64,000 nucleotides of DNA, from positions 62,001 to 126,000 of the forward strand of contig VGPF01000001.1 of assembly GCA_016875535.1 (NCBI GenBank), given 5' to 3'. Made by a program: the position numbers and the translations under genes. Positions 1 through 64,000 of this stretch are shown here, piece after piece (positions within the stretch are counted from its first letter, which is position 1; each line of letters opens with the position of its first letter). The notes beneath the pieces were generated by a model. That model saw only the letters and a list, made by a program, of their open reading frames with translations. It searched no databases and had not been told where the DNA came from. The DNA is from Chloroflexota bacterium (lineage in GTDB: Bacteria > Chloroflexota > Dehalococcoidia > SHYB01).

Positions 1-403
1 AATCCTCGGCGAGCCAATTGTTATAGGCCTGGATGCCGGCCAGTTGGAACTCAACGTCCTGCTTCATGAAGTACGACATCGTGGTCTGTGGCTGGTAGAT
101 AAGCTCAGCGTCCACGCCATCGAGATCCATTTCCTTGATGCGCTCCGGCCCCTTGAAAGCGCCCTGGACAATCCTGTCGTACGTGTAGCCCAGCCAGTTG
201 ATGTCCTCCAGGGCTTTGCCTGCGGTGGCGGACTGGCCGATAGGCTGCGTGGGACTGCCATCGTAGCTCCATCCGTCGCCGCCCATTTTGTCTTTGGCCA
301 TCTTGGGGGCGCGCTCCTGGAACTTGGCTGGCATCCACTTCTTCCAGATATCCGGCGGCTCTAGGATGTGGGAGTCTGCGGAGATGATCTTCATATCAAC
401 CAT
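1..403 (-). CDS. Amidohydrolase-2 family metal-dependent hydrolase, N-terminal part
   Basis: The first 134 codons of a longer gene that runs off the left edge. The protein opens with a DSHILEPPDIW motif near residue 9, typical of amidohydrolase-2 TIM-barrel hydrolases and decarboxylases whose DxH residues bind the metal. ATG at 403 is chosen because an AAAGGAAGG ribosome site lies about 8 nt upstream; a second ATG three codons in has none. It is the last visible gene of a TetR / zinc-ribbon / amidohydrolase operon, starting 5 nt after its neighbour. The start resembles the amidohydrolase at 45801-46943, so this genome carries several paralogs. Substrate unknown. Confidence 0.82.
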   Translation of the reverse strand, partial: MVDMKIISADSHILEPPDIWKKWMPAKFQERAPKMAKDKMGGDGWSYDGSPTQPIGQSATAGKALEDINWLGYTYDRIVQGAFKGPERIKEMDLDGVDAELIYQPQTTMSYFMKQDVEFQLAGIQAYNNWLAED

Positions 404-408
404 ATGCC

Positions 409-1017
409 TTACCTTCCTTTGTGTCCGTTTTCGGACTCGCGCATTTGATCGACCATGACTTTGATGGTCTGCAGCATCTCTAAACGTCCGGCGTGATACG
501 ACTTTGCATCCTTGGCCTTGCCGCAGGAATCGGCGGCGCGGGCCACCACTTGCTCCAGCTCGCCCAGGCGGTTGCCCAGGACATCGAAGACGGCGGTCTT
601 GCCCAGATCGGCGCGGCTGACTGGGCTTTCGAAGGGGTGCAGCGCTTCGCCCGCGCCGTGCATTCTACCATTCTCGCCGGGGGTTTGGCCGGGCTTCCAG
701 CCGCGCCCGTGGAGGACCACGCCCCACCTGCGGAGGCGCAGGACCAGGGTGGAGGGCTTGATGCCGAACTGCTCGGCCGTCTGCACCAGGCCCGCCGTCT
801 CATAGCTGCGGACGATGGCGTCCTTGACGCCGGGATCGAAGACGGCCGGGGGACGAGCGGCCACGGGCTTGGGGACGAGCTTGACGGCGGGCGTGGCGGA
901 GAGCTTGGCCATGGCTTCTTCCGTGGGGAAGCCGCAGATGATGCAGGCTTGCTCGATAGTGGTCACAAGTCGGCTCCCGCACTTGCGACACCTGGGCTGA
1001 ACGGCTTGAACTGTCAT
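409..1017 (-). CDS. Zinc-ribbon plus helix-turn-helix-like protein, function unknown
   Basis: 202 residues. A four-cysteine zinc ribbon sits at the N-terminus (C10, C13, C25, C28). Residues about 60-105 look like a helix-turn-helix of the kind found in sigma region 4 or transposase-type DNA binders (AEQFGIKPSTLVLRLRRWGV). The C-terminal third is helical with no family I recognise. Its ATG overlaps the TGA of the upstream TetR gene by four bases, so the two are translationally coupled, and the amidohydrolase follows 5 nt later. I infer an accessory DNA- or RNA-binding protein of the TetR operon; the function is not established. Confidence 0.7.
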   Translation of the reverse strand: MTVQAVQPRCRKCGSRLVTTIEQACIICGFPTEEAMAKLSATPAVKLVPKPVAARPPAVFDPGVKDAIVRSYETAGLVQTAEQFGIKPSTLVLRLRRWGVVLHGRGWKPGQTPGENGRMHGAGEALHPFESPVSRADLGKTAVFDVLGNRLGELEQVVARAADSCGKAKDAKSYHAGRLEMLQTIKVMVDQMRESENGHKGR

Positions 1018-1670
1018 CGCTGTGCCTCCATGAGTCGTAGGCCGAGCTTGCTCGCAACGGCGCCAGAGTCCTTGCTTAAGAACATGCGGACGAGCAGGGC
1101 GGCGATGGCGTTGGTATCGAAGGCGCCGCCGGTGCGGTACCAGTTGGGCATCCAGGTGATGGCGCCCATGACCAGGCGGATGGCGGCCTTGCTTTCGGCC
1201 TCGCCGAAGAGCCCTTCGCGGACGCCTTCATCAATGATGGCGTCATAGATAGAGTGGAAGCGATCGCGCTCCTGGGTGAGGATGCGGCGGTACTTGGCCG
1301 GGAAGGTGGGCATGAGGATATTGGAGGCGGTGCGGGCGGCGACGAAGCCCATGGCGGCGCGCTGGACGACGTGCTCCACGTGGGCGGTGAATGCGGCCTC
1401 CAGCTTGACGAGGGGGCTGCCCTCCTTGGGAACGCGAGACTGGACATAGGCGTGGACGCTCTTCATGGCCTGGGAGTGCAGGTCGTAGAAGACATCGTCC
1501 TTGGACTTGTAGTAGTAGTAGATGAAGCCCTTGGTGACGCCCATCTGGCGGGCGATGTGCTCCATCGTGGTGCCGACATAGCCGCGCTCTTGGAAGACGG
1601 TGGCGGCGGCTTGTTGGATCCGCTCGCGCTCGTGCTCGGCCTTGATGTTTTTACTCGCCGCCAGGGTCAT
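1014..1670 (-). CDS. TetR/AcrR family transcriptional regulator
   Basis: 218 residues, normal TetR length. Residues about 10-60 form the DNA-binding domain, with the typical run TTMEHIARQMGVTKGFIYYY and the following YKSKDDVFYDL. The rest is the ligand-binding helical domain. First gene of an operon with a zinc-ribbon protein and an amidohydrolase, suggesting that it senses the substrate of that enzyme or an acyl-CoA. A perfect CCTAC-2-GTAGG palindrome lies 13 bases before its ATG and is a good candidate for autoregulation. The acyl-CoA dehydrogenase operon upstream may also be a target, but this is inference. Confidence 0.9.
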   Translation of the reverse strand: MTLAASKNIKAEHERERIQQAAATVFQERGYVGTTMEHIARQMGVTKGFIYYYYKSKDDVFYDLHSQAMKSVHAYVQSRVPKEGSPLVKLEAAFTAHVEHVVQRAAMGFVAARTASNILMPTFPAKYRRILTQERDRFHSIYDAIIDEGVREGLFGEAESKAAIRLVMGAITWMPNWYRTGGAFDTNAIAALLVRMFLSKDSGAVASKLGLRLMEAQR

Positions 1671-1682
1671 GAAACGTTTATT

Positions 1683-1694
1683 CCTACCAGTAGG
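1683..1694. promoter_or_regulatory. Palindromic candidate TetR operator
   Basis: CCTACCAGTAGG is a perfect inverted repeat (5-bp arms, 2-bp centre) just upstream of the TetR start. A second short palindrome, AAACGTTT, lies between it and the ATG (1672-1679). A TATACT box on the minus strand (1710-1715) could be the -10 element, which would place the palindrome inside the transcribed leader. Size and position fit TetR self-repression. Confidence 0.45.
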
Positions 1695-1835
1695 TTTTTC
1701 GTACTTGCGAGTATAACGGCGGCAGGATACCGCAGGCGGCGCGAGGCCGTCAAGGGGGGATTCCCTCGGTTCGGGCCAGGGAGGAACGCCGATTCCCGTC
1801 AGCTTTCCGAAGGAAAGCGCGAGGCGCCGACGCGG

Positions 1836-3014
1836 TTAGCGGGGCAGGCCCAGGCCGCGGGTGGCAATGACGTTGCGCTGGATCTCCGAGGTGCCGCCGG
1901 TGATGGTGCCGACGGGGTTGCCGCGGTAGGCCTTCTCCAGCTCGCCGTCCAGGGGGGCGAGGTCGCTTTCCTTTCGGAGCTGGCCATAGAGGCCGAACAT
2001 CTGGACGCCCAAGCGAGCGACGCGCTGGTTGTACTCGCGGAGGAAGAGCTTGAGGATGGAGGCTTCGATATTCGGCACGACGCCTTTGCCCTGCATCCAA
2101 GCGGTGCGAAAGGAGAGGCCACGAACGGCCTGGGCCTCGATGACAAGGGTCGCGAGGCGGTGGAGGAGGAGGGGGTCGTCCGCGGGGCGGCGGCCGGAAG
2201 GGCCGGGCTGGTGGGCGAGGGCGATCATCTTCTCCAGGCGGTGAAGGGTCTTGCTGATGGGGAAGAAGCGCTCGAGGTCTATGGCGGCGGCGAGGTAGTA
2301 CCAGCCTTTGTTGGGCTCGCCGAGGAGGTGGCGCTTGGAGACGCGGACGTTATCGTAGAAGACGATGTTGGTGCGCTCGCCGCTGAGGGTGTAGATGCCC
2401 TGGGCGGTGATGCCCGGACTCTTGGCGTCCACCATGAAGAGGGAGACGCCCTTGTGCTTGGGGGCTTGGAAGTCCGTTCGCGCGGCGAGCCAAACATAGT
2501 CCACGACGTGGGTTTCGCTGTTGAAGATCTTCTGGCCGTTGAGCACATAATCGTCGCCGTCTTCCTTGGCGGCGAGCTTGAGGGAGGCGAGATCGGAGCC
2601 GGCCTCCGGCTCGGTGTAGCCGAGGCCGAAGAAGATCTCGCCCTTGGCGATCTTGGGGAGGAACTCCTTCTTCTGCCACTCGGTGCCGAAGAGCATGATG
2701 CAGGGGCCGACGACGCTGGCGCCGAAGCCGGGAGAGGGAGCATCGGCGTAGTCCATCTCCTCCGAGAGGATGAAGCGGTGCATGAAGCTCTTGCCGAGGC
2801 CGCCGTACTCCTTGGGCCAGGTGAGGCCCATCCAGCCCTTATCGCCCATCTTTTTGAGGAAGCGCCTGCCCAGGGGGCCCAGGCCGGTGCCAACTTCGCC
2901 GGAGGTGCGCTCCTTGCGTGTGGCCTCGTCCAGGTGTTCGCCGATGAAGGCGCGTACCTCGGCCTGGAAATCGCGGAGCTCGGGGGCGACGGGATATTCG
3001 AGGAGCTTGCCCAT
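1836..3014 (-). CDS. Acyl-CoA dehydrogenase family protein (FadE-type, subunit 2 of pair)
   Basis: 392 residues, flavin-dependent acyl-CoA dehydrogenase fold: N-terminal helical domain, a middle beta domain with GYTEPEAGSDLASLK (about residue 130), and the C-terminal helices ending with ITGGTSEIQRNVIATRG. These enzymes make the alpha,beta double bond of acyl-CoA thioesters with FAD. The position of the MCAD catalytic Glu (YEGT) is Gly here, so the base, if present, must lie elsewhere, as in the IVD-type enzymes. The start at MGKLLEYP is chosen because it follows the upstream stop by one base; an earlier Met would reach into that gene. The pairing with the 3016-4146 gene recalls mycobacterial two-gene FadE heterotetramers. 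Confidence 0.9.
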   Translation of the reverse strand: MGKLLEYPVAPELRDFQAEVRAFIGEHLDEATRKERTSGEVGTGLGPLGRRFLKKMGDKGWMGLTWPKEYGGLGKSFMHRFILSEEMDYADAPSPGFGASVVGPCIMLFGTEWQKKEFLPKIAKGEIFFGLGYTEPEAGSDLASLKLAAKEDGDDYVLNGQKIFNSETHVVDYVWLAARTDFQAPKHKGVSLFMVDAKSPGITAQGIYTLSGERTNIVFYDNVRVSKRHLLGEPNKGWYYLAAAIDLERFFPISKTLHRLEKMIALAHQPGPSGRRPADDPLLLHRLATLVIEAQAVRGLSFRTAWMQGKGVVPNIEASILKLFLREYNQRVARLGVQMFGLYGQLRKESDLAPLDGELEKAYRGNPVGTITGGTSEIQRNVIATRGLGLPR

Positions 3015-3015
3015 G

Positions 3016-4146
3016 CTAGGCCACCAGGTCCATAAGCCGCGCGCCGACGCGCTTGGTATGGAAATCGGCATCGCCCAGGAGGGTTTCCAGGGGCTTCATG
3101 CGCAGGAAGTACATCTGCATGGCGTGATCCGTGATGACACCGATACCGCCGTGCACCTGGTGGCCGGTCTGCATGACGCGCATGCAGGCGGGGGCGCACC
3201 AGGCCTTGGCGGCCGAGGCTTCGAAGGCGATATCGCCGCCTTGGACGATGCGCTCGGCGAGGCGATAGGCGGTGTTGCGGGAGATGTCCGCATCGGAGGC
3301 CATGTTGGCGAGGTGGTGCTGGACGGCCTGGAAGCTGCCGATGGGCCTGCCGAACTGGACGCGCACCTTGGCGTAATCGCGGGTGAACTCCAGGGCGCGC
3401 TGGGCCATGCCGCTCATGAAGAGGGATTGCATGGCGGCGCCGAGCTGGATGGCGCGCTCCAGGATGGCGGCCCCATCGCCGGGGAGGAGGTCGCCTTTCG
3501 CCACAGGGGTCGCGCGGAAGTCTACATTGGCCTGGTTATCCCAGCCGGTGGTGGCGAGGGCTTTGGCGGAGACGGAGGCCTGGACGCGCGGGACGATGGT
3601 GACGGCGACTTTGCCTTCGGGCGTCTTGGCGGCGACGAGGTAGTGGGTGGCATAGGAGCCGCAAGGGACGAAGTATTTGTTCCCGGTGAGGGCGTAGCCG
3701 CCAGCCGCAAGATGCAGGGTCGCGGCAAGGTGCTCGGCGGTGTACTCCCCGGCCTTTTCAGGCCAGGCGATGGTGAAGACGGCGACGCCATCGGCCACGG
3801 CGGGGAGATGCTTCCGCTTCTGCTCCTCGGACCCGTACTGCTGGAGGAGCATGGCGCTGAGGGCGGTCCAGAGGTAGGGGCCGGGGAAGGCAGCGCGGCC
3901 CAGCTCGTCCAGGAGGACGGCGACGTCGAGGAAGGAGCCGTCGCTGCCGCCATACTGGGCGGGCACGGGCAGGCTGGGCCAGCCCAGATCGGCGATCTTT
4001 TTCCACAGCTCAGCCGGGAAGGAGGCGGGGGCTTGCTCCAAGGAGCGGACGAAGGTGAGGGGCGCTTCCTTATTGAGGAAGGCTCGCGCGGAGGAGCGGA
4101 GCATCTCCTGCTCTTGGGTAAAGGTGATGCCGACGTTGAGTTCCAT
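3016..4146 (-). CDS. Acyl-CoA dehydrogenase family protein (FadE-type, subunit 1 of pair)
   Basis: 376 residues. C-terminal signatures RVQFGRPIGSFQAVQHHLA and QVHGGIGVITDH mark the acyl-CoA dehydrogenase family; the middle domain is shorter and more diverged than in its partner. The start at MELNVGITF is supported by a promoter (TTGACT-17-TATTCT) whose -10 box ends 9 nt before this ATG, which has no Shine-Dalgarno site, so the transcript is probably leaderless. First gene of a two-gene operon with the dehydrogenase at 1836-3014. Known two-gene FadE enzymes act on CoA thioesters of bulky substrates such as steroid side chains; the substrate here cannot be read. Confidence 0.9.
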   Translation of the reverse strand: MELNVGITFTQEQEMLRSSARAFLNKEAPLTFVRSLEQAPASFPAELWKKIADLGWPSLPVPAQYGGSDGSFLDVAVLLDELGRAAFPGPYLWTALSAMLLQQYGSEEQKRKHLPAVADGVAVFTIAWPEKAGEYTAEHLAATLHLAAGGYALTGNKYFVPCGSYATHYLVAAKTPEGKVAVTIVPRVQASVSAKALATTGWDNQANVDFRATPVAKGDLLPGDGAAILERAIQLGAAMQSLFMSGMAQRALEFTRDYAKVRVQFGRPIGSFQAVQHHLANMASDADISRNTAYRLAERIVQGGDIAFEASAAKAWCAPACMRVMQTGHQVHGGIGVITDHAMQMYFLRMKPLETLLGDADFHTKRVGARLMDLVA

Positions 4147-4155
4147 AGCCAACGC

Positions 4156-4184
4156 AGAATAGAGAGCGGCGGGGATCGAGTCAA
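4156..4184 (-). promoter_or_regulatory. Promoter of the acyl-CoA dehydrogenase operon
   Basis: Reading the minus strand: TTGACT (4184-4179), 17-bp spacer, TATTCT (4161-4156). The -10 box ends 9 nt before the ATG at 4146. It is back-to-back with the SMP-30 gene promoter. Confidence 0.65.
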
Positions 4185-4200
4185 GGCGAGACGCGGCGCG

Positions 4201-4229
4201 TTGACGGTTGCATACCCCTGTGCTAGCTT
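4201..4229 (+). promoter_or_regulatory. Promoter of the SMP-30-like gene
   Basis: TTGACG (4201-4206), 17-bp spacer, TAGCTT (4224-4229), 26 nt before the ATG at 4256. Confidence 0.6.
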
Positions 4230-4255
4230 CGCCATCTGCACGAAAGGAGCACGCC

Positions 4256-5146
4256 ATGACCAGCGCTGATTTCGAGATACGGTCGCCTGAGCTCCGGGCG
4301 ATCCTGCGGCCCGATTCCAAGGTGGAGTGCATCGTGCCCAAGTTGACCTTTCTTGAAGGTCCGGTGTGGACGCCGAAGGAGAACTGCCTGATCTTCAGCG
4401 ATATCCAGGCGAGCACGATGTACCGATGGTCGGAGAAGGGCGGCCTTTCGATCTTCCGCAAGCCTTCGGGCTATGCCAACGGGAACTACCTGGACCTGCA
4501 GGGGCGGCTGGTGACGGCGGGCCACAGCAGCCGGAATGTGACGCGGACGGAGGCGGACGGGCGCATCACGGTGCTGGCGGAGCGCTACCAGGGGAAGAAG
4601 CTGAACGCGCCGAACGACCTGGTGGTGAAGAGCGACGGCTCCATCTGGTTCACGGACCCGCAGTACGGGAGGCACACGGAGGAGCTGCGGCAGAAGGAGC
4701 CGTTCGAGATGGCGGAGCGGCACGTCTACCGCCTGGACCCGGAGACGGGCATCCTCACGTCCGTGGCGGCGGACTTCGAGGGGCCGAACGGCCTCTGCTT
4801 CTCTCCGGACGAATCGAAGCTGTACATCGCAGACACGGCGCGGAAGCATGTTCGCGTCTTTGACGTGACGGGCGGGCGCTCCCTGAGGAACAGCCGTCTG
4901 TTCGCGGAGATCTCTCCGGGGGTGCCGGACGGGATCCGGGCGGACACGGAGGGGCGGCTTTATTGCACAGCGGGCGACGGCATCCATGTCTTCAGCACGA
5001 GCGGCGAACTGCTGGGGAAGATCCGTTTGCCGGAGACGCCGGCGAACTGCGCCTTCGGCGGAGGCGACCGGCGGAGGCTGTTCATCACGGCCCGCACGTC
5101 GCTCTATGGGGTGACGCTGGCGGCAACGGGGGCGCAGAGGCCGTAG
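4256..5146 (+). CDS. SMP-30/gluconolactonase-like beta-propeller protein
   Basis: 296 residues of the SMP-30/LRE-like six-bladed propeller family, which includes lactonases and strictosidine-synthase-like proteins. Visible signatures are LEGPVWTPKENCLIFSDI (about residue 30), LNAPNDLVVKSDGSIWFTDP (about 115) and EGPNGLCFSPDESKLYIADT (about 175); the Glu, Asn and Asp in these usually coordinate the divalent metal. ATG at 4256 has an AAAGGAG site 8 nt upstream, whereas an earlier in-frame ATG has none. No signal peptide, so cytoplasmic. Likely hydrolyses a sugar lactone or similar cyclic ester; the substrate is unknown. Confidence 0.88.
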   Translation: MTSADFEIRSPELRAILRPDSKVECIVPKLTFLEGPVWTPKENCLIFSDIQASTMYRWSEKGGLSIFRKPSGYANGNYLDLQGRLVTAGHSSRNVTRTEADGRITVLAERYQGKKLNAPNDLVVKSDGSIWFTDPQYGRHTEELRQKEPFEMAERHVYRLDPETGILTSVAADFEGPNGLCFSPDESKLYIADTARKHVRVFDVTGGRSLRNSRLFAEISPGVPDGIRADTEGRLYCTAGDGIHVFSTSGELLGKIRLPETPANCAFGGGDRRRLFITARTSLYGVTLAATGAQRP

Positions 5147-5278
5147 GCCCTGCTCCTAGACGGAGAGCAACGGGGAAAAAGCAAGCGCGGACGGCCCAAG
5201 GGCGGCCCCCAATCTTCATTACGTAAAGGCATCCGCCAAGCTGCCTACGGCGTACTTTCAAGAACACGGGCGAACGGC

Positions 5279-5308
5279 TTGACTTGGAGAAGAGCGGCCC
5301 CCTATAGT
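5279..5308 (+). promoter_or_regulatory. Promoter of binding lipoprotein 1
   Basis: TTGACT (5279-5284), 18-bp spacer, TATAGT (5303-5308). The same -10 hexamer and spacing occur before the paralog at 7455. A GAGGAGG-like ribosome site (around 5389) precedes the ATG at 5400. Confidence 0.65.
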
Positions 5309-5399
5309 TTCCAGCAGTTTCCCGACACCGCAGGCAAGAGGCGTTTCCCTTTTGCCTAAGTTTCTGGAGAAGCCAGAACAGAGATATTGAGGAGGAACA

Positions 5400-7220
5400 A
5401 TGACAGGAAAGCTATTGAAGGGCAGGCTGCTGGCGGCGCTCGCGCTCATGGCGGTTATCGTCATGGTCGTGACGGCGTGCGGCGGCGACGATGAAGAGAA
5501 GGCGACGGTTGCGCCGACGGCGGGACCGACGGCCGCAGGGCCGACGGCGACGCGCGCGCCGACGGCGACCGTTCCGGCACCGACGCAGCCGCCGGCCCCG
5601 ACGCCGACGGCCGTCCCGACGCCCACCAGAGCGCCGCTCCCAACGCCCACAGCCGTGGGTCAGCAGATCACGCGCGGCGGCGTGTATAACATCCGCCTGC
5701 TGGCAGATGTGACGCAAGGCCTGGGCTGGGACAACCACCAGGTGAGCGGCCATACGCCCATCAAGGTCGTCACCGCGATGAGCAACGGCCTGCTGATGCT
5801 GGACGAGCTGAAACCGACGACGATCAAGGCGGACGCCGCCGAGAGCTGGTCCGCCAGCGCGGACGGCCTGACGTACACGGTGAAGCTGCGCAAGGACGTC
5901 TTCTTCCATGACGGCGCGCAGATGACCGTGAAGGACGTCATCTTCTCCTACAAGCGCATCATCGGCGAGATCAACACGGGCTACGTGAGCCACATCCGCG
6001 GCAACTTCTCTCCGTACATTGACGTGATGGAGGCGCCGGACGATCACACGCTGGTGGTGCGGCTCAAGGCCCCCGCCGCCGCGTTCGTGTACAGTCTCGC
6101 GAACCTCTTCGCGGTGATCCAGCAAGAGAAGCTGGGCTCCGATTACATGAAGCTGGCCGCGAATACGCCCATCGGCACCGGGCCCTACCGCTTCGTTGAG
6201 CGGAGACCGGGCCTCTCCATCACGCTCCGCAAGAACGACCGCTACTTCAAGAAGGATGCCCAGGGCCAGGCGCTCCCGTACCTGGACGGACTGGAATACC
6301 AGATCGTGCCGGACAGCACCACGGCACTGGCGGCCTTCCGCACCGCACGGTTCCTTGAGGCCGACTACCTTGACCCCGCCGCGCTGAACAGCCAGATCGA
6401 GACGTTCAAGCGCGAGCTGCCGACCTATACGTACTTGACGGGCTACGGCTCCTGGCAGCACCTGGGCTTCGGCAACAAGGCTCCGTACACGGACGTCCGC
6501 ATCCGAACGGCGCTGAACAACCTGATTGACCGGCCCGGATTCGTCACGGTGAACTTCCCGGGCATCGGCCATTCGGGCGCATCGCCCCTCATGCCGCCCT
6601 CCATCGGCGGGTCATGGGGCCTGACGGACCAGGAGACGGCGACGCTCATCAACACCGGCCCGGTGACGGCTGACCACATCGCGCGGGCGAAGCAGCTGTT
6701 CCGGGAAGCGGGCGTGGACTACGACAAGTTCGAAATCAAGATCCTGACGCTGCCGATCCCGCAGTTCACGGACGCCACCGCGACGATCCAGGCGCAGTGG
6801 AAGAAGGCGGGCTTGAACGTGACGCTGGAAGTGCCAACGCAGCAGGTCTACACGAACCGGCGCCTGGCAGGAGACTATGAAATCTACTACATCCCGTCCA
6901 CGGCAGCCGTTGACGATCCCGACGTCTGGCTGGGCAACTGGTATACTTCGACTTCACCCTTGAACACGGCGAAGTGGAGCAATGCGAGGATTGACCAGCT
7001 CTACACGCAGCAGAGCCAGGCCACCGACCCGGAGCGCCGCAAGGCGATCGTGGCCGACCTGCAACGGGCCATCCTGACGGAGGGCAACTGGATCACGAAG
7101 ATCGCGCACACCGGCGGTTATGTAGGCTGGTCGCCGCGCCTGCGGAACTTCAATCTGCAGTGCCCCGGCGCCTACTGCTTCCGCGGCCGGAACGAGATCA
7201 CCTGGATCGCGCCCGCCTAG
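5400..7220 (+). CDS. Dipeptide/oligopeptide-type ABC transporter substrate-binding lipoprotein (SBP_bac_5), copy 1
   Basis: 606 residues. A lipoprotein signal peptide ends in the lipobox VTAC (Cys27), followed by about 55 residues rich in Pro, Thr and Ala that form a flexible tether, then the large DppA/OppA-type binding domain from about residue 95 (LLADVTQGLGWDNHQ onwards). It should be exported and anchored to the membrane, capturing peptides, nickel, sugars or other solutes. No permease or ATPase gene lies nearby, so it is an orphan receptor. It closely resembles the 7455-9281 protein along its whole length, indicating tandem duplication. Own promoter and own terminator: a single-gene unit. 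Confidence 0.93.
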   Translation: MTGKLLKGRLLAALALMAVIVMVVTACGGDDEEKATVAPTAGPTAAGPTATRAPTATVPAPTQPPAPTPTAVPTPTRAPLPTPTAVGQQITRGGVYNIRLLADVTQGLGWDNHQVSGHTPIKVVTAMSNGLLMLDELKPTTIKADAAESWSASADGLTYTVKLRKDVFFHDGAQMTVKDVIFSYKRIIGEINTGYVSHIRGNFSPYIDVMEAPDDHTLVVRLKAPAAAFVYSLANLFAVIQQEKLGSDYMKLAANTPIGTGPYRFVERRPGLSITLRKNDRYFKKDAQGQALPYLDGLEYQIVPDSTTALAAFRTARFLEADYLDPAALNSQIETFKRELPTYTYLTGYGSWQHLGFGNKAPYTDVRIRTALNNLIDRPGFVTVNFPGIGHSGASPLMPPSIGGSWGLTDQETATLINTGPVTADHIARAKQLFREAGVDYDKFEIKILTLPIPQFTDATATIQAQWKKAGLNVTLEVPTQQVYTNRRLAGDYEIYYIPSTAAVDDPDVWLGNWYTSTSPLNTAKWSNARIDQLYTQQSQATDPERRKAIVADLQRAILTEGNWITKIAHTGGYVGWSPRLRNFNLQCPGAYCFRGRNEITWIAPA

Positions 7221-7246
7221 GCAGGCGACGAACTTTCGAGGCCCTA

Positions 7247-7281
7247 AGAGAGGGGCGGCTGGAGCCGCCCCTCTCTTTTTT
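7247..7281 (+). terminator. Rho-independent terminator after binding lipoprotein 1
   Basis: A 13-bp perfect stem (7247-7259 with 7264-7276), 4-nt loop and a run of six T (7276-7281), 27 nt after the stop codon. Confidence 0.92.
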
Positions 7282-7356
7282 CGTGTCGAAATCAGGCATC
7301 CAGCCGAGGGGTTCTGGCGTACACTCCTTAAAGGCGACCCTTTAGACTGCAAGATA

Positions 7357-7386
7357 TTGACAGTTTCCGGGGTATCGCCCTATAGT
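7357..7386 (+). promoter_or_regulatory. Promoter of binding lipoprotein 2
   Basis: TTGACA (7357-7362, perfect consensus), 18-bp spacer, TATAGT (7381-7386). Matches the layout before copy 1. A TAAGGAGG ribosome site lies just before the ATG at 7455. Confidence 0.72.
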
Positions 7387-7454
7387 ATGCCCCCTTTCGC
7401 GGAGATCGCCGTTTTGGGCGACCCGGGAGTTCGGGTCAATATAAGGAGGAACGC

Positions 7455-9281
7455 ATGAGCATCCGTTGGAGGAATCGTTTATTCGCTGCCCTTGCCCTCA
7501 TGGCGGTGGTGGTCATGGTGGTGACGGCGTGCGGCGGCGACGATGATGAAGATACGCCGCCTACGGCGACGTCGGGGCCCGCAGCCACGGCGACGCCGCG
7601 TCCCGCGGCGACGGCCGCACCAACGTCGGCGGCGCCGACGGCAACGGCAGCGGTGCTCCCGACGGCGACACCACGCCCGACGGTATTACCAACGGTGGCG
7701 CCGACGGCAACGCCCGCGGGCGCGCGGCCCGTACGCGGCGGCACGTATAGCGTGCGCCTGCAATCGGACGTCGTGCAGGGCCTGAGCTGGGACCCGCACC
7801 TTTCCAGCGGGCACGTCCAGATCAAGGCAATGCCGAACGTCTTCAGCACGCTGCTGATGCTTGACGAACTGGACCATCAGACGGTCAAGGGAGACTTAGC
7901 GGAGAGCTGGAGCATCGCGCCTGACGGGCAGACCTATACGGTGAAGCTCCTCAAAGGCGTCACGTACCACGACGGCTCACCGCTCACGGCCAAAGACGTC
8001 ATCTTCTCCCACAAGCGCCTGACGGGCGAGATCGCACTCACACCCCCCTCGCCGCACGTCTCGGCCTTCCGACCGTACATTGACATCATGGAGATGCCGG
8101 ATGATTTCACCGTCATCTTCAGGCTGAAGCAGCCTTCGGCGGCCTTCATCTACAGCCTGGCCTTCCTCTTCGCGGCGATCCACCCGGAGAAGATGGGCTC
8201 GCCCTATGCGATGAACCCCGCGAACACGCCGATCGGCACGGGGCCCTTCAAGTGGATCGAGCGCAAGCCGAACATCAGCATCACGATGCGCCGCAATGAC
8301 AGCTACTTCAAGAAGGACAAGGACGGTCAGGCGCTCCCGTACTTGGCGGAGCTTGACTTCCAAGTAATCAACGACGGCACAACGGCCTTCGCGGCCTTCC
8401 GCACAGGGAAGTTCCTGGAGGCAGATTACCTGGACCCCGGGTTGCTGAACACGAGCATTGACCAGACGAAGCGAGAATTCCCGAACTACATCTTCGAGAC
8501 AGGCTACGGCTCCTGGAGACAGATCGGCTTCCGGAACAAGCCGCCGTACGACAACGTGAAGATCCGCCAGGCGCTGGACCTTCTCGTAGATCGCCCCGGC
8601 TTCGTGACCGCTCGCTATCCCGGCTATGGCCATGCCGGGGCAAGCCCGCTGCTGCCGCCGAGCCTCCGGGGGCGCTGGGGGCTGACGGACCAGGAGACGA
8701 GCACGCTGATCAATACAGGCCCCGTGACGCCGCAGATCATCCAGAGGGCCCGACAGCTCTTCGTCGAGGCGGGCGTAGACTACGATAAGTTCGAAGTGAA
8801 GCTGATGACCCTACCCATCCCACTCTACACGGACGATGCCGCCTTCATCCAAAGCGCCTGGAAGAAGGCCGGATTGAACGTGACGCTGGAAGTGCCGGCG
8901 CAGGCGGACTACTCGGTGCGACGCATCGCCGGGAACTTCGACGTGTACTACGTGCCCGCGACGAGCAACACGGACGATCCCGACCTGGTGCTGGGCCAGT
9001 GGTACCCGACGGGAGCCTCGCAGAACTACGGCAAGTTCAGCAACGCGAAGATCGACCAGCTGTACAACGACCAGAGCCGCGCCGTTGACCCGGCCCGCCG
9101 CAAGACTCTGGCCCAGGACCTCCAGCGGGAGATCCTTGGGGCCGGCAACTTCACGCCGAAGGTGGCGTGGGCCGGTTCATGGGTAGCGTGGTCGCCGCGC
9201 ATGCGCAATTACAATGCAGCGTGCCCCGGGGCGTACTGCTTCCGCGGCAAGCATGACATCCTGTGGCTGGCGCCTGCATAG
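7455..9281 (+). CDS. Dipeptide/oligopeptide-type ABC transporter substrate-binding lipoprotein (SBP_bac_5), copy 2
   Basis: 608 residues, with the same architecture as its upstream paralog: signal peptide with lipobox VTAC (Cys26), Ala/Thr/Pro-rich tether to about residue 92, then a DppA/OppA-like domain. Long stretches are shared with copy 1 (for example MVVTACGGDD and the C-terminal CPGAYCFRG), while the ligand-facing part diverges, so the two may bind different solutes. A strong promoter and terminator bracket this gene alone, and no permease or ATPase is present. The role in uptake is known for the family; the ligand is not predictable from sequence. Confidence 0.93.
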   Translation: MSIRWRNRLFAALALMAVVVMVVTACGGDDDEDTPPTATSGPAATATPRPAATAAPTSAAPTATAAVLPTATPRPTVLPTVAPTATPAGARPVRGGTYSVRLQSDVVQGLSWDPHLSSGHVQIKAMPNVFSTLLMLDELDHQTVKGDLAESWSIAPDGQTYTVKLLKGVTYHDGSPLTAKDVIFSHKRLTGEIALTPPSPHVSAFRPYIDIMEMPDDFTVIFRLKQPSAAFIYSLAFLFAAIHPEKMGSPYAMNPANTPIGTGPFKWIERKPNISITMRRNDSYFKKDKDGQALPYLAELDFQVINDGTTAFAAFRTGKFLEADYLDPGLLNTSIDQTKREFPNYIFETGYGSWRQIGFRNKPPYDNVKIRQALDLLVDRPGFVTARYPGYGHAGASPLLPPSLRGRWGLTDQETSTLINTGPVTPQIIQRARQLFVEAGVDYDKFEVKLMTLPIPLYTDDAAFIQSAWKKAGLNVTLEVPAQADYSVRRIAGNFDVYYVPATSNTDDPDLVLGQWYPTGASQNYGKFSNAKIDQLYNDQSRAVDPARRKTLAQDLQREILGAGNFTPKVAWAGSWVAWSPRMRNYNAACPGAYCFRGKHDILWLAPA

Positions 9282-9307
9282 GCCCAACGCGGGCTGACGG
9301 AGAATGA

Positions 9308-9345
9308 AACTGGCCCCCGGCGTAACGCCGGGGGCCAGTTTGTTT
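9308..9345 (+). terminator. Rho-independent terminator after binding lipoprotein 2
   Basis: A 15-bp perfect stem (9308-9322 with 9326-9340), 3-nt loop TAA, then a short T-rich tail. It lies 26 nt after the stop. Confidence 0.85.
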
Positions 9346-9922
9346 ATCAGGGAGAGGCGTGGGAGGCCTCACCCCGATGCGGCATCGGGGTCTCGAAGAC
9401 TCGACCTGGGCATGTCCCCTTGTAGCTCGAAGATGAGCTGTAGCTAGAGGACGAGCACAGCTCATAAGAATGAGCACAGGCCATCGGAATGGCGCGCCCG
9501 GACGAAGAAGAGGGATGCGAACTAGAGACCTCTCCCAGATGTGATGAATCACATCTGGGAGAGGGTAAGGGCGCAGTGGGGAGGGCTGGCCTCTCCGATG
9601 AGATCGGAGCCCTGCGGGTAGGCCAGCCCCTACGGGAGAGGATATGAGGGCTGCAAGGGCAACCGAGGAGAGAAGGGGCGTGCCGCGCCGCAGCCGGAAA
9701 GAGGTTGTCACGCCCCTACGGCAGATGAGGAATCGGGTTGCGGGGCACCCCCGAGGGCGTAGCCGCTCCTCAGACAGGGGGCGCGCGCTCCGGTGCGGCC
9801 CCGATGCAACATGCGCGGTGAGGACACACGCGGTCCGAGCAGTCCGGACTCATAAGAATGAGAGTCCTTCAGAAAGGACCGCGTTCGTCCGATGTAATCG
9901 AACCGCCCCTACAAGGTTGTGG
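9346..9922. repeat. Gene-free stretch packed with palindromes and short direct repeats
   Basis: No convincing gene. Seen directly: an 8-bp hairpin at 9372-9390 (CCCCGATG arm, 3-nt loop); a 16-bp perfect hairpin at 9530-9563 with a 2-nt centre; nested hairpins at 9583-9629 (outer 10-bp arms GGGCTGGCCT, inner 7-bp arms CTCCGAT); CTCATAAGAATGAG twice (9461-9474 and 9849-9862), itself a 5-bp hairpin; and three copies of GCCCCTAC or GCCCCTACGG-like cores near 9626, 9712 and 9904. This looks like a cluster of interspersed palindromic elements between two transcription units. No transposase or target duplication was found. Confidence 0.6.
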
Positions 9923-11137
9923 TTAGCGGAGGCCTTTGGTTTCGACGAGGCGCTCGACATCGGCCGGGGACATGCCGAGGAGCTCTTTGGTAACGTAGTC
10001 GTTGTGGTGGCCCCAGAAGGGCGCGTGGCGCAGGAGGTCGCGGGAGAGGCCGTGGACGTAGAGGGGCGAGGCGTAGGCGGGCTGGGTGCCGACGATGGGA
10101 TGCGGATTGTCCACGTAGGCGCGGCGGACCTTGGTCTGGGGCGTGTGGATGACTTCGCCGACAGAGAGGACTTCGGCGGCGACGAGGCCTTTGCTGCGCA
10201 GGGGGGTGATGACTTGCTCGGGCGAGCGCTGCTTGGTCCATTCACCAACATGTCGCTCAAGGGATTCGATGTTCGCGGCGCGCTGGAGGGCATCGGCAAG
10301 ATCGGCGCGGCGGGTCCATTCGGGGTTGCCTAGCGCGTCGCAGAGTCGGAGCCACTCTTCTTCCGTTCGGACGGAGATGGCGACCCACTTGTCATCGCCG
10401 GCGCAGGGGAAGGCGCCTTGGAGGAAGACGAACTCATCGCGGTCCTCCACTTTCACGGGCACGGCGGCGTTGTTGGCGGCGGCGAGGAAAACATCGGCGA
10501 CGATATTGACGGTGACTTCGATCTGGGAGAGGTCTATGTGGCAGCCGCGGCCCGTGGCAAGGCGGCCCTGGAGTGCGGCCATAACAAGGCCGACGCCGTA
10601 CATGCCGGAGATATAGTCGGTATAGACCCAAGGCGAGGCGGTAGGCGGGGCATTTTTATAGCCGAAGAGGGCGGCCATGCCGCTGACGCCTTCCAGGAGG
10701 GGGCCATAGGCGATGTAGTGCTTAGTGGGGCCCGTTGCGCCGAAGCCGGACATGGAGAGAAGGACGATGGCGGGATTGGCGCGGCGAAGGAGGTGAAAGG
10801 GGAGGCCGAGGCGATCCATGGTGCCTGCGGAGAAGTTTTCGACGATGACATCGCTGACGGTGACGAGCTCGAGGAAGGCGTTGCGGCCGCCTTCCTGGGT
10901 GAGGTCCAGGGTCATGCCGAGCTTATCGCGGTTCATGATGGTGAAGTAGTAGCTTCGATCTTGCCCGGCGACGCCGTCTTTCATGGGGAAGTTGGCGCGG
11001 AGGGTCTCGGGGCGCTTTGCGGTCTCGACCTTGATAACTTCGGCGCCGGCGCCGGCGAGAAGGGAGCAGCAATAGGGCGCGGCAACGGCGGTGCCGAGCT
11101 CGAGGACGCGGAGGCCCGCGAGGGGGTAGGCTGTCAT
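9923..11137 (-). CDS. CaiB/BaiF class III CoA-transferase, catalytic-type subunit (pair 1)
   Basis: 404 residues, the standard length for class III CoA-transferases, which move CoA between organic acids through an aspartyl-CoA intermediate. The N-terminal motif LAGLRVLELGTAVAAPY and the GRGCHIDLSQIE block are diagnostic. The catalytic Asp is present (D174 in YTDYISG). Its ATG overlaps the stop of the upstream CaiB gene by four bases, so the two are co-translated and probably form a heteromer, as in BbsEF and SmtAB enzymes, where one subunit carries the Asp. No acid substrate can be assigned. Confidence 0.92.
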   Translation of the reverse strand: MTAYPLAGLRVLELGTAVAAPYCCSLLAGAGAEVIKVETAKRPETLRANFPMKDGVAGQDRSYYFTIMNRDKLGMTLDLTQEGGRNAFLELVTVSDVIVENFSAGTMDRLGLPFHLLRRANPAIVLLSMSGFGATGPTKHYIAYGPLLEGVSGMAALFGYKNAPPTASPWVYTDYISGMYGVGLVMAALQGRLATGRGCHIDLSQIEVTVNIVADVFLAAANNAAVPVKVEDRDEFVFLQGAFPCAGDDKWVAISVRTEEEWLRLCDALGNPEWTRRADLADALQRAANIESLERHVGEWTKQRSPEQVITPLRSKGLVAAEVLSVGEVIHTPQTKVRRAYVDNPHPIVGTQPAYASPLYVHGLSRDLLRHAPFWGHHNDYVTKELLGMSPADVERLVETKGLR

Positions 11138-12342
11138 ACGACACCCGCCGCCGAAAGGGCATCTACATCGGCTGCAGAGAGGCCGAGCCAGGCCATGAGC
11201 AGATCGCGCGTGTGCTCGCCGAGGGCGGGAGCGCGTCGGCCATCGGGCGTCATTTCGCCGTCCACGCGATAGGGGGCGCGCAGGCCGATGAAGGGGCCGC
11301 CATCGGCGCGCTTGCCAGGGGCGAAGGCGCGGCGGGCGATGAGCTGCTCATCCTTCATGACGTTGTCCATAGTGCGCGCCGGGCCGATGGGGACATCGGC
11401 GGCCTGGGAGCGGACGTAGAGGTCTTCGGCCTCCTGCTCGTCGAGCCAGGGGGCCATGAGGGCCTCCAAGTCTTCCTTATATTGCGCGCGGGTGCGGCGG
11501 ACCTGGAACATCTCGGCCTTGGTCCATTCCGGGTCGCCCATCATGCGGACGAAGCGCTGCCACTGGGCCTCCTGGATGATGAAGAGGCTGGCATAGCCGT
11601 CTTTCACCGGGAAGAAGCCGAAGGGGGCCATGCCCTTGACGCGCTTGTTGCGCCGCTCGACGACGCCGGAGAAGTTGTAGTTGTTGGTCTGATCGGCGAC
11701 GACGGGGAAGAGGGTTTCAACTTCGGAGACGTCTACGAGGGTCCCGCCGCCGTTGTGGCGGCGGGCCATGAGGGCCAGGAGACATGCGGCGGCGCCCATG
11801 AGGCCGCCGGTGACGGCGGCGGGGCGCCCGGGAAGGACGAGGGGCGGGCTCTCCGGGCCGGGGACGTAGAAGGGGCTGGTGTGGCCGGCGCCGCTGGCTT
11901 GATAGGAGACGAATGGCGAGCCTGGGGCATCGCGGTCAGGGCCGGTGAGGCCAAAGGGCGTGACAGAAGCGATGACGAGTCGTGGGAGGTCCCGCTGGAG
12001 GTTTTCCAGGGAGAGGCCGAAGGAGGCGAGGACGGCAGGAGTATAGCCGCAGAGGAGGGCATCGGCTTCGCGGAGGAGGCTCTTGAAGAGGGCGCGGCCC
12101 GTCGGGGTGGAGAGGCGAAGGGCGATACTGCGCTTGGCGGCGTTGAGATGGGCGAAGAGGAGGCTATTCCCTGGCCCGGGACGTTCACCGGCAAAAGGAG
12201 GGGCTTCCCGGCCGCGATCGCCGAAGGGAAGAGGCTCGACCTTGAGGACGTCAGCGCCGAGATCGGCCAGGAGTTTCCCGGCGAAGGGAGTGGTGACCTC
12301 TTCGCCGAGCTCTATGATGCGGAGGCCAGTGAGAAGGGGCAT
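11134..12342 (-). CDS. CaiB/BaiF class III CoA-transferase, Asp-less partner (pair 1)
   Basis: 402 residues of the CaiB/BaiF fold (LTGLRIIELGEEVTTPFAGKLL at the start). At the position of the catalytic Asp in its partner this protein has Ala (about A176, in RPAAVTGGLMG), so it should not form the aspartyl-CoA intermediate itself. It is therefore more likely the non-catalytic half of a heteromeric enzyme with the 9923-11137 product. The ATG at 12342 is preferred over an upstream Met because a TACACT box lies only 7 nt before it and no ribosome site is present, pointing to a leaderless mRNA. Confidence 0.88.
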   Translation of the reverse strand: MPLLTGLRIIELGEEVTTPFAGKLLADLGADVLKVEPLPFGDRGREAPPFAGERPGPGNSLLFAHLNAAKRSIALRLSTPTGRALFKSLLREADALLCGYTPAVLASFGLSLENLQRDLPRLVIASVTPFGLTGPDRDAPGSPFVSYQASGAGHTSPFYVPGPESPPLVLPGRPAAVTGGLMGAAACLLALMARRHNGGGTLVDVSEVETLFPVVADQTNNYNFSGVVERRNKRVKGMAPFGFFPVKDGYASLFIIQEAQWQRFVRMMGDPEWTKAEMFQVRRTRAQYKEDLEALMAPWLDEQEAEDLYVRSQAADVPIGPARTMDNVMKDEQLIARRAFAPGKRADGGPFIGLRAPYRVDGEMTPDGRRAPALGEHTRDLLMAWLGLSAADVDALSAAGVV

Positions 12343-12349
12343 GCACCCG

Positions 12350-12355
12350 AGTGTA
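12350..12355 (-). promoter_or_regulatory. Candidate -10 box for a leaderless CaiB transcript
   Basis: TACACT on the minus strand, ending 7 nt before the ATG at 12342, which has no Shine-Dalgarno site. The -35 region is weak (ATGATT at 17 bp). Confidence 0.4.
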
Positions 12356-12499
12356 TCAGAGTCGCCAGACGCAATCATGCCCGTTTTAGGGGCCGGTCTG
12401 CACGGCTTTTTCACGCCACGCGCAGGGAAATTCACGCCTCCGGCGCGCCGGCTCAGGATGCTGTATCTGTTACGTCCACGAAGGTGAAAGGGGTTCCCT

Positions 12500-13654
12500 A
12501 TGTTCCTGGAAGAGACGGTTGCGACGATCCTGGCAAAGGCGAAGAAGGGCCCACAGACGCTCTCCGTCTATCTGGACACGGACGCGGCGACGGGCCTATG
12601 GAAGGACAAGGTGTACAAGCTGGAGATGTCCCTGGCGAAGTTAGGGGAAAAGGCGGCAGGCACCGGGGATGCACGGTCGTTCGAGGCCGATAGGGGGAAG
12701 GTAACGGCCTTCCTGAAGAAATACAAGGCGAAGGGCGACGGCCTGGTGATCTTCGCCAGCGACGGGCAGGGGCTATGGTGGACGACATCGCTGCCGGTGC
12801 GAGTCCCGAACGAGGCGCGGTACGAGGCGAAGCCGCACGTGGCGCCGCTGGCAGCGATCTTCGACGAGTACCAGCGGTACTGCATCGCGGTGGTGGACAA
12901 CCAGAATGCGCGGCTGCTGCTGGCGCACCTTGGCCAGATCGAGGAGCAGCAGGTGGTCGAGAGCGCGGTGCCGAAGCGGCATAAGCAGACGGAGCACGGC
13001 ATCAAGGCAGAGAAGCGCCATGCAATCAGCGTGGCGCGGCACCTGGAGAAGGCGGTGGAGGCGCTGGACGCGCTGCACAAGAAGGCGCGCTTCAACCGCA
13101 TCATCATCACGGGGGCGGCGGAGGCCGGGCCGAAGTTCGAAAAGGCGCTGCCGAAGCACCTGCAGCGGCTGGTCATCGCGCGGACGCGCTCGCCGCTCTA
13201 CACGTCCAACGGGCAGATCCTGAACGAGGTGGCGAAGATCGAGGAGGCGTTTGAGCGGGAGAAGGAAGCGAAGCTGGTGGACGACCTCATCGCGCGGGCG
13301 GGGAAGCATGCGCGCGCGACCATCGGCGCGGACGCGACGCTGCTGGCGCTGCACGAGGGGCAGGTCTTTGAGCTCATCGTGGCGGAGGGGGCGAAGCTGG
13401 AGGGCGTGGTGTGCCAGAGCTGCGGCTTCGCCAGCGGCACAATCGTGAGGCAGTGCCCGCGGTGCCAGGCTGAGATGGAGCGGACGGAGGACCTGGCCGG
13501 GGTGGCGCTGAAGAAGGCGCTTGCCTCCGAGACGATACGAGCGGAAATGGTATCGGAAGCGGCGCGTGAAAAGCTGCTGGCCGAGGGCGGGATGGGCGCG
13601 CTGCTGACGGACGTGCCGTATTCGCGGGACGGGGTGCGACAGCGCAGGGCCTAG
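12500..13654 (+). CDS. eRF1-like (baeRF-type) protein with C-terminal zinc ribbon, GGQ loop not conserved
   Basis: 384 residues resembling bacterial archaeo-eukaryotic release-factor (baeRF) proteins: an N-terminal domain (1-120), an eRF1 domain-2-like part from YQRYCIAVVDNQNARLLL (about 124), and a pelota/L7Ae-like C-terminal part with a zinc ribbon (C305, C308, C319, C322). In eRF1 the loop after this strand carries GGQ, which triggers peptide release. Here the equivalent loop (about 159-175) reads KRHKQTEHGIKAEKRHA with no GGQ. It may act on stalled ribosomes or tRNA without hydrolysis, or use other residues. ATG at 12500 has an AAAGGGG site. It converges on the phosphatase gene with a 4-base stop overlap. 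Confidence 0.72.
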   Translation: MFLEETVATILAKAKKGPQTLSVYLDTDAATGLWKDKVYKLEMSLAKLGEKAAGTGDARSFEADRGKVTAFLKKYKAKGDGLVIFASDGQGLWWTTSLPVRVPNEARYEAKPHVAPLAAIFDEYQRYCIAVVDNQNARLLLAHLGQIEEQQVVESAVPKRHKQTEHGIKAEKRHAISVARHLEKAVEALDALHKKARFNRIIITGAAEAGPKFEKALPKHLQRLVIARTRSPLYTSNGQILNEVAKIEEAFEREKEAKLVDDLIARAGKHARATIGADATLLALHEGQVFELIVAEGAKLEGVVCQSCGFASGTIVRQCPRCQAEMERTEDLAGVALKKALASETIRAEMVSEAAREKLLAEGGMGALLTDVPYSRDGVRQRRA

Positions 13655-14391
13655 TCCAGGAGGAGCTGGCGGAGTCGGGCGACGGTCTCGTCCGGGACGC
13701 CGATGCTACGGAGGTAGCCGCCCATGTCCCTGTACTTAGCTTTGACCCACTGGAGAAGGCGCTCCATGGTCTCCGGCTTGGCTGTGAACATGGCCGGGGA
13801 GAAGCGCTCGGCGGTCTTTTCATAGCCGGGCGTGCCCTTGAGGCGCTGGAGGAAATCGCCGAGGTAGACCTCCGTGAGGGCATAATCGCTGATGATTTCT
13901 TCTTCGTTTACGTCCAGCGCGCCGAGGACGACGGCGGTGAGGATGCCGGTGCGGTCCTTGCCGCCCATGCAGTGGATGACGGCGGGGTGATTCTCGTCGT
14001 CGGCAAGGGTTGTGACGGCTGCGGCGATCTTATCGGCCGCGCCGACCATCATGTGGGCGTAGTGCTTGGCGACATCGCCGGTGACGCGAGGGTCGTTCTG
14101 GTTGACGAGCATGGCGGAGGTGAGAAAGGGCAAGTGGTGGTAGGCGGCCTGCTTCTCCGTCAGGGGGCTTTTGCCGTACTTGGCGAGCTCATCGTTGCTG
14201 CGCAGGTCAATGATGGTGCGGATCTTCAGGTCATCGGCGGCGAAGGCGATATCTTCGGGCTTCATGGGGTGATGGGCGTCGCTACGGAAGATGCGCCTCC
14301 ATTTGACGGCCCGCCCACCCCTGGTGCGATAGCCGCCGATATCACGGAAGTTCTGCAGGCCTTTCATGGGATAGTGGCGCTGGCCGCTCAT
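13651..14391 (-). CDS. Tyrosine-phosphatase-like protein (Tyr_phosphatase3/PTP family)
   Basis: 246 residues. The protein has the CX5R phosphatase P-loop HCMGGKDRTG (Cys141, Arg147) and the N-terminal NFRDIGGYRTRGGRAVKWRR typical of the bacterial atypical dual-specificity and phosphoinositide phosphatases related to MptpB. An IDLRS segment (61-65) is where the family's general-acid region begins. No signal peptide. It is the third gene of a hemE-hemH operon, overlapping the hemH stop by four bases, but a link to heme is not known. Possible substrates are phosphotyrosine, phosphoserine or phosphoinositides. Confidence 0.88.
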   Translation of the reverse strand: MSGQRHYPMKGLQNFRDIGGYRTRGGRAVKWRRIFRSDAHHPMKPEDIAFAADDLKIRTIIDLRSNDELAKYGKSPLTEKQAAYHHLPFLTSAMLVNQNDPRVTGDVAKHYAHMMVGAADKIAAAVTTLADDENHPAVIHCMGGKDRTGILTAVVLGALDVNEEEIISDYALTEVYLGDFLQRLKGTPGYEKTAERFSPAMFTAKPETMERLLQWVKAKYRDMGGYLRSIGVPDETVARLRQLLLD

Positions 14392-15350
14392 CGCAGTTCG
14401 CTCCGTTCACGCCGGACGACTTCGGCGAGGGCGGTGATCAGCTCGGGGGCGGTGTTGAGGGCTTCGATGCGGTGGAGCTTCAGGCCCACGGCTTCGGCAT
14501 CTCTCCTCGCGGCGATGTCTACATCATAGAGAATCTCCAGGTGGTCGGCGAGGAACTGGATGGGCGCGATGAGGACGGACTTGCGGCCTTCTTTCGCGAT
14601 CTGGGGCAGGACTTCCTTCAGGTCAGGCTTCAGCCATTCCTCCGTCGACTGCCCCGCGCTCTGATAGGAGAAGCGCCAGCGCTCCTTAGGCAGTCCAACA
14701 CGGGAGGCGACGGCGGCGGCGGTATCGTGGAGCATCCGGGTATAGGCGGGTTCCAGGGCGACGACGCTCTTGGGAAGGCTGTGAGCGGACATGACGACAG
14801 GGATCGCGGCGCGCTCGGCGGCGGGGAGGCGGTCGAGGGCTTCCCGCACGCGGCGGGAGAGGCCATCCAGGAAGACGGGGACGGTGTGCCAGGCCTTTGC
14901 TATCCATAGCCTGCCCTGGGGACCGAGGACGGGCTTTGCGGCCTCAGCGGCTGCATAGTAGCCGGCCATGACGCCGGGGGTTTGCTGCGGGGCCATGATG
15001 ATGCCGACGACGTCCGTGATGCGGTCCACAGCGGCGAGGTGGGCCATCGCCTCGTCAATCATAGGCGGGGCGTGCCGCATGCCGACAACGACGCTGTAGC
15101 GCTCGCCCGGTGTGGCGGCGGCGTTCAACAACTCTTGCAAGGCCTTGGCCTGGGCGAGGGTGATTTTCAGAAGCGGCGAGCCACCGATCATGCGGAAGCG
15201 GCCCTTGAACTCTTCCACGAAGGCAGGCGGGAAGGGGCGTCCGCCGCGAACGCGCGTGAGGTAATCGGGCACGTCATCCACGGTCGCGGGCGTGCCGAAG
15301 CTCATGAGGATAACGCCGATGGGCCGTGAGGGTTCCAGCATAGCGGGCAT
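14388..15350 (-). CDS. hemH: Ferrochelatase (coproporphyrin or protoporphyrin type)
   Basis: 320 residues, close to the 310-residue Bacillus enzyme. It inserts Fe2+ into a porphyrin at the end of heme synthesis. Two active-site signatures are visible: MSAHSLPKSVV with His190, and ADHLEILYDVD with Glu272, matching His183 and Glu264 of B. subtilis HemH. The resemblance to that enzyme suggests the coproporphyrin-dependent route (CpfC), but no hemQ or hemY is in the window to confirm it. Starts 3 nt after hemE and overlaps the phosphatase gene by four bases. No membrane segment, so cytoplasmic. Confidence 0.93.
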   Translation of the reverse strand: MPAMLEPSRPIGVILMSFGTPATVDDVPDYLTRVRGGRPFPPAFVEEFKGRFRMIGGSPLLKITLAQAKALQELLNAAATPGERYSVVVGMRHAPPMIDEAMAHLAAVDRITDVVGIIMAPQQTPGVMAGYYAAAEAAKPVLGPQGRLWIAKAWHTVPVFLDGLSRRVREALDRLPAAERAAIPVVMSAHSLPKSVVALEPAYTRMLHDTAAAVASRVGLPKERWRFSYQSAGQSTEEWLKPDLKEVLPQIAKEGRKSVLIAPIQFLADHLEILYDVDIAARRDAEAVGLKLHRIEALNTAPELITALAEVVRRERSELR

Positions 15351-15353
15351 GGG

Positions 15354-16406
15354 TTATCGGCTCGGTTCGTTGTGAACAAGGTCCACGAGCCGAGCGAGGT
15401 TTTCGGGGTCCGCCTGGGGAAGGACGCCGTGGCCAAGGTTAAAGATGTGGCCGGGACGACCCTGGGCCATGCGGAGAATCTTTCGGGCCTCGGCGGCGAT
15501 GACATCATAGGGGGCGAGGAGGATGGAGGGATCCAAGTTGCCCTGGATGCCCTTGCCGTGGCCGGTGCGCGCCCAGCCCTGATCGAGAGGGACGCGCCAA
15601 TCCAGGCTCATGACGTCCGCCCCGGCGGAGGCCATGACTTCCAAGAGGTGCGCAGTGCCGGTGCCGAAGTGGATGGAGGGAAGGCCGATGGTGCGCATCT
15701 CCGTAAAGATGCGCTTGGAGTAGGGGAGGACGAAGCGCGCGTACTGCTCACGGCTGAGGACACCGACCCAGCTATCGAAGAGCTGGGCGACGTGGACGCC
15801 GCTGTTGGCTTGCTCCCGGAGGTAGCGCACGACGACCTCCGTGACCTTCTCCATGAGCCTGTGCCAGAGCTGCGGATCGCGGTACATGAGGCCGCGAACG
15901 AGATCGTAGGTGCGGGAGGGGCCGCCTTCGATGAGGTAGCAACACAGCGTGAAGGGTGAGCCGGAGAAGCCGATGACGGCGGTCTGCTCGCCGATCTCCT
16001 TGCGCACCAAGCGGAGGGCTTCGAAGAGATAGGGTGTGGCGCTAGCGGCTTCGACGATCCGGATGGCGTCCACATCGGCGGCGGTGCGCACCGGCTTTCC
16101 GATGACGGGGCCGACTTCGGGCTCTATGGTGAAGGGGACGCCCATGCCCTCCAAGGGGAGCATGATATCGGCGAAGATGACGGCGCCGTCCACGCCGAGG
16201 CGCTTGACGGGCATGAGGGTGACCTGGGCGCAGAGCTCGGGGTTCTTGGCCATGGTGAGCAAGTCATACTTCTTCCGCAATTCCCGGTATTCAGGAAGGG
16301 AGCGTCCGGCCTGGCGCATGAACCAGACGGGAGTAGCATCGGCCTGCTGGAGGCGCAGGGTCTTGAGAAAGCGATCAAGGCCTGTGGACTGTTTCGTGGA
16401 GGGCAT
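15354..16406 (-). CDS. hemE: Uroporphyrinogen decarboxylase
   Basis: 350 residues, standard length. It converts uroporphyrinogen III to coproporphyrinogen III in heme synthesis. N-terminal signature WFMRQAGRSLPEYRELR (about residue 28) contains the conserved Arg residues that bind substrate carboxylates; FADIMLPLEGMG and GFSGSPFTLCCYLIEGG are further family blocks. The start at MPSTKQSTG is chosen over an upstream Met because the latter would extend beyond the usual N-terminus. First gene of a three-gene operon with hemH and a tyrosine phosphatase-like gene. Confidence 0.95.
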   Translation of the reverse strand: MPSTKQSTGLDRFLKTLRLQQADATPVWFMRQAGRSLPEYRELRKKYDLLTMAKNPELCAQVTLMPVKRLGVDGAVIFADIMLPLEGMGVPFTIEPEVGPVIGKPVRTAADVDAIRIVEAASATPYLFEALRLVRKEIGEQTAVIGFSGSPFTLCCYLIEGGPSRTYDLVRGLMYRDPQLWHRLMEKVTEVVVRYLREQANSGVHVAQLFDSWVGVLSREQYARFVLPYSKRIFTEMRTIGLPSIHFGTGTAHLLEVMASAGADVMSLDWRVPLDQGWARTGHGKGIQGNLDPSILLAPYDVIAAEARKILRMAQGRPGHIFNLGHGVLPQADPENLARLVDLVHNEPSR

Positions 16407-16456
16407 GTCTCTTGTGCCGGACAAATAGGGATGCGGTACGGGAGACGGTGAGGCCC

Positions 16457-16485
16457 ATTGTAGCACAGCACCCCGGGTCATTCAG
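16457..16485 (-). promoter_or_regulatory. Candidate hemE promoter
   Basis: On the minus strand CTGAAT (16485-16480), 17-bp spacer, TACAAT (16462-16457), 50 nt before the hemE ATG. The -35 match is only 3 of 6; the -10 is 5 of 6. It abuts the upstream terminator. Confidence 0.4.
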
Positions 16486-16521
16486 AAAAAAGACCCGCCC
16501 CGATGGGGTCGGGGCGGGTCT
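16485..16521 (-). terminator. Rho-independent terminator after binding lipoprotein 3
   Basis: A 13-bp perfect stem (16491-16503 with 16509-16521), 5-nt loop and a T run on the minus strand, 28 nt after the stop of the 16549-18327 gene. It separates that gene from hemE. Confidence 0.9.
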
Positions 16522-16548
16522 GCGCTACTTCCGTTCCGCTAGCTACTG

Positions 16549-18327
16549 CTATTTGTTCAGCCAGATGGTGTCCATACGCAGTCCCATGTGGACGGCGAAG
16601 CGGCCCTGGCGGAAGCCCTCTACGGGCTTCTGGAGGGGCCAGGTGGAGAAGCTGTTCACAAAGGGGACGAAGATGGACTGGTCTATGAGGCGGCGCTGGA
16701 GGTTTTGCACGAGAAGCTTGCGCCGGTTGGGATCCAGGGCGCCTTCTTGATCAGCGGCGAGGCGGTCAACTTCGGCATCAGACCATTTGCCGTAGTTGCG
16801 CGGGCGTCCCGTAACCGTGTAATCGAGCACTGTGTCCGAGATGTCATCTATCACACGGCCACCGAAGAGGCCGGAGAAATCGAAGTCGCCGGCCATGAGG
16901 GAGGAGGAGAGCTGGCCACCGGTGGCGGTGAGGATCAGGTTGGTCTGGAAGCCCATCTTTCGGAACTGGGCCTCTAGGCCTTGGGAGACATCCGGGAAGT
17001 TGGCGGTGGACTGTATCTTAACGGTCACCTTGGAGGGGTCTACGCCAGCCGCGGTGAGGATACGCCGGCCCTCGGCGCGGTCGGCCTCGGTCACGCCTTT
17101 GAAGCCAGGAAGGGCAAGCATCTCCGAGGCGGGAAGGCCCCAGCGGCCGCCGCTCTCCGGGCCGAGCATGATGGAGGGCGGGTAGAAGGAGAGGCCGCCG
17201 CGATCCAGGGTGTGGACCTCCTTGAAGTCCATCATCATCATGACGGCTTTGCGCACCTGGAGGTTATCCCAAGGCGCTCTGTTGTTAAGGTAGTAGGCGA
17301 AGGAGTCGCGGCTAAAAGTGAGGATCTTGGCATCGGGCACAGAGGACTTCAGCTCGTTGCCGAACTGGAAGGTGAAGTCGAAGCCGCAACCGCAGTCCAG
17401 GCGACCGGTGCGGAAGGCGGCGCGGGCGGTGTTGACATCGGTGATGAACTGGAACTCCACGCCGTCAAGGAAAGGCAGGGCGCGGCCCCGCTCGTCCTTG
17501 CGGTGGTACGACTCGAAGCGCTTGGTGGTGAGGGTGTTCTGCGCCTTGTAATCGGTGACGACGAAGGGCCCGGTGCCGATGGGATTCTTGATGGCGTTGC
17601 TTGAATCTTTACCCAGGGACGGGTGATACATGAGGAGGAAGGGAGCGGCGAAGTTCGCCAGGAAAGAGGCGCTAGGCTTTTCGATGGTGAGGCGCAAGGT
17701 GCTGGCATCCACGGCCTCCATCTTAGTAATGGGGCGGACGCGGCTGAGGTTCACATTCAAGATGGCCGTGGGCGGACTGGGCGGCGGTGGATTTTTTGCA
17801 CGATCAAGATTGAACAAGGCATCCTGTGCGGTGAAGGGCTGGCCGTTATGCCATTTGGCAGTCTTCACCAAGAAGATGGTGAGGACGGTGCCATCGGAAC
17901 TCAGCTCCCAGCGCTCGGCCAGATCGGCCTCCAGGGTGCCGGGCTCTTCGGCCTTGAGGGCGATGAGGTTGCTCCAGATGTTGAGGGTGTGCTCGACGCT
18001 GAACTGGCTCGTGACGGCGTAGGTATCCCACGGCTCGAAATCGCGGAGGGAGCGAGCGCGAAGGACGCCGCCGCGCTTAGGCTCGACGCCCTGTGGAGTG
18101 GGCGTGGGCGTAGGCGGCGCGATGGGGACGGGCGTGGCGGTTGCGGGCGGCGGCACGGGGGTGCGGGTGGCGGTTGGTGCGGGCGCGGTGGTGGCCGTGG
18201 GCGGCGCGGCGGTTGGGCCCCGGGTGGGAGTGGGCTCGTCCTCATCGCCGCCGCAGGCAGTGACGACCAAGGCGGCTATGAGAGCGAGCACGGCAGCGAC
18301 CCAGACGATGCGGAATCGTGGTCTCAT
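16549..18327 (-). CDS. Dipeptide/oligopeptide-type ABC transporter substrate-binding lipoprotein, copy 3
   Basis: 592 residues. Signal peptide with lipobox VTAC (Cys25), a Pro/Thr-rich tether (about residues 30-75), and a DppA/OppA-type binding domain from about residue 80 (GVLRARSLRDFEPWDTY). It is more distant from the tandem copies at 5400 and 7455. ATG at 18327 is supported by GGAGG 8 nt upstream; longer starts would disrupt the signal peptide and run through the promoter. No transport partner genes nearby. Single-gene unit with its own promoter and terminator. Confidence 0.92.
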   Translation of the reverse strand: MRPRFRIVWVAAVLALIAALVVTACGGDEDEPTPTRGPTAAPPTATTAPAPTATRTPVPPPATATPVPIAPPTPTPTPQGVEPKRGGVLRARSLRDFEPWDTYAVTSQFSVEHTLNIWSNLIALKAEEPGTLEADLAERWELSSDGTVLTIFLVKTAKWHNGQPFTAQDALFNLDRAKNPPPPSPPTAILNVNLSRVRPITKMEAVDASTLRLTIEKPSASFLANFAAPFLLMYHPSLGKDSSNAIKNPIGTGPFVVTDYKAQNTLTTKRFESYHRKDERGRALPFLDGVEFQFITDVNTARAAFRTGRLDCGCGFDFTFQFGNELKSSVPDAKILTFSRDSFAYYLNNRAPWDNLQVRKAVMMMMDFKEVHTLDRGGLSFYPPSIMLGPESGGRWGLPASEMLALPGFKGVTEADRAEGRRILTAAGVDPSKVTVKIQSTANFPDVSQGLEAQFRKMGFQTNLILTATGGQLSSSLMAGDFDFSGLFGGRVIDDISDTVLDYTVTGRPRNYGKWSDAEVDRLAADQEGALDPNRRKLLVQNLQRRLIDQSIFVPFVNSFSTWPLQKPVEGFRQGRFAVHMGLRMDTIWLNK

Positions 18328-18404
18328 CAGCGCATCCTCCACATTCTTTTCGCTAGGGATGAACGTCACCAAGGCCAAAGGAGTGGGCGAGGTGATGTTG
18401 CGAG

Positions 18405-18434
18405 ATTCTATGGAGACGCTCCCGCCAGAGTCAA
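18405..18434 (-). promoter_or_regulatory. Promoter of binding lipoprotein 3
   Basis: On the minus strand TTGACT (18434-18429), 18-bp spacer, TAGAAT (18410-18405), 77 nt before the ATG. Confidence 0.65.
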
Positions 18435-18580
18435 GGCATTTTGGCGTGCATTCTTTCGGTATACTCGACTCCCGCGCATGATTACGACAAACGCACGCGG
18501 ATTCGGGGCCGCGAGGCAGGTGCAACGGCTTGTGGTATGCTTCCCCGGTTGTCTACCTCAGGAAGAAGCCTCTACCTTTG

Positions 18581-19789
18581 ATGCGCCGCTCGCCCCTCAC
18601 AGTCATTTATCTCACGGTCTTCATTGACCTGCTAGGTTTCGGCATCATCCTGCCGCTCCTTCCTCTCTATGCAGAGGAGCTTGGCGCCGGCGGCGTTTGG
18701 GTGGGCGGCATCCTGACGGCCTACTCCGGCCTGCAATTCCTGAGCGCGCCGTTCCTGGGGCGCTTGAGCGACCGCATCGGCCGGAGGCCGGTGATCCTCG
18801 CGAGCCTGGCGGGATCAGTCGCAGGCTTTCTCATCACCGGCTTCGCGGGGAGCCTGTGGGCGCTGCTTGCGGGGCGCGCGGTGGCGGGAGCCTCGGGCGG
18901 GAGCATCGCGCCTGCGCAGGCGTACATCGCGGATGTGACGACGCCAGGGCAACGGACGAAGGCGATGGGTCTCTTGGGGGCGTGCATCGGCCTTGGGTTC
19001 GTGCTTGGGCCCGCGCTGGGCGCGGGGCTGAGCCATTTCGGCTTCGGCGCGGCATCGTTCACGGCGGCGGGACTTGCGGGAGCGAATCTGCTCCTGGGGT
19101 ATTTCATCCTGACGGAGCCGAGGCGGGAGCAAGCGGCTTCAACAGATCGGCGGCCGACCCTGGCGAGTCTCCTCACTGCGTTCACAAAGCCGGTGACGCG
19201 GCGGCTGCTTCTGGCGACGTTTCTCACGACGTTCGCCTTTGTGGCGATGGAGGCGACGTTCGCGCTGCTGGGCGAGAGACGTTATGACCTGAGCGAGGCT
19301 CGGCTCGGACTCATCTTCGCGTTCGGGGGCGTGGTCATCATCATCGTGCAGGGCGGGCTAGTCGGACGGCTGAGCGCGCAGATCGGCGAGCGGGCGACCG
19401 CGGCATGCGGCGCGGCGATCCTGACTGGAGGGCTCCTGCTGCTCCCGCTCGCACCGGGGCTGGGAGTCGCGGCGCTGCTGCTGGGGCTCATCGCCGCTGG
19501 GCAGGGACTCGTTTCGCCGGCGCTGTCCAGCATGCTTTCGCTGCATGCGGAATCGGGAAAGCAGGGAGGCCTGCTGGGCTTAGGGCAGGCGCACGCCGCG
19601 GCGGCGCGGGCGATCGGGCCAATCGTCGCGGGTGCGCTTTTTGACGCGGACGATGCGCTGCCGTATCTAGTGGCGGGGTTGATCGCGGCAGGAGTTGTGG
19701 TTGCGCTGCTGGGGGTATCGGCGAAGGGGCGCGCGGGCAAGTCGCGCACTTTTTCCCCGGTCACACATGGCGAGGAGAAGGGCTCTTAA
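18581..19789 (+). CDS. MFS transporter, TetA-like drug:H+ antiporter family (DHA1)
   Basis: 402 residues with about 12 hydrophobic helices. The first helix TVFIDLLGFGIILPLLPLYA and the loop GRLSDRIGRRPVIL (MFS motif A) are typical of TetA and related 12-helix exporters. It sits in the inner membrane and should export a small molecule in exchange for protons. ATG at 18581 (MRRSPL) is preferred since it puts the first helix at the N-terminus; a longer start at 18530 is possible and neither has a good ribosome site. It converges on the SDR gene with a 4-base overlap of stop codons. Confidence 0.87.
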   Translation: MRRSPLTVIYLTVFIDLLGFGIILPLLPLYAEELGAGGVWVGGILTAYSGLQFLSAPFLGRLSDRIGRRPVILASLAGSVAGFLITGFAGSLWALLAGRAVAGASGGSIAPAQAYIADVTTPGQRTKAMGLLGACIGLGFVLGPALGAGLSHFGFGAASFTAAGLAGANLLLGYFILTEPRREQAASTDRRPTLASLLTAFTKPVTRRLLLATFLTTFAFVAMEATFALLGERRYDLSEARLGLIFAFGGVVIIIVQGGLVGRLSAQIGERATAACGAAILTGGLLLLPLAPGLGVAALLLGLIAAGQGLVSPALSSMLSLHAESGKQGGLLGLGQAHAAAARAIGPIVAGALFDADDALPYLVAGLIAAGVVVALLGVSAKGRAGKSRTFSPVTHGEEKGS

Positions 19790-20553
19790 TGCGCCGTATA
19801 GCCGCCGTCTATAACGAGCTCACTGCCGGTGACGAACTTGGATTCGTCAGAAGCTAGATAGAGGATGCCGTAAGCGATATCGTCCGGCTCGCCGATGTGG
19901 CCGAGGGGGTGGAGGGCGCCGGCGGCCTTCTTGCCTTGTTCCACATTGCCCATCTGATTGAGGAAGTTCTCCACCATAGGCGTCCAAATGTAGCCTGGGT
20001 GGATTGAGTTCACACGGATCTGGTCGGAGGCGTAGAGCATGGCGTCCGTCTTGGTCATGAGGCGCACTGCGCCCTTAGAGGCGTGATAGGGAGGGACATC
20101 GGGGCCGCCGACGAGGCCATAGATGGAGGAGAGGTTGATGATGCTGGCCCTGCCCGCCTTCTTCATATAAGGGATAGCGTGCTTGGTGCAGAAGAAGAGA
20201 CCCTTCACGTTGACGGCCATCACTTTGTCCCACTCTTCCGACGTCACCTCATGAGTCGGCTTGTTGACACCGGAGATGCCCGCGTTGTTCACGAGGACGT
20301 GCAGGCCGCCGAAGGCCGCGACGACTTCGGCGAAGACCGTTTTCACTTGGGGCTCATCGGCGACATCAAGCCGCCAGCCCTTCGCGACGCCGCCAGCCTT
20401 GGTAATCTCGCCGACGGTCTGCTCAAGCTGCTTTCCTAGCACGTCCGTGACGGCGACTTTCGCGCCTTCTTTCGCGAGCATCTTGGCGGCGGCCTTCCCG
20501 ATCCCCAGAGCACCACCGGTCACGATCGCGACCTTTCCAGAGACACGCCCCAT
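19786..20553 (-). CDS. SDR family NAD(P)-dependent oxidoreductase
   Basis: 255 residues, classical short-chain dehydrogenase. Cofactor motif TGGALGIG (about residues 12-19), NNAG near residue 88, catalytic Ser in IINLSS and YHASK with the Tyr and Lys. ATG at 20553 has AAGGAGGAAG just upstream. It oxidises or reduces an alcohol/ketone of unknown identity using NAD(P). Single gene, convergent with the MFS gene. Confidence 0.9.
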   Translation of the reverse strand: MGRVSGKVAIVTGGALGIGKAAAKMLAKEGAKVAVTDVLGKQLEQTVGEITKAGGVAKGWRLDVADEPQVKTVFAEVVAAFGGLHVLVNNAGISGVNKPTHEVTSEEWDKVMAVNVKGLFFCTKHAIPYMKKAGRASIINLSSIYGLVGGPDVPPYHASKGAVRLMTKTDAMLYASDQIRVNSIHPGYIWTPMVENFLNQMGNVEQGKKAAGALHPLGHIGEPDDIAYGILYLASDESKFVTGSELVIDGGYTAH

Positions 20554-20723
20554 GACTTCCTCCTTGAATCGTCTCATCGGCTTGCTTTTCAAAAGTAACC
20601 TTCATCCGTGAAGGGGCCGTGAAGGAGCGCCGATGGGACGTGAAGCTGGTGTGAAGGCTCCCGCAGAGCGCGCACCAGTGATAGAGCCTCTTTATGCCTG
20701 TATGGGGCTCCCCAAAATCCGGC

Positions 20724-20751
20724 TTGTGGCACCCCAGGGCGCGGCTATAAT
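20724..20751 (+). promoter_or_regulatory. Promoter of the molybdenum hydroxylase operon
   Basis: TTGTGG (20724-20729), 16-bp spacer, TATAAT (20746-20751, perfect). The start codon lies 48 nt downstream. Confidence 0.6.
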
Positions 20752-20799
20752 ACGAACCCTGCGGAGAGACCCGCTCCAACCCCCAGGAAAGGCGCACGT

Positions 20800-21669
20800 T
20801 TGAAGCTCTTTGCATACGCATCGCCCGCCACGCTGCACGAGGCGCTGGCTATCCTTGGGCGCAACGGCGTCCAGGCGCGGCCCTTGGCCGGCGGGACGGA
20901 CCTCATCACGCAGATGAAGGAGCGCCGCCGGGAGCCGGACGTGGTGCTGGATATCAAGCGCATCCCGGAGTGCTCGCAGCTCTCTCACGAGCGGGACGGC
21001 CTGCACATCGGAGCGGCGGTGACGTGCACGGCGCTCATCAGCGACCCGACGGTGCGGGAGCGCTATCTGATCCTTGCGCAAGGAGCTTCGCTCATCGGCT
21101 CCGTGCAGATCCAGAACCGGGCAGGACTGGGCGGGAATCTGTGCAACGCCGCGCCATCGGCAGACGGCATACCGGGGCTCATCTGCCTGGGGGCGGAGGC
21201 GGTGATCGCCGGGCCGAAGGGACGCCGCGCGGTGCCGGTGGAGCATTTCTGCACCGGGCCGGGCAAGACGGTACTGGGGCGGGACGAGATGCTCCTGGAA
21301 CTAGTCGTTCCGCCGCCGCCTGCGCAGAGCGCGGGGGCGTATATGCGCTTCATCCCGCGGGCGGAGATGGACATCGCGGTTGCGGGCGTCGGGAGCTTCA
21401 TCACCCTCGAAGGCGCCCTCTGCAAAGAGGCGCGGATCGCGCTGGCGGCGGTGGCGCCGACACCGGTGCGGGCGCGGGCGGCGGAGCAATCGCTGGCGGG
21501 GCAGGCGCTGACGCGAGCGGCGATCGAGCGGGCGGGTGCACTTGCGATGGAAGCGGCGAGCCCCATAAGCGACGTACGGGGGTCCAAGGAATATCGCATG
21601 GAGCTGGTCCGCGTCCTCACGCGACGGACGCTGACGGAATGCGCGAAGCGTCTTCGCGTCCCACTGTAG
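20800..21669 (+). CDS. FAD-binding middle subunit of a xanthine-dehydrogenase-family Mo hydroxylase
   Basis: 289 residues, CoxM/CutM type. The FAD-binding motifs AGGTDL (about residues 29-34) and GGNLCNAAPSAD (about 113-124) are visible. This subunit passes electrons from the 2Fe-2S subunit to its acceptor. TTG start, supported by AGGAAAGG about 7 nt upstream. First of three genes in the order medium-small-large, as in coxMSL, but the large subunit lacks the CO dehydrogenase cysteine, so I do not use cox names. Confidence 0.92.
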   Translation: MKLFAYASPATLHEALAILGRNGVQARPLAGGTDLITQMKERRREPDVVLDIKRIPECSQLSHERDGLHIGAAVTCTALISDPTVRERYLILAQGASLIGSVQIQNRAGLGGNLCNAAPSADGIPGLICLGAEAVIAGPKGRRAVPVEHFCTGPGKTVLGRDEMLLELVVPPPPAQSAGAYMRFIPRAEMDIAVAGVGSFITLEGALCKEARIALAAVAPTPVRARAAEQSLAGQALTRAAIERAGALAMEAASPISDVRGSKEYRMELVRVLTRRTLTECAKRLRVPL

Positions 21670-21682
21670 GACCTTTTCCATC

Positions 21683-22156
21683 ATGAACAAGCAAGCGATC
21701 ACGTGCACGGTGAACAGCGAGCCGAAGGAGCTGCTGGTTGACCCGCGGCTGACGCTCCTGGACATGCTGCGCGACGAGCTGCAGCTGACGGGGGCGAAGG
21801 AAGGGTGCGGCAACGGCAACTGCGGCGCGTGCACGGTGCATCTGGACGGCGTCTCCGTGGACTCGTGCCTTGTCCTGGCGGTGGAGACGGACGGGCGCGC
21901 GGTGACGACCATCGAAGGGCTGGCGAAGGGCGGCGCGCTGGACCCGGTGCAAGAGGCATTCCTGAAGAACAGCGGGATGCAGTGCGGCATCTGCACCCCC
22001 GGCTTTATCATGGCGACGAAGGCCTTGCTGGCGAAGCACCCGCACCCGACGGAGCAGGAGATCAGGGCGAACCTGGCGGGGAACCTGTGCCGGTGCACGG
22101 GCTATGACAAGATTGTGCGGTCGGTGCTGGCGATCGCGAAGGACAAGCGGCAATGA
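21683..22156 (+). CDS. 2Fe-2S small subunit of the Mo hydroxylase
   Basis: 157 residues, standard for CoxS/CutS/XdhC-type small subunits. The plant ferredoxin-type cluster ligands are C42, C47, C50, C62 and the second cluster ligands C101, C104, C136, C138 (CGIC and CRC motifs). Its last four bases overlap the start of the large-subunit gene, consistent with co-translation and 1:1:1 assembly. It carries electrons from the Mo centre to FAD. Confidence 0.95.
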   Translation: MNKQAITCTVNSEPKELLVDPRLTLLDMLRDELQLTGAKEGCGNGNCGACTVHLDGVSVDSCLVLAVETDGRAVTTIEGLAKGGALDPVQEAFLKNSGMQCGICTPGFIMATKALLAKHPHPTEQEIRANLAGNLCRCTGYDKIVRSVLAIAKDKRQ

Positions 22157-24423
22157 CGACCACGGAAGAGCGACGTGCAGCTATCGGCCAGCGGCTGCCG
22201 AAGGTGGACGGCCTGGACCGGGTCACCGGGAAGGCGGCCTACGGCGCGGATATCCACCTGCCGGGGATGCTCCACGGGAAGCTGCTGCACAGCCCGCATG
22301 CGCACGCCGTTATCAAAAGCATTGACGCCTCGCAGGCGCTGAAGCTGCCGGGCGTGATGGCCGTGATCACGGCGACCGATTTCCCGGAGCTTGGGAAAGA
22401 GGCGGCGATCTCCGGAAGCAGCGAATATTCGATCGGCGCGGCGAACCTGCGCAGATTGTGGATGGCGAAAGAGAAGGCGCTCTTCAGCGGGCATCCGGTG
22501 GCGGCGGTGGCGGCAACGGACCCGAACATCGCAGAGCAGGCGCTGGCGCTTATCAAGGTGGACTACGAAGTGTTGCCGTGGGTGCGGGACATTGACGAGG
22601 CTATCAAGCCGACATCGCCGCTGATCCACGAGGACCTCTATACACACACGCTCGGTGAGCTGCCGAAGCAGCCGAGCAATATCGCGCAGCATGTGGAGAT
22701 CGGCAACGGGGACGCGGAGGCGGCTTTCCGGGATTCGGACGTGGTCATCGAGAACGAGTACGAGACGCAGCGCGTGCACCAGGGATATATCGAGCCGCAG
22801 GCCTCCGCCGCGCTGGTGGATCCTTCGGGCCAGGTGACGGTGTGGACGACGATCCAGGGCGTCCACTGGGCGCGCTTCGACCTAGCCTCCGTCCTGAACA
22901 TCCCGCTAGGCAAGCTGCGCGTCATCCCGATGGAGATCGGCGGAGCGTTCGGCGGGAAGGTATACCCGACGCTGGAGCCGCTGTGCATCCTCCTCTCCAA
23001 AAAGACGGGACGCCCGGTGAAGATGGTGCTTTCACGCGAAGAGGTGCTCCGCATGACGGGCCCGACTTCGGGCTCCATCGTGAAGATCAAGACGGGGTGC
23101 ATGCGCGACGGCACGCTGACGGGCTTTGCGGTAAAGCTCTGGATGGACTCCGGGTCGTTCCCCGGATCGCCGGTGGCGGGAGCGACGCTGGCGGGATTCT
23201 CCGTCTATCAATGGAAGGCCTTCCACATCGACGGGTACGACGTGCTGACGAACAAGGTGCGCGTGCAGGCCTACCGAGGCCCGGGCGCGCCGCAAGCCTG
23301 CTTCGCGATGGAGCAGCAGATGGAGCTGATGGCGGCGAAGATCGGCATGAACCCCCTGGAGATGCGCATCAAGAACATCTCCAAGGAGGGGGACCCGATG
23401 ACACACGGCCGCCCGCACCTGAAGGTGGGTTTCAAAGAGGTGCTGGAGCAGGTGCAGCGGCATCCGGCCTGGACATCGCCGATGAAGGGGCCATGGCGCG
23501 GACGCGGGGTGTCCTGCGGCATGTGGATGGGCGGCACCGGCAATTCGAGCGCGCACCTGACGGTCAACGCCGACGGCTCGGTCGCGGTCGTGGTGGGCTC
23601 TGTTGACCTGACAGGGACGAGGACGGCATTCGCGCAGATCGCGGCGGACGAATTCAGGATCCCGGTGGAGAAGGTCCATGTCACCGTGGGAGACACGGAC
23701 CAGACTGGCTATACGGACACGAGCGGCGGGAGCCGCATCACGTACAGCATGGGGACGGCGGTCCATCGCGCGTGCATGGAGGCCATCGAGAAGCTGAAGG
23801 TTGTGGCGGCGGCGCAACTGAAAGTTTCGGCGGCTGACGTCACGTACAAGGACGGCCTCTTCCGCACTTCAAGCGGGCAATCGCTGACGTTCGAACAGGC
23901 GGCGCAGACGAGCATGCGCCGGGGCGAGGGGCCGATCTCTTCCACGGGCGTCGCCCGGCGGCTGAAGCATGCGCCGACGTTCGGCGCGCACGTGGCGGAT
24001 GTGGAGGTGGACCCGGAGACGGGGAAGGTGACGCTGCTGAACTACACGGTCTTCCAAGATGTGGGCCGCGCGGTGAATCCAACACAGGTGGAGGGCCAGA
24101 TGCAGGGCGGCGCAGTGCAGGGCATCGGCTGGGCGCTGTTCGAGGACTACGTGTACGACGAGAAGGGAAATATCCGCAACGCCAGCCTGCTGGACTACCG
24201 GATGCCGACGGCGCTGGACCTGCCGATGATCGGCGCAGAGATCGTGGAGGTGCCCGCGGGCGACGGCCCGTTCGGCGTACGCGGCTGTGGGGAAGTGCCC
24301 ATCATCCCGCCGATCTCCGCCATCGCGAACGCCATCGCCAATGCAACGGGCGTTCGCATCAAGGAGACGCCGTTCACGCCTGAACGAGTCTTCTGGGCGC
24401 TGAAGAAGGCCAGGAAGATCTGA
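22153..24423 (+). CDS. Molybdopterin-binding large subunit of the Mo hydroxylase
   Basis: 756 residues. This subunit holds the Mo-molybdopterin cytosine dinucleotide and hydroxylates a substrate using water. EIGGAFGGK (261-269) is a cofactor-binding loop; the catalytic Glu is E714 in GCGEVP. The active-site loop reads AYRGPGAPQ (373-381) rather than the AYxCSFR of form I CO dehydrogenase, so CO oxidation is unlikely; aldehydes, N-heterocycles or aromatic CoA esters are possible. No XdhC/CoxF-like maturation genes are nearby. An acyl-CoA dehydrogenase gene follows after 50 nt. Confidence 0.93.
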   Translation: MTTTEERRAAIGQRLPKVDGLDRVTGKAAYGADIHLPGMLHGKLLHSPHAHAVIKSIDASQALKLPGVMAVITATDFPELGKEAAISGSSEYSIGAANLRRLWMAKEKALFSGHPVAAVAATDPNIAEQALALIKVDYEVLPWVRDIDEAIKPTSPLIHEDLYTHTLGELPKQPSNIAQHVEIGNGDAEAAFRDSDVVIENEYETQRVHQGYIEPQASAALVDPSGQVTVWTTIQGVHWARFDLASVLNIPLGKLRVIPMEIGGAFGGKVYPTLEPLCILLSKKTGRPVKMVLSREEVLRMTGPTSGSIVKIKTGCMRDGTLTGFAVKLWMDSGSFPGSPVAGATLAGFSVYQWKAFHIDGYDVLTNKVRVQAYRGPGAPQACFAMEQQMELMAAKIGMNPLEMRIKNISKEGDPMTHGRPHLKVGFKEVLEQVQRHPAWTSPMKGPWRGRGVSCGMWMGGTGNSSAHLTVNADGSVAVVVGSVDLTGTRTAFAQIAADEFRIPVEKVHVTVGDTDQTGYTDTSGGSRITYSMGTAVHRACMEAIEKLKVVAAAQLKVSAADVTYKDGLFRTSSGQSLTFEQAAQTSMRRGEGPISSTGVARRLKHAPTFGAHVADVEVDPETGKVTLLNYTVFQDVGRAVNPTQVEGQMQGGAVQGIGWALFEDYVYDEKGNIRNASLLDYRMPTALDLPMIGAEIVEVPAGDGPFGVRGCGEVPIIPPISAIANAIANATGVRIKETPFTPERVFWALKKARKI

Positions 24424-24473
24424 GCTAATCTCTGCCCCTTCCCTAAGGGAAGAGTGAAGAACGGAGACGGGAC

Positions 24474-25673
24474 GTGGATTTCCGATGGTCGAAAGAGGAC
24501 GACGCCTTCCGCCGGGAGGTGCGGGGCTTTCTGGCGCAGGAGCTGCCGCCGAACTGGGACGATGATGCGGGCGACGGCGAGGGGCTGGACGCGGAAGAGA
24601 AGATCCAATTCGCGAAGCGCTTCTCCAAGAAGCTGGGCGAGCGGAAGTGGCTGTGCGCCAGCTGGCCCGAGGAGTACGGCGGCCTGAGCTGGTCGCCGAT
24701 GAAGCAGTTCATCTTCAATGAAGAGCTGGGCAAGCGGCGCATCGATCTTTCGCGACTCTCCATGGGCGCGGGCGTGCTCATCGTGGGGCCTTCGATCATC
24801 GCGCACGGGACGCCGGAGCAGAAAGCGCGCTTCCTGCCGCCGATCGCTCGGGGAGAGGCGCAGTGGGCGCAACTGTACAGCGAGCCGAACGCCGGCTCCG
24901 ACCTGGCGAGCATCGAGACGACGGCGGACGACATGGGCGACTATTTCCTGGTGAACGGGTGGAAGACGTGGAGCTCCATGGCAGAGAAGGCGCAGTGGGC
25001 GGCGATGCTGGCGCGGACGGATCGGAAGGCGCCGAAGCACCGAGGCATCAGCTATCTCTTGTTAGACCTGAAATCGCCGGGCATCCACTTCTTCCCCCTG
25101 GTGAATATGTGCGATGTGGCGCACTTCAACACGATCCACCTAGAGAACGTGGTGGTGCCGAAGAACTGCCTGCTGGGCGAGCAGAACAACGGCTGGCGCG
25201 CGGCGACTTCGACGCTCAACCTGGAGCGCTCGTTCATCCGGCACGTCTGCAACGGCCTGCAATATTTCGACGAGCTGATGAAGACGGCGAAGCAGGGGAC
25301 GGGAGGCCGCAAACCGCTTGAGGAGAATGTCCTGCTGCGCCAGCGCCTGGCGCAGCTTGCCATCGAGACGCATATCTCGCAGCTCTTCGCCTACCGCATC
25401 GCGTGGATGCAGGAGCGGGGCAACAAGCCGACGTACGAGACATCCATCCAGAAGCTGTTCAACAGTGAGATGACGCAGCGGATGGTGCAGGTTGGGATGG
25501 AGATCGCGGGCCTGCACGGCCAACTGACGCTAGGTTCGCCGCACCAGGTGATGAAAGGGAAGGCGCAGCTGCTCTACCGGGCGCAGCGGGCGATCACCAT
25601 CGGCGGCGGAACGTCAGAGATCCAGCGGAACCTCATCGGCCAGCGCGGGCTGGGGCTACCGAAGGGCTCTTAG
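24474..25673 (+). CDS. Acyl-CoA dehydrogenase family protein
   Basis: 399 residues, with YSEPNAGSDLASIETTA (about residue 135), HRGISYLLLDLKSPGI and the C-terminal ITIGGGTSEIQRNLIG. As in the other FadE-type protein of this window the MCAD catalytic Glu position is Gly, so the base is not where MCAD has it. GTG start with GGAGACGG upstream. It follows the Mo hydroxylase genes closely and may act on the same substrate; this is inference from position. Converges on a CaiB gene with a 4-base overlap of stops. Confidence 0.9.
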   Translation: MDFRWSKEDDAFRREVRGFLAQELPPNWDDDAGDGEGLDAEEKIQFAKRFSKKLGERKWLCASWPEEYGGLSWSPMKQFIFNEELGKRRIDLSRLSMGAGVLIVGPSIIAHGTPEQKARFLPPIARGEAQWAQLYSEPNAGSDLASIETTADDMGDYFLVNGWKTWSSMAEKAQWAAMLARTDRKAPKHRGISYLLLDLKSPGIHFFPLVNMCDVAHFNTIHLENVVVPKNCLLGEQNNGWRAATSTLNLERSFIRHVCNGLQYFDELMKTAKQGTGGRKPLEENVLLRQRLAQLAIETHISQLFAYRIAWMQERGNKPTYETSIQKLFNSEMTQRMVQVGMEIAGLHGQLTLGSPHQVMKGKAQLLYRAQRAITIGGGTSEIQRNLIGQRGLGLPKGS

Positions 25674-26884
25674 TAGAGGACCTTCTGCTCGACCAGCCTA
25701 TCGGTCTCCGCCTCGGGGATGCCTAAGACGTCCTGCAGGTAGCGTTGGGTGTCCATGCCAAAGAGAGGCCCGGGGCGCCGGACGCGGGGCTGGGTAGCGC
25801 TCATCTTCCAAGGCACGGTGTAGAGGACGGCGTTGCCGAAGGGGTGATGCGCCTCCATCCAGCTCTGCCTATCGGCATAGTGGGGATCGCCGGCGACCTG
25901 GGGGATATTGCGGACAGGCCCGGAGGCGATGCCGTGAGCCTGGAGCAGCTCCACGATTTCCGCAGGGTCCCTCTCACGGGTCCACTCAGTGATGGAAACA
26001 TCCAGCTCATCTTGGTTGCGGAGGCGCAGATAGCCATCGGCGAAGCGAGGGTCGTCGGCCCATGACGGATGCTCCGTCGCATCGCAGAACCGCCGCCATT
26101 CGTCCTCTGTGGCGATGGCAATGCCGACCCAAGCATCTTCGCCCTTGCAGCGATAGAGGTTGTGGGGCGCCTGCGCGAGGTCGCGGTTGGCGATGGCGTG
26201 GTGGATGCGCCCGTTGAAGACGGCGTCCAGGAGGGGCGCGCCGAACATATTGATGGCGGCCTCGGCTTGGGCGATATCAATGTATTGCCCCCGGCCAGTG
26301 CGTTCCCGGTGGCGCAGGGCGGCGAGGGCGGCATAGGCGCCGAGGACGCCGTTCATGGGGTCGAGGATGGCGATGTTGAAGGGCCGGGGCTCGCTCTTAT
26401 CATAGCCTTGAAGGGTGTCCATCCCTGTGACACAGGCGAGATTCGTGCCGAAGCCGCTAGCCGTTCGCAAGGGGCCGTGCTGGCCGTAGGCAGAGGCGGA
26501 GACCATGATGATATCGGGCCGTATCTTGCGGAGGTCGGCGTAGCTGAGGCCGAGCCTCTCCATGACGCCCGGGCGATAGTTTTCGATAACGACGTCGCTC
26601 TGGCGAACGAGCTCTTTGGCAATCTCAACGCCTCGCGCGGCGCTGAGATTGAGCTGGATGCTTTTGAGGCTGTGCTGCACGTTGATAGTGAAGAGGCCTT
26701 CGCCCTGGCTCCCGGCAAGGCCGATGGTGGTGGCGCGGGCATTATCGAAGCTGACGCGGCTTTCGACCTTGACGACCTCGGCTCCCAAATCGGCGAAGAT
26801 CTGACCCATGATGGTGGCGACCCAGAACCAGCCGAAGTTGGTGATGCGGAGGCCACCGAAGATGTTTTCATCACGGTGGGGCAT
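25670..26884 (-). CDS. CaiB/BaiF class III CoA-transferase (pair 2, downstream member)
   Basis: 404 residues. The catalytic Asp aligns as D175 (AILDPMNG) and the GRGQYIDIAQAE block is intact. The N-terminus GLRITNFGWFWVATIMGQ is more diverged than in the other copies. It lies one base after the paired CaiB gene and belongs to an SDR-CaiB-CaiB operon. The pair may be a heteromer; unlike pairs 1 and 3 both members retain the Asp, so two separate enzymes are also possible. Confidence 0.9.
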   Translation of the reverse strand: MPHRDENIFGGLRITNFGWFWVATIMGQIFADLGAEVVKVESRVSFDNARATTIGLAGSQGEGLFTINVQHSLKSIQLNLSAARGVEIAKELVRQSDVVIENYRPGVMERLGLSYADLRKIRPDIIMVSASAYGQHGPLRTASGFGTNLACVTGMDTLQGYDKSEPRPFNIAILDPMNGVLGAYAALAALRHRERTGRGQYIDIAQAEAAINMFGAPLLDAVFNGRIHHAIANRDLAQAPHNLYRCKGEDAWVGIAIATEDEWRRFCDATEHPSWADDPRFADGYLRLRNQDELDVSITEWTRERDPAEIVELLQAHGIASGPVRNIPQVAGDPHYADRQSWMEAHHPFGNAVLYTVPWKMSATQPRVRRPGPLFGMDTQRYLQDVLGIPEAETDRLVEQKVLY

Positions 26885-26885
26885 G

Positions 26886-28100
26886 CTAGATCACCCCCGC
26901 GCGATGAAGATCGGCAAGCTCGGCCTTCGAGAGGCCCAGGAGGCCGCAATAGACGGACTCGTTGTGCTGTCCGAGAAGAGGCGCAGGGCGCTCCAAGGCC
27001 CAAGGGGTAGCGGAGAGGCGGTATGGGGGGCCGGGCAGGGTCAGGTCGCCAGCGACGGGATGGCGCTGCGCCCTGAAGAAATCCCGCTCTCGAAAGTTGC
27101 TGTCCAAAAGCAAGTCGGCCATGTTGTTCAAGGGCGCGCACGGGGCACGGTGCTCTTGAAAGGTATCGAAGATTTCTTTTTTCGTGCGGCTCATCAGCCA
27201 GTCGTTCATGAGAGCGTAGAGCTCATCGCGGTACTGCCCGCGGTGCATGAAGGTGCCGCTGAACATCGGCTCCTTGGCCCAATCCGGGTCGCCGAGGGCC
27301 TTCACAACGCCTTCCCATTGACGGCCTTCGTAGGCGTGGATGTAGACGAAGCCGTCCTTGCAGGGGAGCAGGGCCGCAGGCGCGCCGCCGGCATGGAGTT
27401 TCCCCTGGCGCGTGAGGAAGGTGCCGACGGAGTGATAGACGCCGATGCGGGTGGGACCCGCGCACAACATGGCCATCAGATCGGCCTCGGCGATGTCTAT
27501 GTGCTGGCCCGCGCCCGTGGTATCCCGGGCGGCCAGCGCGAGGAGGGAGGCGGTGGCGGCGCAGATGCCCGAGAAATGGTCGTTGAAGTGCCAGGCGCCG
27601 CGAAGGGGCTCACGGTCAAGATCGCCGAGATAGCCCTGGCCCGCGCCGGAGGCGTGCCAGGCGACCATATCGCCGCCGCGATACAGGCTATCCCTGCCGC
27701 GCATGCCGAAGGGACGCACCGAGGTGACGATGAGGCGCGGATTATGGGCGCGCAAGCGCGAGGAGGTGAGTTCAAGGCCCTCCAACTCGCCAGGCTCGCA
27801 ACCATCCAGGAGGAGATCGGCCCAGGTGAGGAGGGCGTACAGGAGGCGCCCGCCGGAAGGCGTCCCGATATCAAGAGTTATAGACTGTTTATTAGCGTTG
27901 AGATGGAGAAAGAGGCCGCTCGCTTCGCCGGAGGGCTCGTCCTCAGGGAATGGGCCGTAGCGGCGGGAGCGGTCGCCTTCGGGCGGCTCGATCTTGATCA
28001 CCGTCGCGCCGAGATCGGCCAGCATACGCCCGGCGAAGGGGACGGCGATGAAGGGACCGTACTCAAGGACGCGCAGGCCGGTGAGCGCCTTGGGTGCCAC
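26886..28100 (-). CDS. CaiB/BaiF class III CoA-transferase (pair 2, upstream member)
   Basis: 404 residues, with LTGLRVLEYGPFIAVPFAGR and GAGQHIDIAEAD as family blocks. The catalytic Asp appears retained as D174 (HFNDHFSG). It starts 7 nt after the SDR stop and ends one base before the next CaiB gene. Probably moves CoA to an acid handled by the SDR of the same operon; the acid is unknown. Confidence 0.9.
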   Translation of the reverse strand: MAPKALTGLRVLEYGPFIAVPFAGRMLADLGATVIKIEPPEGDRSRRYGPFPEDEPSGEASGLFLHLNANKQSITLDIGTPSGGRLLYALLTWADLLLDGCEPGELEGLELTSSRLRAHNPRLIVTSVRPFGMRGRDSLYRGGDMVAWHASGAGQGYLGDLDREPLRGAWHFNDHFSGICAATASLLALAARDTTGAGQHIDIAEADLMAMLCAGPTRIGVYHSVGTFLTRQGKLHAGGAPAALLPCKDGFVYIHAYEGRQWEGVVKALGDPDWAKEPMFSGTFMHRGQYRDELYALMNDWLMSRTKKEIFDTFQEHRAPCAPLNNMADLLLDSNFRERDFFRAQRHPVAGDLTLPGPPYRLSATPWALERPAPLLGQHNESVYCGLLGLSKAELADLHRAGVI

Positions 28101-28107
28101 GATGTGC

Positions 28108-28923
28108 CTACGCCAAGTATCCGCCGTCTATATAGACGGTCTGCCCGGTGATATAGGCGGCGGCGGGCGAGGCAAGGAAGACGGCGAGGAGGCCCATCTC
28201 CCGAGCGGTGCCGAGGCGGCGCATGGGGATCTCGCTCAAGATGCGCTTGCCCATCCGCTCATCTTGCAGCTGGGACTTGGTGAGCTCGGTCTCCACATAG
28301 CCGGGGCCGATGGCGTTCACCGTGATGTTGTGGCGAGCCCATTCAACGGCCATGGAGCGCGTGAAGGCGGCCAGGGCGGCTTTGGAGGCGTCATAGGAGA
28401 CGCGGAAGCGGGCGGACTTGGCGGCGTTGACGGAGGTGATGTTGATGACGCGGCCTTGCTTACGCTCGAGGAAATGTGGGCCGAAGGCGCGCATGGCCAT
28501 CATGGCGGCGGTGAGGTTCACATCCATGACGCGATGCCATTCTTGGTTGGACATCGGCTCAAAGAAGCCGGGCAAATCGTCCCCGGTGGGCGGGTTGAAG
28601 CCGGGGATTGGCACCAGCGGCTTAGGCACCATGGCGCCCGCGTTGTTCACGAGGATGTCCACACGGCCAAGGCCGGCGAGGGCGGTCTTCGCCATGCGCT
28701 CGATGTCCTCCTGCTTCGAAACATCGGTCACAGCGACGAGGCACTTGCGCCCGAGTTTTTGAATCTCGGCGGCAAGGGATTCCAACTCCTGTTTACTGCG
28801 GGCGGCGATGCACAGATCAACGCCCGCCTCAGCCAGCGTCAAGGCGATCCCCTGTCCGATACCGCGACTCGCCCCAGTGACGACGGCGGTCTTACCAGTG
28901 ATAGAAAACTCTGCTAGCTCCAT
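28108..28923 (-). CDS. SDR family oxidoreductase, first gene of SDR-CaiB-CaiB operon
   Basis: 271 residues. Cofactor motif TGASRGIG (about 14-21), NNAGAM near residue 95, and YDASK with the catalytic Tyr and Lys. ATG at 28923 has AGAGGAG upstream; an earlier Met has none. Compared with short SDRs it carries a 15-residue insertion after NNAG (about residues 100-125, PKPLVPIPGFNPPTGDD), seen in some hydroxyacyl-CoA or glucose dehydrogenase-like SDRs. It likely oxidises or reduces the product of the CoA-transferase genes downstream. Confidence 0.9.
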   Translation of the reverse strand: MELAEFSITGKTAVVTGASRGIGQGIALTLAEAGVDLCIAARSKQELESLAAEIQKLGRKCLVAVTDVSKQEDIERMAKTALAGLGRVDILVNNAGAMVPKPLVPIPGFNPPTGDDLPGFFEPMSNQEWHRVMDVNLTAAMMAMRAFGPHFLERKQGRVINITSVNAAKSARFRVSYDASKAALAAFTRSMAVEWARHNITVNAIGPGYVETELTKSQLQDERMGKRILSEIPMRRLGTAREMGLLAVFLASPAAAYITGQTVYIDGGYLA

Positions 28924-29119
28924 GGGCTCCTCTGCCAGCCTCTCTTGATGCACAGAGACGATACGCCCGGCTCTCAGGAGGCGTCAAGCTGTAATCCGCA
29001 TCCCGACAGGATGAGCGCGCATATCGCGGCATCCCCGGATATCGGGGCCAGCCATAAACCGTGCTTACGTCCTGCGCCTTCCCCGCAGCGCCTCCCTTCG
29101 CGGTGGTACCCGCGTTTCA

Positions 29120-29148
29120 TTGACACCCTTTTCCCTGGTGAATACAAT
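29120..29148 (+). promoter_or_regulatory. Strong promoter before the chimeric lipoprotein gene
   Basis: TTGACA (29120-29125, perfect), 17-bp spacer, TACAAT (29143-29148). An AAGGAGG ribosome site precedes the ATG at 29205. So the truncated gene is probably expressed. Confidence 0.75.
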
Positions 29149-29204
29149 CCGCCCATGCGCATGCAGAAGCCTTCGTGCTCTCTTTTTAGGCATAAGGAGG
29201 ACTG

Positions 29205-29939
29205 ATGAATCGAAGCCGATTCTTTTCCCGACTGCTTATCCCATTGAGCCTCTTCACCGCTCTGGCGATGGTCATCACCGCCTGCGGCGGCGACGAGGAC
29301 GAGCCCACGGCGACGCCGACGCGTCCTCCAGCGCCGACGGCCACAAGCGCTCCGGCAGCGCCCACAGCCACCCGCCCACCGACGGCAGTGCCCACGGTGA
29401 CGCCGGTGCCGCCCACTCCGACACCCTCAGTGAAGCGCGGCGGCATCCTGCGTCTGCGCCTGAACAACGATCCTTCCGCCTTGACGCAGGACAGTTGGAA
29501 CTCAGCCGGCGGCTCGTCCATCTCCTGGATGATGCCGCTGATGAGCAACTTTGTAATGGAGAACCCATACAAAGCGGGTGAGATCATCGGCGATATCGCG
29601 ACGTCCTGGACAACGTCCGCCGACGGGACGACCTGGACATTCAAGATGCGGACGGCCTACGACCTGGCGAACAACCCGAACCGGGAGGACGAGATCCTCT
29701 ACCTCCACGCCCTGTGCGATCGCACAGAGGCGGAGATGTTCATCTGGGACTTCCTCAACCCGCACTTCATGGAGGCAGGCGCGATCCTGGCGGCAGGCTC
29801 CGTGGATAGGATAGACAAGGGGTATGACTCGATCCGCTTGCTCTACAGGAAGATACGCGAGGAGTACCTGAAGCGATGCGACCGCATCGGCTTCAACCGC
29901 CGCTCGCGGTGCATGGTGCCGGAAGAGCCGCCGTTCTAG
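29205..29939 (+). CDS. Truncated or chimeric substrate-binding-protein-like lipoprotein (copy 4)
   Basis: 244 residues. The first about 148 are a normal start of the SBP_bac_5 lipoproteins in this window: lipobox ITAC (Cys27), Pro/Thr tether, then KRGGILRLRLNNDPSALTQD and DIATSWTTSADGTTWTFKM. Where intact paralogs continue with the FHDG block, this protein switches to about 95 unrelated charged residues (from about nucleotide 29650) with a Lys/Arg-rich end. So it lacks most of the binding fold. Either a deletion fused the gene to foreign sequence, or it is a short lipoprotein with a new tail. The strong promoter argues that it is not simply dead. Confidence 0.7.
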   Translation: MNRSRFFSRLLIPLSLFTALAMVITACGGDEDEPTATPTRPPAPTATSAPAAPTATRPPTAVPTVTPVPPTPTPSVKRGGILRLRLNNDPSALTQDSWNSAGGSSISWMMPLMSNFVMENPYKAGEIIGDIATSWTTSADGTTWTFKMRTAYDLANNPNREDEILYLHALCDRTEAEMFIWDFLNPHFMEAGAILAAGSVDRIDKGYDSIRLLYRKIREEYLKRCDRIGFNRRSRCMVPEEPPF

Positions 29940-29949
29940 AGATGCCCGC

Positions 29950-30702
29950 CTAGAAGCCCATAAAACTCGCGCCGCAGGTGTGGAAGGTCTGTCCCGCGAG
30001 CATGTGAGCGGTCGTATCGTCCGCCAGGAAGGCCACCAGCTCCGCGATCTCCTCGGCCTTCACGGCCCTGCCGAACTTGAGCCTGCGCTGCATGCGGGCC
30101 AAATCCTCTTCCGTGCGGCCCCTGCGCCAGAGCGGCGTATCCGTCGCCCCCGGGGCAACGACGAAGATCATGATGTTGTGCTTCGCCAGCTCATTCTGCA
30201 TGCCTTTGCTAAGGGTCACGACGCCCGCCTTCGCCGCCGAATAGGCGGGAAGGTCGGCGCCGCCCGTGGCGGCGACGGTGGAGGCGAAGTTGATGATGCG
30301 CCCGCCGCCCTGCTTCACCATCACCCGTGCCGTCTCCTGGTTCACGTAGAACGTGCCATAGAGATTGATCTTCACCGTCCTGTCCCAGAGCTCGTCGTCT
30401 ATCTCAAGGAAGGATTTGTGGAATGCGTTGCCTGCGACGTTAGCCAGGATGTCAATCCTGCCGTACCTTTTCACTGTCTCAGCAACAAGGGCCTGCACTT
30501 CTTTCCGGGAGGTGAGGTCTGTCTTTTGGAAGAAGGCGGTGCCGCCTGCCGCCTGAATCTCCTTGACGACTTCGGCGCCCTTATCGGCCTGGATATCGGC
30601 GATGACGACCTTTGCACCGTGTGAGGCAATCAGCAACGCCGAGGCCCGCCCCATCCCGCTTGCGCCGCCTGTGACGATGACGGACTTTCCCTTGAGTGCC
30701 AT
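29950..30702 (-). CDS. SDR family oxidoreductase, last gene of dehydratase-CaiB-CaiB-SDR operon
   Basis: 250 residues, classical SDR with TGGASGMG (about 12-19), NVAGN near 88 and YSAAK as catalytic Tyr-Lys. It starts 14 nt after the CaiB gene upstream, so it belongs to that operon. A 3-hydroxyacyl-CoA dehydrogenase role would fit after the dehydratase, but this is inference from context. Confidence 0.9.
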   Translation of the reverse strand: MALKGKSVIVTGGASGMGRASALLIASHGAKVVIADIQADKGAEVVKEIQAAGGTAFFQKTDLTSRKEVQALVAETVKRYGRIDILANVAGNAFHKSFLEIDDELWDRTVKINLYGTFYVNQETARVMVKQGGGRIINFASTVAATGGADLPAYSAAKAGVVTLSKGMQNELAKHNIMIFVVAPGATDTPLWRRGRTEEDLARMQRRLKFGRAVKAEEIAELVAFLADDTTAHMLAGQTFHTCGASFMGF

Positions 30703-30716
30703 GGCGCTCTTTCTCC

Positions 30717-31934
30717 TTAGCTGAAGATGCCTGCATTGGTCAGATCTTGGTACTCGCTCTCCGGCATCCTCAAAAGCTCGCGGCAGACAAATTCGTTGTG
30801 CTCGCCGAGCAGCGGCGCGGGGCGGACGTCCGGCTCCAGGCCGGAGATGCGGAAGGCGGGAGCATCTACGGGGTAGCGGCCCATGCGCTGATGGTCAACC
30901 GTGATGAAGTGCCCCCGGTGGTGAAGCTGCGGGTCTTCATGCAGGTCACGCCCATTGGCGACGACGCTCGCGGGGACGCCCGCCGCCTGCAGCTGCTCCA
31001 TCACCTGGCGCGCATCGCGGCGGCTGGTCCATTCCGTGATGACGGCATCCAGGGCGGCGCTGTGCTGCATCCGCTTTAACAGCGTATCGAAGCGCGCATC
31101 TTGCCTCAGCTCTGAACGCCCGATGGCGTCGCAGAGAGCGTGCCATTCGGCGTCGCTCCGCACAGAGATGGCGCACCACCGGTCGCCTCCCTGGCAGCGG
31201 TAGGCGTTGTGCGGCGCAGCATGGTCGGAGGCGTTGCCCCTGCGCTCGCCCTCGCGGCCATTCACTGTGTAGTCCAGCAGGCCCGGCGCGAGGAATTGCA
31301 GCCCGGCTTCGAGCTGCGAGAGATCTATATATTGTCCCTGACCGGTCCGCTGCCGCTGCTCCAGCGCGGCGATGATGGCGATGATGGAGAACCACGGCGC
31401 GATCATGTCCGGGAGCGGCAACGCCGGGCCGAGCGGTTCGCGATCGGGCCAGCCGGTGAAGTGGTTGAAGCCGGTGAGGGCCTGGAGCATGCCGCCGAGC
31501 CCCGGATGGCCGGCGTGGGGGCCGGTCTGCCCCTGCTGGCTGGAGCTGAGCATTATGGCTTTGGGGTTGATGGCGCGAACGCGCTCATAATCGAGGCCCC
31601 ATTCGCCCATCTGGCCGACGCTGAAGTTTTCCGTGACCACGTCCGCCCAGGCGATGAGACGTCTCGCGATCTCCTGGGCGCGCGGCTCCTTGAGGTTCAG
31701 GCTCAAGCTAAGCTTTGACGGGGCGAGGATGCCGAAGTGGAGGCTCGAGTTGCGGCTGGGCTTCCCGGCGAAGGGCGGCGAGATGCGCGTGCTATCCGGG
31801 CGGGAATGGGTCTCCACCTTGACGACCTGCGCGCCGTAGATGGCAAGATACTTCGTCGTTGTGGGGCCGGCTATGGCCCAGCAGAAGTCGGCTACTTTGA
31901 CGCCCGCCAGGGGAAGCCGCTTCGCGACGCTCAT
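30717..31934 (-). CDS. CaiB/BaiF class III CoA-transferase, catalytic-type subunit (pair 3)
   Basis: 405 residues with LAGVKVADFCWAIAGPTTTKYL and GQGQYIDLSQLE. The catalytic Asp aligns as D176 (ALPLPDMIAP). It overlaps the upstream CaiB stop by four bases. Together with its Asp-less partner it matches the one-catalytic, one-structural arrangement of heteromeric class III CoA-transferases. Confidence 0.92.
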   Translation of the reverse strand: MSVAKRLPLAGVKVADFCWAIAGPTTTKYLAIYGAQVVKVETHSRPDSTRISPPFAGKPSRNSSLHFGILAPSKLSLSLNLKEPRAQEIARRLIAWADVVTENFSVGQMGEWGLDYERVRAINPKAIMLSSSQQGQTGPHAGHPGLGGMLQALTGFNHFTGWPDREPLGPALPLPDMIAPWFSIIAIIAALEQRQRTGQGQYIDLSQLEAGLQFLAPGLLDYTVNGREGERRGNASDHAAPHNAYRCQGGDRWCAISVRSDAEWHALCDAIGRSELRQDARFDTLLKRMQHSAALDAVITEWTSRRDARQVMEQLQAAGVPASVVANGRDLHEDPQLHHRGHFITVDHQRMGRYPVDAPAFRISGLEPDVRPAPLLGEHNEFVCRELLRMPESEYQDLTNAGIFS

Positions 31935-33187
31935 ATGACGCCCGCCTCGGCAAGGCAGATAAGCTCGTCACGCGAATAGCCTAGCTCGTCCACATAGACT
32001 TCGCTGTTGTGCTCGCCGATGAGCGGCGGGCGGCGGCGGATAGACTGCGCAGCGCCGTGATAGCGAAGGAAGGCGCCCGGATAGATAACGTCCGCCTTCA
32101 TCTCGGGGTGATTCACCGGCTCGAAGAAGCCGCGGGCTTTGAGCTGCTCATTCTCGAGCAGGTCCCTGGGCGAACTGACCGGGAAGAGGAAGGCTCGGCG
32201 TCTGAGCGCCTCACGATAGATCTCGTCCTTGGTGAAGCGCGAGAAGAAGGCCGCCATCTCGCCTTCCCAGGCATCCACCTGCCCTTGAGTGATGGCGCCG
32301 CCGGTGACCTTGTTGAAGTCCGTGTTTTTGATAGTCGTCTCAAAGCCTTTGTCCTGCATCCACTGGGCCAGGCCGCGCATGCGCCCGCCGGGACCGGGGC
32401 CCCAGAAGATGTGGGAGGCGATGTAGCCGTCCTTGGCAGGGAAGACGCCTCGAGTCAGACGGCCGCCGTACAAATGCTTCTCGCCCCGATGCTCCACTTC
32501 CTTCTCGGCGAACCAATGCTGCTGGGTGTTCGTCAGCATGTTGGCGACGGCCTCTTGCATCGAGACGTCCACGGAGCTTCCCTCGCCGGTGGCGAGGCGC
32601 TTCGCGTGGGCGATCATCGCGCCGACGGCCGCCTGCGCCCCGACGAAGGCGTGAGACTGCGGGATGCCCATGCGCAAGGGCGGGCGGTCCTCCGTGCCGC
32701 AGAGGTTCATCATGCCGCCTGCCGCCATCGCCACGATGTCATCTCCCGTATAGGCGCTATAGGGGCCTTCGCGGCCGAAGGGCGTGATGGCGATCTCGAT
32801 AAGGCCGGGGTTGAGCTTCGCAAGCTCACTGTAGCCAAGGCCGAGAGACGGCATGTAGTTCGGAGGGAAGGTCGTGATGAAGAAGTGGGCCGTGGCGACG
32901 AGCTTTTTGAGGATCACCTTGCCATCCGCAGCGGCGATATCGAGGGTGATGCCGCGCTTGTTGCAGTTGTAGGCCCACCAAGAAAGGCTCTTCTCCGGGT
33001 GCGCCTCATCGTGATAGAAGGGCGCGCGGTTTCGCGAGGGGTCGCCGCCGGGCGGCTCCACCTTGAGCACGTCGGCGCCGAGATCGCCGAGGAGACGTCC
33101 GCAGAGCGCGCCCGTTTCATCGGAGAGATCGAGGACGCGGTATCGGCCCAGGGGCAGGAACGTCGCGGCGGGCGAAGGGCTACTCAT
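31931..33187 (-). CDS. CaiB/BaiF class III CoA-transferase, Asp-less partner (pair 3)
   Basis: 418 residues. The family blocks are LGRYRVLDLSDETGALCGRL at the start and GEGSSVDVSMQEAV. At the catalytic Asp position it has His (about H179 in QSHAFVG), so it is unlikely to be active alone. Overlaps the dehydratase gene by 8 bases and the next CaiB gene by 4, indicating coupled translation. Probably the second subunit of a heteromeric transferase. Confidence 0.88.
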   Translation of the reverse strand: MSSPSPAATFLPLGRYRVLDLSDETGALCGRLLGDLGADVLKVEPPGGDPSRNRAPFYHDEAHPEKSLSWWAYNCNKRGITLDIAAADGKVILKKLVATAHFFITTFPPNYMPSLGLGYSELAKLNPGLIEIAITPFGREGPYSAYTGDDIVAMAAGGMMNLCGTEDRPPLRMGIPQSHAFVGAQAAVGAMIAHAKRLATGEGSSVDVSMQEAVANMLTNTQQHWFAEKEVEHRGEKHLYGGRLTRGVFPAKDGYIASHIFWGPGPGGRMRGLAQWMQDKGFETTIKNTDFNKVTGGAITQGQVDAWEGEMAAFFSRFTKDEIYREALRRRAFLFPVSSPRDLLENEQLKARGFFEPVNHPEMKADVIYPGAFLRYHGAAQSIRRRPPLIGEHNSEVYVDELGYSRDELICLAEAGVI

Positions 33188-34442
33188 CCGTCGTCTTCTC
33201 AGGCGCAGGCCGCGCCCCTTCGACGCCGGGAGGAGGCGCCGGCAGTTGCACCGGGCCGTTCACGCGCGAAGGGAGGATAACCGTGGCCTGGCCTGGGGCT
33301 GTGATGACGCCGCGCTGGTTTTCACAGGCAAGCTCAAGCTCAACGATGTGGGAGCCCTGCGGGGTCACAGCTTTCTTTTTTACAGTACCTTTCACCCAGG
33401 TAGTGTCCCCGTAGTAGTTGAAGGCGCGATACTGGTCGGACATCTTCCAGAGCCAGCCTTCATCGCCCATCCAGCTGGTGACGGCCTGGGCCAGGAAGGC
33501 GCCGCGCAGTTTCCCGAAATCGTAGGCGTAGGGGTTGCCGATCGTCTGCGCCCAAACGTCGTCCCAATGGACGCGCTCGACGATGTCCGGGTAGCCCCAC
33601 TCATTGGCGGTGTAGAACTTCGGGTGGCGCTTGCGGTGGAAGTAGGCGAGCTTGAAGGCTTGCATCCCGCCGCCGAAGCCGCGCACCCAGGCGAGAAGAT
33701 CGGTGACCTTCATCGCGCCCTTGACGATGGGCGGGAGGACCTGCCCGGGCTCCACGTCTTCCCAGTAGAGCGTCGCGCCGCCGCGCCGGAACTCGCGCTC
33801 GTAGGCCTCGTCAATCTCCTTCACCATCTCTTCGGTGTACTGGGGCCGTTTAATCTCCACATATTTCTTCTGTTTGACCGCGGCATCTCGTTCAGCGCGG
33901 ACGTAACTCTCCCAATAGAAGGCGACGAGTGCGCCGCGCTGGTTCAGCCAGTCCGTCCGGTAGCGGATAATGACGGAGCGTTCGCCGGTGAACTGGCTCG
34001 CCTCCTTGACCCATACGTCGCGCAGGGCTTTGCGCTTGACCAGGCGGTCGCCTGGGTAGATGGGGCGGAACCACTCCCACTCGTCGCCGGAGAAGAACTC
34101 ATGAACGCCTGCCAGGGCGTGGGCACCCCTCGCGCGGACCTCCGGGGGAATCTCGCGCACTTCGCTGACGCCGATGGTGACAAGGAAGGTGGGCGGGGCG
34201 ATCACGTGCCGCCAGCGTGTCTTCTTCGCGTAGGCCTCATTCGTGAAGAGCGGGTTGTCGTCGCCGTAGCCGCGCGCGAAGTGCCGGATGGAGTCGGTCG
34301 TCGCGTACTCGTTGTACGGCTCGGTCTGGGGGATCTCGACACCGATGCGGGCGCGCATCCGTTCGATCCCCTCTTCGGTAATCTTGCCGAAGCTCTCATC
34401 GCGCGGTGGTCGGTTTTTCGGGTCAGCCGCCTCGCCGGACAT
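33180..34442 (-). CDS. MaoC-like acyl dehydratase (FAS1-type double hot-dog)
   Basis: 420 residues, two consecutive hot-dog domains: an N-terminal FAS1-like dehydratase part (about 20-180, with YNEYATTDSIRHFARGYGDD) and a C-terminal MaoC-like part. Proteins of this type hydrate or dehydrate acyl-CoA thioesters. ATG at 34442 has AAGGAG just upstream. The C-terminus is a Pro-rich tail of about 25 residues. First gene of a dehydratase-CaiB-CaiB-SDR operon, which reads as a short acyl-CoA pathway: activation, hydration, oxidation. Confidence 0.82.
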   Translation of the reverse strand: MSGEAADPKNRPPRDESFGKITEEGIERMRARIGVEIPQTEPYNEYATTDSIRHFARGYGDDNPLFTNEAYAKKTRWRHVIAPPTFLVTIGVSEVREIPPEVRARGAHALAGVHEFFSGDEWEWFRPIYPGDRLVKRKALRDVWVKEASQFTGERSVIIRYRTDWLNQRGALVAFYWESYVRAERDAAVKQKKYVEIKRPQYTEEMVKEIDEAYEREFRRGGATLYWEDVEPGQVLPPIVKGAMKVTDLLAWVRGFGGGMQAFKLAYFHRKRHPKFYTANEWGYPDIVERVHWDDVWAQTIGNPYAYDFGKLRGAFLAQAVTSWMGDEGWLWKMSDQYRAFNYYGDTTWVKGTVKKKAVTPQGSHIVELELACENQRGVITAPGQATVILPSRVNGPVQLPAPPPGVEGARPAPEKTTDE

Positions 34443-34542
34443 GGCGCTCCTTACAGGCAAACGGAAAGTCGTGGCGGGATCGGGACGAGGCGATGATAGG
34501 TGCGGCCCTTCCCCAAGTCAACGCCTCAGCGATAGGAGGCGC

Positions 34543-36630
34543 TTATGCGGAAGCAGCGATGCGGGCCAGGGCCGCCTTTGCCTGCCGCCCTTCGCCCGGG
34601 CCAAGGGGCGCAGGCGAGTAGGCGGCCCGCGCGATCTGCGCCTGCAGGCCTTCGAGCGCGGGGCGCGCATCAGGAGCGGCGGCAGAGGCGCGGGTAACGT
34701 AGGCGGTGAGCGTCTCCGCGCGGCCCATGGGCGCGACGCCGCGCCTGCGCAGGTGGCGCTGGAGCCTGCGCCAGGCCTCCAAAACCTCCTTGCGCTCTGC
34801 ATCGCGAAGGAGGGTATGGGACGCTTCCCGAACGCGCAAACGCCGCTTACGCTGCAGGAAATACCAGAGGCCGATGGCGGAGAAGAGGACGGAGCAGGCT
34901 CCGGCAACGGCGGCGATGCGCCCGAGGGTCATGCTGCTGAAAAAGGCTCCGAGATCGCCGCGCACGTCATCGCCAAACTGGACATCGAAGAGCTTGCCGA
35001 AGAACTGCGCCCCTGCGCCCGGCTTGGCCTGCCGACGCTGCACATCCGGCGACGGGCTCGGGTCGAAGGGCACCCAGCCCACGCCTGGGTAGCGAATCTC
35101 TACCCAGGCGTGGGCGTCCCGCTCACGCACGATGTATGCGCCGGAGAGCGGATCAAACTGCCCCGGCAGGTAGCCCGTGGCGACGCGGGCATCCAACCCC
35201 GCGCCTAGGGCGAGGAGCGTTTCGGCGGCTGCGAAATCGAAGCTGCCGCCGGACCGAGCGCCATCGAAGAGGAAGTCTTCCGTAGACTTGGAAGGCCGGT
35301 CCTTCGGCGCATCCCTAGCCAAGGTGAAGTTCCGGCTCAGGTAGGTGGTAATGGCCTGACTGCGTTCGTGGACATCCTGGCTGCCGCCGCTGATCTCCCG
35401 CGCAAGCGCCGCGATCCTAGGCGGCAGGCGGGAGACGCGCTGGCTCCTGATAAAGGCGCGCCCCGAGTAGAATCGCAGCGTCTCCGGATCATAAGAGCGT
35501 CTCTCCGACTGCACCTGGTAGATCGCGCCCCTGTTCAGAGTGTCGGCGCCGCCTTTCTCTGTGAGCATCGCCCAGTCCACCGGGGCATAGCCCAGCGCCG
35601 GGGCAGATTGCCCCTGAGCCACATAGACCGTCTGCGTATAGGTGTTCACTCTCCCCTGTGAGGAGACTTCCACAGGCGCGCTCTGGACGGACCAGTTTAG
35701 GCCGTCCTGGGTCACGTGGATGCGCGTCCGCCAATAGCTCGCCACAGGACTGCGCACGCGCAGCACCTCATCGGAGGCGGCGGGGTTCCCGGCGGTCGGC
35801 CTGGGAGGCGCGGCGTTGGCGGCACTCGAGCCGGCGGCCGTTCCCTCCCGGCCTTCGGTCGTCGCGTTCGCTCCCGCGCCGTCCGCCGGCTCACCCGTTT
35901 GAGCGCCTTGGCCGCTCTCTTCGGAGCTCTCGCCGAACTTGTCCTCTTCGCTCATATCGCCGGTCACCGGCAGCATGGCGGAAAAGGCGACGTTCGCCTT
36001 CACATGGACCGTGCCCCAGGGCAGGACGAGGAAGAGGACGACGCCGAGGCCGACGAGGGCGGCGGTCCACCCGGCCCAGGCCATCACCTGGGAGCGCCGC
36101 GACCAGGCGAGGGCGGTGATCGTCCCACTCCGGCCATCAATGGCAGCGCTGGCGGCGAGATAGGCGAAAAGGAGGCCCAAGTAGGCGGCGAGCGGCAGGA
36201 TGAAGAGGCTCGTGAAGGCGAGCTGGCTGGCGAGGATGAGGATGATGGCGCTGACAAGGAAGCTCGTGGAGACGTTGCTTCGCGTGCGGATATCGAAGGA
36301 GGCGATGGACTGGACGAGGACGAGGGCGACCGTGGGTGGAAGCCAATTGCCGTGGAGGGCTCCTTGCACCTGCGTCGCCATGATGGCCATAAGGATGATG
36401 ACGCCGACCATCAGTCCAACGCGCCAGAGGCCAAGCTTGCGGTTGCGCGTCTTCCAGCTCCAGTAGTGGCCGATGGTCGCCAGCGCAGGGCCGCCGACGC
36501 CGACCCAGGCCGAAGCGCCGACGACGGCCAGCGCAAAGCCGGTGGACCACGTCGCCCCTAGGGCCAGGTAGCGAAGGGCAGCGGAGTCTTCAGGCTTTTC
36601 GTTGAAAAGCGTCTTGAAGGAAAATTTCAT
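34543..36630 (-). CDS. TgpA-like transglutaminase-domain membrane protein, catalytic Cys replaced by Ser
   Basis: 695 residues: about six N-terminal membrane helices (20-215), a low-complexity linker, a transglutaminase-like domain (about 400-525) outside the membrane, one further helix (about 570-590) and a cytoplasmic DUF4129-like tail. The His/Asp part of the active site is intact (DAHAWVEIRYPGVGWVPFDP). But the Cys block, usually RGYCEHFA in this family, reads SGGSFDFA with Ser463 (AGC codon, one base from TGC). It may be inactive or use Ser. ATG overlaps the DUF58 stop by four bases: third gene of a MoxR-DUF58-TgpA cluster whose MoxR is frameshifted. Confidence 0.85.
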   Translation of the reverse strand: MKFSFKTLFNEKPEDSAALRYLALGATWSTGFALAVVGASAWVGVGGPALATIGHYWSWKTRNRKLGLWRVGLMVGVIILMAIMATQVQGALHGNWLPPTVALVLVQSIASFDIRTRSNVSTSFLVSAIILILASQLAFTSLFILPLAAYLGLLFAYLAASAAIDGRSGTITALAWSRRSQVMAWAGWTAALVGLGVVLFLVLPWGTVHVKANVAFSAMLPVTGDMSEEDKFGESSEESGQGAQTGEPADGAGANATTEGREGTAAGSSAANAAPPRPTAGNPAASDEVLRVRSPVASYWRTRIHVTQDGLNWSVQSAPVEVSSQGRVNTYTQTVYVAQGQSAPALGYAPVDWAMLTEKGGADTLNRGAIYQVQSERRSYDPETLRFYSGRAFIRSQRVSRLPPRIAALAREISGGSQDVHERSQAITTYLSRNFTLARDAPKDRPSKSTEDFLFDGARSGGSFDFAAAETLLALGAGLDARVATGYLPGQFDPLSGAYIVRERDAHAWVEIRYPGVGWVPFDPSPSPDVQRRQAKPGAGAQFFGKLFDVQFGDDVRGDLGAFFSSMTLGRIAAVAGACSVLFSAIGLWYFLQRKRRLRVREASHTLLRDAERKEVLEAWRRLQRHLRRRGVAPMGRAETLTAYVTRASAAAPDARPALEGLQAQIARAAYSPAPLGPGEGRQAKAALARIAASA

Positions 36631-37790
36631 GCCGCCCGCCTCTCGCCCTGCCCGATAACATCCGTGGCGGCACGCTGAAGTGGCTCATAGACGGCAACAG
36701 CGACGCCCAGACGCGCGAGGAGGCTCCGCGCCTCTTCGTTTTCCTGTGTCGATAGAGCGCCGAGCACGAGCGCGGTCAGCCTGGCGGCCAGTCTGGGCGC
36801 GGCGGCGGCGATCTGCCGCAGGCTTGCCGCATCGCCGCCGGAGACGACCACCGTTGCTGCGGCGTTGGGCCCGAGCCACCGTAGCGATTCGTCCACGAGG
36901 GCGCCGTTCTCCCAGGAGGCCAGCGCAAGGGCGCGCAGCATCTCATCGCGGCTCTGCTGCAGCTCCACCGCGCCGTTCTGCAACCGTACGCGCTCGCCGT
37001 GCCGCGTCCATCTCTCCACCGCTCCCGCCGCGAGTCTCGCCACGCCGTCGAAGGCTTCCACCGTCCCCGGCGGCGCGATGATAAGCACCGGCGTATCGCC
37101 CACGGAAATCGTATAGGCCTTGGTCATCAGGCGGCCGGTGCGGGCATAGTTACGCCAGTGCAGTGCGCGGGAGGGATCGCCCGGGACGTAGGGCCGCGAG
37201 CCGGCCGTATCGTCCCCCGTTTGCGCCGGCCGGTTCTTCAGCACCGTGCCTTCGGCGGGACGGCTCGTCTCGGCGGAGAAGACGGCGTAGGCGGCGGGAA
37301 GAACAAGGAGTTGCGCCTCCGCGAGGATACGCTTACGGCGGCGGAGAACGCCCACAGGGGCAGACGATTCAACCTTCGCCTGCTGGAGGCGGTAGAGCCC
37401 GCGCTCGCTCATGACAACGCTCCCACGCAGGGTGAGATCGGCACCGGGCGCGACGAAGGGCACGTAGAAGGCGATGGGCTTGGGCGGGCGACCCGCGCTT
37501 TGCAGCTCCACGGTGACGCGCAGTCCAAAGCGGGGCCAGGGCCGCCGATTGCGGATGCGCAGGCTCACCGCCGCGGCATCGCCTTCTCGCATCCCCTCGC
37601 GCTTCACCGGCGGCTCAAGAACCACCGAGAAATCGAGGGCGGGAAGGGCGAGCAGCGGCAAGGCGACGCCGAGCACGATGATGGCCCAGAGGAGGGAATC
37701 GGCGAATTGGATCCAGCCGGTGCGCGTGAGATCGGCGAGGAGGAAGAGGATAACCGCCGCCGCGATGAGACCGATGCCCCGGCGCGTCAC
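36627..37790 (-). CDS. DUF58 (vWA-like) protein of the MoxR cluster
   Basis: 387 residues. Two N-terminal membrane helices, then the DUF58 core with the signature SRPYVPGDPSRALHWRNYAR (about residue 190), and a vWA-like C-terminal half. GTG at 37790 is chosen because AAGGAGAACGCT precedes it and the first helix starts right there; upstream codons overlap the MoxR gene. DUF58 proteins usually work with MoxR AAA+ ATPases in assembly or metal insertion; precise role unknown. Starts 10 nt after the MoxR stop. Confidence 0.88.
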   Translation of the reverse strand: MTRRGIGLIAAAVILFLLADLTRTGWIQFADSLLWAIIVLGVALPLLALPALDFSVVLEPPVKREGMREGDAAAVSLRIRNRRPWPRFGLRVTVELQSAGRPPKPIAFYVPFVAPGADLTLRGSVVMSERGLYRLQQAKVESSAPVGVLRRRKRILAEAQLLVLPAAYAVFSAETSRPAEGTVLKNRPAQTGDDTAGSRPYVPGDPSRALHWRNYARTGRLMTKAYTISVGDTPVLIIAPPGTVEAFDGVARLAAGAVERWTRHGERVRLQNGAVELQQSRDEMLRALALASWENGALVDESLRWLGPNAAATVVVSGGDAASLRQIAAAAPRLAARLTALVLGALSTQENEEARSLLARLGVAVAVYEPLQRAATDVIGQGERRAA

Positions 37791-37800
37791 AGCGTTCTCC

Positions 37801-38768
37801 TTAAAGCGGCACAGGGACGCTTTCGAGCGCCTCGCGAACGACCGCCTGGGTGTGGCCGTTCGCCTCATCGCCTGCGCCGATGCGGTGGGCGATGACGCTT
37901 GCCGCGACGGCCTGCACATCGTCCGGCGTGACGAAGTCGCGCCCGCCGATGGCGGCCCAGCCCTGGGCCGCGCGCTGGAGGGCGACGGTGCCGCGCGGGC
38001 TGACGCCGCGCCGCACCTGCGGGTGGCTGCGGACGAAGCCAGCCAGCCGGATGAGGTATTCCTTGACCGGGACGGCCACCTGCGCCTGGCGGACAAAGGC
38101 CTGCATCGCACGTACCTGGGCGCAGGTCAGCACCGGCTCGACGACGGGCTGCTCATGCTCGGCGCGGCGCAGAATCTCCAACTCGTCCTTGGGCGTAGGC
38201 ATGCCGATGCTGATGCGGACGAGGAAGCGATCGAGCTCCGTGTCTGGAAGGGGGAAGGTCCCGCTGCTATCGAGGGAGTTCTGCGTGGCGATGACCATGA
38301 ATGGCTGGGGGAGAGGCCGCGTCACGCCATCGGCAGTCACCTGGTATTCGGCCATGGCCTCCAGCAGGGCCGATTGCGTGCGCGGGTTGCTGCGATTCAG
38401 CTCATCGGCCAGAGAATGTTGGTGAAGATGGGACCGAGGATGAAATCGAACTTATTCTCCTTCGGGTTGAAGATGCTGCTGCCGGTGATGTCCGAGGGCA
38501 GAAGATCGGGCGTGAACTGTACGCGGGTGAAGGAGCCTTCTATGGACTGGGCCAGGGTCTTGGCCAGCAGGGTCTTGCCCACGCCGGGCCGGTCTTCCAG
38601 GAGTACGTGGCCGCCGCTGAAGAGGCCGAGGAGCGCGAGTCGGATCGTCGCCTCCGAGGCCACCACGACGTTCGCGATGTTGCGAAAGGAGGCATCGAAC
38701 CGGCGCTGAAAGCCCGCCGAGTCCAGCCGCTCTTCCTTGCCGCGAAACGATTCCAGCGCCAGGGCCAT
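37801..38768 (-). pseudogene. MoxR-family AAA+ ATPase with a single-base frameshift
   Basis: Two frames together encode a full MoxR ATPase of about 320 residues. The first (38768 to about 38412) has Walker A GRPGVGKTLLAKTLA-type DRPGVGKTLLAK and SDITGSSIFNPKENKF; it stops after NILWPMS. Inserting one C between 38411 and 38412 restores LLADELNRSNPRTQSALLEA, i.e. the Walker B region, and continues into AEYQVTADGVTRPLPQPF to the end at 37801. The shift falls exactly in Walker B. It could be an assembly or sequencing error (a CC run read as C) or a real mutation. ATG at 38768 has GGAGGAGG upstream. Confidence 0.85.
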
Positions 38769-38941
38769 AGCCCTCCTCCGCTTCTAGTCCCGCCTTCCGG
38801 GCAAGCCGGTAGAGGGCCTATCTCAGCATACGCTCTCTCCACACTATCAGTTCCAGCCTCCCTAGAGGGAGGAGGCGGCCCCGCAAGCCAGGATAGGGAA
38901 AACCCCCAGGAATGAGAAGGGGCAGGCGCGCAAGAGAACGG

Positions 38942-39664
38942 TTAGAACTGGATCGGGATGCGCTCCACGGAAGCGCCGGAGGCGGGGTCCAACGTGACCA
39001 GGTTGACGCTGGCAAAGGAGCCACCCGCCTCAGCAGGGGAGCCGGGGTAGTAGGCGGGCGTGGCGGCGCTGCTGACATCCAGGTAGCGATGCCAGTGGCC
39101 TAAGGCCAGGTAATCGCAGGTGAGGGAGGCGATCTCAGTCGCCAGGATTGGGGACGAGCGGTCAACGCGCTCATCGGCGGGGACGTAGTGCCCGTGGGCC
39201 ATGACGATGCGCCAGGAGCCGCTCACATCGGGGCTATAGCCGGCCAGGGGCTTGTTCTGGGGCGAGTGCTCTACCATGGCGCGGGACCAGATGGAGAGGC
39301 GCAGCTTCTCGAGGACGGCGTGCTGGCCCTCCGGGTCGCTGAGGAAGATGATGTGGCTGCCTGCGCCGGCAAGGGGAACGCGCTGGTAGATGGATGTTTG
39401 ATCGAGAACGTCATGGTTGCCGTTGGAGATGACGACGGGGATAGAGAGGCGAGCGAGGAGGTCCACCGCGGCATCTATATCCGGCTGTTTGACGCGCGCG
39501 TTATCGAAGAGATCGCCTGCGATGAGGAAGGCGTCCGCGCTCTGCTTCTTGACCGCTTCGACGACGGAGGTGAAGGCGGCCAGGCGGCGCTTGGGGTCGT
39601 ACTCATCGCCGATGTGGACGTCCGCCGTGTGGAGGAGCCGGAGCGGGGGCCGGTCAATGCTCAC
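38942..39664 (-). CDS. Calcineurin-like metallophosphoesterase, SbcD/YhaO-like
   Basis: 240 residues. All metallophosphoesterase motifs are present: HTADVHIGDEY (DxH, about residue 15), GDLFDN (about 50), GNHD (about 82), AHGH and GHWH (about 190). Resembles the nuclease domain of SbcD/Mre11-type proteins, but no C-terminal cap domain and no SbcC partner gene is nearby, so a nuclease role is uncertain; small-molecule phosphodiesterase is an alternative. GTG start without a clear ribosome site. Single-gene unit. Confidence 0.85.
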   Translation of the reverse strand: MSIDRPPLRLLHTADVHIGDEYDPKRRLAAFTSVVEAVKKQSADAFLIAGDLFDNARVKQPDIDAAVDLLARLSIPVVISNGNHDVLDQTSIYQRVPLAGAGSHIIFLSDPEGQHAVLEKLRLSIWSRAMVEHSPQNKPLAGYSPDVSGSWRIVMAHGHYVPADERVDRSSPILATEIASLTCDYLALGHWHRYLDVSSAATPAYYPGSPAEAGGSFASVNLVTLDPASGASVERIPIQF

Positions 39665-39822
39665 GAAGGAGTCACTGCCTTTCTAGCGTGGGGACTAGCA
39701 TCCATCGTACTCAGGGAAGCGGCGGTTCGTCAACGAAGAGAGGGCGTTGCAGTTGCGTCCCTGGTGTACCATACCTACCGCCGATGGCGAAGACGCCATC
39801 GCGCTTTGCCAAGGAGGAAGTC

Positions 39823-40563
39823 ATGGAAATCGCCACACGAACTGAACAGATCTCCGGCGACGGCGCGCCGATGACGCTGTACATCGCCGAGCCGAAGGCC
39901 GCGGGCAAGCATCCCGTCGTCATCGTCTTCTTCGAGGCCTTCGGGCTCAACGGCCACATCAAGCATGTGACAGACCGCTTCGCCCAGGAGGGGTACCTGG
40001 CCGTCTGCCCGGATATGTACTACCGCATGGGCCCCAACAACGTCATGGCCTACAACGAAATCCCCAAAATCATGCCTATCATGCAGGCCATGTACGATAC
40101 GAACAGCAACGCCGATACGCGCATCGTCATTGACCATATCAAGGGGATGAGGAACGCCAACGCCGCGAAGCTCGGCACGACGGGCTACTGTATGGGCGGG
40201 ACGCTCTCCTGGCTGGCGGCCTGTCTGAACCGCGATGTGAAGGCCGCCGCCTGCTACTACTCGGGCGGGCTCATCACCCGGCAGACGAACAAGCGCCGCC
40301 CGGTCTCTCCCCATGACTATGCCGAGCTGACCACCGCGGCCATCCTGGGCCTGTACGGCGAGAACGACCAGAACCCGCCGGCAGCGGACGTGCGGGAGGT
40401 CTACGAGAACCTGAAGAAGCTCGGCAAGACGAGCGAGTACCACATCTACCCAGGCGCGGGCCACGGCTTCACGTGCGATGAGCGCCCCAGCTTCCAGAAG
40501 GCGTCATCGGACGATGCGTGGAAGAAGACCTTCGCCTGGTTCGACAAGTACCTGAAGCACTAG
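39823..40563 (+). CDS. Dienelactone hydrolase family protein
   Basis: 246 residues, alpha/beta hydrolase. The Cys-Asp-His triad of dienelactone hydrolase is complete: C123 (GYCMGG), D182 (YGENDQ) and H214 (GAGHGF); E38 matches the Glu that switches the Cys on. ATG at 39823 has AAGGAGGAAG directly before it. Would hydrolyse a lactone or ester, for example in aromatic degradation, but no other pathway gene of that kind is adjacent. Cytoplasmic. Followed by a strong terminator, so a single-gene unit. Confidence 0.92.
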   Translation: MEIATRTEQISGDGAPMTLYIAEPKAAGKHPVVIVFFEAFGLNGHIKHVTDRFAQEGYLAVCPDMYYRMGPNNVMAYNEIPKIMPIMQAMYDTNSNADTRIVIDHIKGMRNANAAKLGTTGYCMGGTLSWLAACLNRDVKAAACYYSGGLITRQTNKRRPVSPHDYAELTTAAILGLYGENDQNPPAADVREVYENLKKLGKTSEYHIYPGAGHGFTCDERPSFQKASSDDAWKKTFAWFDKYLKH

Positions 40564-40585
40564 GCCGAGGCGGCAGCAGACGACG

Positions 40586-40619
40586 AAAGCCCTCCGGGAA
40601 GCCGGAGGGCTTTCTTTTT
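40586..40619 (+). terminator. Rho-independent terminator after the dienelactone hydrolase gene
   Basis: A 12-bp perfect stem (40586-40597 with 40602-40613), GAAG loop, followed by T-rich TTTCTTTTT. It separates two convergent genes. Confidence 0.9.
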
Positions 40620-40620
40620 G

Positions 40621-41553
40621 CTAGTTACGGGCGATAACCCGCAAGAAGTTCTGGCTGCTGATCTGTTCCCGCTCGGCCTTGGCCAGGGGCAGGGAGCGGT
40701 AGACCTCAGCGGCCTCGGCGGAGCTGGCCAGCGGGAAGTTGGTGCCGAAGAGGATACGGTGGGCGCCCAGGCGGCGGATGAGGGCGACCATGTCTTCCCG
40801 GGTGCGCTCGCCATTGGCGATGGGCCCGAACTGGAGTGAGAGATCGGCGACGGTGTTGGGGCAGGCAGCGAAGACTTCGGCCAGGGCATCGGCGCCGCCA
40901 TTGGGCATCCAATCGAAGTGGGCCATGTGGGCGAAGATAAACTTGAGCTTGGGGAACTTGCGCAGGGTTTCACCGAGCTTATCGGTCACGGCATAGGCGA
41001 TGCCGAGGGAGGGGGCCCGCCCTCCGGACTGGCTCAGTACGGGGATGCCCTTGGCCTGGCAGTAATCGAAGAGAGGCAGGAGGCGCGGGTCGTTCCCGTA
41101 GATTTGCATGCCCTGAGGGACGATCTTCACGCCCTTGGCGCCGCCGGCAACCCACCGTTCGATGCCCTTCAGCATCTCCTCTTCCGACATGAAGGTGACA
41201 TCCACGCCGCAGAAGAAGGTGAAACGCGGGTGCTCCTTGATGAGCTTCACGCACCAATCGTTGTTACCTTCGATGCGGCGGACGACGCTCCGGCGGATGT
41301 TGGCGATGGCCTCATCGCGGTTGGTCTTGGAGGGCAGGGCGGCGACGGCATCTTCGTAATAGAGACGGGCGGGCGTGTACATGAGGATGTTGGCCCGGCT
41401 GATGCCGGCCTTCTTGTGCATCTCCACGACTTGATCGAGAGTGCCGACCCAGGGGTGCTGTTCCCAGCGCACCATGCGATCCATGAAGAAGCGCCCGTCT
41501 TCGTGCGAGGGGAAGCAGTGGATGTGACAATCAAGGAGCTCGTCGTTCGCCAT
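40621..41553 (-). CDS. Amidohydrolase-2 family protein
   Basis: 310 residues. The N-terminal metal motif is DCHIHCFP (H10, H12); a second His cluster is FAHMAHFDW (about residue 210). The C-terminal motif, normally FGTDxP with a metal-binding Asp, reads FGTNFPLASS with Asn, which could change or weaken catalysis. Members hydrolyse or decarboxylate acids, lactones and amides. ATG at 41553 has GGGAGG upstream. Single-gene unit, convergent with the dienelactone hydrolase. Confidence 0.88.
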   Translation of the reverse strand: MANDELLDCHIHCFPSHEDGRFFMDRMVRWEQHPWVGTLDQVVEMHKKAGISRANILMYTPARLYYEDAVAALPSKTNRDEAIANIRRSVVRRIEGNNDWCVKLIKEHPRFTFFCGVDVTFMSEEEMLKGIERWVAGGAKGVKIVPQGMQIYGNDPRLLPLFDYCQAKGIPVLSQSGGRAPSLGIAYAVTDKLGETLRKFPKLKFIFAHMAHFDWMPNGGADALAEVFAACPNTVADLSLQFGPIANGERTREDMVALIRRLGAHRILFGTNFPLASSAEAAEVYRSLPLAKAEREQISSQNFLRVIARN

Positions 41554-41645
41554 GGCGGGGCCTCCCGGTGGACGTTGGGCGGATTATACGCGCGAGGCTC
41601 AGCGCAGGAAACGCTGCCGCCACGGGTCTCCACAGAAGGAAATCA

Positions 41646-41675
41646 TTGACACTTCAAGAGAGGAGCGGCTAGAAT
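41646..41675 (+). promoter_or_regulatory. Promoter of tRNA-Asp
   Basis: TTGACA (41646-41651, perfect), 18-bp spacer, TAGAAT (41670-41675). The tRNA starts 33 nt later. The rest of the 41554-41898 interval outside the promoter and tRNA shows nothing else convincing. Confidence 0.8.
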
Positions 41676-41707
41676 GACCCTTGTCCCCTCTCTCGTGTTG
41701 TCCCCGT

Positions 41708-41784
41708 GCGCCCGTGGTGTAGCGGCCTAACATGCTTCCCTGTCACGGAAGAGATCGACGGTTCGAATCCGTTCGGGCGCGCCA
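41708..41784 (+). tRNA. tRNA-Asp (GTC)
   Basis: Full cloverleaf: 7-bp perfect acceptor stem (GCGCCCG with CGGGCGC), anticodon arm CTTCC-loop-GGAAG with loop CTGTCAC giving anticodon GTC, T-loop TTCGAAT, discriminator G and an encoded CCA end (41782-41784). G73 is typical of tRNA-Asp. Confidence 0.97.
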
Positions 41785-41898
41785 GTTTCTCCCGAGTCAT
41801 CGAAGTTCTGTCGTTCGCATTTCGCTCGCGGACTTGTTCCTTCCCGAACGCACCGCCACGCCGGCTAGCGATATACAGCAGAAGGGGACGTGACGGCC

Positions 41899-42840
41899 AT
41901 GGCGAAGGAAGCGCCTATGCGATTCATCGCGCCGCTTTCGCCGTATGACCGGTTCAAGAACATCGGCGAGATCGGCGAGGTGGCGCGCCTTGCCGAGGGG
42001 CTCGGTTTCTATGGGGTGGCGCTCCCCGAGCACGTCATCATGCCGCAAAAAGGCGACGGCCTGCCGACGCGCACGATGTGGTATGACAACTTCGCGCTGG
42101 GCGCGCATCTGGCGACGCTGACGGAACGCCTGCGCATCATCTTCACGGTGATGATCGTGCCCTATCGCCCACCAATCCAAGCGGCGAAGCTGATCTCCAC
42201 GCTGGACGTTGTCTCCAAGGGGAGGCTCATCTGCGGCGTGGGTGCCGGGTGGCTGCGCGGAGAGTTCCGGACGCTGGGCGTGCCCCATGCCGAACGCGGC
42301 GCCATGACGGACGAATACCTTCGCGCGATGCGGGCGCTGTGGACGCAGGAGCGGCCCTCGTTTGAGGGGAAGTACGCGCGGTTCAGTAACATCGCCTTTG
42401 AGCCGAAGTGCCACCAGAAGCCGCACGTGCGGCTCTGGATGGGCGGCAGCGGCGAACGGGTAATACGGCGGATCGCCGAGCTGGGAGACGGCTGGATGCC
42501 GATGTCGGGCACGCTGAAGGAGATCGGGGCCGACATCGGGACGATTAAGCGGGCGACGGCGGAGGCGGGCCGGGACCCGGAGGCGCTGGATTTCTGCTAT
42601 TCGATGATCGTGGGCGAGCGGGACGAGGAAAGCGAGCGCTCCCGCGCGCACCCGACGGGCGGGCGGACGACGGTGCGGCGGGATTACCTGACGGCCCAGG
42701 ATGCCATCGCAGGCGTGAGGGAGCACCAGGCGGTGGGGCTGAACCATCTGCTCCTCTCCTTCAACTGGCGGACGGCGGACGAACTCCAGGAGCATATGTG
42801 CCGTTTTTCCAAAGAGGTTATGCCTGCTTTTTGCCAGTAG
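41899..42840 (+). CDS. LLM class (luciferase-like) F420-dependent-type oxidoreductase
   Basis: 313 residues. Bacterial-luciferase-like fold with ARLAEGLGFYGVALPEH near residue 30 and RLICGVGAGWLRGEF near residue 110, typical of the F420-using subgroup that includes Mer and Fgd-like proteins. It would oxidise or reduce an unknown organic substrate with F420 or FMN. ATG at 41899 is favoured: AAGGGG lies 11 nt before it, versus only 2 nt before the GTG at 41890. Follows tRNA-Asp on the same strand. Confidence 0.87.
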   Translation: MAKEAPMRFIAPLSPYDRFKNIGEIGEVARLAEGLGFYGVALPEHVIMPQKGDGLPTRTMWYDNFALGAHLATLTERLRIIFTVMIVPYRPPIQAAKLISTLDVVSKGRLICGVGAGWLRGEFRTLGVPHAERGAMTDEYLRAMRALWTQERPSFEGKYARFSNIAFEPKCHQKPHVRLWMGGSGERVIRRIAELGDGWMPMSGTLKEIGADIGTIKRATAEAGRDPEALDFCYSMIVGERDEESERSRAHPTGGRTTVRRDYLTAQDAIAGVREHQAVGLNHLLLSFNWRTADELQEHMCRFSKEVMPAFCQ

Positions 42841-43007
42841 CTTTCGGGCAGAGAACCACTGTCTCTGGGCAGGGGTAGGCTAGGCATCCGACAGTGAGAA
42901 ATTACCCCATCCGCCGGAGCAGTTTCGGTCATTTTCCCTTACCGATGGCGGCCTGGGTGCCTCTTTCCGCCACATCGCTGGAGATGAGCCCTCCCTTCTG
43001 CCAGTTT

Positions 43008-43036
43008 TTGCTACACGCCAAGGAAGCGTGTATTAT
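43008..43036 (+). promoter_or_regulatory. Promoter of the hybrid regulator
   Basis: TTGCTA (43008-43013), 17-bp spacer, TATTAT (43031-43036). The spacer and its edges contain an inverted repeat (see next entry). Confidence 0.65.
43012..43032. promoter_or_regulatory. Candidate autoregulatory operator between -35 and -10
   Basis: TACACGC (43012-43018) and GCGTGTA (43026-43032) form a perfect 7-bp inverted repeat with a 7-base spacer, a 21-bp site overlapping the edges of both promoter boxes of the regulator gene. A dimeric HTH protein bound here would block RNA polymerase. Confidence 0.6.
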
Positions 43037-43107
43037 TACGCTCCCTTCCACGTAAACCGCAGGCCGTTCAGCCTGTCCGTAACGCTTTTGCCTTTTAGAG
43101 GTAGGTC

Positions 43108-44316
43108 ATGACGAATGCACGAACGAGCCGGAAGCTTGGGGCGCTGCTCCGAAAACACGGCCTCAATCGAGCCTCTGTCGCGGAGGGTCTCTTCGTTTCA
43201 GAGGACACAATAGACAACTGGTGCACGGGCCGATCGGCGCTGCGCCCGCACATGCTTTCAGCGCTTGCCCAGTTCTTGCGCGACAACGGCGTTCCAGCAG
43301 AAGAACTCGGCGAGATCATTCGCGAAGAGGCGCTTGCCGCCGGGCTCGACCTCAACATCATCGCCGAATATGCGCTCCGGCCTCCGGGCGTCTGGCGCGA
43401 CGTGGTGGTGCTCCTGATCAGCGAGCCGCGGTACATCTCGCAGACGATCCTTCAGAGCGGCGTGTGGGATGAACTGGCTGCGGCGAAGCGCTTCCAGGTC
43501 GTAGTGCTCTGCGACTGGACATCCAAGGAGCAGCTGGCGGCAAACCTGCGCCAGGTGAAGGAACAGCGTCCGGCGGCAGTAGTCTTCGTCACGCAGACGG
43601 AAATGACCGACGAGACCCAGGCCCTGCGAGCCTCGCTCCTGCAGGACGGCATCAAGGTAATCGCCTGCGGGCCGACGGCGCGGCCTGGAGAGGTCTCCAT
43701 CGTGATGAACGAGCGCCACATGGTCAAGGTTGCCGTGGAGCATCTGCTGGCCCTAGGGCACCGGAAGATCGGCGCGCTGTTCGTGCAGGACTACCCAACG
43801 CAGGAAGAGCGCTACAAAGGATTCCTGGACGCGCTGCAGGCCCACGGTGTGAGCCCCGAGGACTGCCCCATCCGCTGGGCGCCGCTCAAGACCTCCGAGC
43901 GCGTCATCGCGGAGGCCTCCGAGCAGACGGCCCTCACGCGGGTAGCGACCTACTTCGCCCAGCGGGAGGACATCACGGCGCTTATCATCCCGTCGGACAC
44001 GGCCACGGCGAGCGTCCTCCTGGCGCTGAACGCCGAAGGGCGCCGCTGCCCGGACGATGTCTCACTCATCGCCATCAAGGCGACCTCATGGGTGGACGCG
44101 GTCCTTTCGCCGCCGCTGACGCACATCAGCCCGCCCTATTTCCAGGCGGGGAAGCTGGCCGGCCGATCGGTGCTCGAGGCGCTCGGCGCGGCCCGTCCCA
44201 CCGATATCAAGGGGGCGCGCGTCACGGAACTGAACGATTATGTGATCTCCGCGCGGACGGGCGGCACGATCGGGCGGCCGCGGGCGCGAACGCACCTGGC
44301 GAGCCGAGGGGCGTAG
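43108..44316 (+). CDS. Transcriptional regulator: XRE-like HTH fused to LacI-type sensor domain
   Basis: 402 residues. The N-terminus (about 5-75) looks like a Cro/C1 (XRE) helix-turn-helix (RASVAEGLFVSEDTIDNWCTGR), not the LacI HTH. From about residue 95 it is a periplasmic-binding-protein-like sensor of the LacI/GalR type (Peripla_BP_3), with GHRKIGALFVQD and YKGFLDAL typical of LacI members. So it should bind a small ligand in the cytoplasm and switch DNA binding. AGAGGTAGG precedes the ATG. A perfect inverted repeat lies in its own promoter. The alcohol dehydrogenase gene starts 23 nt downstream and is a likely co-regulated partner. Confidence 0.85.
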   Translation: MTNARTSRKLGALLRKHGLNRASVAEGLFVSEDTIDNWCTGRSALRPHMLSALAQFLRDNGVPAEELGEIIREEALAAGLDLNIIAEYALRPPGVWRDVVVLLISEPRYISQTILQSGVWDELAAAKRFQVVVLCDWTSKEQLAANLRQVKEQRPAAVVFVTQTEMTDETQALRASLLQDGIKVIACGPTARPGEVSIVMNERHMVKVAVEHLLALGHRKIGALFVQDYPTQEERYKGFLDALQAHGVSPEDCPIRWAPLKTSERVIAEASEQTALTRVATYFAQREDITALIIPSDTATASVLLALNAEGRRCPDDVSLIAIKATSWVDAVLSPPLTHISPPYFQAGKLAGRSVLEALGAARPTDIKGARVTELNDYVISARTGGTIGRPRARTHLASRGA

Positions 44317-44339
44317 CGGAGTCTCCGTAGAGTCGCCCT

Positions 44340-45437
44340 GTGAAGACGCAGGCCGCGGTCCTCCACAAGCCGCACACGACGCTCACGATCGAAGAGGTTG
44401 AGCTGCCGCCGCTCAAGGGCGAAGACGTACTCATCGAGATCGCGGCGTGCGGCGTCTGCCACAGCGACCTCCATGTTGTGAACGGGCAGCCCGGCAGGCC
44501 GTTCCCCATCGTTCTGGGGCATGAGGCCGCAGGCGTGGTGCTGGAAACCGGCGCGGCGGTGACGGGCCTTTCACCCGGCGACCACGCGGCGCTGAGCTTC
44601 CACCCATACTGCGGCCAGTGCCACGACTGCACGACGGGCCGGACGTACCGATGCACCAAGCGGAAGGGGCCTCCCGGGCATGCGTGGGACGGCGGTGTGC
44701 GCATGACGCTGCGGGGCCAGCCGCTTTATCAGATGACCCCTGTTCCCGGTTTCGCGCGGCATGCCATCGTCCATCACAGCAGCGCCATCAAAATCGCCAA
44801 GGAGGCGCCGCTGGAGAAGGCCTGCCTGCTGGGCTGCGCGGTAGCCACGGGGGTGGGCGCGGCGCTCAACACGGCGCAGGTGAAGCCGGGCAGCTCGGTT
44901 GTCGTCATCGGCTGCGGGGGCATCGGGCTGAACGCAATCCAGGGTGCGCGCATCGCGGGAGCGGCGACGATCATCGCGGTGGACATGCTGCCGCACAAGC
45001 TGGAGCGCGCCCTGGCGTTCGGGGCGACGGCGACGGTCAACGCAGGCAGCGAGCAGGTGGTGAAGCGCGTGCGCGAACTCACGGGGCGGGGCGCTGATTA
45101 TGCCTTTGAGGCGATCGGCAAGCCGGAGACGATCCAGCAGTCGTACGATTGCCTGGGGGCGGGCGGCACAGCGGTGGTTGCGGGCATCGTGCCGGACGCG
45201 GCGGCTCGGGTGCAGATCGCGCCGGGCTCGCTGCTGGGCGAGCGGGCCCTGACGGGAACGACCACGGGCTCGACGCGGCCGCTACGGGACTTCCCCCGGT
45301 ACTTGCATCTCTACCAGGACGGGCGCCTCAAACTCGATGAACTGGTGACGGCGACGGCTCCCCTGGAAGCGGTGAACGAGGCCTTCCGCTCGCTGGAGCG
45401 GGGCGAAGGCGTGCGCACGGTGCTGGTGATGCGGTAG
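44340..45437 (+). CDS. Zinc-dependent alcohol dehydrogenase (MDR family)
   Basis: 365 residues. Catalytic zinc ligands C40 (CGVCHSD) and H61 (GHEAAGVV); structural zinc ligands C91, C94, C97, C105; Rossmann motif VVIGCGGIGLNAIQGARIAGA. Resembles class III-like and Rv0162c-type alcohol dehydrogenases using NAD(H). GTG start without a clear ribosome site, 23 nt after the regulator stop, so it is probably cotranscribed and controlled by it. Substrate unknown. Confidence 0.92.
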   Translation: MKTQAAVLHKPHTTLTIEEVELPPLKGEDVLIEIAACGVCHSDLHVVNGQPGRPFPIVLGHEAAGVVLETGAAVTGLSPGDHAALSFHPYCGQCHDCTTGRTYRCTKRKGPPGHAWDGGVRMTLRGQPLYQMTPVPGFARHAIVHHSSAIKIAKEAPLEKACLLGCAVATGVGAALNTAQVKPGSSVVVIGCGGIGLNAIQGARIAGAATIIAVDMLPHKLERALAFGATATVNAGSEQVVKRVRELTGRGADYAFEAIGKPETIQQSYDCLGAGGTAVVAGIVPDAAARVQIAPGSLLGERALTGTTTGSTRPLRDFPRYLHLYQDGRLKLDELVTATAPLEAVNEAFRSLERGEGVRTVLVMR

Positions 45438-45440
45438 CGG

Positions 45441-45794
45441 TCATTCGCCGACGATGGGCAGGGAGAGGGCGACGCGCTCTTCCCCGCCGATGACGCGCAC
45501 AATGTGGCCTTCGCCGGTGGTGTCTTCGGCCAGCAGGACGTCGCCGGGCCCGAACCTCCGGGTATCGCCGCTGCCCACTTCGATCTCGATCTCGCCCGCC
45601 AGGGTGATGACGTAGTGCCTTCGCGGAGCGCGCTGGAACTTGTTGAGGCTCTTGATGCCGCGCCGGAAGAAGGCGCCGCTAACGGGCTTGAGGGGGATGC
45701 CGTAAGGCGGGTCCTTGGCCGGGTCGTAGGCCATGGGCAGGTCTTCGAAGTGGGAGCGCCCATCCGGGCCGGTATACATGCGGACGAACTTCAT
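45441..45794 (-). CDS. Small cupin-domain protein
   Basis: 117 residues. One cupin-2-like barrel with HYVITLAGEIEIEVGSGDTRRFGPGDVLLAEDTTGEGH; the His and Glu positions suggest a metal site but the classical HxH pair is only partly kept. It follows the amidohydrolase gene by 6 nt, so probably same operon. May be a small dioxygenase, isomerase or a regulator of the neighbour. Converges on the alcohol dehydrogenase gene. Confidence 0.78.
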   Translation of the reverse strand: MKFVRMYTGPDGRSHFEDLPMAYDPAKDPPYGIPLKPVSGAFFRRGIKSLNKFQRAPRRHYVITLAGEIEIEVGSGDTRRFGPGDVLLAEDTTGEGHIVRVIGGEERVALSLPIVGE

Positions 45795-45800
45795 GGCGCG

Positions 45801-46943
45801 TCAGCCCCCGACGCCGTAGAGGCTCTTGGCATTTTCGCTGAGGATGCGCTTCTGGGTCTTCGGCGCAAGGGCCCGCAAGTTATCGCGCACATCCCGACCG
45901 ATGCAATCGGAGGTCACGTCCAGGTGCGGGAAGTCCGAGGCCCAGATGATGCGGTCGCCGCCGACGATGTCAGCAACGGCCGGAAGGGAGCGCTCGTCCG
46001 GATCGAATGAGACGCAGCCCTGCCGCTTGAAGTATTCGCTCGGCTTCAACGAAAGGTGCTTGGTGGTCCAGCGCCAGACCTCATGGAAGTGGTCCATGCG
46101 GTCGAACCAGTGGGGTATCCAGCCGCCGCCGGATTCGAGGATGGCTACCTTGAGGCGGGGGAAGCGCTCAAGGACGCCCGAGCCGACGAGGAGGGAGAAG
46201 GCGAACTCGTTATCGAAGGAGAAGTTCATGGAGTGTTGCAGGGCGTGGATGGGACGGCTGTACTCGCGGAAGAGGGAGCACGTGACCCAGAGATCGGGCG
46301 TGTCGGAGGGATGGAGGGCGAGGGGAACATCCATCTCCTGCAGAGCGTCCCACAGGGGATCGAAGTCGCGGCTGTCCAGGTGGCGCCCGTTGCACGGGTT
46401 GGGCCTGACGAAGGCGCCGCGTAGGCCGAGCTCGCCCACGGCGCGCTTGATCTCCTTCACCGCTTCATCCACGTCCTGCATGGGGACGGCGGCGACTCCG
46501 ATGAGGCGCATTGGGTCGTAGCGGCAGTAGTCGGCGAGCCAATCGTTGTAGACGCGGCAGTGGGCCGCGGCGAGCTGGGGGCTGTGGATGGCCTCCAGGA
46601 AGAGGCCGACGGACGGGTAGAGGACGGCGGCGTCTATCCGATGCTTGGCGTGCTCTTTGATGCGCGCGCCCGGCTCGAAGCCGGCCTTGGTGAGGGAGGT
46701 GTAGTGGATCCCCTTGCCGAACTCCTTGAAGTCTTCGAAGGCGCGGCCCGCCAGGCCCAGGCCGACGACGCCCCGGTGGAGGATGGTGCGCCCTTCCGCT
46801 TCAAGCTCGTCGCGGTGGTGTTCGTCCTTCCAGACGACGCGCATGGCCTGGTCTTTGAACTTCCGCGGGAGGTTCTTCTCCCAGAGGTCGGGCGGCTCCA
46901 GCACATGACCATCGGCATCAATCGCTAGAGTTCTAGGCGGCAT
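45801..46943 (-). CDS. Amidohydrolase-2 family protein
   Basis: 380 residues. N-terminal metal motif DADGHVLEPPDLW and C-terminal IWASDFPHLDV with the metal-binding Asp. Related to decarboxylases such as ACMSD and o-pyrocatechuate decarboxylase. ATG at 46943 has GGGGAGTCT 8 nt upstream; an upstream ATG would overlap this site. A nested hairpin lies 42-108 nt upstream in the probable mRNA leader. Cotranscribed with the cupin gene. Substrate unknown. Confidence 0.88.
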   Translation of the reverse strand: MPPRTLAIDADGHVLEPPDLWEKNLPRKFKDQAMRVVWKDEHHRDELEAEGRTILHRGVVGLGLAGRAFEDFKEFGKGIHYTSLTKAGFEPGARIKEHAKHRIDAAVLYPSVGLFLEAIHSPQLAAAHCRVYNDWLADYCRYDPMRLIGVAAVPMQDVDEAVKEIKRAVGELGLRGAFVRPNPCNGRHLDSRDFDPLWDALQEMDVPLALHPSDTPDLWVTCSLFREYSRPIHALQHSMNFSFDNEFAFSLLVGSGVLERFPRLKVAILESGGGWIPHWFDRMDHFHEVWRWTTKHLSLKPSEYFKRQGCVSFDPDERSLPAVADIVGGDRIIWASDFPHLDVTSDCIGRDVRDNLRALAPKTQKRILSENAKSLYGVGG

Positions 46944-46984
46944 TAGACTCCCCTGAACCACCGTTCCACGGGACGCGGAATGCG

Positions 46985-47051
46985 CCCTGCGGCGGCGTTT
47001 TGCCCATCTAGTATGCGTACCGGGTCAAGATGGGGCCGCCGTTCGGCAGGG
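46985..47051 (-). ncRNA. Candidate structured RNA leader or hairpin element
   Basis: Three nested perfect stems: CCCTGC with GCAGGG (46985-46990, 47046-47051), GGCGGC with GCCGCC (46991-46996, 47035-47040) and CCCATCT with AGATGGG (47003-47009, 47028-47034), with a 6-nt and a 5-nt internal asymmetry and an 18-nt apical loop. 19 paired bases. It lies upstream of the amidohydrolase gene and could be a leader element or a separate small RNA. No known RNA family is recognised; the remaining part of the 46944-47364 gap holds nothing else I can support apart from the rlmN -10 box. Confidence 0.4.
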
Positions 47052-47337
47052 AAGAACGCTCCACTGCAGGTCCGCCCCCTGGAGTGAACAACCAGCGGCC
47101 TCCCCTGGACGCGGACCGGCAGCGAGGAAGCTATCAAGAAGAGTGAAGGGAGCCCGGGCTGAGCGCCTTTTCTGGGCGAAAGAGCGCCAGGACGCAGGCA
47201 TCCGGCCACGGAGAGCACACTGCTGCTGATAGGACGCGGTCGCAGGACAAGGGCGCCTGTGGCGTAGCGACCAAGAACGGCACCGGGTGCGTGGAGCGGC
47301 GGCGAGTAGTTACGGGCTCGCTCGATCCAGTTCCCTC

Positions 47338-47346
47338 TGTGATAAT
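47338..47346 (+). promoter_or_regulatory. Extended -10 promoter of rlmN
   Basis: TGTGATAAT: TG followed after one base by GATAAT (47341-47346), an extended -10 without a good -35. rlmN starts 18 nt later with AGGAGGAG as ribosome site. Confidence 0.45.
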
Positions 47347-47364
47347 GGTCAGGAGGAGCCCGCC

Positions 47365-48420
47365 ATGCCTCTAACGCTTACTGCCCCCATCACCCTCTTT
47401 GACCTGAACGAGAGCGAGCTTGAAGCGTTCGTCGTCGCTCACGGCGGGAAGGCCTATTGGGCGCGTCAGCTCTGGCACAACCTCTATCGTAAGCGGGTCA
47501 CCTCGTGGAAGGAAATGCCGGAGGTCCCTTCGGAGCTGCGCCGCCGGCTCGCGGAAGAGGCGGCTTTCGGGGTACCGAGCTTCGGTCGCGAGCAGGTCTC
47601 GGCTGACGGCACAACGCGCAAGCTGCGCATGAAGCTGCATGACGGCGCCAGCATCGAGACGGTGTTGATGGAATACCGTTCCGGGCGCAAGACGGTCTGC
47701 GTCTCAAGCCAGGTCGGTTGCGCCGTGGGCTGTCCCTTCTGCGCCACGGGCGAGATGGGCCTTTTCCGAAATTTGACGCCGGGGGAGATCATCGCGCAGG
47801 TGCTGCACTTCGCCCGCCAACACCCGATCAACAACCTCGTCTTCATGGGCATGGGCGAGCCCTTCCTCAACTATGACAACACCTGGAAGGCTATCACCAT
47901 CCTGAACTCCCCCAACGGCTTCGGCATGGGCCCGCGGCGGTTCACCCTTTCCACTTCAGGCATCATCCCCGGCATCATGCGCCTGGCTGAAGAGCGCCTC
48001 CCGGTCAATCTCGCCGTGAGCTTGCATGCCCCCAACGACGATCTCCGCCGCAAACTGGTGCCTGTCAGCGCCAAGTACCCGCTCGCGGACCTGCTGGCAG
48101 CCTGCGACGCCTACACGGAGAAAGCGGGGCGACACATCATCTATGAGTACGTCCTCCTCGCGGACGTTAACGACTCGGACGACATCGCCCATCGCGTGGG
48201 GCGTCTTTTGCAGGGCAAGCCCGCCCATGTCAATCTGATTCCGGTGAACCCTTCTTCCGGTGGTTTCTATCGCCCCTCGCGCGCTCGACAGATTGCCTTC
48301 CAGGATATCGTCCGTCGTTACGGCGTGCGCACGACTATCCGCGCCGAGAAGGGCATCGAAATAGGCGCGGCGTGCGGACAGCTGGCTACAGCGAGAGGTG
48401 TTCCGAAAGAGCCCCGTTAG
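47365..48420 (+). CDS. rlmN: 23S rRNA (adenine-2503-C2)/tRNA methyltransferase RlmN
   Basis: 351 residues, standard length. Radical-SAM enzyme that methylates A2503 of 23S rRNA and some tRNAs. The CX3CX2C cluster ligands are C119, C123 and C126 (GCAVGCPFC); the mechanism's further cysteines are C112 and C337 (GAACGQL). GTLSTSG-like RFTLSTSGIIPGI and NLAVSLHAPND are family signatures. ATG at 47365 with AGGAGGAG upstream is preferred to an earlier in-frame ATG. Single gene, not near its frequent partner genes. Confidence 0.95.
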   Translation: MPLTLTAPITLFDLNESELEAFVVAHGGKAYWARQLWHNLYRKRVTSWKEMPEVPSELRRRLAEEAAFGVPSFGREQVSADGTTRKLRMKLHDGASIETVLMEYRSGRKTVCVSSQVGCAVGCPFCATGEMGLFRNLTPGEIIAQVLHFARQHPINNLVFMGMGEPFLNYDNTWKAITILNSPNGFGMGPRRFTLSTSGIIPGIMRLAEERLPVNLAVSLHAPNDDLRRKLVPVSAKYPLADLLAACDAYTEKAGRHIIYEYVLLADVNDSDDIAHRVGRLLQGKPAHVNLIPVNPSSGGFYRPSRARQIAFQDIVRRYGVRTTIRAEKGIEIGAACGQLATARGVPKEPR

Positions 48421-48518
48421 GCACTGGTTTCGAGCCCGCCAAGACACCGTCGTTGAGCACCTGTACCGCCAGCCCGCGCAATAGGGTTGCCGCGCCACGT
48501 ACGAAGGGGGAGGAGAAC

Positions 48519-48595
48519 TGGTGGGCGATGGTAGACTCGAACTACCGACCCCGGTCTTATCAGGACCGTGCTCTAACCACCTGAGCTAATCGCCC
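48519..48595 (-). tRNA. tRNA-Ile (GAT)
   Basis: Cloverleaf on the minus strand: acceptor GGGCGAT with ATCGCCC, anticodon arm CGGTC-loop-GACCG with loop CTGATAA giving anticodon GAT, T-loop TTCGAGT, discriminator A and encoded CCA (48521-48519). Confidence 0.97.
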
Positions 48596-48668
48596 GTGCA
48601 CAGCGCGCCTGAACGGGTTCCCCCCAACAAGTCAATCACACAGAGCAAATCGGCGGGGGAATATATCC

Positions 48669-48698
48669 ACTCTACCCTGCTGGCCCTCCGGGAGTCAA
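48669..48698 (-). promoter_or_regulatory. Promoter of tRNA-Ile
   Basis: On the minus strand TTGACT (48698-48693), 18-bp spacer, TAGAGT (48674-48669), 73 nt before the tRNA 5' end. Confidence 0.6.
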
Positions 48699-48720
48699 GG
48701 CGAAACGGAGCTTCGTAAGA

Positions 48721-49476
48721 CTACCCCCACAGCCGGTCGAGGGCATCCAGGAGCTGGTTGAGGGAGGCGATCTGGGCGTCCGGTTCGACCTCAACGGCCC
48801 CCTCTTTTCGCTTGAGCCAGACAGCCTTGAGCCCTGCGCGCTTGGCGCCGAGGACGTCGTTCCGCGGGTGATCGCCGACGTGGACCGCTTCGTGGGGCGC
48901 GCCGCCGATGCGCTCCAGGGTGCGGTGGAAGATGGCCGCCGCCGGCTTGGAGAGCCGCTCCTCATCGGAGAAGGTGAGGGTATCGAAGAAGCGAGCGAGG
49001 CCGACCTGCTCCATGAAGACGCGCTGGGTCTTCCCCGGCGTGGAGCCAGTGTTGCAGATGAGGGCCATGCTATAGCCGCGCGCTCTCACGCCCTCCAACG
49101 CCGCCAGGGCATGCTCATCAATGCGCGGCGGATGCTCGTGGTACGAATCGGCATAGCGCGCGGCGATCTGCTCGCGGGCGCTGCGTGGCAGGCGCGCGGG
49201 GAGCCCCGGAGCGATCTCCTCGAGGAACCGGTCCACCTGCTCGTCGAAGGGGGCATCGCCTTCGCGCTTACGGAGGTCGTTCAATGCGGCCTGGCAGCGA
49301 CGGTAGGCTTCGGCGATGCCCTCAGAGGAGAAGGCGAGGCCCGATTCGCGAAGGATGCGCAGGGTCTCGTTCAAGCGGACCTGCATCCGGGGCGCGCCTA
49401 CCTCCATGGAGTCGCGGATAAGCGTCTCCCAGAGATCGAAGGTGACAGTGCGAAGGGGCCTCTTGCGGGAGGACAT
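48721..49476 (-). CDS. HAD superfamily hydrolase
   Basis: 251 residues. Motif I FDLWETL gives the nucleophile Asp but has Trp where phosphatases usually carry the second Asp, as in some HAD subgroups related to haloacid dehalogenases. Motif II is CNTGST, motif III Lys in SKPAAAIF, motif IV VGDHPRNDVLGAKRAGL. So it is a phosphatase or dehalogenase of unknown substrate. Starts 12 nt after apt and is probably cotranscribed with it; a nucleotide phosphatase would fit, but that is inference. Its ATG has no ribosome site. Confidence 0.88.
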   Translation of the reverse strand: MSSRKRPLRTVTFDLWETLIRDSMEVGAPRMQVRLNETLRILRESGLAFSSEGIAEAYRRCQAALNDLRKREGDAPFDEQVDRFLEEIAPGLPARLPRSAREQIAARYADSYHEHPPRIDEHALAALEGVRARGYSMALICNTGSTPGKTQRVFMEQVGLARFFDTLTFSDEERLSKPAAAIFHRTLERIGGAPHEAVHVGDHPRNDVLGAKRAGLKAVWLKRKEGAVEVEPDAQIASLNQLLDALDRLWG

Positions 49477-49488
49477 GGCAGGAGGCGG

Positions 49489-50001
49489 CTAATACCGGAC
49501 GAGGGAGAAGACGTCCACGCCGGCAAGCTTCTCGCGGCCATTAAGAAAGCCGAGCTCGATGAGGACGGCAAGGCCCGCGACGTGCCCGCCGAGCTGTTCG
49601 ATGAGGGACTTGGCGGCCAGGGCCGTCCCGCCGGTGGCCAGGACGTCATCCACGATGAGAACGCGCTTACCCGGAGGAACGCCATCCCGGTGGATCTCCA
49701 CAGCGGCGGTGCCGTACTCCAAGGCGTATTCGACAGAGGCGGTTTTGTGCGGCAGCTTTCCTTTTTTCCGCACCGGCACGAAGGGCGCGCCGAGCTCGAG
49801 CGCCAGGGGTGCGCCGATGATGAAGCCGCGCGCTTCGATGGCGACGACGCTATCAATCTTCTTCCCCTTGTAATGGCGGGCGAAGCCGCGGATGGCCGAG
49901 CTGAAAACGGCGGGGTCCTGCAAGAGCGGCGTGATGTCCTTGAAGACAATGCCCTTTTTGGGAAAGTCGGGCACATCGCGTATATATTTCGTGAATTCCA
50001 T
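49489..50001 (-). CDS. apt: Adenine phosphoribosyltransferase
   Basis: 170 residues, the usual length. Makes AMP from adenine and PRPP in purine salvage. The family start FTKYIRDVPDFPKKGIVFKD and the PRPP motif VLIVDDVLATGGTA are both complete. ATG at 50001 (MEFTKYI) matches the family N-terminus though no ribosome site is visible; longer starts would add residues not seen in the family. First of two genes with the HAD hydrolase; divergent from rsmD. Confidence 0.95.
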   Translation of the reverse strand: MEFTKYIRDVPDFPKKGIVFKDITPLLQDPAVFSSAIRGFARHYKGKKIDSVVAIEARGFIIGAPLALELGAPFVPVRKKGKLPHKTASVEYALEYGTAAVEIHRDGVPPGKRVLIVDDVLATGGTALAAKSLIEQLGGHVAGLAVLIELGFLNGREKLAGVDVFSLVRY

Positions 50002-50049
50002 TTCGTGTGTATCCAGGCCTGGACGGCGCGCCGGAGCCTGCTCCTTCCC

Positions 50050-50078
50050 TTGACGCCAGATAGCGATGCCAGTAGTAT
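50050..50078 (+). promoter_or_regulatory. Promoter of the rsmD-coaD unit, with overlapping palindrome
   Basis: TTGACG (50050-50055), 17-bp spacer, TAGTAT (50073-50078). A perfect 12-bp palindrome GTATCATGATAC (50075-50086) overlaps the -10 box and could be an operator for this or the divergent apt gene. Confidence 0.55.
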
Positions 50079-50128
50079 CATGATACATTCTCAGAAGTGC
50101 CTCCGCTACGGAAGGGAGCAAGGGTTCG

Positions 50129-50683
50129 GTGCGAGTCATCACCGGCCAGGCAAAAGGGGCGCGGCTCAAGTCCTTGCGCCAGACGGGCCTCCGGCCCACC
50201 TCATCCCTCGTCCGCAACGCGATCTTCTCGGCCCTCCAAGCGCGCATTGATCCAGGCGCGCGCGTCCTGGACCTCTACGCAGGCACCGGGGCGCTGGGCA
50301 TCGAGGCGTTGAGTCGCGGCGCTGGGCATTGCGACTTCGTGGAGCAGGACCGGCGCACGGCGAAGCTCATCGAGGAGAACATCGCAACGCTTGCGCTCTC
50401 ATCCCAGAGCCGCGTCATCTGCGCGCCCGCCCTCCGGGCCATTGGGATCCTGGAGGGACCGTACGACCTGGTGCTGATGGACCCGCCCTACAGCTCAAAG
50501 GACACTCCCGAGGCGTTACGCCTCCTGGTGGAGTGGGGCCTAGTGGCCCCAGGCGGCATCGTAGTGGTGGAGCACGCCTGGCGCGATGGCGCCCCCGCCG
50601 CGCCCGCAGGCCTTTCGCTCGATAAGACACGTCGTTACGGCGATACCGCCATCAGCTACTACACCAGGATGGCTTCCCAGTGA
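50129..50683 (+). CDS. rsmD: 16S rRNA (guanine-966-N2)-methyltransferase RsmD
   Basis: 184 residues. SAM-dependent methyltransferase acting on G966 of 16S rRNA. SAM motif DLYAGTGALGIEALSRGA (about residue 48) and catalytic DPPY (about residue 117), which is typical of N-methyltransferases. GTG start with GGGAGCAAGG upstream. Overlaps coaD by four bases, the rsmD-coaD pairing found in many bacteria. Confidence 0.94.
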   Translation: MRVITGQAKGARLKSLRQTGLRPTSSLVRNAIFSALQARIDPGARVLDLYAGTGALGIEALSRGAGHCDFVEQDRRTAKLIEENIATLALSSQSRVICAPALRAIGILEGPYDLVLMDPPYSSKDTPEALRLLVEWGLVAPGGIVVVEHAWRDGAPAAPAGLSLDKTRRYGDTAISYYTRMASQ

Positions 50684-51159
50684 CAACCGCCGTCTACCCA
50701 GGCAGTTTCGATCCCGTTACCCTCGGACACCTCGATATCGCCCGTCGCGCCTCCGCCGTTTTTGACAAGCTGATCGTGGCGGTCTACGATGCGCCGCCGA
50801 AGAAGCTCCTTTTCGATACAAAAGAGCGCGTCGCGCTGTTCAAGGAGGCGGTGAAGGGCCTGACGAACGTCACCGTCCTGCCGTACAAGGGCCTGACGGT
50901 TGACTATGCGCGCACGATGAAGGCGACGGTCCTTGTGCGCGGGCTTCGGGCGATCTCCGACTTCGAGTATGAGTTCGAGATGGCGATGATGAACAACAAT
51001 CTCGCCCCAGAAGTTGAAGTGGTCTGTATGATGACTCGTACGGAGTACCAGTTCCTTAGCTCAAGCCTTTTGAAGGAAGTCTGCTCCCTCGGCGGCGATG
51101 TGAGCAGGCTCGTTCCCAAGCATGTCGCCGCCGCACTCAAGTCCAAGTACCGCGGATAG
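50680..51159 (+). CDS. coaD: Phosphopantetheine adenylyltransferase
   Basis: 159 residues, standard length. Fourth step of coenzyme A synthesis, joining ATP and 4'-phosphopantetheine. Nucleotidyltransferase motif YPGSFDPVTLGHLDIARRA near the N-terminus (T/HxGH type) and the RGLRAISDFEYE loop near residue 88, and ISSxLLKEV-like SSSLLKEVCSLGG. GTG start overlapping rsmD. Useful in a genome rich in CoA-ester metabolism. Confidence 0.96.
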   Translation: MTTAVYPGSFDPVTLGHLDIARRASAVFDKLIVAVYDAPPKKLLFDTKERVALFKEAVKGLTNVTVLPYKGLTVDYARTMKATVLVRGLRAISDFEYEFEMAMMNNNLAPEVEVVCMMTRTEYQFLSSSLLKEVCSLGGDVSRLVPKHVAAALKSKYRG

Positions 51160-51183
51160 CGGACGCATGGAAGGAGCCAGGGC

Positions 51184-51765
51184 ATGACGACGAAACAGCC
51201 GAAGCTGCGCAACCGGATGGAGGTCTTCGAAATCCTGGACCGCTTGGAGGCAATCGCCGGGGGCGCGACGAAGCTCCCGCTGACCCAGCGCGCCGTCATC
51301 AATCCGCGGGATATCCAGGAGCTCGTTTCCCAGCTCCGCCACTCGCTGCCGCAGGACATCGCCGAGGCGCAGCAGATCATCCGCTACCGCGACACCATTG
51401 TGAAGCAGTCCCAGGATGAAGCGACCGGCGTGCGCAAAGCGGCCGAGCGCGAGTCCATGGAGAAGGTCTCCGACACGCAAGTGGTGAAGGACGCGAAGAC
51501 GCGAGCGGAGGAGATTCGAGCGCAGGCCAAGAAGGACGCCGCCGACCTCATCGCGCAAGCGGAGGTGCAGGCGACGACACGCATCAAAGGCGCGGACGAG
51601 TATGCCGTGGACGTCCTTCGCAAGCTCGAAGAGGAGCTGAACACGCTGCTCCTCACCGCCCGCCGTGGCCTTGAGGCCCTTGAGGCCGGCCGCGAGCTGC
51701 AAGAGGAGCAGGCGGAGCAAGAAGAAGAGGAAGAGCAGTCCTCCAAGGGCAAGAAGAAGCGCTAG
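51184..51765 (+). CDS. Coiled-coil protein, DivIVA/F-type ATPase b-subunit-like, function unknown
   Basis: 193 residues. Acidic and basic residues alternate through a long helical region (about 70-180) predicted to form a coiled coil, with a Glu-rich then Lys-rich C-terminus (QEEQAEQEEEEEQSSKGKKKR). No enzyme motif. The N-terminal MEVFEILDRLEAIAGGA resembles proteins annotated as DivIVA-like or ATP-synthase-b-like next to coaD in Chloroflexota. Starts 24 nt after coaD. Role not established. Confidence 0.7.
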   Translation: MTTKQPKLRNRMEVFEILDRLEAIAGGATKLPLTQRAVINPRDIQELVSQLRHSLPQDIAEAQQIIRYRDTIVKQSQDEATGVRKAAERESMEKVSDTQVVKDAKTRAEEIRAQAKKDAADLIAQAEVQATTRIKGADEYAVDVLRKLEEELNTLLLTARRGLEALEAGRELQEEQAEQEEEEEQSSKGKKKR

Positions 51766-51805
51766 CTCTTCTTCCCGGTCCGTCTCGCTCTCCGTCCGCC
51801 GTGCC

Positions 51806-51811
51806 TATAAT
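51806..51811 (+). promoter_or_regulatory. -10 box before recF
   Basis: A perfect TATAAT, 38 nt before the recF start; the -35 is unclear. Confidence 0.4.
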
Positions 51812-51849
51812 GGGCACATCTCCCTAGCCGCTCGCGCTGAGGCCCCTGG

Positions 51850-53016
51850 GTGCACATCCGCCGCCTCTCCCTGGAAAACTTCCGCAATATCCAGCGCCTC
51901 ACGCTGGACTTCCCGGTTGGGCACACGGTCCTCCACGGCGAGAACGCCCAAGGAAAGACGAACCTGCTTGAGGCGGTCCACGTCTTCGCGACGGGCAAGT
52001 CCATACGGGCGGAGACGGAGCGGGACATCATCCGGTGGGAGGCGCACGGGGACGAAATCCCCTTCGCCCGGCTGCAGGGCCTCTTCCGCAAGGCGAACCG
52101 CGACCTCCAGCTTGACGTGGTGCTCCAGATCTCAAGGGCCGAGGGCGTTTCCAGAGAAGAGGAGCCCCAGCTGGTGAAGCGCATCCGCGTGAACGGCGCG
52201 CCGAAGCGGGCGGCGGCGCTCATCGGCGAGGTGCAGGCCGTACTCTTCGAGCCGCAGGACATCGAGCTGGTCTACGGCTCGCCGGGAGGGCGCAGGCGCC
52301 ATCTGGACGCCACGCTTTCACAGGTGGACCGCGTCCTTTTCGACGAGCTGACGAAGTACGGGCGCGTCCTGGAGCAGCGCAATCCCTTGCTGAAGGCCAT
52401 CCGCGAAGGGCGCGCCGCCAAGAACGACCTGCACTTTTGGGATGACCGGCTCATACAATCGGGCAGCGCTATCATCGCGGCGAGGGCGCAGGCGCTCAGG
52501 GAGCTGGCGCTGCTCTGCCAGGCCGTCCACGGCGAGTTGACCGGAGGCAAGGAACGCCTCGAGGTCGTCTACAAACCCTCCGTGCCCTTACTTGGCGAAG
52601 GCGACGAAGCCGCCATCGCCAAGGCTTTCGCAGCGCAACTCGCGGCACAGCGGGAGCGCGAGCTGGCCCAGGGCGTCTCCGTGGTTGGGCCGCACCGGGA
52701 CGACTTCTCGTTCCTTGTGAGCGGCGTCGAGTTGGCCTCCTTCGGCTCCCGGGGGCAACAGCGCTTGGCGACACTCGCCTTGAAGCTGGGCGAGGCGCGA
52801 TACATGACGGCGCGAACCGGGGAGCAGCCCATCCTTCTGCTGGACGACGTGCTCTCCGAGTTGGACGCGCCGAGGCGGTCCTTCCTCCTGCAGAACGTCA
52901 GCGGCCACGAGCAGTCCATCCTCACCACGGCTGATCTACCGTCTCTGGACGCAGGCTTCCGCCGGAAAGCGAACCTTCTCCGAGTGAGCGCGGGCGCCAT
53001 CGGGCGCGACGCATAA
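51850..53016 (+). CDS. recF: DNA replication and repair protein RecF
   Basis: 388 residues. SMC-like ATPase helping load RecA at ssDNA gaps. Walker A HGENAQGKTNLLEAVHVF (about residue 30), LENFRNIQRLTLDF at the N-terminus, signature VVGPHRDDFSF and SRGQQRLATLALKLGEA, and Walker B ILLLDDVLSELD (about residue 335). GTG start. Not in the usual dnaA-dnaN-recF-gyrB order, which is seen in several phyla. The 28-nt gap to the sirtuin carries a -10-like box, so the sirtuin may have its own promoter. Confidence 0.94.
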   Translation: MHIRRLSLENFRNIQRLTLDFPVGHTVLHGENAQGKTNLLEAVHVFATGKSIRAETERDIIRWEAHGDEIPFARLQGLFRKANRDLQLDVVLQISRAEGVSREEEPQLVKRIRVNGAPKRAAALIGEVQAVLFEPQDIELVYGSPGGRRRHLDATLSQVDRVLFDELTKYGRVLEQRNPLLKAIREGRAAKNDLHFWDDRLIQSGSAIIAARAQALRELALLCQAVHGELTGGKERLEVVYKPSVPLLGEGDEAAIAKAFAAQLAAQRERELAQGVSVVGPHRDDFSFLVSGVELASFGSRGQQRLATLALKLGEARYMTARTGEQPILLLDDVLSELDAPRRSFLLQNVSGHEQSILTTADLPSLDAGFRRKANLLRVSAGAIGRDA

Positions 53017-53028
53017 GGCGATCCGCGC

Positions 53029-53034
53029 TACAAT
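53029..53034 (+). promoter_or_regulatory. -10 box of a leaderless sirtuin transcript
   Basis: TACAAT ending 9 nt before the ATG at 53044, which has no Shine-Dalgarno sequence. Confidence 0.4.
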
Positions 53035-53043
53035 CTGGGCGTC

Positions 53044-53850
53044 ATGCCGGCGAACGACTTTTCCAGCGAGACGCTCCGCGCCATCAACGACGCCGCGCGC
53101 CTGGTGCTGCGGGCTAAGCACACGGTGGCCCTGGTGGGCGCGGGCCTTTCGGCGGAGAGCGGCATCCCGACCTTTCGCGGGCCTGGCGGGCTGTGGACCA
53201 AGAAAGGCGAACCGGACATGCGGGGTTACCAAGCCTTCCTGCGAGACCCGAAGGCCTGGTGGGAGAACCGCCTGAAGCCGCAAGACCCGGACATGGAGGC
53301 CTTCACGAAGGCGCTGGAAGCGGGCAGGCCGAACCCGGGGCACTACGCCCTTGCGGTGATGGAGCGCTCGGGATGCCTCCAGCACATCGTGACGCAGAAC
53401 GTGGACAACCTGCACCAGGCGGCGGGCAGCATGAAGGTGGCGGAGATCCACGGCAACCGCTACAAGGTGCGCTGTCTCACCTGCCTGGCGCGCTACCACC
53501 GCGATGAGATCCCGCTGACCGTCCTCCCGCCGCGCTGTCCGAGATGCCAGGGCATCTTGAAGGGCGACGGCGTGATGTTCGGCGAGCCGATCCCGCAGGA
53601 CGTCCTGGGCGTCTGCCAGGAGCAAGCCTTCCTGGCCGATTGCATGCTGGTCATCGGCACCTCGGCCCTGGTCTACCCGGCGGCGAGCCTGCCGACGATC
53701 GCCCAACAGCGGGGCGCGCCGCTGATCGAGGTGAACCCGTTGCCGACGGCGCTTTCAGGCGCGTGCGACGTCATCATCCGCGCGCCCTCCGGTCAGGCGC
53801 TCCCGTACCTGGTAGAGCGCATCCGCGCGCTCAAAGAGGATGCGCAGTAG
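53044..53850 (+). CDS. NAD-dependent protein deacylase, Sir2 family
   Basis: 268 residues. GAGLSAESGIPTFRG (about 32-46) and TQNVDNLH (117-124) form the NAD pocket, H136 in IHG is the catalytic His, and the zinc is held by C144, C147, C165 and C168. Removes acetyl or other acyl groups from lysines, making nicotinamide. The YxxR pair of desuccinylases is not evident in the region 50-70, so deacetylation is as likely as desuccinylation. Ends just before the 3' end of the frameshifted PPOX gene. Confidence 0.93.
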   Translation: MPANDFSSETLRAINDAARLVLRAKHTVALVGAGLSAESGIPTFRGPGGLWTKKGEPDMRGYQAFLRDPKAWWENRLKPQDPDMEAFTKALEAGRPNPGHYALAVMERSGCLQHIVTQNVDNLHQAAGSMKVAEIHGNRYKVRCLTCLARYHRDEIPLTVLPPRCPRCQGILKGDGVMFGEPIPQDVLGVCQEQAFLADCMLVIGTSALVYPAASLPTIAQQRGAPLIEVNPLPTALSGACDVIIRAPSGQALPYLVERIRALKEDAQ

Positions 53851-53853
53851 CCG

Positions 53854-54251
53854 TCATTCGAGGACGCCGACCGTTTCCGGGCGGATGACGAGGATGACGC
53901 AAACCTCGCCGGGGCTTCCCCAGGGAAACTGCCTCTCTCCAAGATACCGCGGGAGAGCTTGTGGATATGCGCCTCCGCGCCTTTGTGACGCCGCTCTATG
54001 ACGCGGCCTCGGACGTAGATTGCGTCGTAGGGATCCTTGGTGTCAACGGCGGAGATGGCGACGCGCGGATCCCTCGCCACGTTCAGCGTCTTTTGCTGCT
54101 CATCCGTAGTATTGACGAGGATGGTGTTCCTCTCCAGATCGAGCCAAACGGGGGTCACCTGAGGGCTTCCGTCCTCCATCAACGTGGCCAGGTGGCCGAT
54201 GTTCGCCTGTGTAAAGAACCTTTTGTGCGCGGCGGTCAGCTTGGCGGGCAT
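53854..54251 (-). pseudogene. PPOX-class F420-dependent-type oxidoreductase with a single-base frameshift
   Basis: The N-terminal 96 residues (MPAKLTAAHKRFFTQANIGH, then HLATLMEDGSPQVTPVWLD) are a PPOX/split-beta-barrel protein of the F420-using kind. Read straight through, the frame switches after HIHKLSR to a nonsense Ser/Arg-rich tail overlapping the sirtuin gene. Adding one base near 53947-53951 gives YLGERQFPWGSPGEVCVILV and IRPETVGVLE, the normal family C-terminus, ending at 53854. So a one-base loss is the simplest explanation. Sequencing error in a C run or a real mutation are both possible. AGGAGG precedes the ATG. Confidence 0.82.
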
Positions 54252-54407
54252 GTGGGCCTCCTTGCGACGTCCGTACGGTCACAGGCGGGCCGGCGGCAGG
54301 GCCTGGCCGCCTTCATAGTACCAGGGCTCCGGCCAGCCCCGCACGCAGCGCCTTTGTAGACGATGAATGACAACGTAGTACAATGGGATACATGAAGGAG
54401 GCTCCGC

Positions 54408-54827
54408 ATGAAAACAATCCAAAAGAGCCTTCGCGTTCCTCAAGAGGTCGCGGAGGGAATCGAAGGCTTAGCCGACGCCGCACAACGCGATTTCTCTTCG
54501 CTGACGAACGAGCTCCTGGAAGAAGCGCTCAAGATGCGCCGTTGTCCTGGGATCTGGTTCGCCGAAGGTCCATCAGGACGTCGTGCTCGCATCGCTGACA
54601 CGGGGCTGGATGTCTGGGAGGTCATCGCAGCATACAAACACATGTCGTCATCATGGCCGCGCCTCCGCAAAGCCTACGACTGGCTCACCCAAGCCCAGCT
54701 CCGCGCCGCCCTCGGCTATTACGCCGCCTATCCGGATGAAATCGAGCGCGCTCTCACCCGCAACGTATCCTGGACGAAAGAGCGCTTAGGGAAGCAGCAC
54801 CCTTCGCTGCGGGCGATGGCTGAGTGA
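54408..54827 (+). CDS. RHH plus DUF433-like antitoxin of a type II toxin-antitoxin pair
   Basis: 139 residues. The first 45 residues resemble a ribbon-helix-helix DNA-binding domain (KSLRVPQEVAEGIEGLADAA). The rest matches the DUF433 fold (RIADTGLDVWEVIAAYK and LRAALGYYAAYPDEIERAL). DUF433 proteins accompany DUF5615 PIN-like toxins. Overlaps the next gene by four bases (GTGA), as expected for a co-expressed pair. GAAGGAGG precedes the ATG. It should bind the toxin and repress its own operon. Confidence 0.85.
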   Translation: MKTIQKSLRVPQEVAEGIEGLADAAQRDFSSLTNELLEEALKMRRCPGIWFAEGPSGRRARIADTGLDVWEVIAAYKHMSSSWPRLRKAYDWLTQAQLRAALGYYAAYPDEIERALTRNVSWTKERLGKQHPSLRAMAE

Positions 54828-55168
54828 AGTATTACCTTGACGAGGATATCAACCCCCGCGTTGCTACATTGCTTCGCGCCGCCAGAGTGGACGCAGTCAG
54901 CGCTCATGAGGCAGATGCGCGGGGGTTGACCGGCGGGGAGCAGCTCCGGCTTGCCGCGAAGGCCGGGCGATGTCTTGTCACGCGCAACCGGGACGACTTC
55001 ATCAAGCTCACGCTGCAATGGTTCAACGATCAGCGTCCGCACTTCGGCGTCCTCATCGTTCCCTATTCGATTCCGCCCGACCGCATCTCCACGATAGCTG
55101 CTGCTTTGACCGACTATGCACGCCGACACCGAGAGGGTCTTCACCCGTACACCGTTGACTTTCTCTAG
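54824..55168 (+). CDS. DUF5615 PIN-like toxin
   Basis: 114 residues. DUF5615 domain with acidic metal-binding residues: LDEDIN (D6, D8) at the N-terminus and TRNRDDF (D57, D58) in the middle, as in PIN/Mut7-C-like nucleases. Expected to cleave RNA when free of its antitoxin. GTG start overlapping the antitoxin stop. No phage or mobile element is adjacent. Confidence 0.85.
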   Translation: MKYYLDEDINPRVATLLRAARVDAVSAHEADARGLTGGEQLRLAAKAGRCLVTRNRDDFIKLTLQWFNDQRPHFGVLIVPYSIPPDRISTIAAALTDYARRHREGLHPYTVDFL

Positions 55169-55174
55169 CGCCCT

Positions 55175-55762
55175 TCACACGCCGAAGGCTTCCTTCAAGA
55201 AGCGCTTCACCGCCGCCACGGGCACCGCAAGGCCGACATCCAGCCCAGCCATCATCGTATTGATGCCGACCAGGCGGCCTTCGGCGTCAACGAGGGGGCC
55301 GCCCGAGTGTCCCGGGCGCACGTGGATACCGGCCGCGAGCCATTCGCGCGCCGGACCGCCGTCCAGGCGGACCTCTCGCCGCTTGCCGATGTAGACGCCC
55401 GCCGTGGCCGCGCCGGGGACGCCCCACGGGTTGCCGATGGCGAAGAGGAATTGCCCAGAGCGCAGTCTATCGGAATCGCCGAGGGCGATGGGCGTGAGGC
55501 CTGAGGCGGGGGCGGAGAGCGCGGCGAGATCGTAGTAGCGGTCGTCAGCCAGGATGCGCGCTTCGACTCGGCTCCCGTCCGGGAGAGAAACCTCCTTCAC
55601 GCCGCCGCCGATGACATGGGCGTTGGTCACGATGAGCCCGTCCGGGTGCACGATGGTCCCTGAGCCGAAGCCCGATCCGCTCTGGATGTGGACGAGGCCG
55701 TGTTCAGCCTGGTTCACGGTCTTTGCAAGCTCATTGTTAAGCGCGTCAAGGATGGCAGGCAT
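55175..55762 (-). CDS. S1C-type trypsin-like serine protease without signal peptide
   Basis: 195 residues. HtrA/DegP-like protease core with triad H49 (TNAHV), D78 (YYDLAAL) and S153 (RPGHSGGP). No PDZ domain and no signal peptide or membrane helix, unlike exported DegP proteins, so it appears cytoplasmic. It follows a second S1C protease by 11 nt and likely shares its transcript. Would degrade or trim misfolded proteins, or act as a regulator; target unknown. Confidence 0.9.
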   Translation of the reverse strand: MPAILDALNNELAKTVNQAEHGLVHIQSGSGFGSGTIVHPDGLIVTNAHVIGGGVKEVSLPDGSRVEARILADDRYYDLAALSAPASGLTPIALGDSDRLRSGQFLFAIGNPWGVPGAATAGVYIGKRREVRLDGGPAREWLAAGIHVRPGHSGGPLVDAEGRLVGINTMMAGLDVGLAVPVAAVKRFLKEAFGV

Positions 55763-55773
55763 GACGATGCTCC

Positions 55774-56670
55774 TTAGGGGCGTTCACCGATTATGACCGA
55801 GAGGTCGCGGACCTGGCCCCCGCGCACCACAGTCACTTGGACGGCCTTGCCCACGCGCTCGCCGCCAAGGGAGGCCAGCAACTCGTTGGGGAAGCGCACA
55901 GGCTGCTTTTCGAGAGCGATGACGATATCGCCGAGGAGGAGCCCCCCTATATCGGCGGGGCTTCCCGGTTCCACGGAGTTCACGAGGAGCCCTGTCTCCT
56001 GCTTGGCCTGTTGCGCCGTGGCCCCCTGGAGACGCACGGGGTAGGTGCCGATGCCGAGGTAGCCGCGCTTCACCCTGCCGTGGGCAAGGATCGCCTCGAC
56101 GACGCGGCCGATGGTGGCGTGAGGAATCGCCACAGGCGCGCCGCGATTGAGGGCCGTGGAGTTCATCCCGGCGAACTGTCCCGCGCCGCTGACGAGGGGG
56201 CCGCCGGAGAAGCCGGGGCACATCGTGACGTCCGTCTGGACATAGCGATCTATTCGGCCGCCGACGGCAGTGCGCCAGGCATCGCCCAGGGCGCTGACGA
56301 CGCCGATGGTGGCCTGCACAGTGCGCCCGGGGCGGCCGAGGGCGAGAACGATATGGCCGACGCGGAGCGTCATATGCTCGGCCCATGTGGCCTTCGCGAG
56401 CCCCGTCACTTGGACGCGCAGGACGGCGATGTCCGTCGTAGGGTCGCGCCCCGCGAGGCTCGCCTGGGTACTCGCGCCGTTCGGCAGGCCGATGCCGATG
56501 CCCTCATCGCGCTCGAGAGCGTGGTTCGCCGTCACGATGACGCCATCGGACGACCAGACGATGCCGCTGGCTGGGAGTCTGCTTCGCCCTTCCACGCGCA
56601 CGATGGACGGCCCTGCCAGCTCAACCGTTGTTGCAAGATTCTCCGAGAGCGTTCCTAGGATGCTCGACAT
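55774..56670 (-). CDS. S1C-type serine protease with C-terminal PDZ domain, no signal peptide
   Basis: 298 residues. Triad H50 (TANHAL), D80 (TTDIAVLRV) and S155 (CPGFSGGPLV); a PDZ domain spans about residues 205-295 (GLLVNSVEPGSPADIGGLLLGDIVIAL). The N-terminus has no export signal, which is unusual for a DegP/HtrA family member. Paired with the PDZ-less protease at 55175 and preceded by a LuxR-type regulator on the same strand. The two proteases share their first residues in style and probably duplicate from one ancestor. Confidence 0.9.
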   Translation of the reverse strand: MSSILGTLSENLATTVELAGPSIVRVEGRSRLPASGIVWSSDGVIVTANHALERDEGIGIGLPNGASTQASLAGRDPTTDIAVLRVQVTGLAKATWAEHMTLRVGHIVLALGRPGRTVQATIGVVSALGDAWRTAVGGRIDRYVQTDVTMCPGFSGGPLVSGAGQFAGMNSTALNRGAPVAIPHATIGRVVEAILAHGRVKRGYLGIGTYPVRLQGATAQQAKQETGLLVNSVEPGSPADIGGLLLGDIVIALEKQPVRFPNELLASLGGERVGKAVQVTVVRGGQVRDLSVIIGERP

Positions 56671-56792
56671 CGCTTTCCTCCAAATGACGCGCCGCTACAC
56701 AGCCATGCACGATTCCGATAGACCAACGATAGAAGCGCTGCGGCAGGAGGGGACTAGCCGAAGGGCTAGTCTTTCCCTAGGAAAGAGGACAG

Positions 56793-57404
56793 TTAGAGGA
56801 TGATGAGCCCGAGGCGCGTCGCACGGGTAACCGCCTCGGTGCGGCTCTGCGCGCCGAGTTTGCCCAAGATGGCGTTCACATGGAACTTCACGGTGTGCTC
56901 CGTGACGTTCAAGCGGCCTGCGATAGCCTTGTTGGAAAGCCCTTCGGCAAGGAGGCGCAGGACCTCGATCTCCCGTGATGTCAGCTCGTCGGCGGCGTTC
57001 AGGCCCGCCTGGGGGGCCCACCCGCGCTCGGCCAGCGAGGCATCGTAGACCGCGATGCCCTCCGCCACGGCATGGATGGCGGCCTGCACCTGGGAGGGAC
57101 GCGCAGTCCTCTTCAAAAGGCCGCGGGCGCCGGAGAGGCGAACCTCGGCGGCCTGGGCGGCATCAGCGACGAGGGGGAGGGCTAGGGCGCGGACGGCCTC
57201 GAGGCGCGCAGGCAGCAACGGCCCCCAGCCGACGTCCCAGAGCAACACTTGCGCCGAGAAAGCAGCTAGCGCTTCGGGCGTCGCCTCACCTTCCGTGAGC
57301 TGGGCAGAGATGCTCACCCCTTCGCCCCTTTCCAGGAGCGCGGCAAGCCCCGCCCGGGCCAGAGCATCATCGCCGATGATCACAATCGTGACGGCTTGCG
57401 GCAT
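56793..57404 (-). CDS. NarL/FixJ-type response regulator (receiver plus LuxR HTH)
   Basis: 203 residues. Receiver domain with D12/D13, phospho-acceptor D57 (LLWDVGW) and K98 (GLLKRT); the Thr/Ser that usually follows the fourth strand is Ala (A80 in PLVADAA), so phosphorylation signalling may be altered. LuxR-type HTH at about 137-200 (LTSREIEVLRLLAEGLSNKAIAGRLNVTEHTVKFH). No histidine kinase next to it. It precedes two S1C proteases on the same strand and may regulate them. Confidence 0.92.
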   Translation of the reverse strand: MPQAVTIVIIGDDALARAGLAALLERGEGVSISAQLTEGEATPEALAAFSAQVLLWDVGWGPLLPARLEAVRALALPLVADAAQAAEVRLSGARGLLKRTARPSQVQAAIHAVAEGIAVYDASLAERGWAPQAGLNAADELTSREIEVLRLLAEGLSNKAIAGRLNVTEHTVKFHVNAILGKLGAQSRTEAVTRATRLGLIIL

Positions 57405-57456
57405 AGGTGCATCCCATTAGATGCAGCAGGGCCGTAAGGGGTGGCACGCCCTTTCC

Positions 57457-57486
57457 TTGACGGCCCGCCGAAGCCGCTGCTAGGCT
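57457..57486 (+). promoter_or_regulatory. Promoter of the class V aminotransferase gene
   Basis: TTGACG (57457-57462), 18-bp spacer, TAGGCT (57481-57486), 32 nt before the ATG at 57519. Confidence 0.6.
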
Positions 57487-57518
57487 GACCGCTACGCCTT
57501 TCGACTCCCGGAGGAAGC

Positions 57519-58703
57519 ATGACCGAACGCACCGTGGGCGAGCTAAACCCGCCCGAACGCCTCTTGCTCGGCCCAGGCCCGGCGAACATCCCGCCGTGCG
57601 TCCACAAGGCCATGAACACACCCTTGCTTGGCCACCTTGATCCGGCCTTCCTCGCACTCATGGATGAGACGGTGCATCTCCTGCGCCTTGTCTTCAAGAC
57701 GGCGAACAAGCTCACCATTCCCGTCTCCGGCACAGGCTCCGCAGGGATGGAGGCGGCGCTGTGCAACGTCATCGAGCCCGGCGATACAGTTGTAGTCGGC
57801 GTGCACGGCTACTTCGGCGAGCGCATCACGGATATGGCATCGCGCTACGGAGCAAAGGTCGTGCGCGTTGAGGGGGAATGGGGCAGGCCCCTGGACCCGG
57901 CGCAGTTCAAGGCGGCCTTGGAAAAAGAAAAGAGGGCCAAGCTCGTCGCTATCGTCCATGCCGAAACGTCAACAGGCGTCTTGCAACCGCTCCCCGAGCT
58001 TGCGCGCCTGGCCCACGACCACGGGGCGCTGCTCCTGGCGGATACGGTGACCTCGCTCGGCGGCGTGGACGTGCGGATTGACGAGTGGGGCGTGGACATC
58101 GCCTATAGCGGCACGCAGAAGTGCATCGGCGCTCCCCCGGGCCTTGCGCCCATCACCTTCGGCCAGCGCGCGCTGGATGTGCTCCGCAATCGGAAGAGCA
58201 GGGTGGCTAACTGGTACCTGGACCTGACGATGCTCGATAAGTACTGGGGCTCCGAGCGCACCTACCACCACACCGCGCCGATCACGATGGTCTACGCCCT
58301 GCGCGAGGCGCTCCGCGTCGTCGTGGAAGAGGGGTTGGAGCAGCGCCACGCCCGGCATCAGGCGGTCGCGGCGGCCTTTCGCGCGGGCGTGGAGGCGATG
58401 GGTCTGGGACTCCTGGCTCCGGCGGCCTTCCGCGCGAACCCGCTCACGACAGTGAAGATCCCCCAGGGCGTGGACGATATGGCGATGCGCAGCGCCCTCC
58501 TCAACGAGTTCAACATCGAGATCGGCGGCGGGCTTGGCCCCTTGAAGGGCAAGATCTGGCGCGTGGGCCTCATGGGCTACAACGCCACGCCGAAGAACAC
58601 CTTCACCCTCTTGAGCGCCCTAGAGCGGCTGCTGCCGCGACAGGGCTTCAAACCGGCGCCCGGCGCAGGCCTGGCCGCGGCGCAGAAGGCGCTGGGCGGC
58701 TAG
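57519..58703 (+). CDS. Class V aminotransferase, alanine-glyoxylate/serine-pyruvate type
   Basis: 394 residues. PLP-dependent; Lys201 (YSGTQKCIG) forms the Schiff base and D175 (LLADTVTSLGG) holds the PLP ring nitrogen. RLLLGPGPANIPP at the start and NWYLDLTMLDKYW are typical of alanine-glyoxylate aminotransferase and serine-pyruvate/serine-glyoxylate enzymes. It converts glyoxylate to glycine, or serine to hydroxypyruvate. Converges with a 4-base stop overlap on the glycolate oxidase operon that makes glyoxylate, strengthening this role. Confidence 0.93.
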   Translation: MTERTVGELNPPERLLLGPGPANIPPCVHKAMNTPLLGHLDPAFLALMDETVHLLRLVFKTANKLTIPVSGTGSAGMEAALCNVIEPGDTVVVGVHGYFGERITDMASRYGAKVVRVEGEWGRPLDPAQFKAALEKEKRAKLVAIVHAETSTGVLQPLPELARLAHDHGALLLADTVTSLGGVDVRIDEWGVDIAYSGTQKCIGAPPGLAPITFGQRALDVLRNRKSRVANWYLDLTMLDKYWGSERTYHHTAPITMVYALREALRVVVEEGLEQRHARHQAVAAAFRAGVEAMGLGLLAPAAFRANPLTTVKIPQGVDDMAMRSALLNEFNIEIGGGLGPLKGKIWRVGLMGYNATPKNTFTLLSALERLLPRQGFKPAPGAGLAAAQKALGG

Positions 58704-59992
58704 TCCCGGTACGATTCGTCCAGCAACTCAACAACGTGCGCCACCCGGGCGCGCATCCCGTTGCGCTCAACGCCGCGCTGGAGCTGAAGCATGCAGCCCG
58801 GGTTCGCCGTGGCGATGATCGCCGGCTGCGCCGCAGCGACATGCTCCATCTTATGCTCGAGGAGCCGCGACGACATCTCCGGCTGAACGATGTTATAGAC
58901 GCCTGCCGCGCCGCAGCACATATCGGCGTTCTGCATCTCGATGAGCTTCAGCCCCGGGATGGCCCTCAGCACCGCGCGCGGCGCATCCTTGATGCGCTGG
59001 GCGTGAGCCAGGTGGCACGAGTCCTGGTAGGTCACGCGCGCTTCGATGGCCCTTTTCCCCGGTGCCAGGGGCAGGCCCGCCAGGAATTCGTTCGCGTCCT
59101 TCACCATCTTCCCAAAGCGCTCCGCCTTCTCCCGGTAGGCCGAGTCGTCCTTCAGCAGGTCGCCATACTCCTTCATCGCCGAGCCGCACCCGGCGGAGTT
59201 CACGATGACGGCCTCCGCACCGGTTGCCAACAAGACGTCTATGTTCTTCCGCGCCAGGGCGCGGGCTGCTTCGCGCTCGCCGCCGTGGGCGCTGAGCGCG
59301 CCGCAGCAGCCTTGACGTCTGGGCACGACCACCTCACAGCCGTTGTGCGCTAAGACGCGCGCCGTCGCCTCGTTCACCGGGCCGTAGGTGAGCGGCATCA
59401 CACAGCCGTTCAGCATCGCGACCAGGCGCTTCTTCGCGCCGAGGGCAGGGACCACTTCGCCCCTGGGCGGCGAATAGAACTTGGGCAGCATCGGCAGTTG
59501 CTGGTCCATGCGGTCAAGGGGGCCGAAGGGCTTGAGCAGGCGCAGCTGGCGCACAAGCCACTGGAGGCCGGTGCGCTGGTAGAGCTTGAGGCAGTAGCCC
59601 ATCGCGCGCATGAGCCGCGGCCTGGGGAGCAGCACGCGGAATGCGAGCTTCCGCCCCACGCGCTCGACGAACGCTCGCTTCGTCTTTGCGGCGATCTGCG
59701 CGCGCGTCGCCTCCATCATGCGGCCGAAGGGAACGCCCGAGGGGCAGACGGCTTCGCAGGCGCGGCATTGCAGACACAGCTCCAGGTGCGCCGTCGCCGT
59801 CTCCGTGAGCCCCGTGCGCCGCTCGTGGACCGCCTTCATGATGGAGATGCGCCCGCGCGGCGATTCGGTCTCCAGGCCCGTCTGCACATAGGTGGGACAC
59901 GATTGCAGGCAGAGGCCGCAGTGGACGCAGCGCCAGATATCGGCCTCCGCCGGGGCGTCCTGTCCGGAAAAGAAGGGGGCCTGCGCGCTCAT
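58700..59992 (-). CDS. glcF: Glycolate oxidase iron-sulfur subunit GlcF
   Basis: 430 residues. Two 4Fe-4S ferredoxin clusters (C22, C25, C28, C32; C73, C76, C79, C83) and two CCG domains (GCCGALSAHGGE and MCCGAAGVYNI). Passes electrons from the flavin subunits to the respiratory chain at the membrane. Last gene of glcD-glcE-glcF, with a 4-base overlap to glcE. The CCG-domain subunit of lactate oxidases is similar, so D-lactate is an alternative substrate. Confidence 0.93.
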   Translation of the reverse strand: MSAQAPFFSGQDAPAEADIWRCVHCGLCLQSCPTYVQTGLETESPRGRISIMKAVHERRTGLTETATAHLELCLQCRACEAVCPSGVPFGRMMEATRAQIAAKTKRAFVERVGRKLAFRVLLPRPRLMRAMGYCLKLYQRTGLQWLVRQLRLLKPFGPLDRMDQQLPMLPKFYSPPRGEVVPALGAKKRLVAMLNGCVMPLTYGPVNEATARVLAHNGCEVVVPRRQGCCGALSAHGGEREAARALARKNIDVLLATGAEAVIVNSAGCGSAMKEYGDLLKDDSAYREKAERFGKMVKDANEFLAGLPLAPGKRAIEARVTYQDSCHLAHAQRIKDAPRAVLRAIPGLKLIEMQNADMCCGAAGVYNIVQPEMSSRLLEHKMEHVAAAQPAIIATANPGCMLQLQRGVERNGMRARVAHVVELLDESYRD

Positions 59993-61347
59993 AGGCCGCC
60001 CACAAACCTTCCGGGATTCATGATGCGCGCCGGATCGAAGCGCTCCTTCAGGTTGCGCATGATGGGGAAGTCGTTCCCCAGCTCGCCCCAGACGTCAATG
60101 GCGCGCTTGATGGCGGCGGTGGCGCTCTCCAAGATAAAGGTCCCGCCTCCGTTGGCCGTCGCCTTGCGCAACGTCGCCGCCGTCTCGCTCATCGGCCTGG
60201 CTTCGCCGGGGCCTCCGCCTTCGGCCCACCAGGCTGTGCGGATGATGCCGCCCGCCAGATGGGCGACGATCGCCGCTTCCAGATGCGTGCTTTCGGCGAG
60301 GGCCTCATGGCCGTGGACGAGGCGCGCGAACTCGGGGAACCGCGTCGCCGCCTTGGTGATCATCGAAGATGGCCGGTCAACGCGACGGCCCATGTTCACA
60401 ATTTCTCGCCACAAAGCGTCGTGCGCGCCGGGGTCGTCAACCACGAGCGGCTTCCCCTGCGCTTCGGCGATCAGTTTGTGGGCGACCTGAACCTGGCGCT
60501 TCACCGCCTCAGGCTTCCCATCAAAAGCCACAGCAACAAAATAATCCCGGTCGCCCATATCCGGCAGGGCGGCGCGTGGGGCCGAAAGTCGGTATGCGGC
60601 GGCGTTGAAAAGGTCGAGGGCAACCGGGCGGAGGCTGCTCTGCATGAGTAAAGCGGCGCAGGCCAGGGCCTCCTCCAGCTTCACGAAGGCCCCGAGCAGC
60701 GTCGCCCGCGACTCCGGCAGCGGCGCCAGCTTGAAGGTCGCCTCCGTGATGATGCCGAGGCTGCCGAGGGCGCCGATGAAGAGCTTGCAGAGGTCGTAGC
60801 CGGCGACGTTCTTCACGACTTTGCCGCCGCCCTTGATGACCAGGCCGTTCGCCTCCACAACCTTCACACCGATGAGCCTGTCCCTGGCGGCGCCGTAACC
60901 AAGCCGGCGGGAGCCGGCGACGTTCGCCGAAAGGATGCCGCCGATGGTGGCCCTATCCGCGTGCGGCGAATCAAGGGGAAGCATCTGGCCGTGTTTTGCC
61001 AGGTTGCGGTTCAACCCCTCAAGGGTAATGCCCGCCTCCACCGTCACGGTGAGGTCGGCGGGCTCGTGCTCCAGCACGCGGTTCATCCGCCGCAGGCCGA
61101 TGACCACGCCCGGGCGCTCAGGCGGGCGGCCAAGGGACACCATCGTGCCGCCGCCGCGGGCCATCACCGATATGCGCTCCTGCGCCGCGATCTTCATCGC
61201 GCGCGCCGTCTGCGCCGCATCCCCGGGAAAGAGCGCCGTCCGGGGAACAACGCCGTCCACCGCGAAGGCGCTCAATTCGCCGCCTGAGGCGATATACTGC
61301 GCGCCGACGGCGGCGGCGAAGGTCTGTTCTAGGCTGGCGGTGGTCAT
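59989..61347 (-). CDS. glcE: Glycolate oxidase FAD-binding subunit GlcE
   Basis: 452 residues, about 100 longer than E. coli GlcE. FAD_binding_4-type domain with RGGGTMVSLGRPPERPGVVI, ADRATIGGILSANVAGSRR and GGKVVKNVAGYDLCKLFIG. Starts 7 nt after glcD. Together with GlcD and GlcF it forms the glycolate oxidase complex producing glyoxylate. The extra length lies in the C-terminal half and could be a full FAD-linked oxidase cap domain. Confidence 0.9.
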   Translation of the reverse strand: MTTASLEQTFAAAVGAQYIASGGELSAFAVDGVVPRTALFPGDAAQTARAMKIAAQERISVMARGGGTMVSLGRPPERPGVVIGLRRMNRVLEHEPADLTVTVEAGITLEGLNRNLAKHGQMLPLDSPHADRATIGGILSANVAGSRRLGYGAARDRLIGVKVVEANGLVIKGGGKVVKNVAGYDLCKLFIGALGSLGIITEATFKLAPLPESRATLLGAFVKLEEALACAALLMQSSLRPVALDLFNAAAYRLSAPRAALPDMGDRDYFVAVAFDGKPEAVKRQVQVAHKLIAEAQGKPLVVDDPGAHDALWREIVNMGRRVDRPSSMITKAATRFPEFARLVHGHEALAESTHLEAAIVAHLAGGIIRTAWWAEGGGPGEARPMSETAATLRKATANGGGTFILESATAAIKRAIDVWGELGNDFPIMRNLKERFDPARIMNPGRFVGGL

Positions 61348-61354
61348 GGCGCGC

Positions 61355-62812
61355 TCACAGCACCGCTTCAGCGCCCATGGCGGCGCGCATGGGGTGGCGG
61401 CTCGCTTCGCCGCAGCCCCGGCCCGTGGGGAGCACCTTGCACGGGTTGAAGTTCTCCGTGGCGTAGAAGGCCGCCTTCACCTTCTCCATCGCTGCCATGT
61501 CGTCGGCGGAGAAGATGAGCGGCATGAAGCTCTTCTTTTCGAGACCCACGCCATGCTCTCCTGTGATGGAGCCGCCCACTTCAACGCAGACGCGCATGAT
61601 CTCCTCGCCGGCGAGCAGGACGCGCTCGCTTTCGCCCGGGACGCGCTCATCGAAGAGGACGTTGGGGTGCAGGTTGCCATCGCCCGCATGAAAGACATTG
61701 GCGACGCGGAAGCGGTGGCGCTCGCAGATCTCCAGCACCCTGGCAAGGACCTCCGGCAGCTTGGAGCGCGGAACAACGCCGTCCAGGATGTAATAGTTGG
61801 GCGCCAGGCGGCCAAGTGCCCCCAGCGCGCCCTTGCGGCCGGCCCAGAGTCGCTCGCGGTCTTCCGGCCTCTCGGCGGAGCGGATCTCTCGGGCGGCAAG
61901 CCCCTTGCAGACTTCCTCTACAGAGGCCGCCTCGGCCGCGACGGACTCCCGCAGGCCGTCCACCTCGATAAGGAGCACGGCTCCCGCCTCCGGCGGATAG
62001 TCCGCGCCGTCAACGGCCTGGCTCACTGCGCTCATCGTCACCTTGTCAATCATCTCCAGCGCCGCCGGGATGATGCCCGCCGCGATGATGTTGGAGACGG
62101 CGCGGCTTGCCTGGCTGACATCATCAAAGATGGCCAGCAGGGTCCGAACCGCCTCCGGGTTCTGGGTGAGCCGCACCAGCACCTTCGTCGCTATGCCCAT
62201 CGTTCCCTCGGAGCCGACGAAGAGTCCTGTGAGGTCGTACCCCGGCCTGTCTTGCGTCGGCCCGCCGAGCCAGACGATATCGCCGTTGGGAAGGACGGCC
62301 TCCGCGCCGAGGATGTGGTTCGTGGTCACGCCGTAGGCCAGGCAGTGCGGCCCGCCGGAGTTCTCCGCCACGTTGCCGCCGATGGTGCAGGTGCGCTGGC
62401 TGGAGGGATCGGGCGCGTAGTGCAAGCCGTGCTTCGCGGTCTGCTGGCTTAGGTGAAGGTTCACGAGGCCCGGCTCCACCAGGGCCGTCCGCGCGATGGG
62501 GTCTATCTCCAAAATCCTGTTCATGCGCGTCAGGCTGATGAGCAGGCCTCCTTGTATCGCCACCGCGCCGCCGCTGAGCCCGGTGCCTGCTCCCCTGGGG
62601 AGCACGGGGGCGCCGTGCGCATTCGCCAGCTTGACGAGCGCCGCGACCTGCTCCGTCGTCGTGGGGAAGGCCACGACGCTCGGCGCGCCCTTGCCGATGG
62701 AACCATCGGCCTCAAAGACCAACAGGTCTTCGGGCTCAAAGAGCACGGCGGACGGGCCGACGATCTCTGCGGCTTCGCGGGCAAGGTCCGGCTGTTTCGT
62801 GCGCTTCGCCAT
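61355..62812 (-). CDS. glcD: Glycolate oxidase catalytic subunit GlcD
   Basis: 485 residues, standard length. FAD-linked oxidase: PRGAGTGLSGGAVAIQGGLL (about 68-87), TIGGNVAENSGGPHCLAYG (about 138-156), and the C-terminal HAGDGNLHPNVLFD and GEHGVGLEKK blocks that hold substrate and metal. Oxidises glycolate (or D-lactate) to the 2-oxo acid. ATG at 62812 has GGGAGG upstream; longer starts reach into the divergent gene. First gene of glcDEF, divergent from the glycerate kinase gene with a 61-nt gap. Confidence 0.94.
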   Translation of the reverse strand: MAKRTKQPDLAREAAEIVGPSAVLFEPEDLLVFEADGSIGKGAPSVVAFPTTTEQVAALVKLANAHGAPVLPRGAGTGLSGGAVAIQGGLLISLTRMNRILEIDPIARTALVEPGLVNLHLSQQTAKHGLHYAPDPSSQRTCTIGGNVAENSGGPHCLAYGVTTNHILGAEAVLPNGDIVWLGGPTQDRPGYDLTGLFVGSEGTMGIATKVLVRLTQNPEAVRTLLAIFDDVSQASRAVSNIIAAGIIPAALEMIDKVTMSAVSQAVDGADYPPEAGAVLLIEVDGLRESVAAEAASVEEVCKGLAAREIRSAERPEDRERLWAGRKGALGALGRLAPNYYILDGVVPRSKLPEVLARVLEICERHRFRVANVFHAGDGNLHPNVLFDERVPGESERVLLAGEEIMRVCVEVGGSITGEHGVGLEKKSFMPLIFSADDMAAMEKVKAAFYATENFNPCKVLPTGRGCGEASRHPMRAAMGAEAVL

Positions 62813-62859
62813 CCGGCGCGCCTCCCTGAAATCTCGATGATTATACAACCCTAACCTGG

Positions 62860-62865
62860 TATACT
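62860..62865 (+). promoter_or_regulatory. -10 box of a leaderless glycerate kinase transcript
   Basis: TATACT ending 8 nt before the ATG at 62874, which has no Shine-Dalgarno site. At 17 bp upstream only ATGATT is seen as -35. Confidence 0.4.
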
Positions 62866-62873
62866 CCGCCGTC

Positions 62874-64000
62874 ATGAACGTCCTGTGCGCCCCGCAGGCT
62901 TTCAAGGGCAGCCTCACCGCGCTCGCGGCCGCGCAGGCGATGGCCGAAGGCGTTCGCCAGGCCTTGCCCCAGGCCACGGTCACCATCGCGCCCATGGCCG
63001 ATGGCGGCGATGACACCCTCGATGTCCTGGTCTCCGCCACCAGGGGCCGCTACTTCACTGCTCACGTTCAGGACGCCCTTGGGCGGGCCATCTCTGCTCG
63101 TTGGGGCGCGTTGGGCGATGGCGAAACCGCCGTGGTGGAGATGGCTCAGGCCTCCGGCATCCGCCTCCTCAAGACAGAGGAGCTTGACCCCCTGCGGACG
63201 ACGACCTTCGGCACGGGCCAGTTGATCACGGCCGCCCTAAAGGCAAGTTACCGAAAGATCCTCGTCGGCATCGGCGGTAGCGCCACGGTGGATGGAGGCA
63301 CAGGAGCCGTTGCGGCGCTTGGCGGGCGCTTCCTTGACTCCTCAGGCGCTCCCTTGCCTCCCGGCGGCGGTGCCCTGGCACGGCTCCATCGCATTGACCT
63401 CTCGGCTCTCGATGTGCGCCTGGCCCAGACGGCGATCAGCGTCGCCTGCGACGTGGACATCCCGCTCTGCGGACCCCGGGGCGCGTGGACCTTCGCGCCC
63501 CAAAAGGGAGCGACCCCCCAGATGGCGAAGGAGCTTGCAGCCGCTATGGAGCACTTTAGCGCAGTCGTCGCCGCCCAGGCGGGCGTTGACTTGCGCGCGA
63601 TGCCTCTTGCCGGGCCCGCCGGAGGTTTGGCCGGAGGTCTGCATGCCCTCTGCAGAGCCAAACTGCTGCACGGCTCCAAGCTGGTCCTCGGCGTCACCGG
63701 CCTGGACAAGCGTATCGCTCAGGCGGACCTGGTCATCACCGGGGAGGGCGCGTTCGACCGCACGACGCTCTCCGGCAAAGGCCCCAGAGAGGTGGCCGCC
63801 TGCGCCAAGCGCGCGGGCGTGCCCGTCATCGTCGTCGCCGGGCATGTGGCGACGGACCTGCCCGACCTGGCGGGCCTGGGCATTGTGGGCGCGGAGCCGC
63901 TTCTCGCGCACGCTCCCTCCCTGGAATATGCGACGGCCCACGCCGCCGCCATCATCACCAAGGCGACGGCCGCCGCGTTAACAAAGCGTTATCAGGGCGG
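62874..64000 (+). CDS. Glycerate 2-kinase (GlxK/GarK type), C-terminus beyond window
   Basis: 375 codons visible, open at the right edge; family length is about 380, so only a few residues are missing. Start MNVLCAPQAFKGSLTALAAA is the family N-terminus with the substrate-binding QAFKGSL; PMADGGDDTLDVL, GIGGSATVDGGTGAVAALGG and VITGEGAFDRTTLSGKGP are further signatures. Phosphorylates D-glycerate to 2-phosphoglycerate. It stands next to glcDEF and near an AGT-type aminotransferase, giving a glycolate to glycerate route. Confidence 0.93.
   Translation, partial: MNVLCAPQAFKGSLTALAAAQAMAEGVRQALPQATVTIAPMADGGDDTLDVLVSATRGRYFTAHVQDALGRAISARWGALGDGETAVVEMAQASGIRLLKTEELDPLRTTTFGTGQLITAALKASYRKILVGIGGSATVDGGTGAVAALGGRFLDSSGAPLPPGGGALARLHRIDLSALDVRLAQTAISVACDVDIPLCGPRGAWTFAPQKGATPQMAKELAAAMEHFSAVVAAQAGVDLRAMPLAGPAGGLAGGLHALCRAKLLHGSKLVLGVTGLDKRIAQADLVITGEGAFDRTTLSGKGPREVAACAKRAGVPVIVVAGHVATDLPDLAGLGIVGAEPLLAHAPSLEYATAHAAAIITKATAAALTKRYQG

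Follow-up and report, generated by a model that had tools for sequence, protein, structure and literature searches.

The closest described structures to the protein analysed here are those of the hibernation factor Balon and its relatives Msmeg1130 and Rv2629. According to the cited sections of PMC10901736, Balon, Msmeg1130 and Rv2629 lack the GGQ motif, and Balon also lacks NIKS. Msmeg1130/Balon occupies the ribosomal A site; a lasso loop of Balon surrounds A2602, and the peptidyl-transferase centre is kept inert. Further features described for Balon in the same sections are an HP motif contacting the decoding centre, a bL27 trap, and an EF-Tu beta-loop. In the cited part of PMC6514570, Burroughs and Aravind (2019) report that most baeRF families are without the loop Gln, that family 10 is an exception keeping one, and that family 10 is possibly an active bacterial release factor because of this Gln; Pelota is also without it in the same part. 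For yeast Vms1, the cited excerpts of PMC5989216 report that its GGSQ loop is active, that mutation of G292 or Q295 impairs release, that loss of the glycines abolishes the activity, and that deletion of S294, which shifts the spacing of the Gln, impairs release. Our literature search, covering mostly open-access papers, found no experiment on a family-10 protein.

The gene studied here lies at 12500..13654 (+) of the window, by which we mean the whole 64,000-nucleotide stretch of contig VGPF01000001.1 from a Chloroflexota genome of 2.5 Mb in 86 contigs. It is an intact open reading frame with an ATG start, coding for 384 residues plus a stop. The sequence AAAGGGG, 6 bases 5' of the ATG (12487..12493, +, read by eye), is a putative ribosome-binding site, and a search of 12200-13900 revealed no sigma-70-like promoter. 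In Pfam, the encoded protein scores 91.3 bits against PF18854 (baeRF_family10; E 8.7e-26, cut-off 27.1) over positions 1-142 of the 143 in the profile. Weaker Pfam matches are baeRF_family2 (29.0 bits, cut-off 26.9) and, below its cut-off, eRF1_2 (14.5 versus 27.1), and PF18859 (acVLRF1) is not among the Pfam matches at E up to 1. We note that PF18854 is not an exclusive model, since acVLRF1 proteins and archaeal genomes match it too. B. subtilis also has a match to this model.

When the single window protein was compared with PDB sequences, Msmeg1130/Balon was the only significant match (E 8.3e-06). With a family profile, Msmeg1130 came first (1.5e-34), followed by aRF1 (8.1e-26), eRF1 (~1e-18), Rv2629 (2.1e-14), and P. 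urativorans Balon (1.5e-08). The highest NCBIfam score, 73.1 bits, is for the hibernation-factor family MSMEG_1130, but the window protein scores under the cut-offs of all three hibernation-factor models (73.1/480, 44.1/320 and 31.4/330 bits) and under that of the aRF1 model (39.6 versus 234.7 bits). The same models stay below their cut-offs in all ten relatives scored, and in three of these the aRF1 model outscores (L064, L047) or ties with (L027) the hibernation-factor models. The window protein is a further, divergent Balon-like or baeRF family 10 protein with an unusual loop, and it is a single case.

The AlphaFold2 model of the window protein, built with 44 homologues, has a mean pLDDT of 91.4 and a pTM of 0.81, and contains three eRF1-type domains. 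The N-terminal domain, of the decoding-centre type, covers residues 1 to ~110 (12500..12829, +; boundary approximate, from the secondary structure of the model), lacks NIKS, and matches the structures 2llx and 2lgt with Z of 11-12. The middle domain, equivalent to eRF1 domain 2 and identified by Pfam (PF18854) and the model, covers residues 112 to ~230 (12833..13189, +) and aligns with the human eRF1 middle domain (2hst) with a Z of 13.5. The C-terminal domain, of the Pelota/L7Ae type, covers residues 237-370 (13208..13609, +), as judged from the model and fold matches. Together with the full-length matches, the model shows the domain set of baeRF family 10 (an N-terminal domain, a middle domain with the RNase H fold, and a C-terminal domain of the Pelota type). 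The eRF1/baeRF layout claimed in the original prediction is therefore borne out by the PF18854 match and the three-domain model. The zinc ribbon is supported as well: four cysteines (C305-x2-C308 and C319-x2-C322, in residues 302-329, 13403..13486, +, from the alignment and the model) lie within the C-terminal domain. The ribbon is inserted in this domain and does not form the end of the chain, because ~40 residues of fold come after it. Among 53 ribbon-bearing relatives, C305 is kept in 53, C308 in 47, C319 in 53, and C322 in 50; since these relatives were selected by at least three Cys in the ribbon stretch, the counts show which four sites are shared and not how frequent the ribbon is. The PF18854 score, the domain order and the ribbon are common to the window protein and its family-10 relatives, whereas the aligned stretch of Msmeg1130 has no cysteine pairs.

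A Foldseek search with the model gave Msmeg1130 as the top match (E 1.1e-23, TM 0.79), followed by P. urativorans Balon (3.0e-19), aRF1 4af1 (6.8e-19) and eRF1 (6.7e-18), with aRF1 4af1 interleaved among the P. urativorans Balon chains. In VIA-align comparisons, the model aligned with Msmeg1130 (8v9j, 8v9l) with a Z of 31.6 over 361 residues at 3.3 Å, with P. urativorans Balon (8rd8, 8rdv, 8rdw) with a Z of 23.7 over 339 residues at 4.3 Å, and with Rv2629 (8v9k) with a Z of 21.7 over 348 residues at 4.6 Å. The three-domain fold is thus shared with the Balon family over the full length (Z 21.7-31.6), at ~14-19% identity over the structural alignments. It is also shared with eRF1 (Z 20.8, 349 residues, 9.8 Å) and aRF1 (Z 20.5, 366 residues, 10.8 Å); these superpose only at 9.7-10.8 Å because their domain arrangement differs. 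Pelota came below Balon and eRF1 (Z up to 13.2, 212 residues, 6.1 Å). The fold is therefore eRF1-like and closest to Msmeg1130/Balon, and a fold unrelated to eRF1, which would have spoken against the original prediction, was not what we found.

As a control, we modelled a relative that keeps a GGWAQ loop (L087, pLDDT 92.7). Msmeg1130 was again its top match in VIA-align (Z 26.9, 363 residues, 5.7 Å), followed by eRF1 (21.8, 10.8 Å) and P. urativorans Balon (20.7, 6.4 Å). We considered whether likeness to Balon could be a sign of loop loss, and this control rules it out: the resemblance belongs to the whole family and is not due to the lost loop. Moreover, because eRF1 equals or exceeds P. urativorans Balon in the control, the fold by itself cannot tell a plug from a release factor. 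That the window model fits Msmeg1130 more tightly (3.3 Å) may reflect the domain arrangement in the prediction, and we do not use it as evidence.

The loop in the place of the eRF1 GGQ reads PKRHKQTEHGIKAEKRHA, and the profile alignment confirms that GGQ is missing at this position. It spans residues 158-174 (PKRHKQTEHGIKAEKRH, 12971..13021, +, from the alignments and the model), and residues 159-175 (KRHKQTEHGIKAEKRHA, as the original prediction quoted them) are coded by 12974-13024. In the model, the loop is flanked by a strand (146-154) and a helix (166-196) and has the lowest confidence, with a pLDDT of ~72 in the block 161-170. Neither GGQ nor NIKS is found anywhere in the 384 residues of the window protein, and the search for a GGQ placed elsewhere thus came back empty. 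We also considered a frameshift or an assembly error in the loop. This is ruled out, because GGxSQ is absent from both other frames, the codon-position GC is normal, and the loop codons keep the GC pattern of the gene (GC3 0.83 in the loop and 0.89 in the whole gene).

The usual loop of relatives is VPGKHxQGGW[SA]QARYQRH or a near variant. The profile alignment pairs the family loop with VPGKHKMGGQSQRRYERIIE of archaeal aRF1 and KKHGRGGQSALRFARLR of human eRF1, and places the family Trp on the catalytic Gln of eRF1, with the conserved family Gln two places further on. The aligned loop of the window protein, VPKRHKQTEHGIKAEKRHA, keeps in part the conserved flanks of the family (VP..H.Q before the core and K/R-R-H after it): the approach with VP, H and Q is retained, as is R-H after the core, and the core is swapped at about equal length. 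The replaced core is TEHGIKAEK (residues 164-172, 12989..13015, +, from alignments in which the gap placement is uncertain), the counterpart of GGW[SA]Q..[YF]Q in most relatives. At the sites where the window protein has Thr, Glu and His, the 53 ribbon-bearing sequences have Gly in 47 and 45 and Trp in 41. The absence of GGQ is therefore true here but not peculiar to this protein, as family 10 mostly has GGW[SA]Q and Balon, Msmeg1130 and Rv2629 also have no GGQ. GGQ is not the norm of family 10 sequences, and the unusual trait of the window protein is the loss of the whole GGxSQ core. The TEHGIKAEK loop is absent from every other relative loop compared, a comparison made without the new loci of a 400-genome phylum scan, and the nearest relatives, at 35-39% identity, have different loops. 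In one family-10 branch (L031, L034, L029 and L045), GGxSQ gives way to long, Gly-rich loops, for instance KRGGGNAMHGRMGG, a separate departure from the family loop.

We looked for a close orthologue with the same loop. The order has four other genomes, of which one (G003) gave a match, at 23% identity and with a loop that keeps GGWSQ. Of 393 genomes of the class, 37 contain a match with an E-value of 1e-10 or lower, the best of them at 39% identity, and of 400 genomes of the phylum, 41 contain one with an E-value of 1e-20 or lower. A scan of genome contigs with the single window protein gave no match. The same scan with eight closer sequences gave 73, of which 71 carry the motif; as the scan patterns themselves contain GGW[SA]Q, this proportion says nothing on frequency, and these sequences were excluded from the counts. 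From 96 non-redundant family-10-like Chloroflexota sequences (strict GGx[SATG]Q core in 35, GG in 67), 43 with fewer than three ribbon Cys or fewer than 300 aligned residues were dropped to leave the 53. These fall into GGxSQ (29), Gln at a longer spacing (5), GG without Gln (11), and neither (8, including the window protein). The classes were assigned by regular expressions, in which "GG plus Gln" covers longer spacings as well as a single GE form (L040); two sequences (L004 and L080) were classed by a GGxSQ string within a longer loop. Gln thus follows GG (or GE) in 34 of the 53 sequences. Because the other 19 are without it, the GGxSQ Gln does not define membership of family 10; it is characteristic, though not universal, and it is absent from the window protein.

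We built a quick tree from 67 sequences (the 53 plus 14 selected by motif), with the loop columns removed. Near copies cluster on this tree, and the presence of Gln requires at least ten changes, with starred branches alone forcing six for the GGxSQ group. Taken with the loop classes, this means that loss of the Gln is frequent and loss of the glycines rarer. The window protein stands beside L055 and L057, which have GGWSA loops (SH-aLRT 94, branch not starred), and its terminal branch is long (1.12).

How these features translate into function can be judged from Vms1 and Balon. The window protein has the same middle domain and the same loop position as the acVLRF1/Vms1-like release factors (PF18859), but the GxxQ core, which is needed in Vms1 according to the cited excerpts of PMC5989216, is missing from it. 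Judged from the sequence, the GG and the Gln needed for Vms1 release have no counterpart in it. Measured against Vms1, the GGxSQ loop of the family might be active, and the window protein is expected to be inactive; the original expectation that it would not cleave peptidyl-tRNA in the usual way is likewise supported by what the missing GGQ implies. Given the Vms1 loop mutants and the GGQ-less Balon with its lasso loop, we interpret the window protein as a non-hydrolytic A-site binder of the Balon type. It is probable, in our judgement, that this bacterial aeRF1-type protein, a homologue of Balon in baeRF family 10, binds the ribosomal A site without releasing the nascent peptide. The earlier suggestion that it might bind ribosomes gains support from the family and the fold, as its best solved match, Msmeg1130/Balon, is an A-site occupant (PMC10901736, cited sections). 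The predicted three-domain fold, seen in the model and the fold search, would mimic a tRNA, and by homology the middle-domain loop would extend toward the peptidyl-transferase centre. There it may lie passively, like the Balon lasso loop around A2602. Since the loop has neither the Gln of eRF1 nor the family GG nor a displaced Gln, no water would be placed for hydrolysis. Occupancy of the A site would block translation and may hold ribosomes inactive under stress or in stationary phase, perhaps jointly with the HPF of this genome. For the zinc ribbon, a part in contacting EF-Tu would be a guess.

A different role on the ribosome seems rather unlikely to us, in which the protein, like Pelota/Dom34, would bind stalled ribosomes without hydrolysis and, with a GTPase or ATPase as its partner, promote their splitting or clearance, and would not serve storage. 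Pelota shares the fold (Z ~13), the three-domain layout and, in the cited part of PMC6514570, the lack of a loop Gln, but in the structural comparison it scores far lower than Balon and eRF1, and no partner gene adjoins the window gene. It is improbable that the protein is still a release factor or hydrolase in which another loop residue (Q163, H161, H166, E165 or the K/H cluster) replaces the GGxSQ Gln. Among the 53 relatives, Gln is found at the site of Q163 in 25 and His at that of H161 in 27, and Vms1 is an example of a displaced Gln that is functional (PMC5989216, cited excerpts). However, in relatives in which the later Gln is present as well, Q163 stands ahead of the GG, and here the GG is gone; Vms1 itself is inactive without its glycines and impaired by the S294 deletion, and the new loop residues occur in no other protein compared.

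Loss of function followed by drift of the loop, that is, a decaying gene, would fit the long terminal branch (1.12) and the want of a close orthologue, with G003 at 23% the only match among the four other genomes of the order. The full-length open frame with a normal codon-position pattern, the four retained zinc Cys and the high-confidence fold make such decay improbable as well. The original prediction had also allowed that the His/Lys/Glu-rich loop serves another reaction, a suggestion that comes from loop composition only. We consider it very improbable: the comparison of homologues shows no conservation of these loop residues, in which even the relatives at 35-39% identity differ, the loop is the least confident part of the model, and neither a set of catalytic residues nor a pocket was identified.

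The Balon-like reading can be extended to the family, and here we are tentative, regarding the extension as possible but doubtful. Family 10 would be a series of present-day proteins that runs from release-factor-like to plug-like, in which most members keep GGW[SA]Q and may still release, and several lineages independently lost the Gln first (GGWSA, seen in the nearest relatives) and the glycines later (the window protein). If so, loss of hydrolysis, and not of ribosome binding, would be the repeated step turning release factors into hibernation factors, with the window protein as an end point. The family holds a contrast of its own: it was proposed as a possibly active release factor by its loop Gln (PMC6514570, cited part), yet its closest structures are hibernation factors. 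Comparison of the window protein, with no GG and no Gln, with GGWSA and GGWSQ relatives would bear on whether the GGxSQ Gln catalyses anything on bacterial ribosomes, and this family question is of more interest than the single gene.

The window gene stands alone, without a stress-gene neighbour. A divergent CoA-transferase frame lies upstream (11134-12435, -), one of two adjoining family III CoA-transferase genes (PF02515, 314 and 278 bits, 9923-12435, -), and a convergent tyrosine-phosphatase family gene (13651-14391, -) overlaps the window gene by 4 bases. The latter belongs to a close-packed run on the minus strand (13651-16481) with ferrochelatase and uroporphyrinogen decarboxylase (URO-D), and family 5 solute-binding proteins are found on both sides, on opposite strands (7455-9281, +, and 16549-18525, -). 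The one HPF gene of this genome is elsewhere (contig C5). From 86 loci of relatives, with genes called by frame length only, we collected 80 co-oriented neighbours within 150 bases. Twenty of these, picked by eye and not at random, were tested with Pfam, and 12 of the 20 are MerR (2), HSP20, PCMT, ClpB-type ATPase (2), DnaJ, DksA/TraR (2), S30AE (HPF) with a cold-shock domain, GrpE, and sigma region 4. The other eight comprise a bifunctional nuclease, an ABC ATPase, a phosphoribosyltransferase, PRC/BON, and four without a Pfam match. In a near relative (L232), a DksA/TraR gene lies 40 bases upstream. These neighbours agree with the stress operons reported for Balon genes (PMC10901736, cited sections) and the HPF association reported for baeRF families (PMC6514570, cited part). 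A similar-looking gene follows the family-10 gene in several records titled Deltaproteobacteria or Syntrophaceae and a few others (L142, L144, L145, L149, L154, L155, L157 and L161). In L142 this neighbour was considered as an archease, which was ruled out by its Pfam match to the bifunctional nuclease domain (PF02577).

The same genome codes for a second aeRF1-type protein, acVLRF1 (L203:6875-7867, -, contig C54; 331-residue frame, PF18859 109.2 bits), of a family that NCBI names peptidyl-tRNA hydrolase. With GGSSS as its loop, it has a Ser at the site of the Gln of some relatives; PF18854 thus finds two aeRF1-type proteins in this genome, and neither has the loop Gln. Among 20 acVLRF1-like proteins (L002, L008-L017, L019, L020, L022-L024, L173, L185, L188 and L189), assigned by our own HMM, with PF18859 checked on the own-genome protein alone, GG is present in all 20, and the residue two places later is Gln in nine, Ser in five, Ala in three, and Glu in three. 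One of the 20 (L016) has a true GGQ, in the loop GGQSQ.
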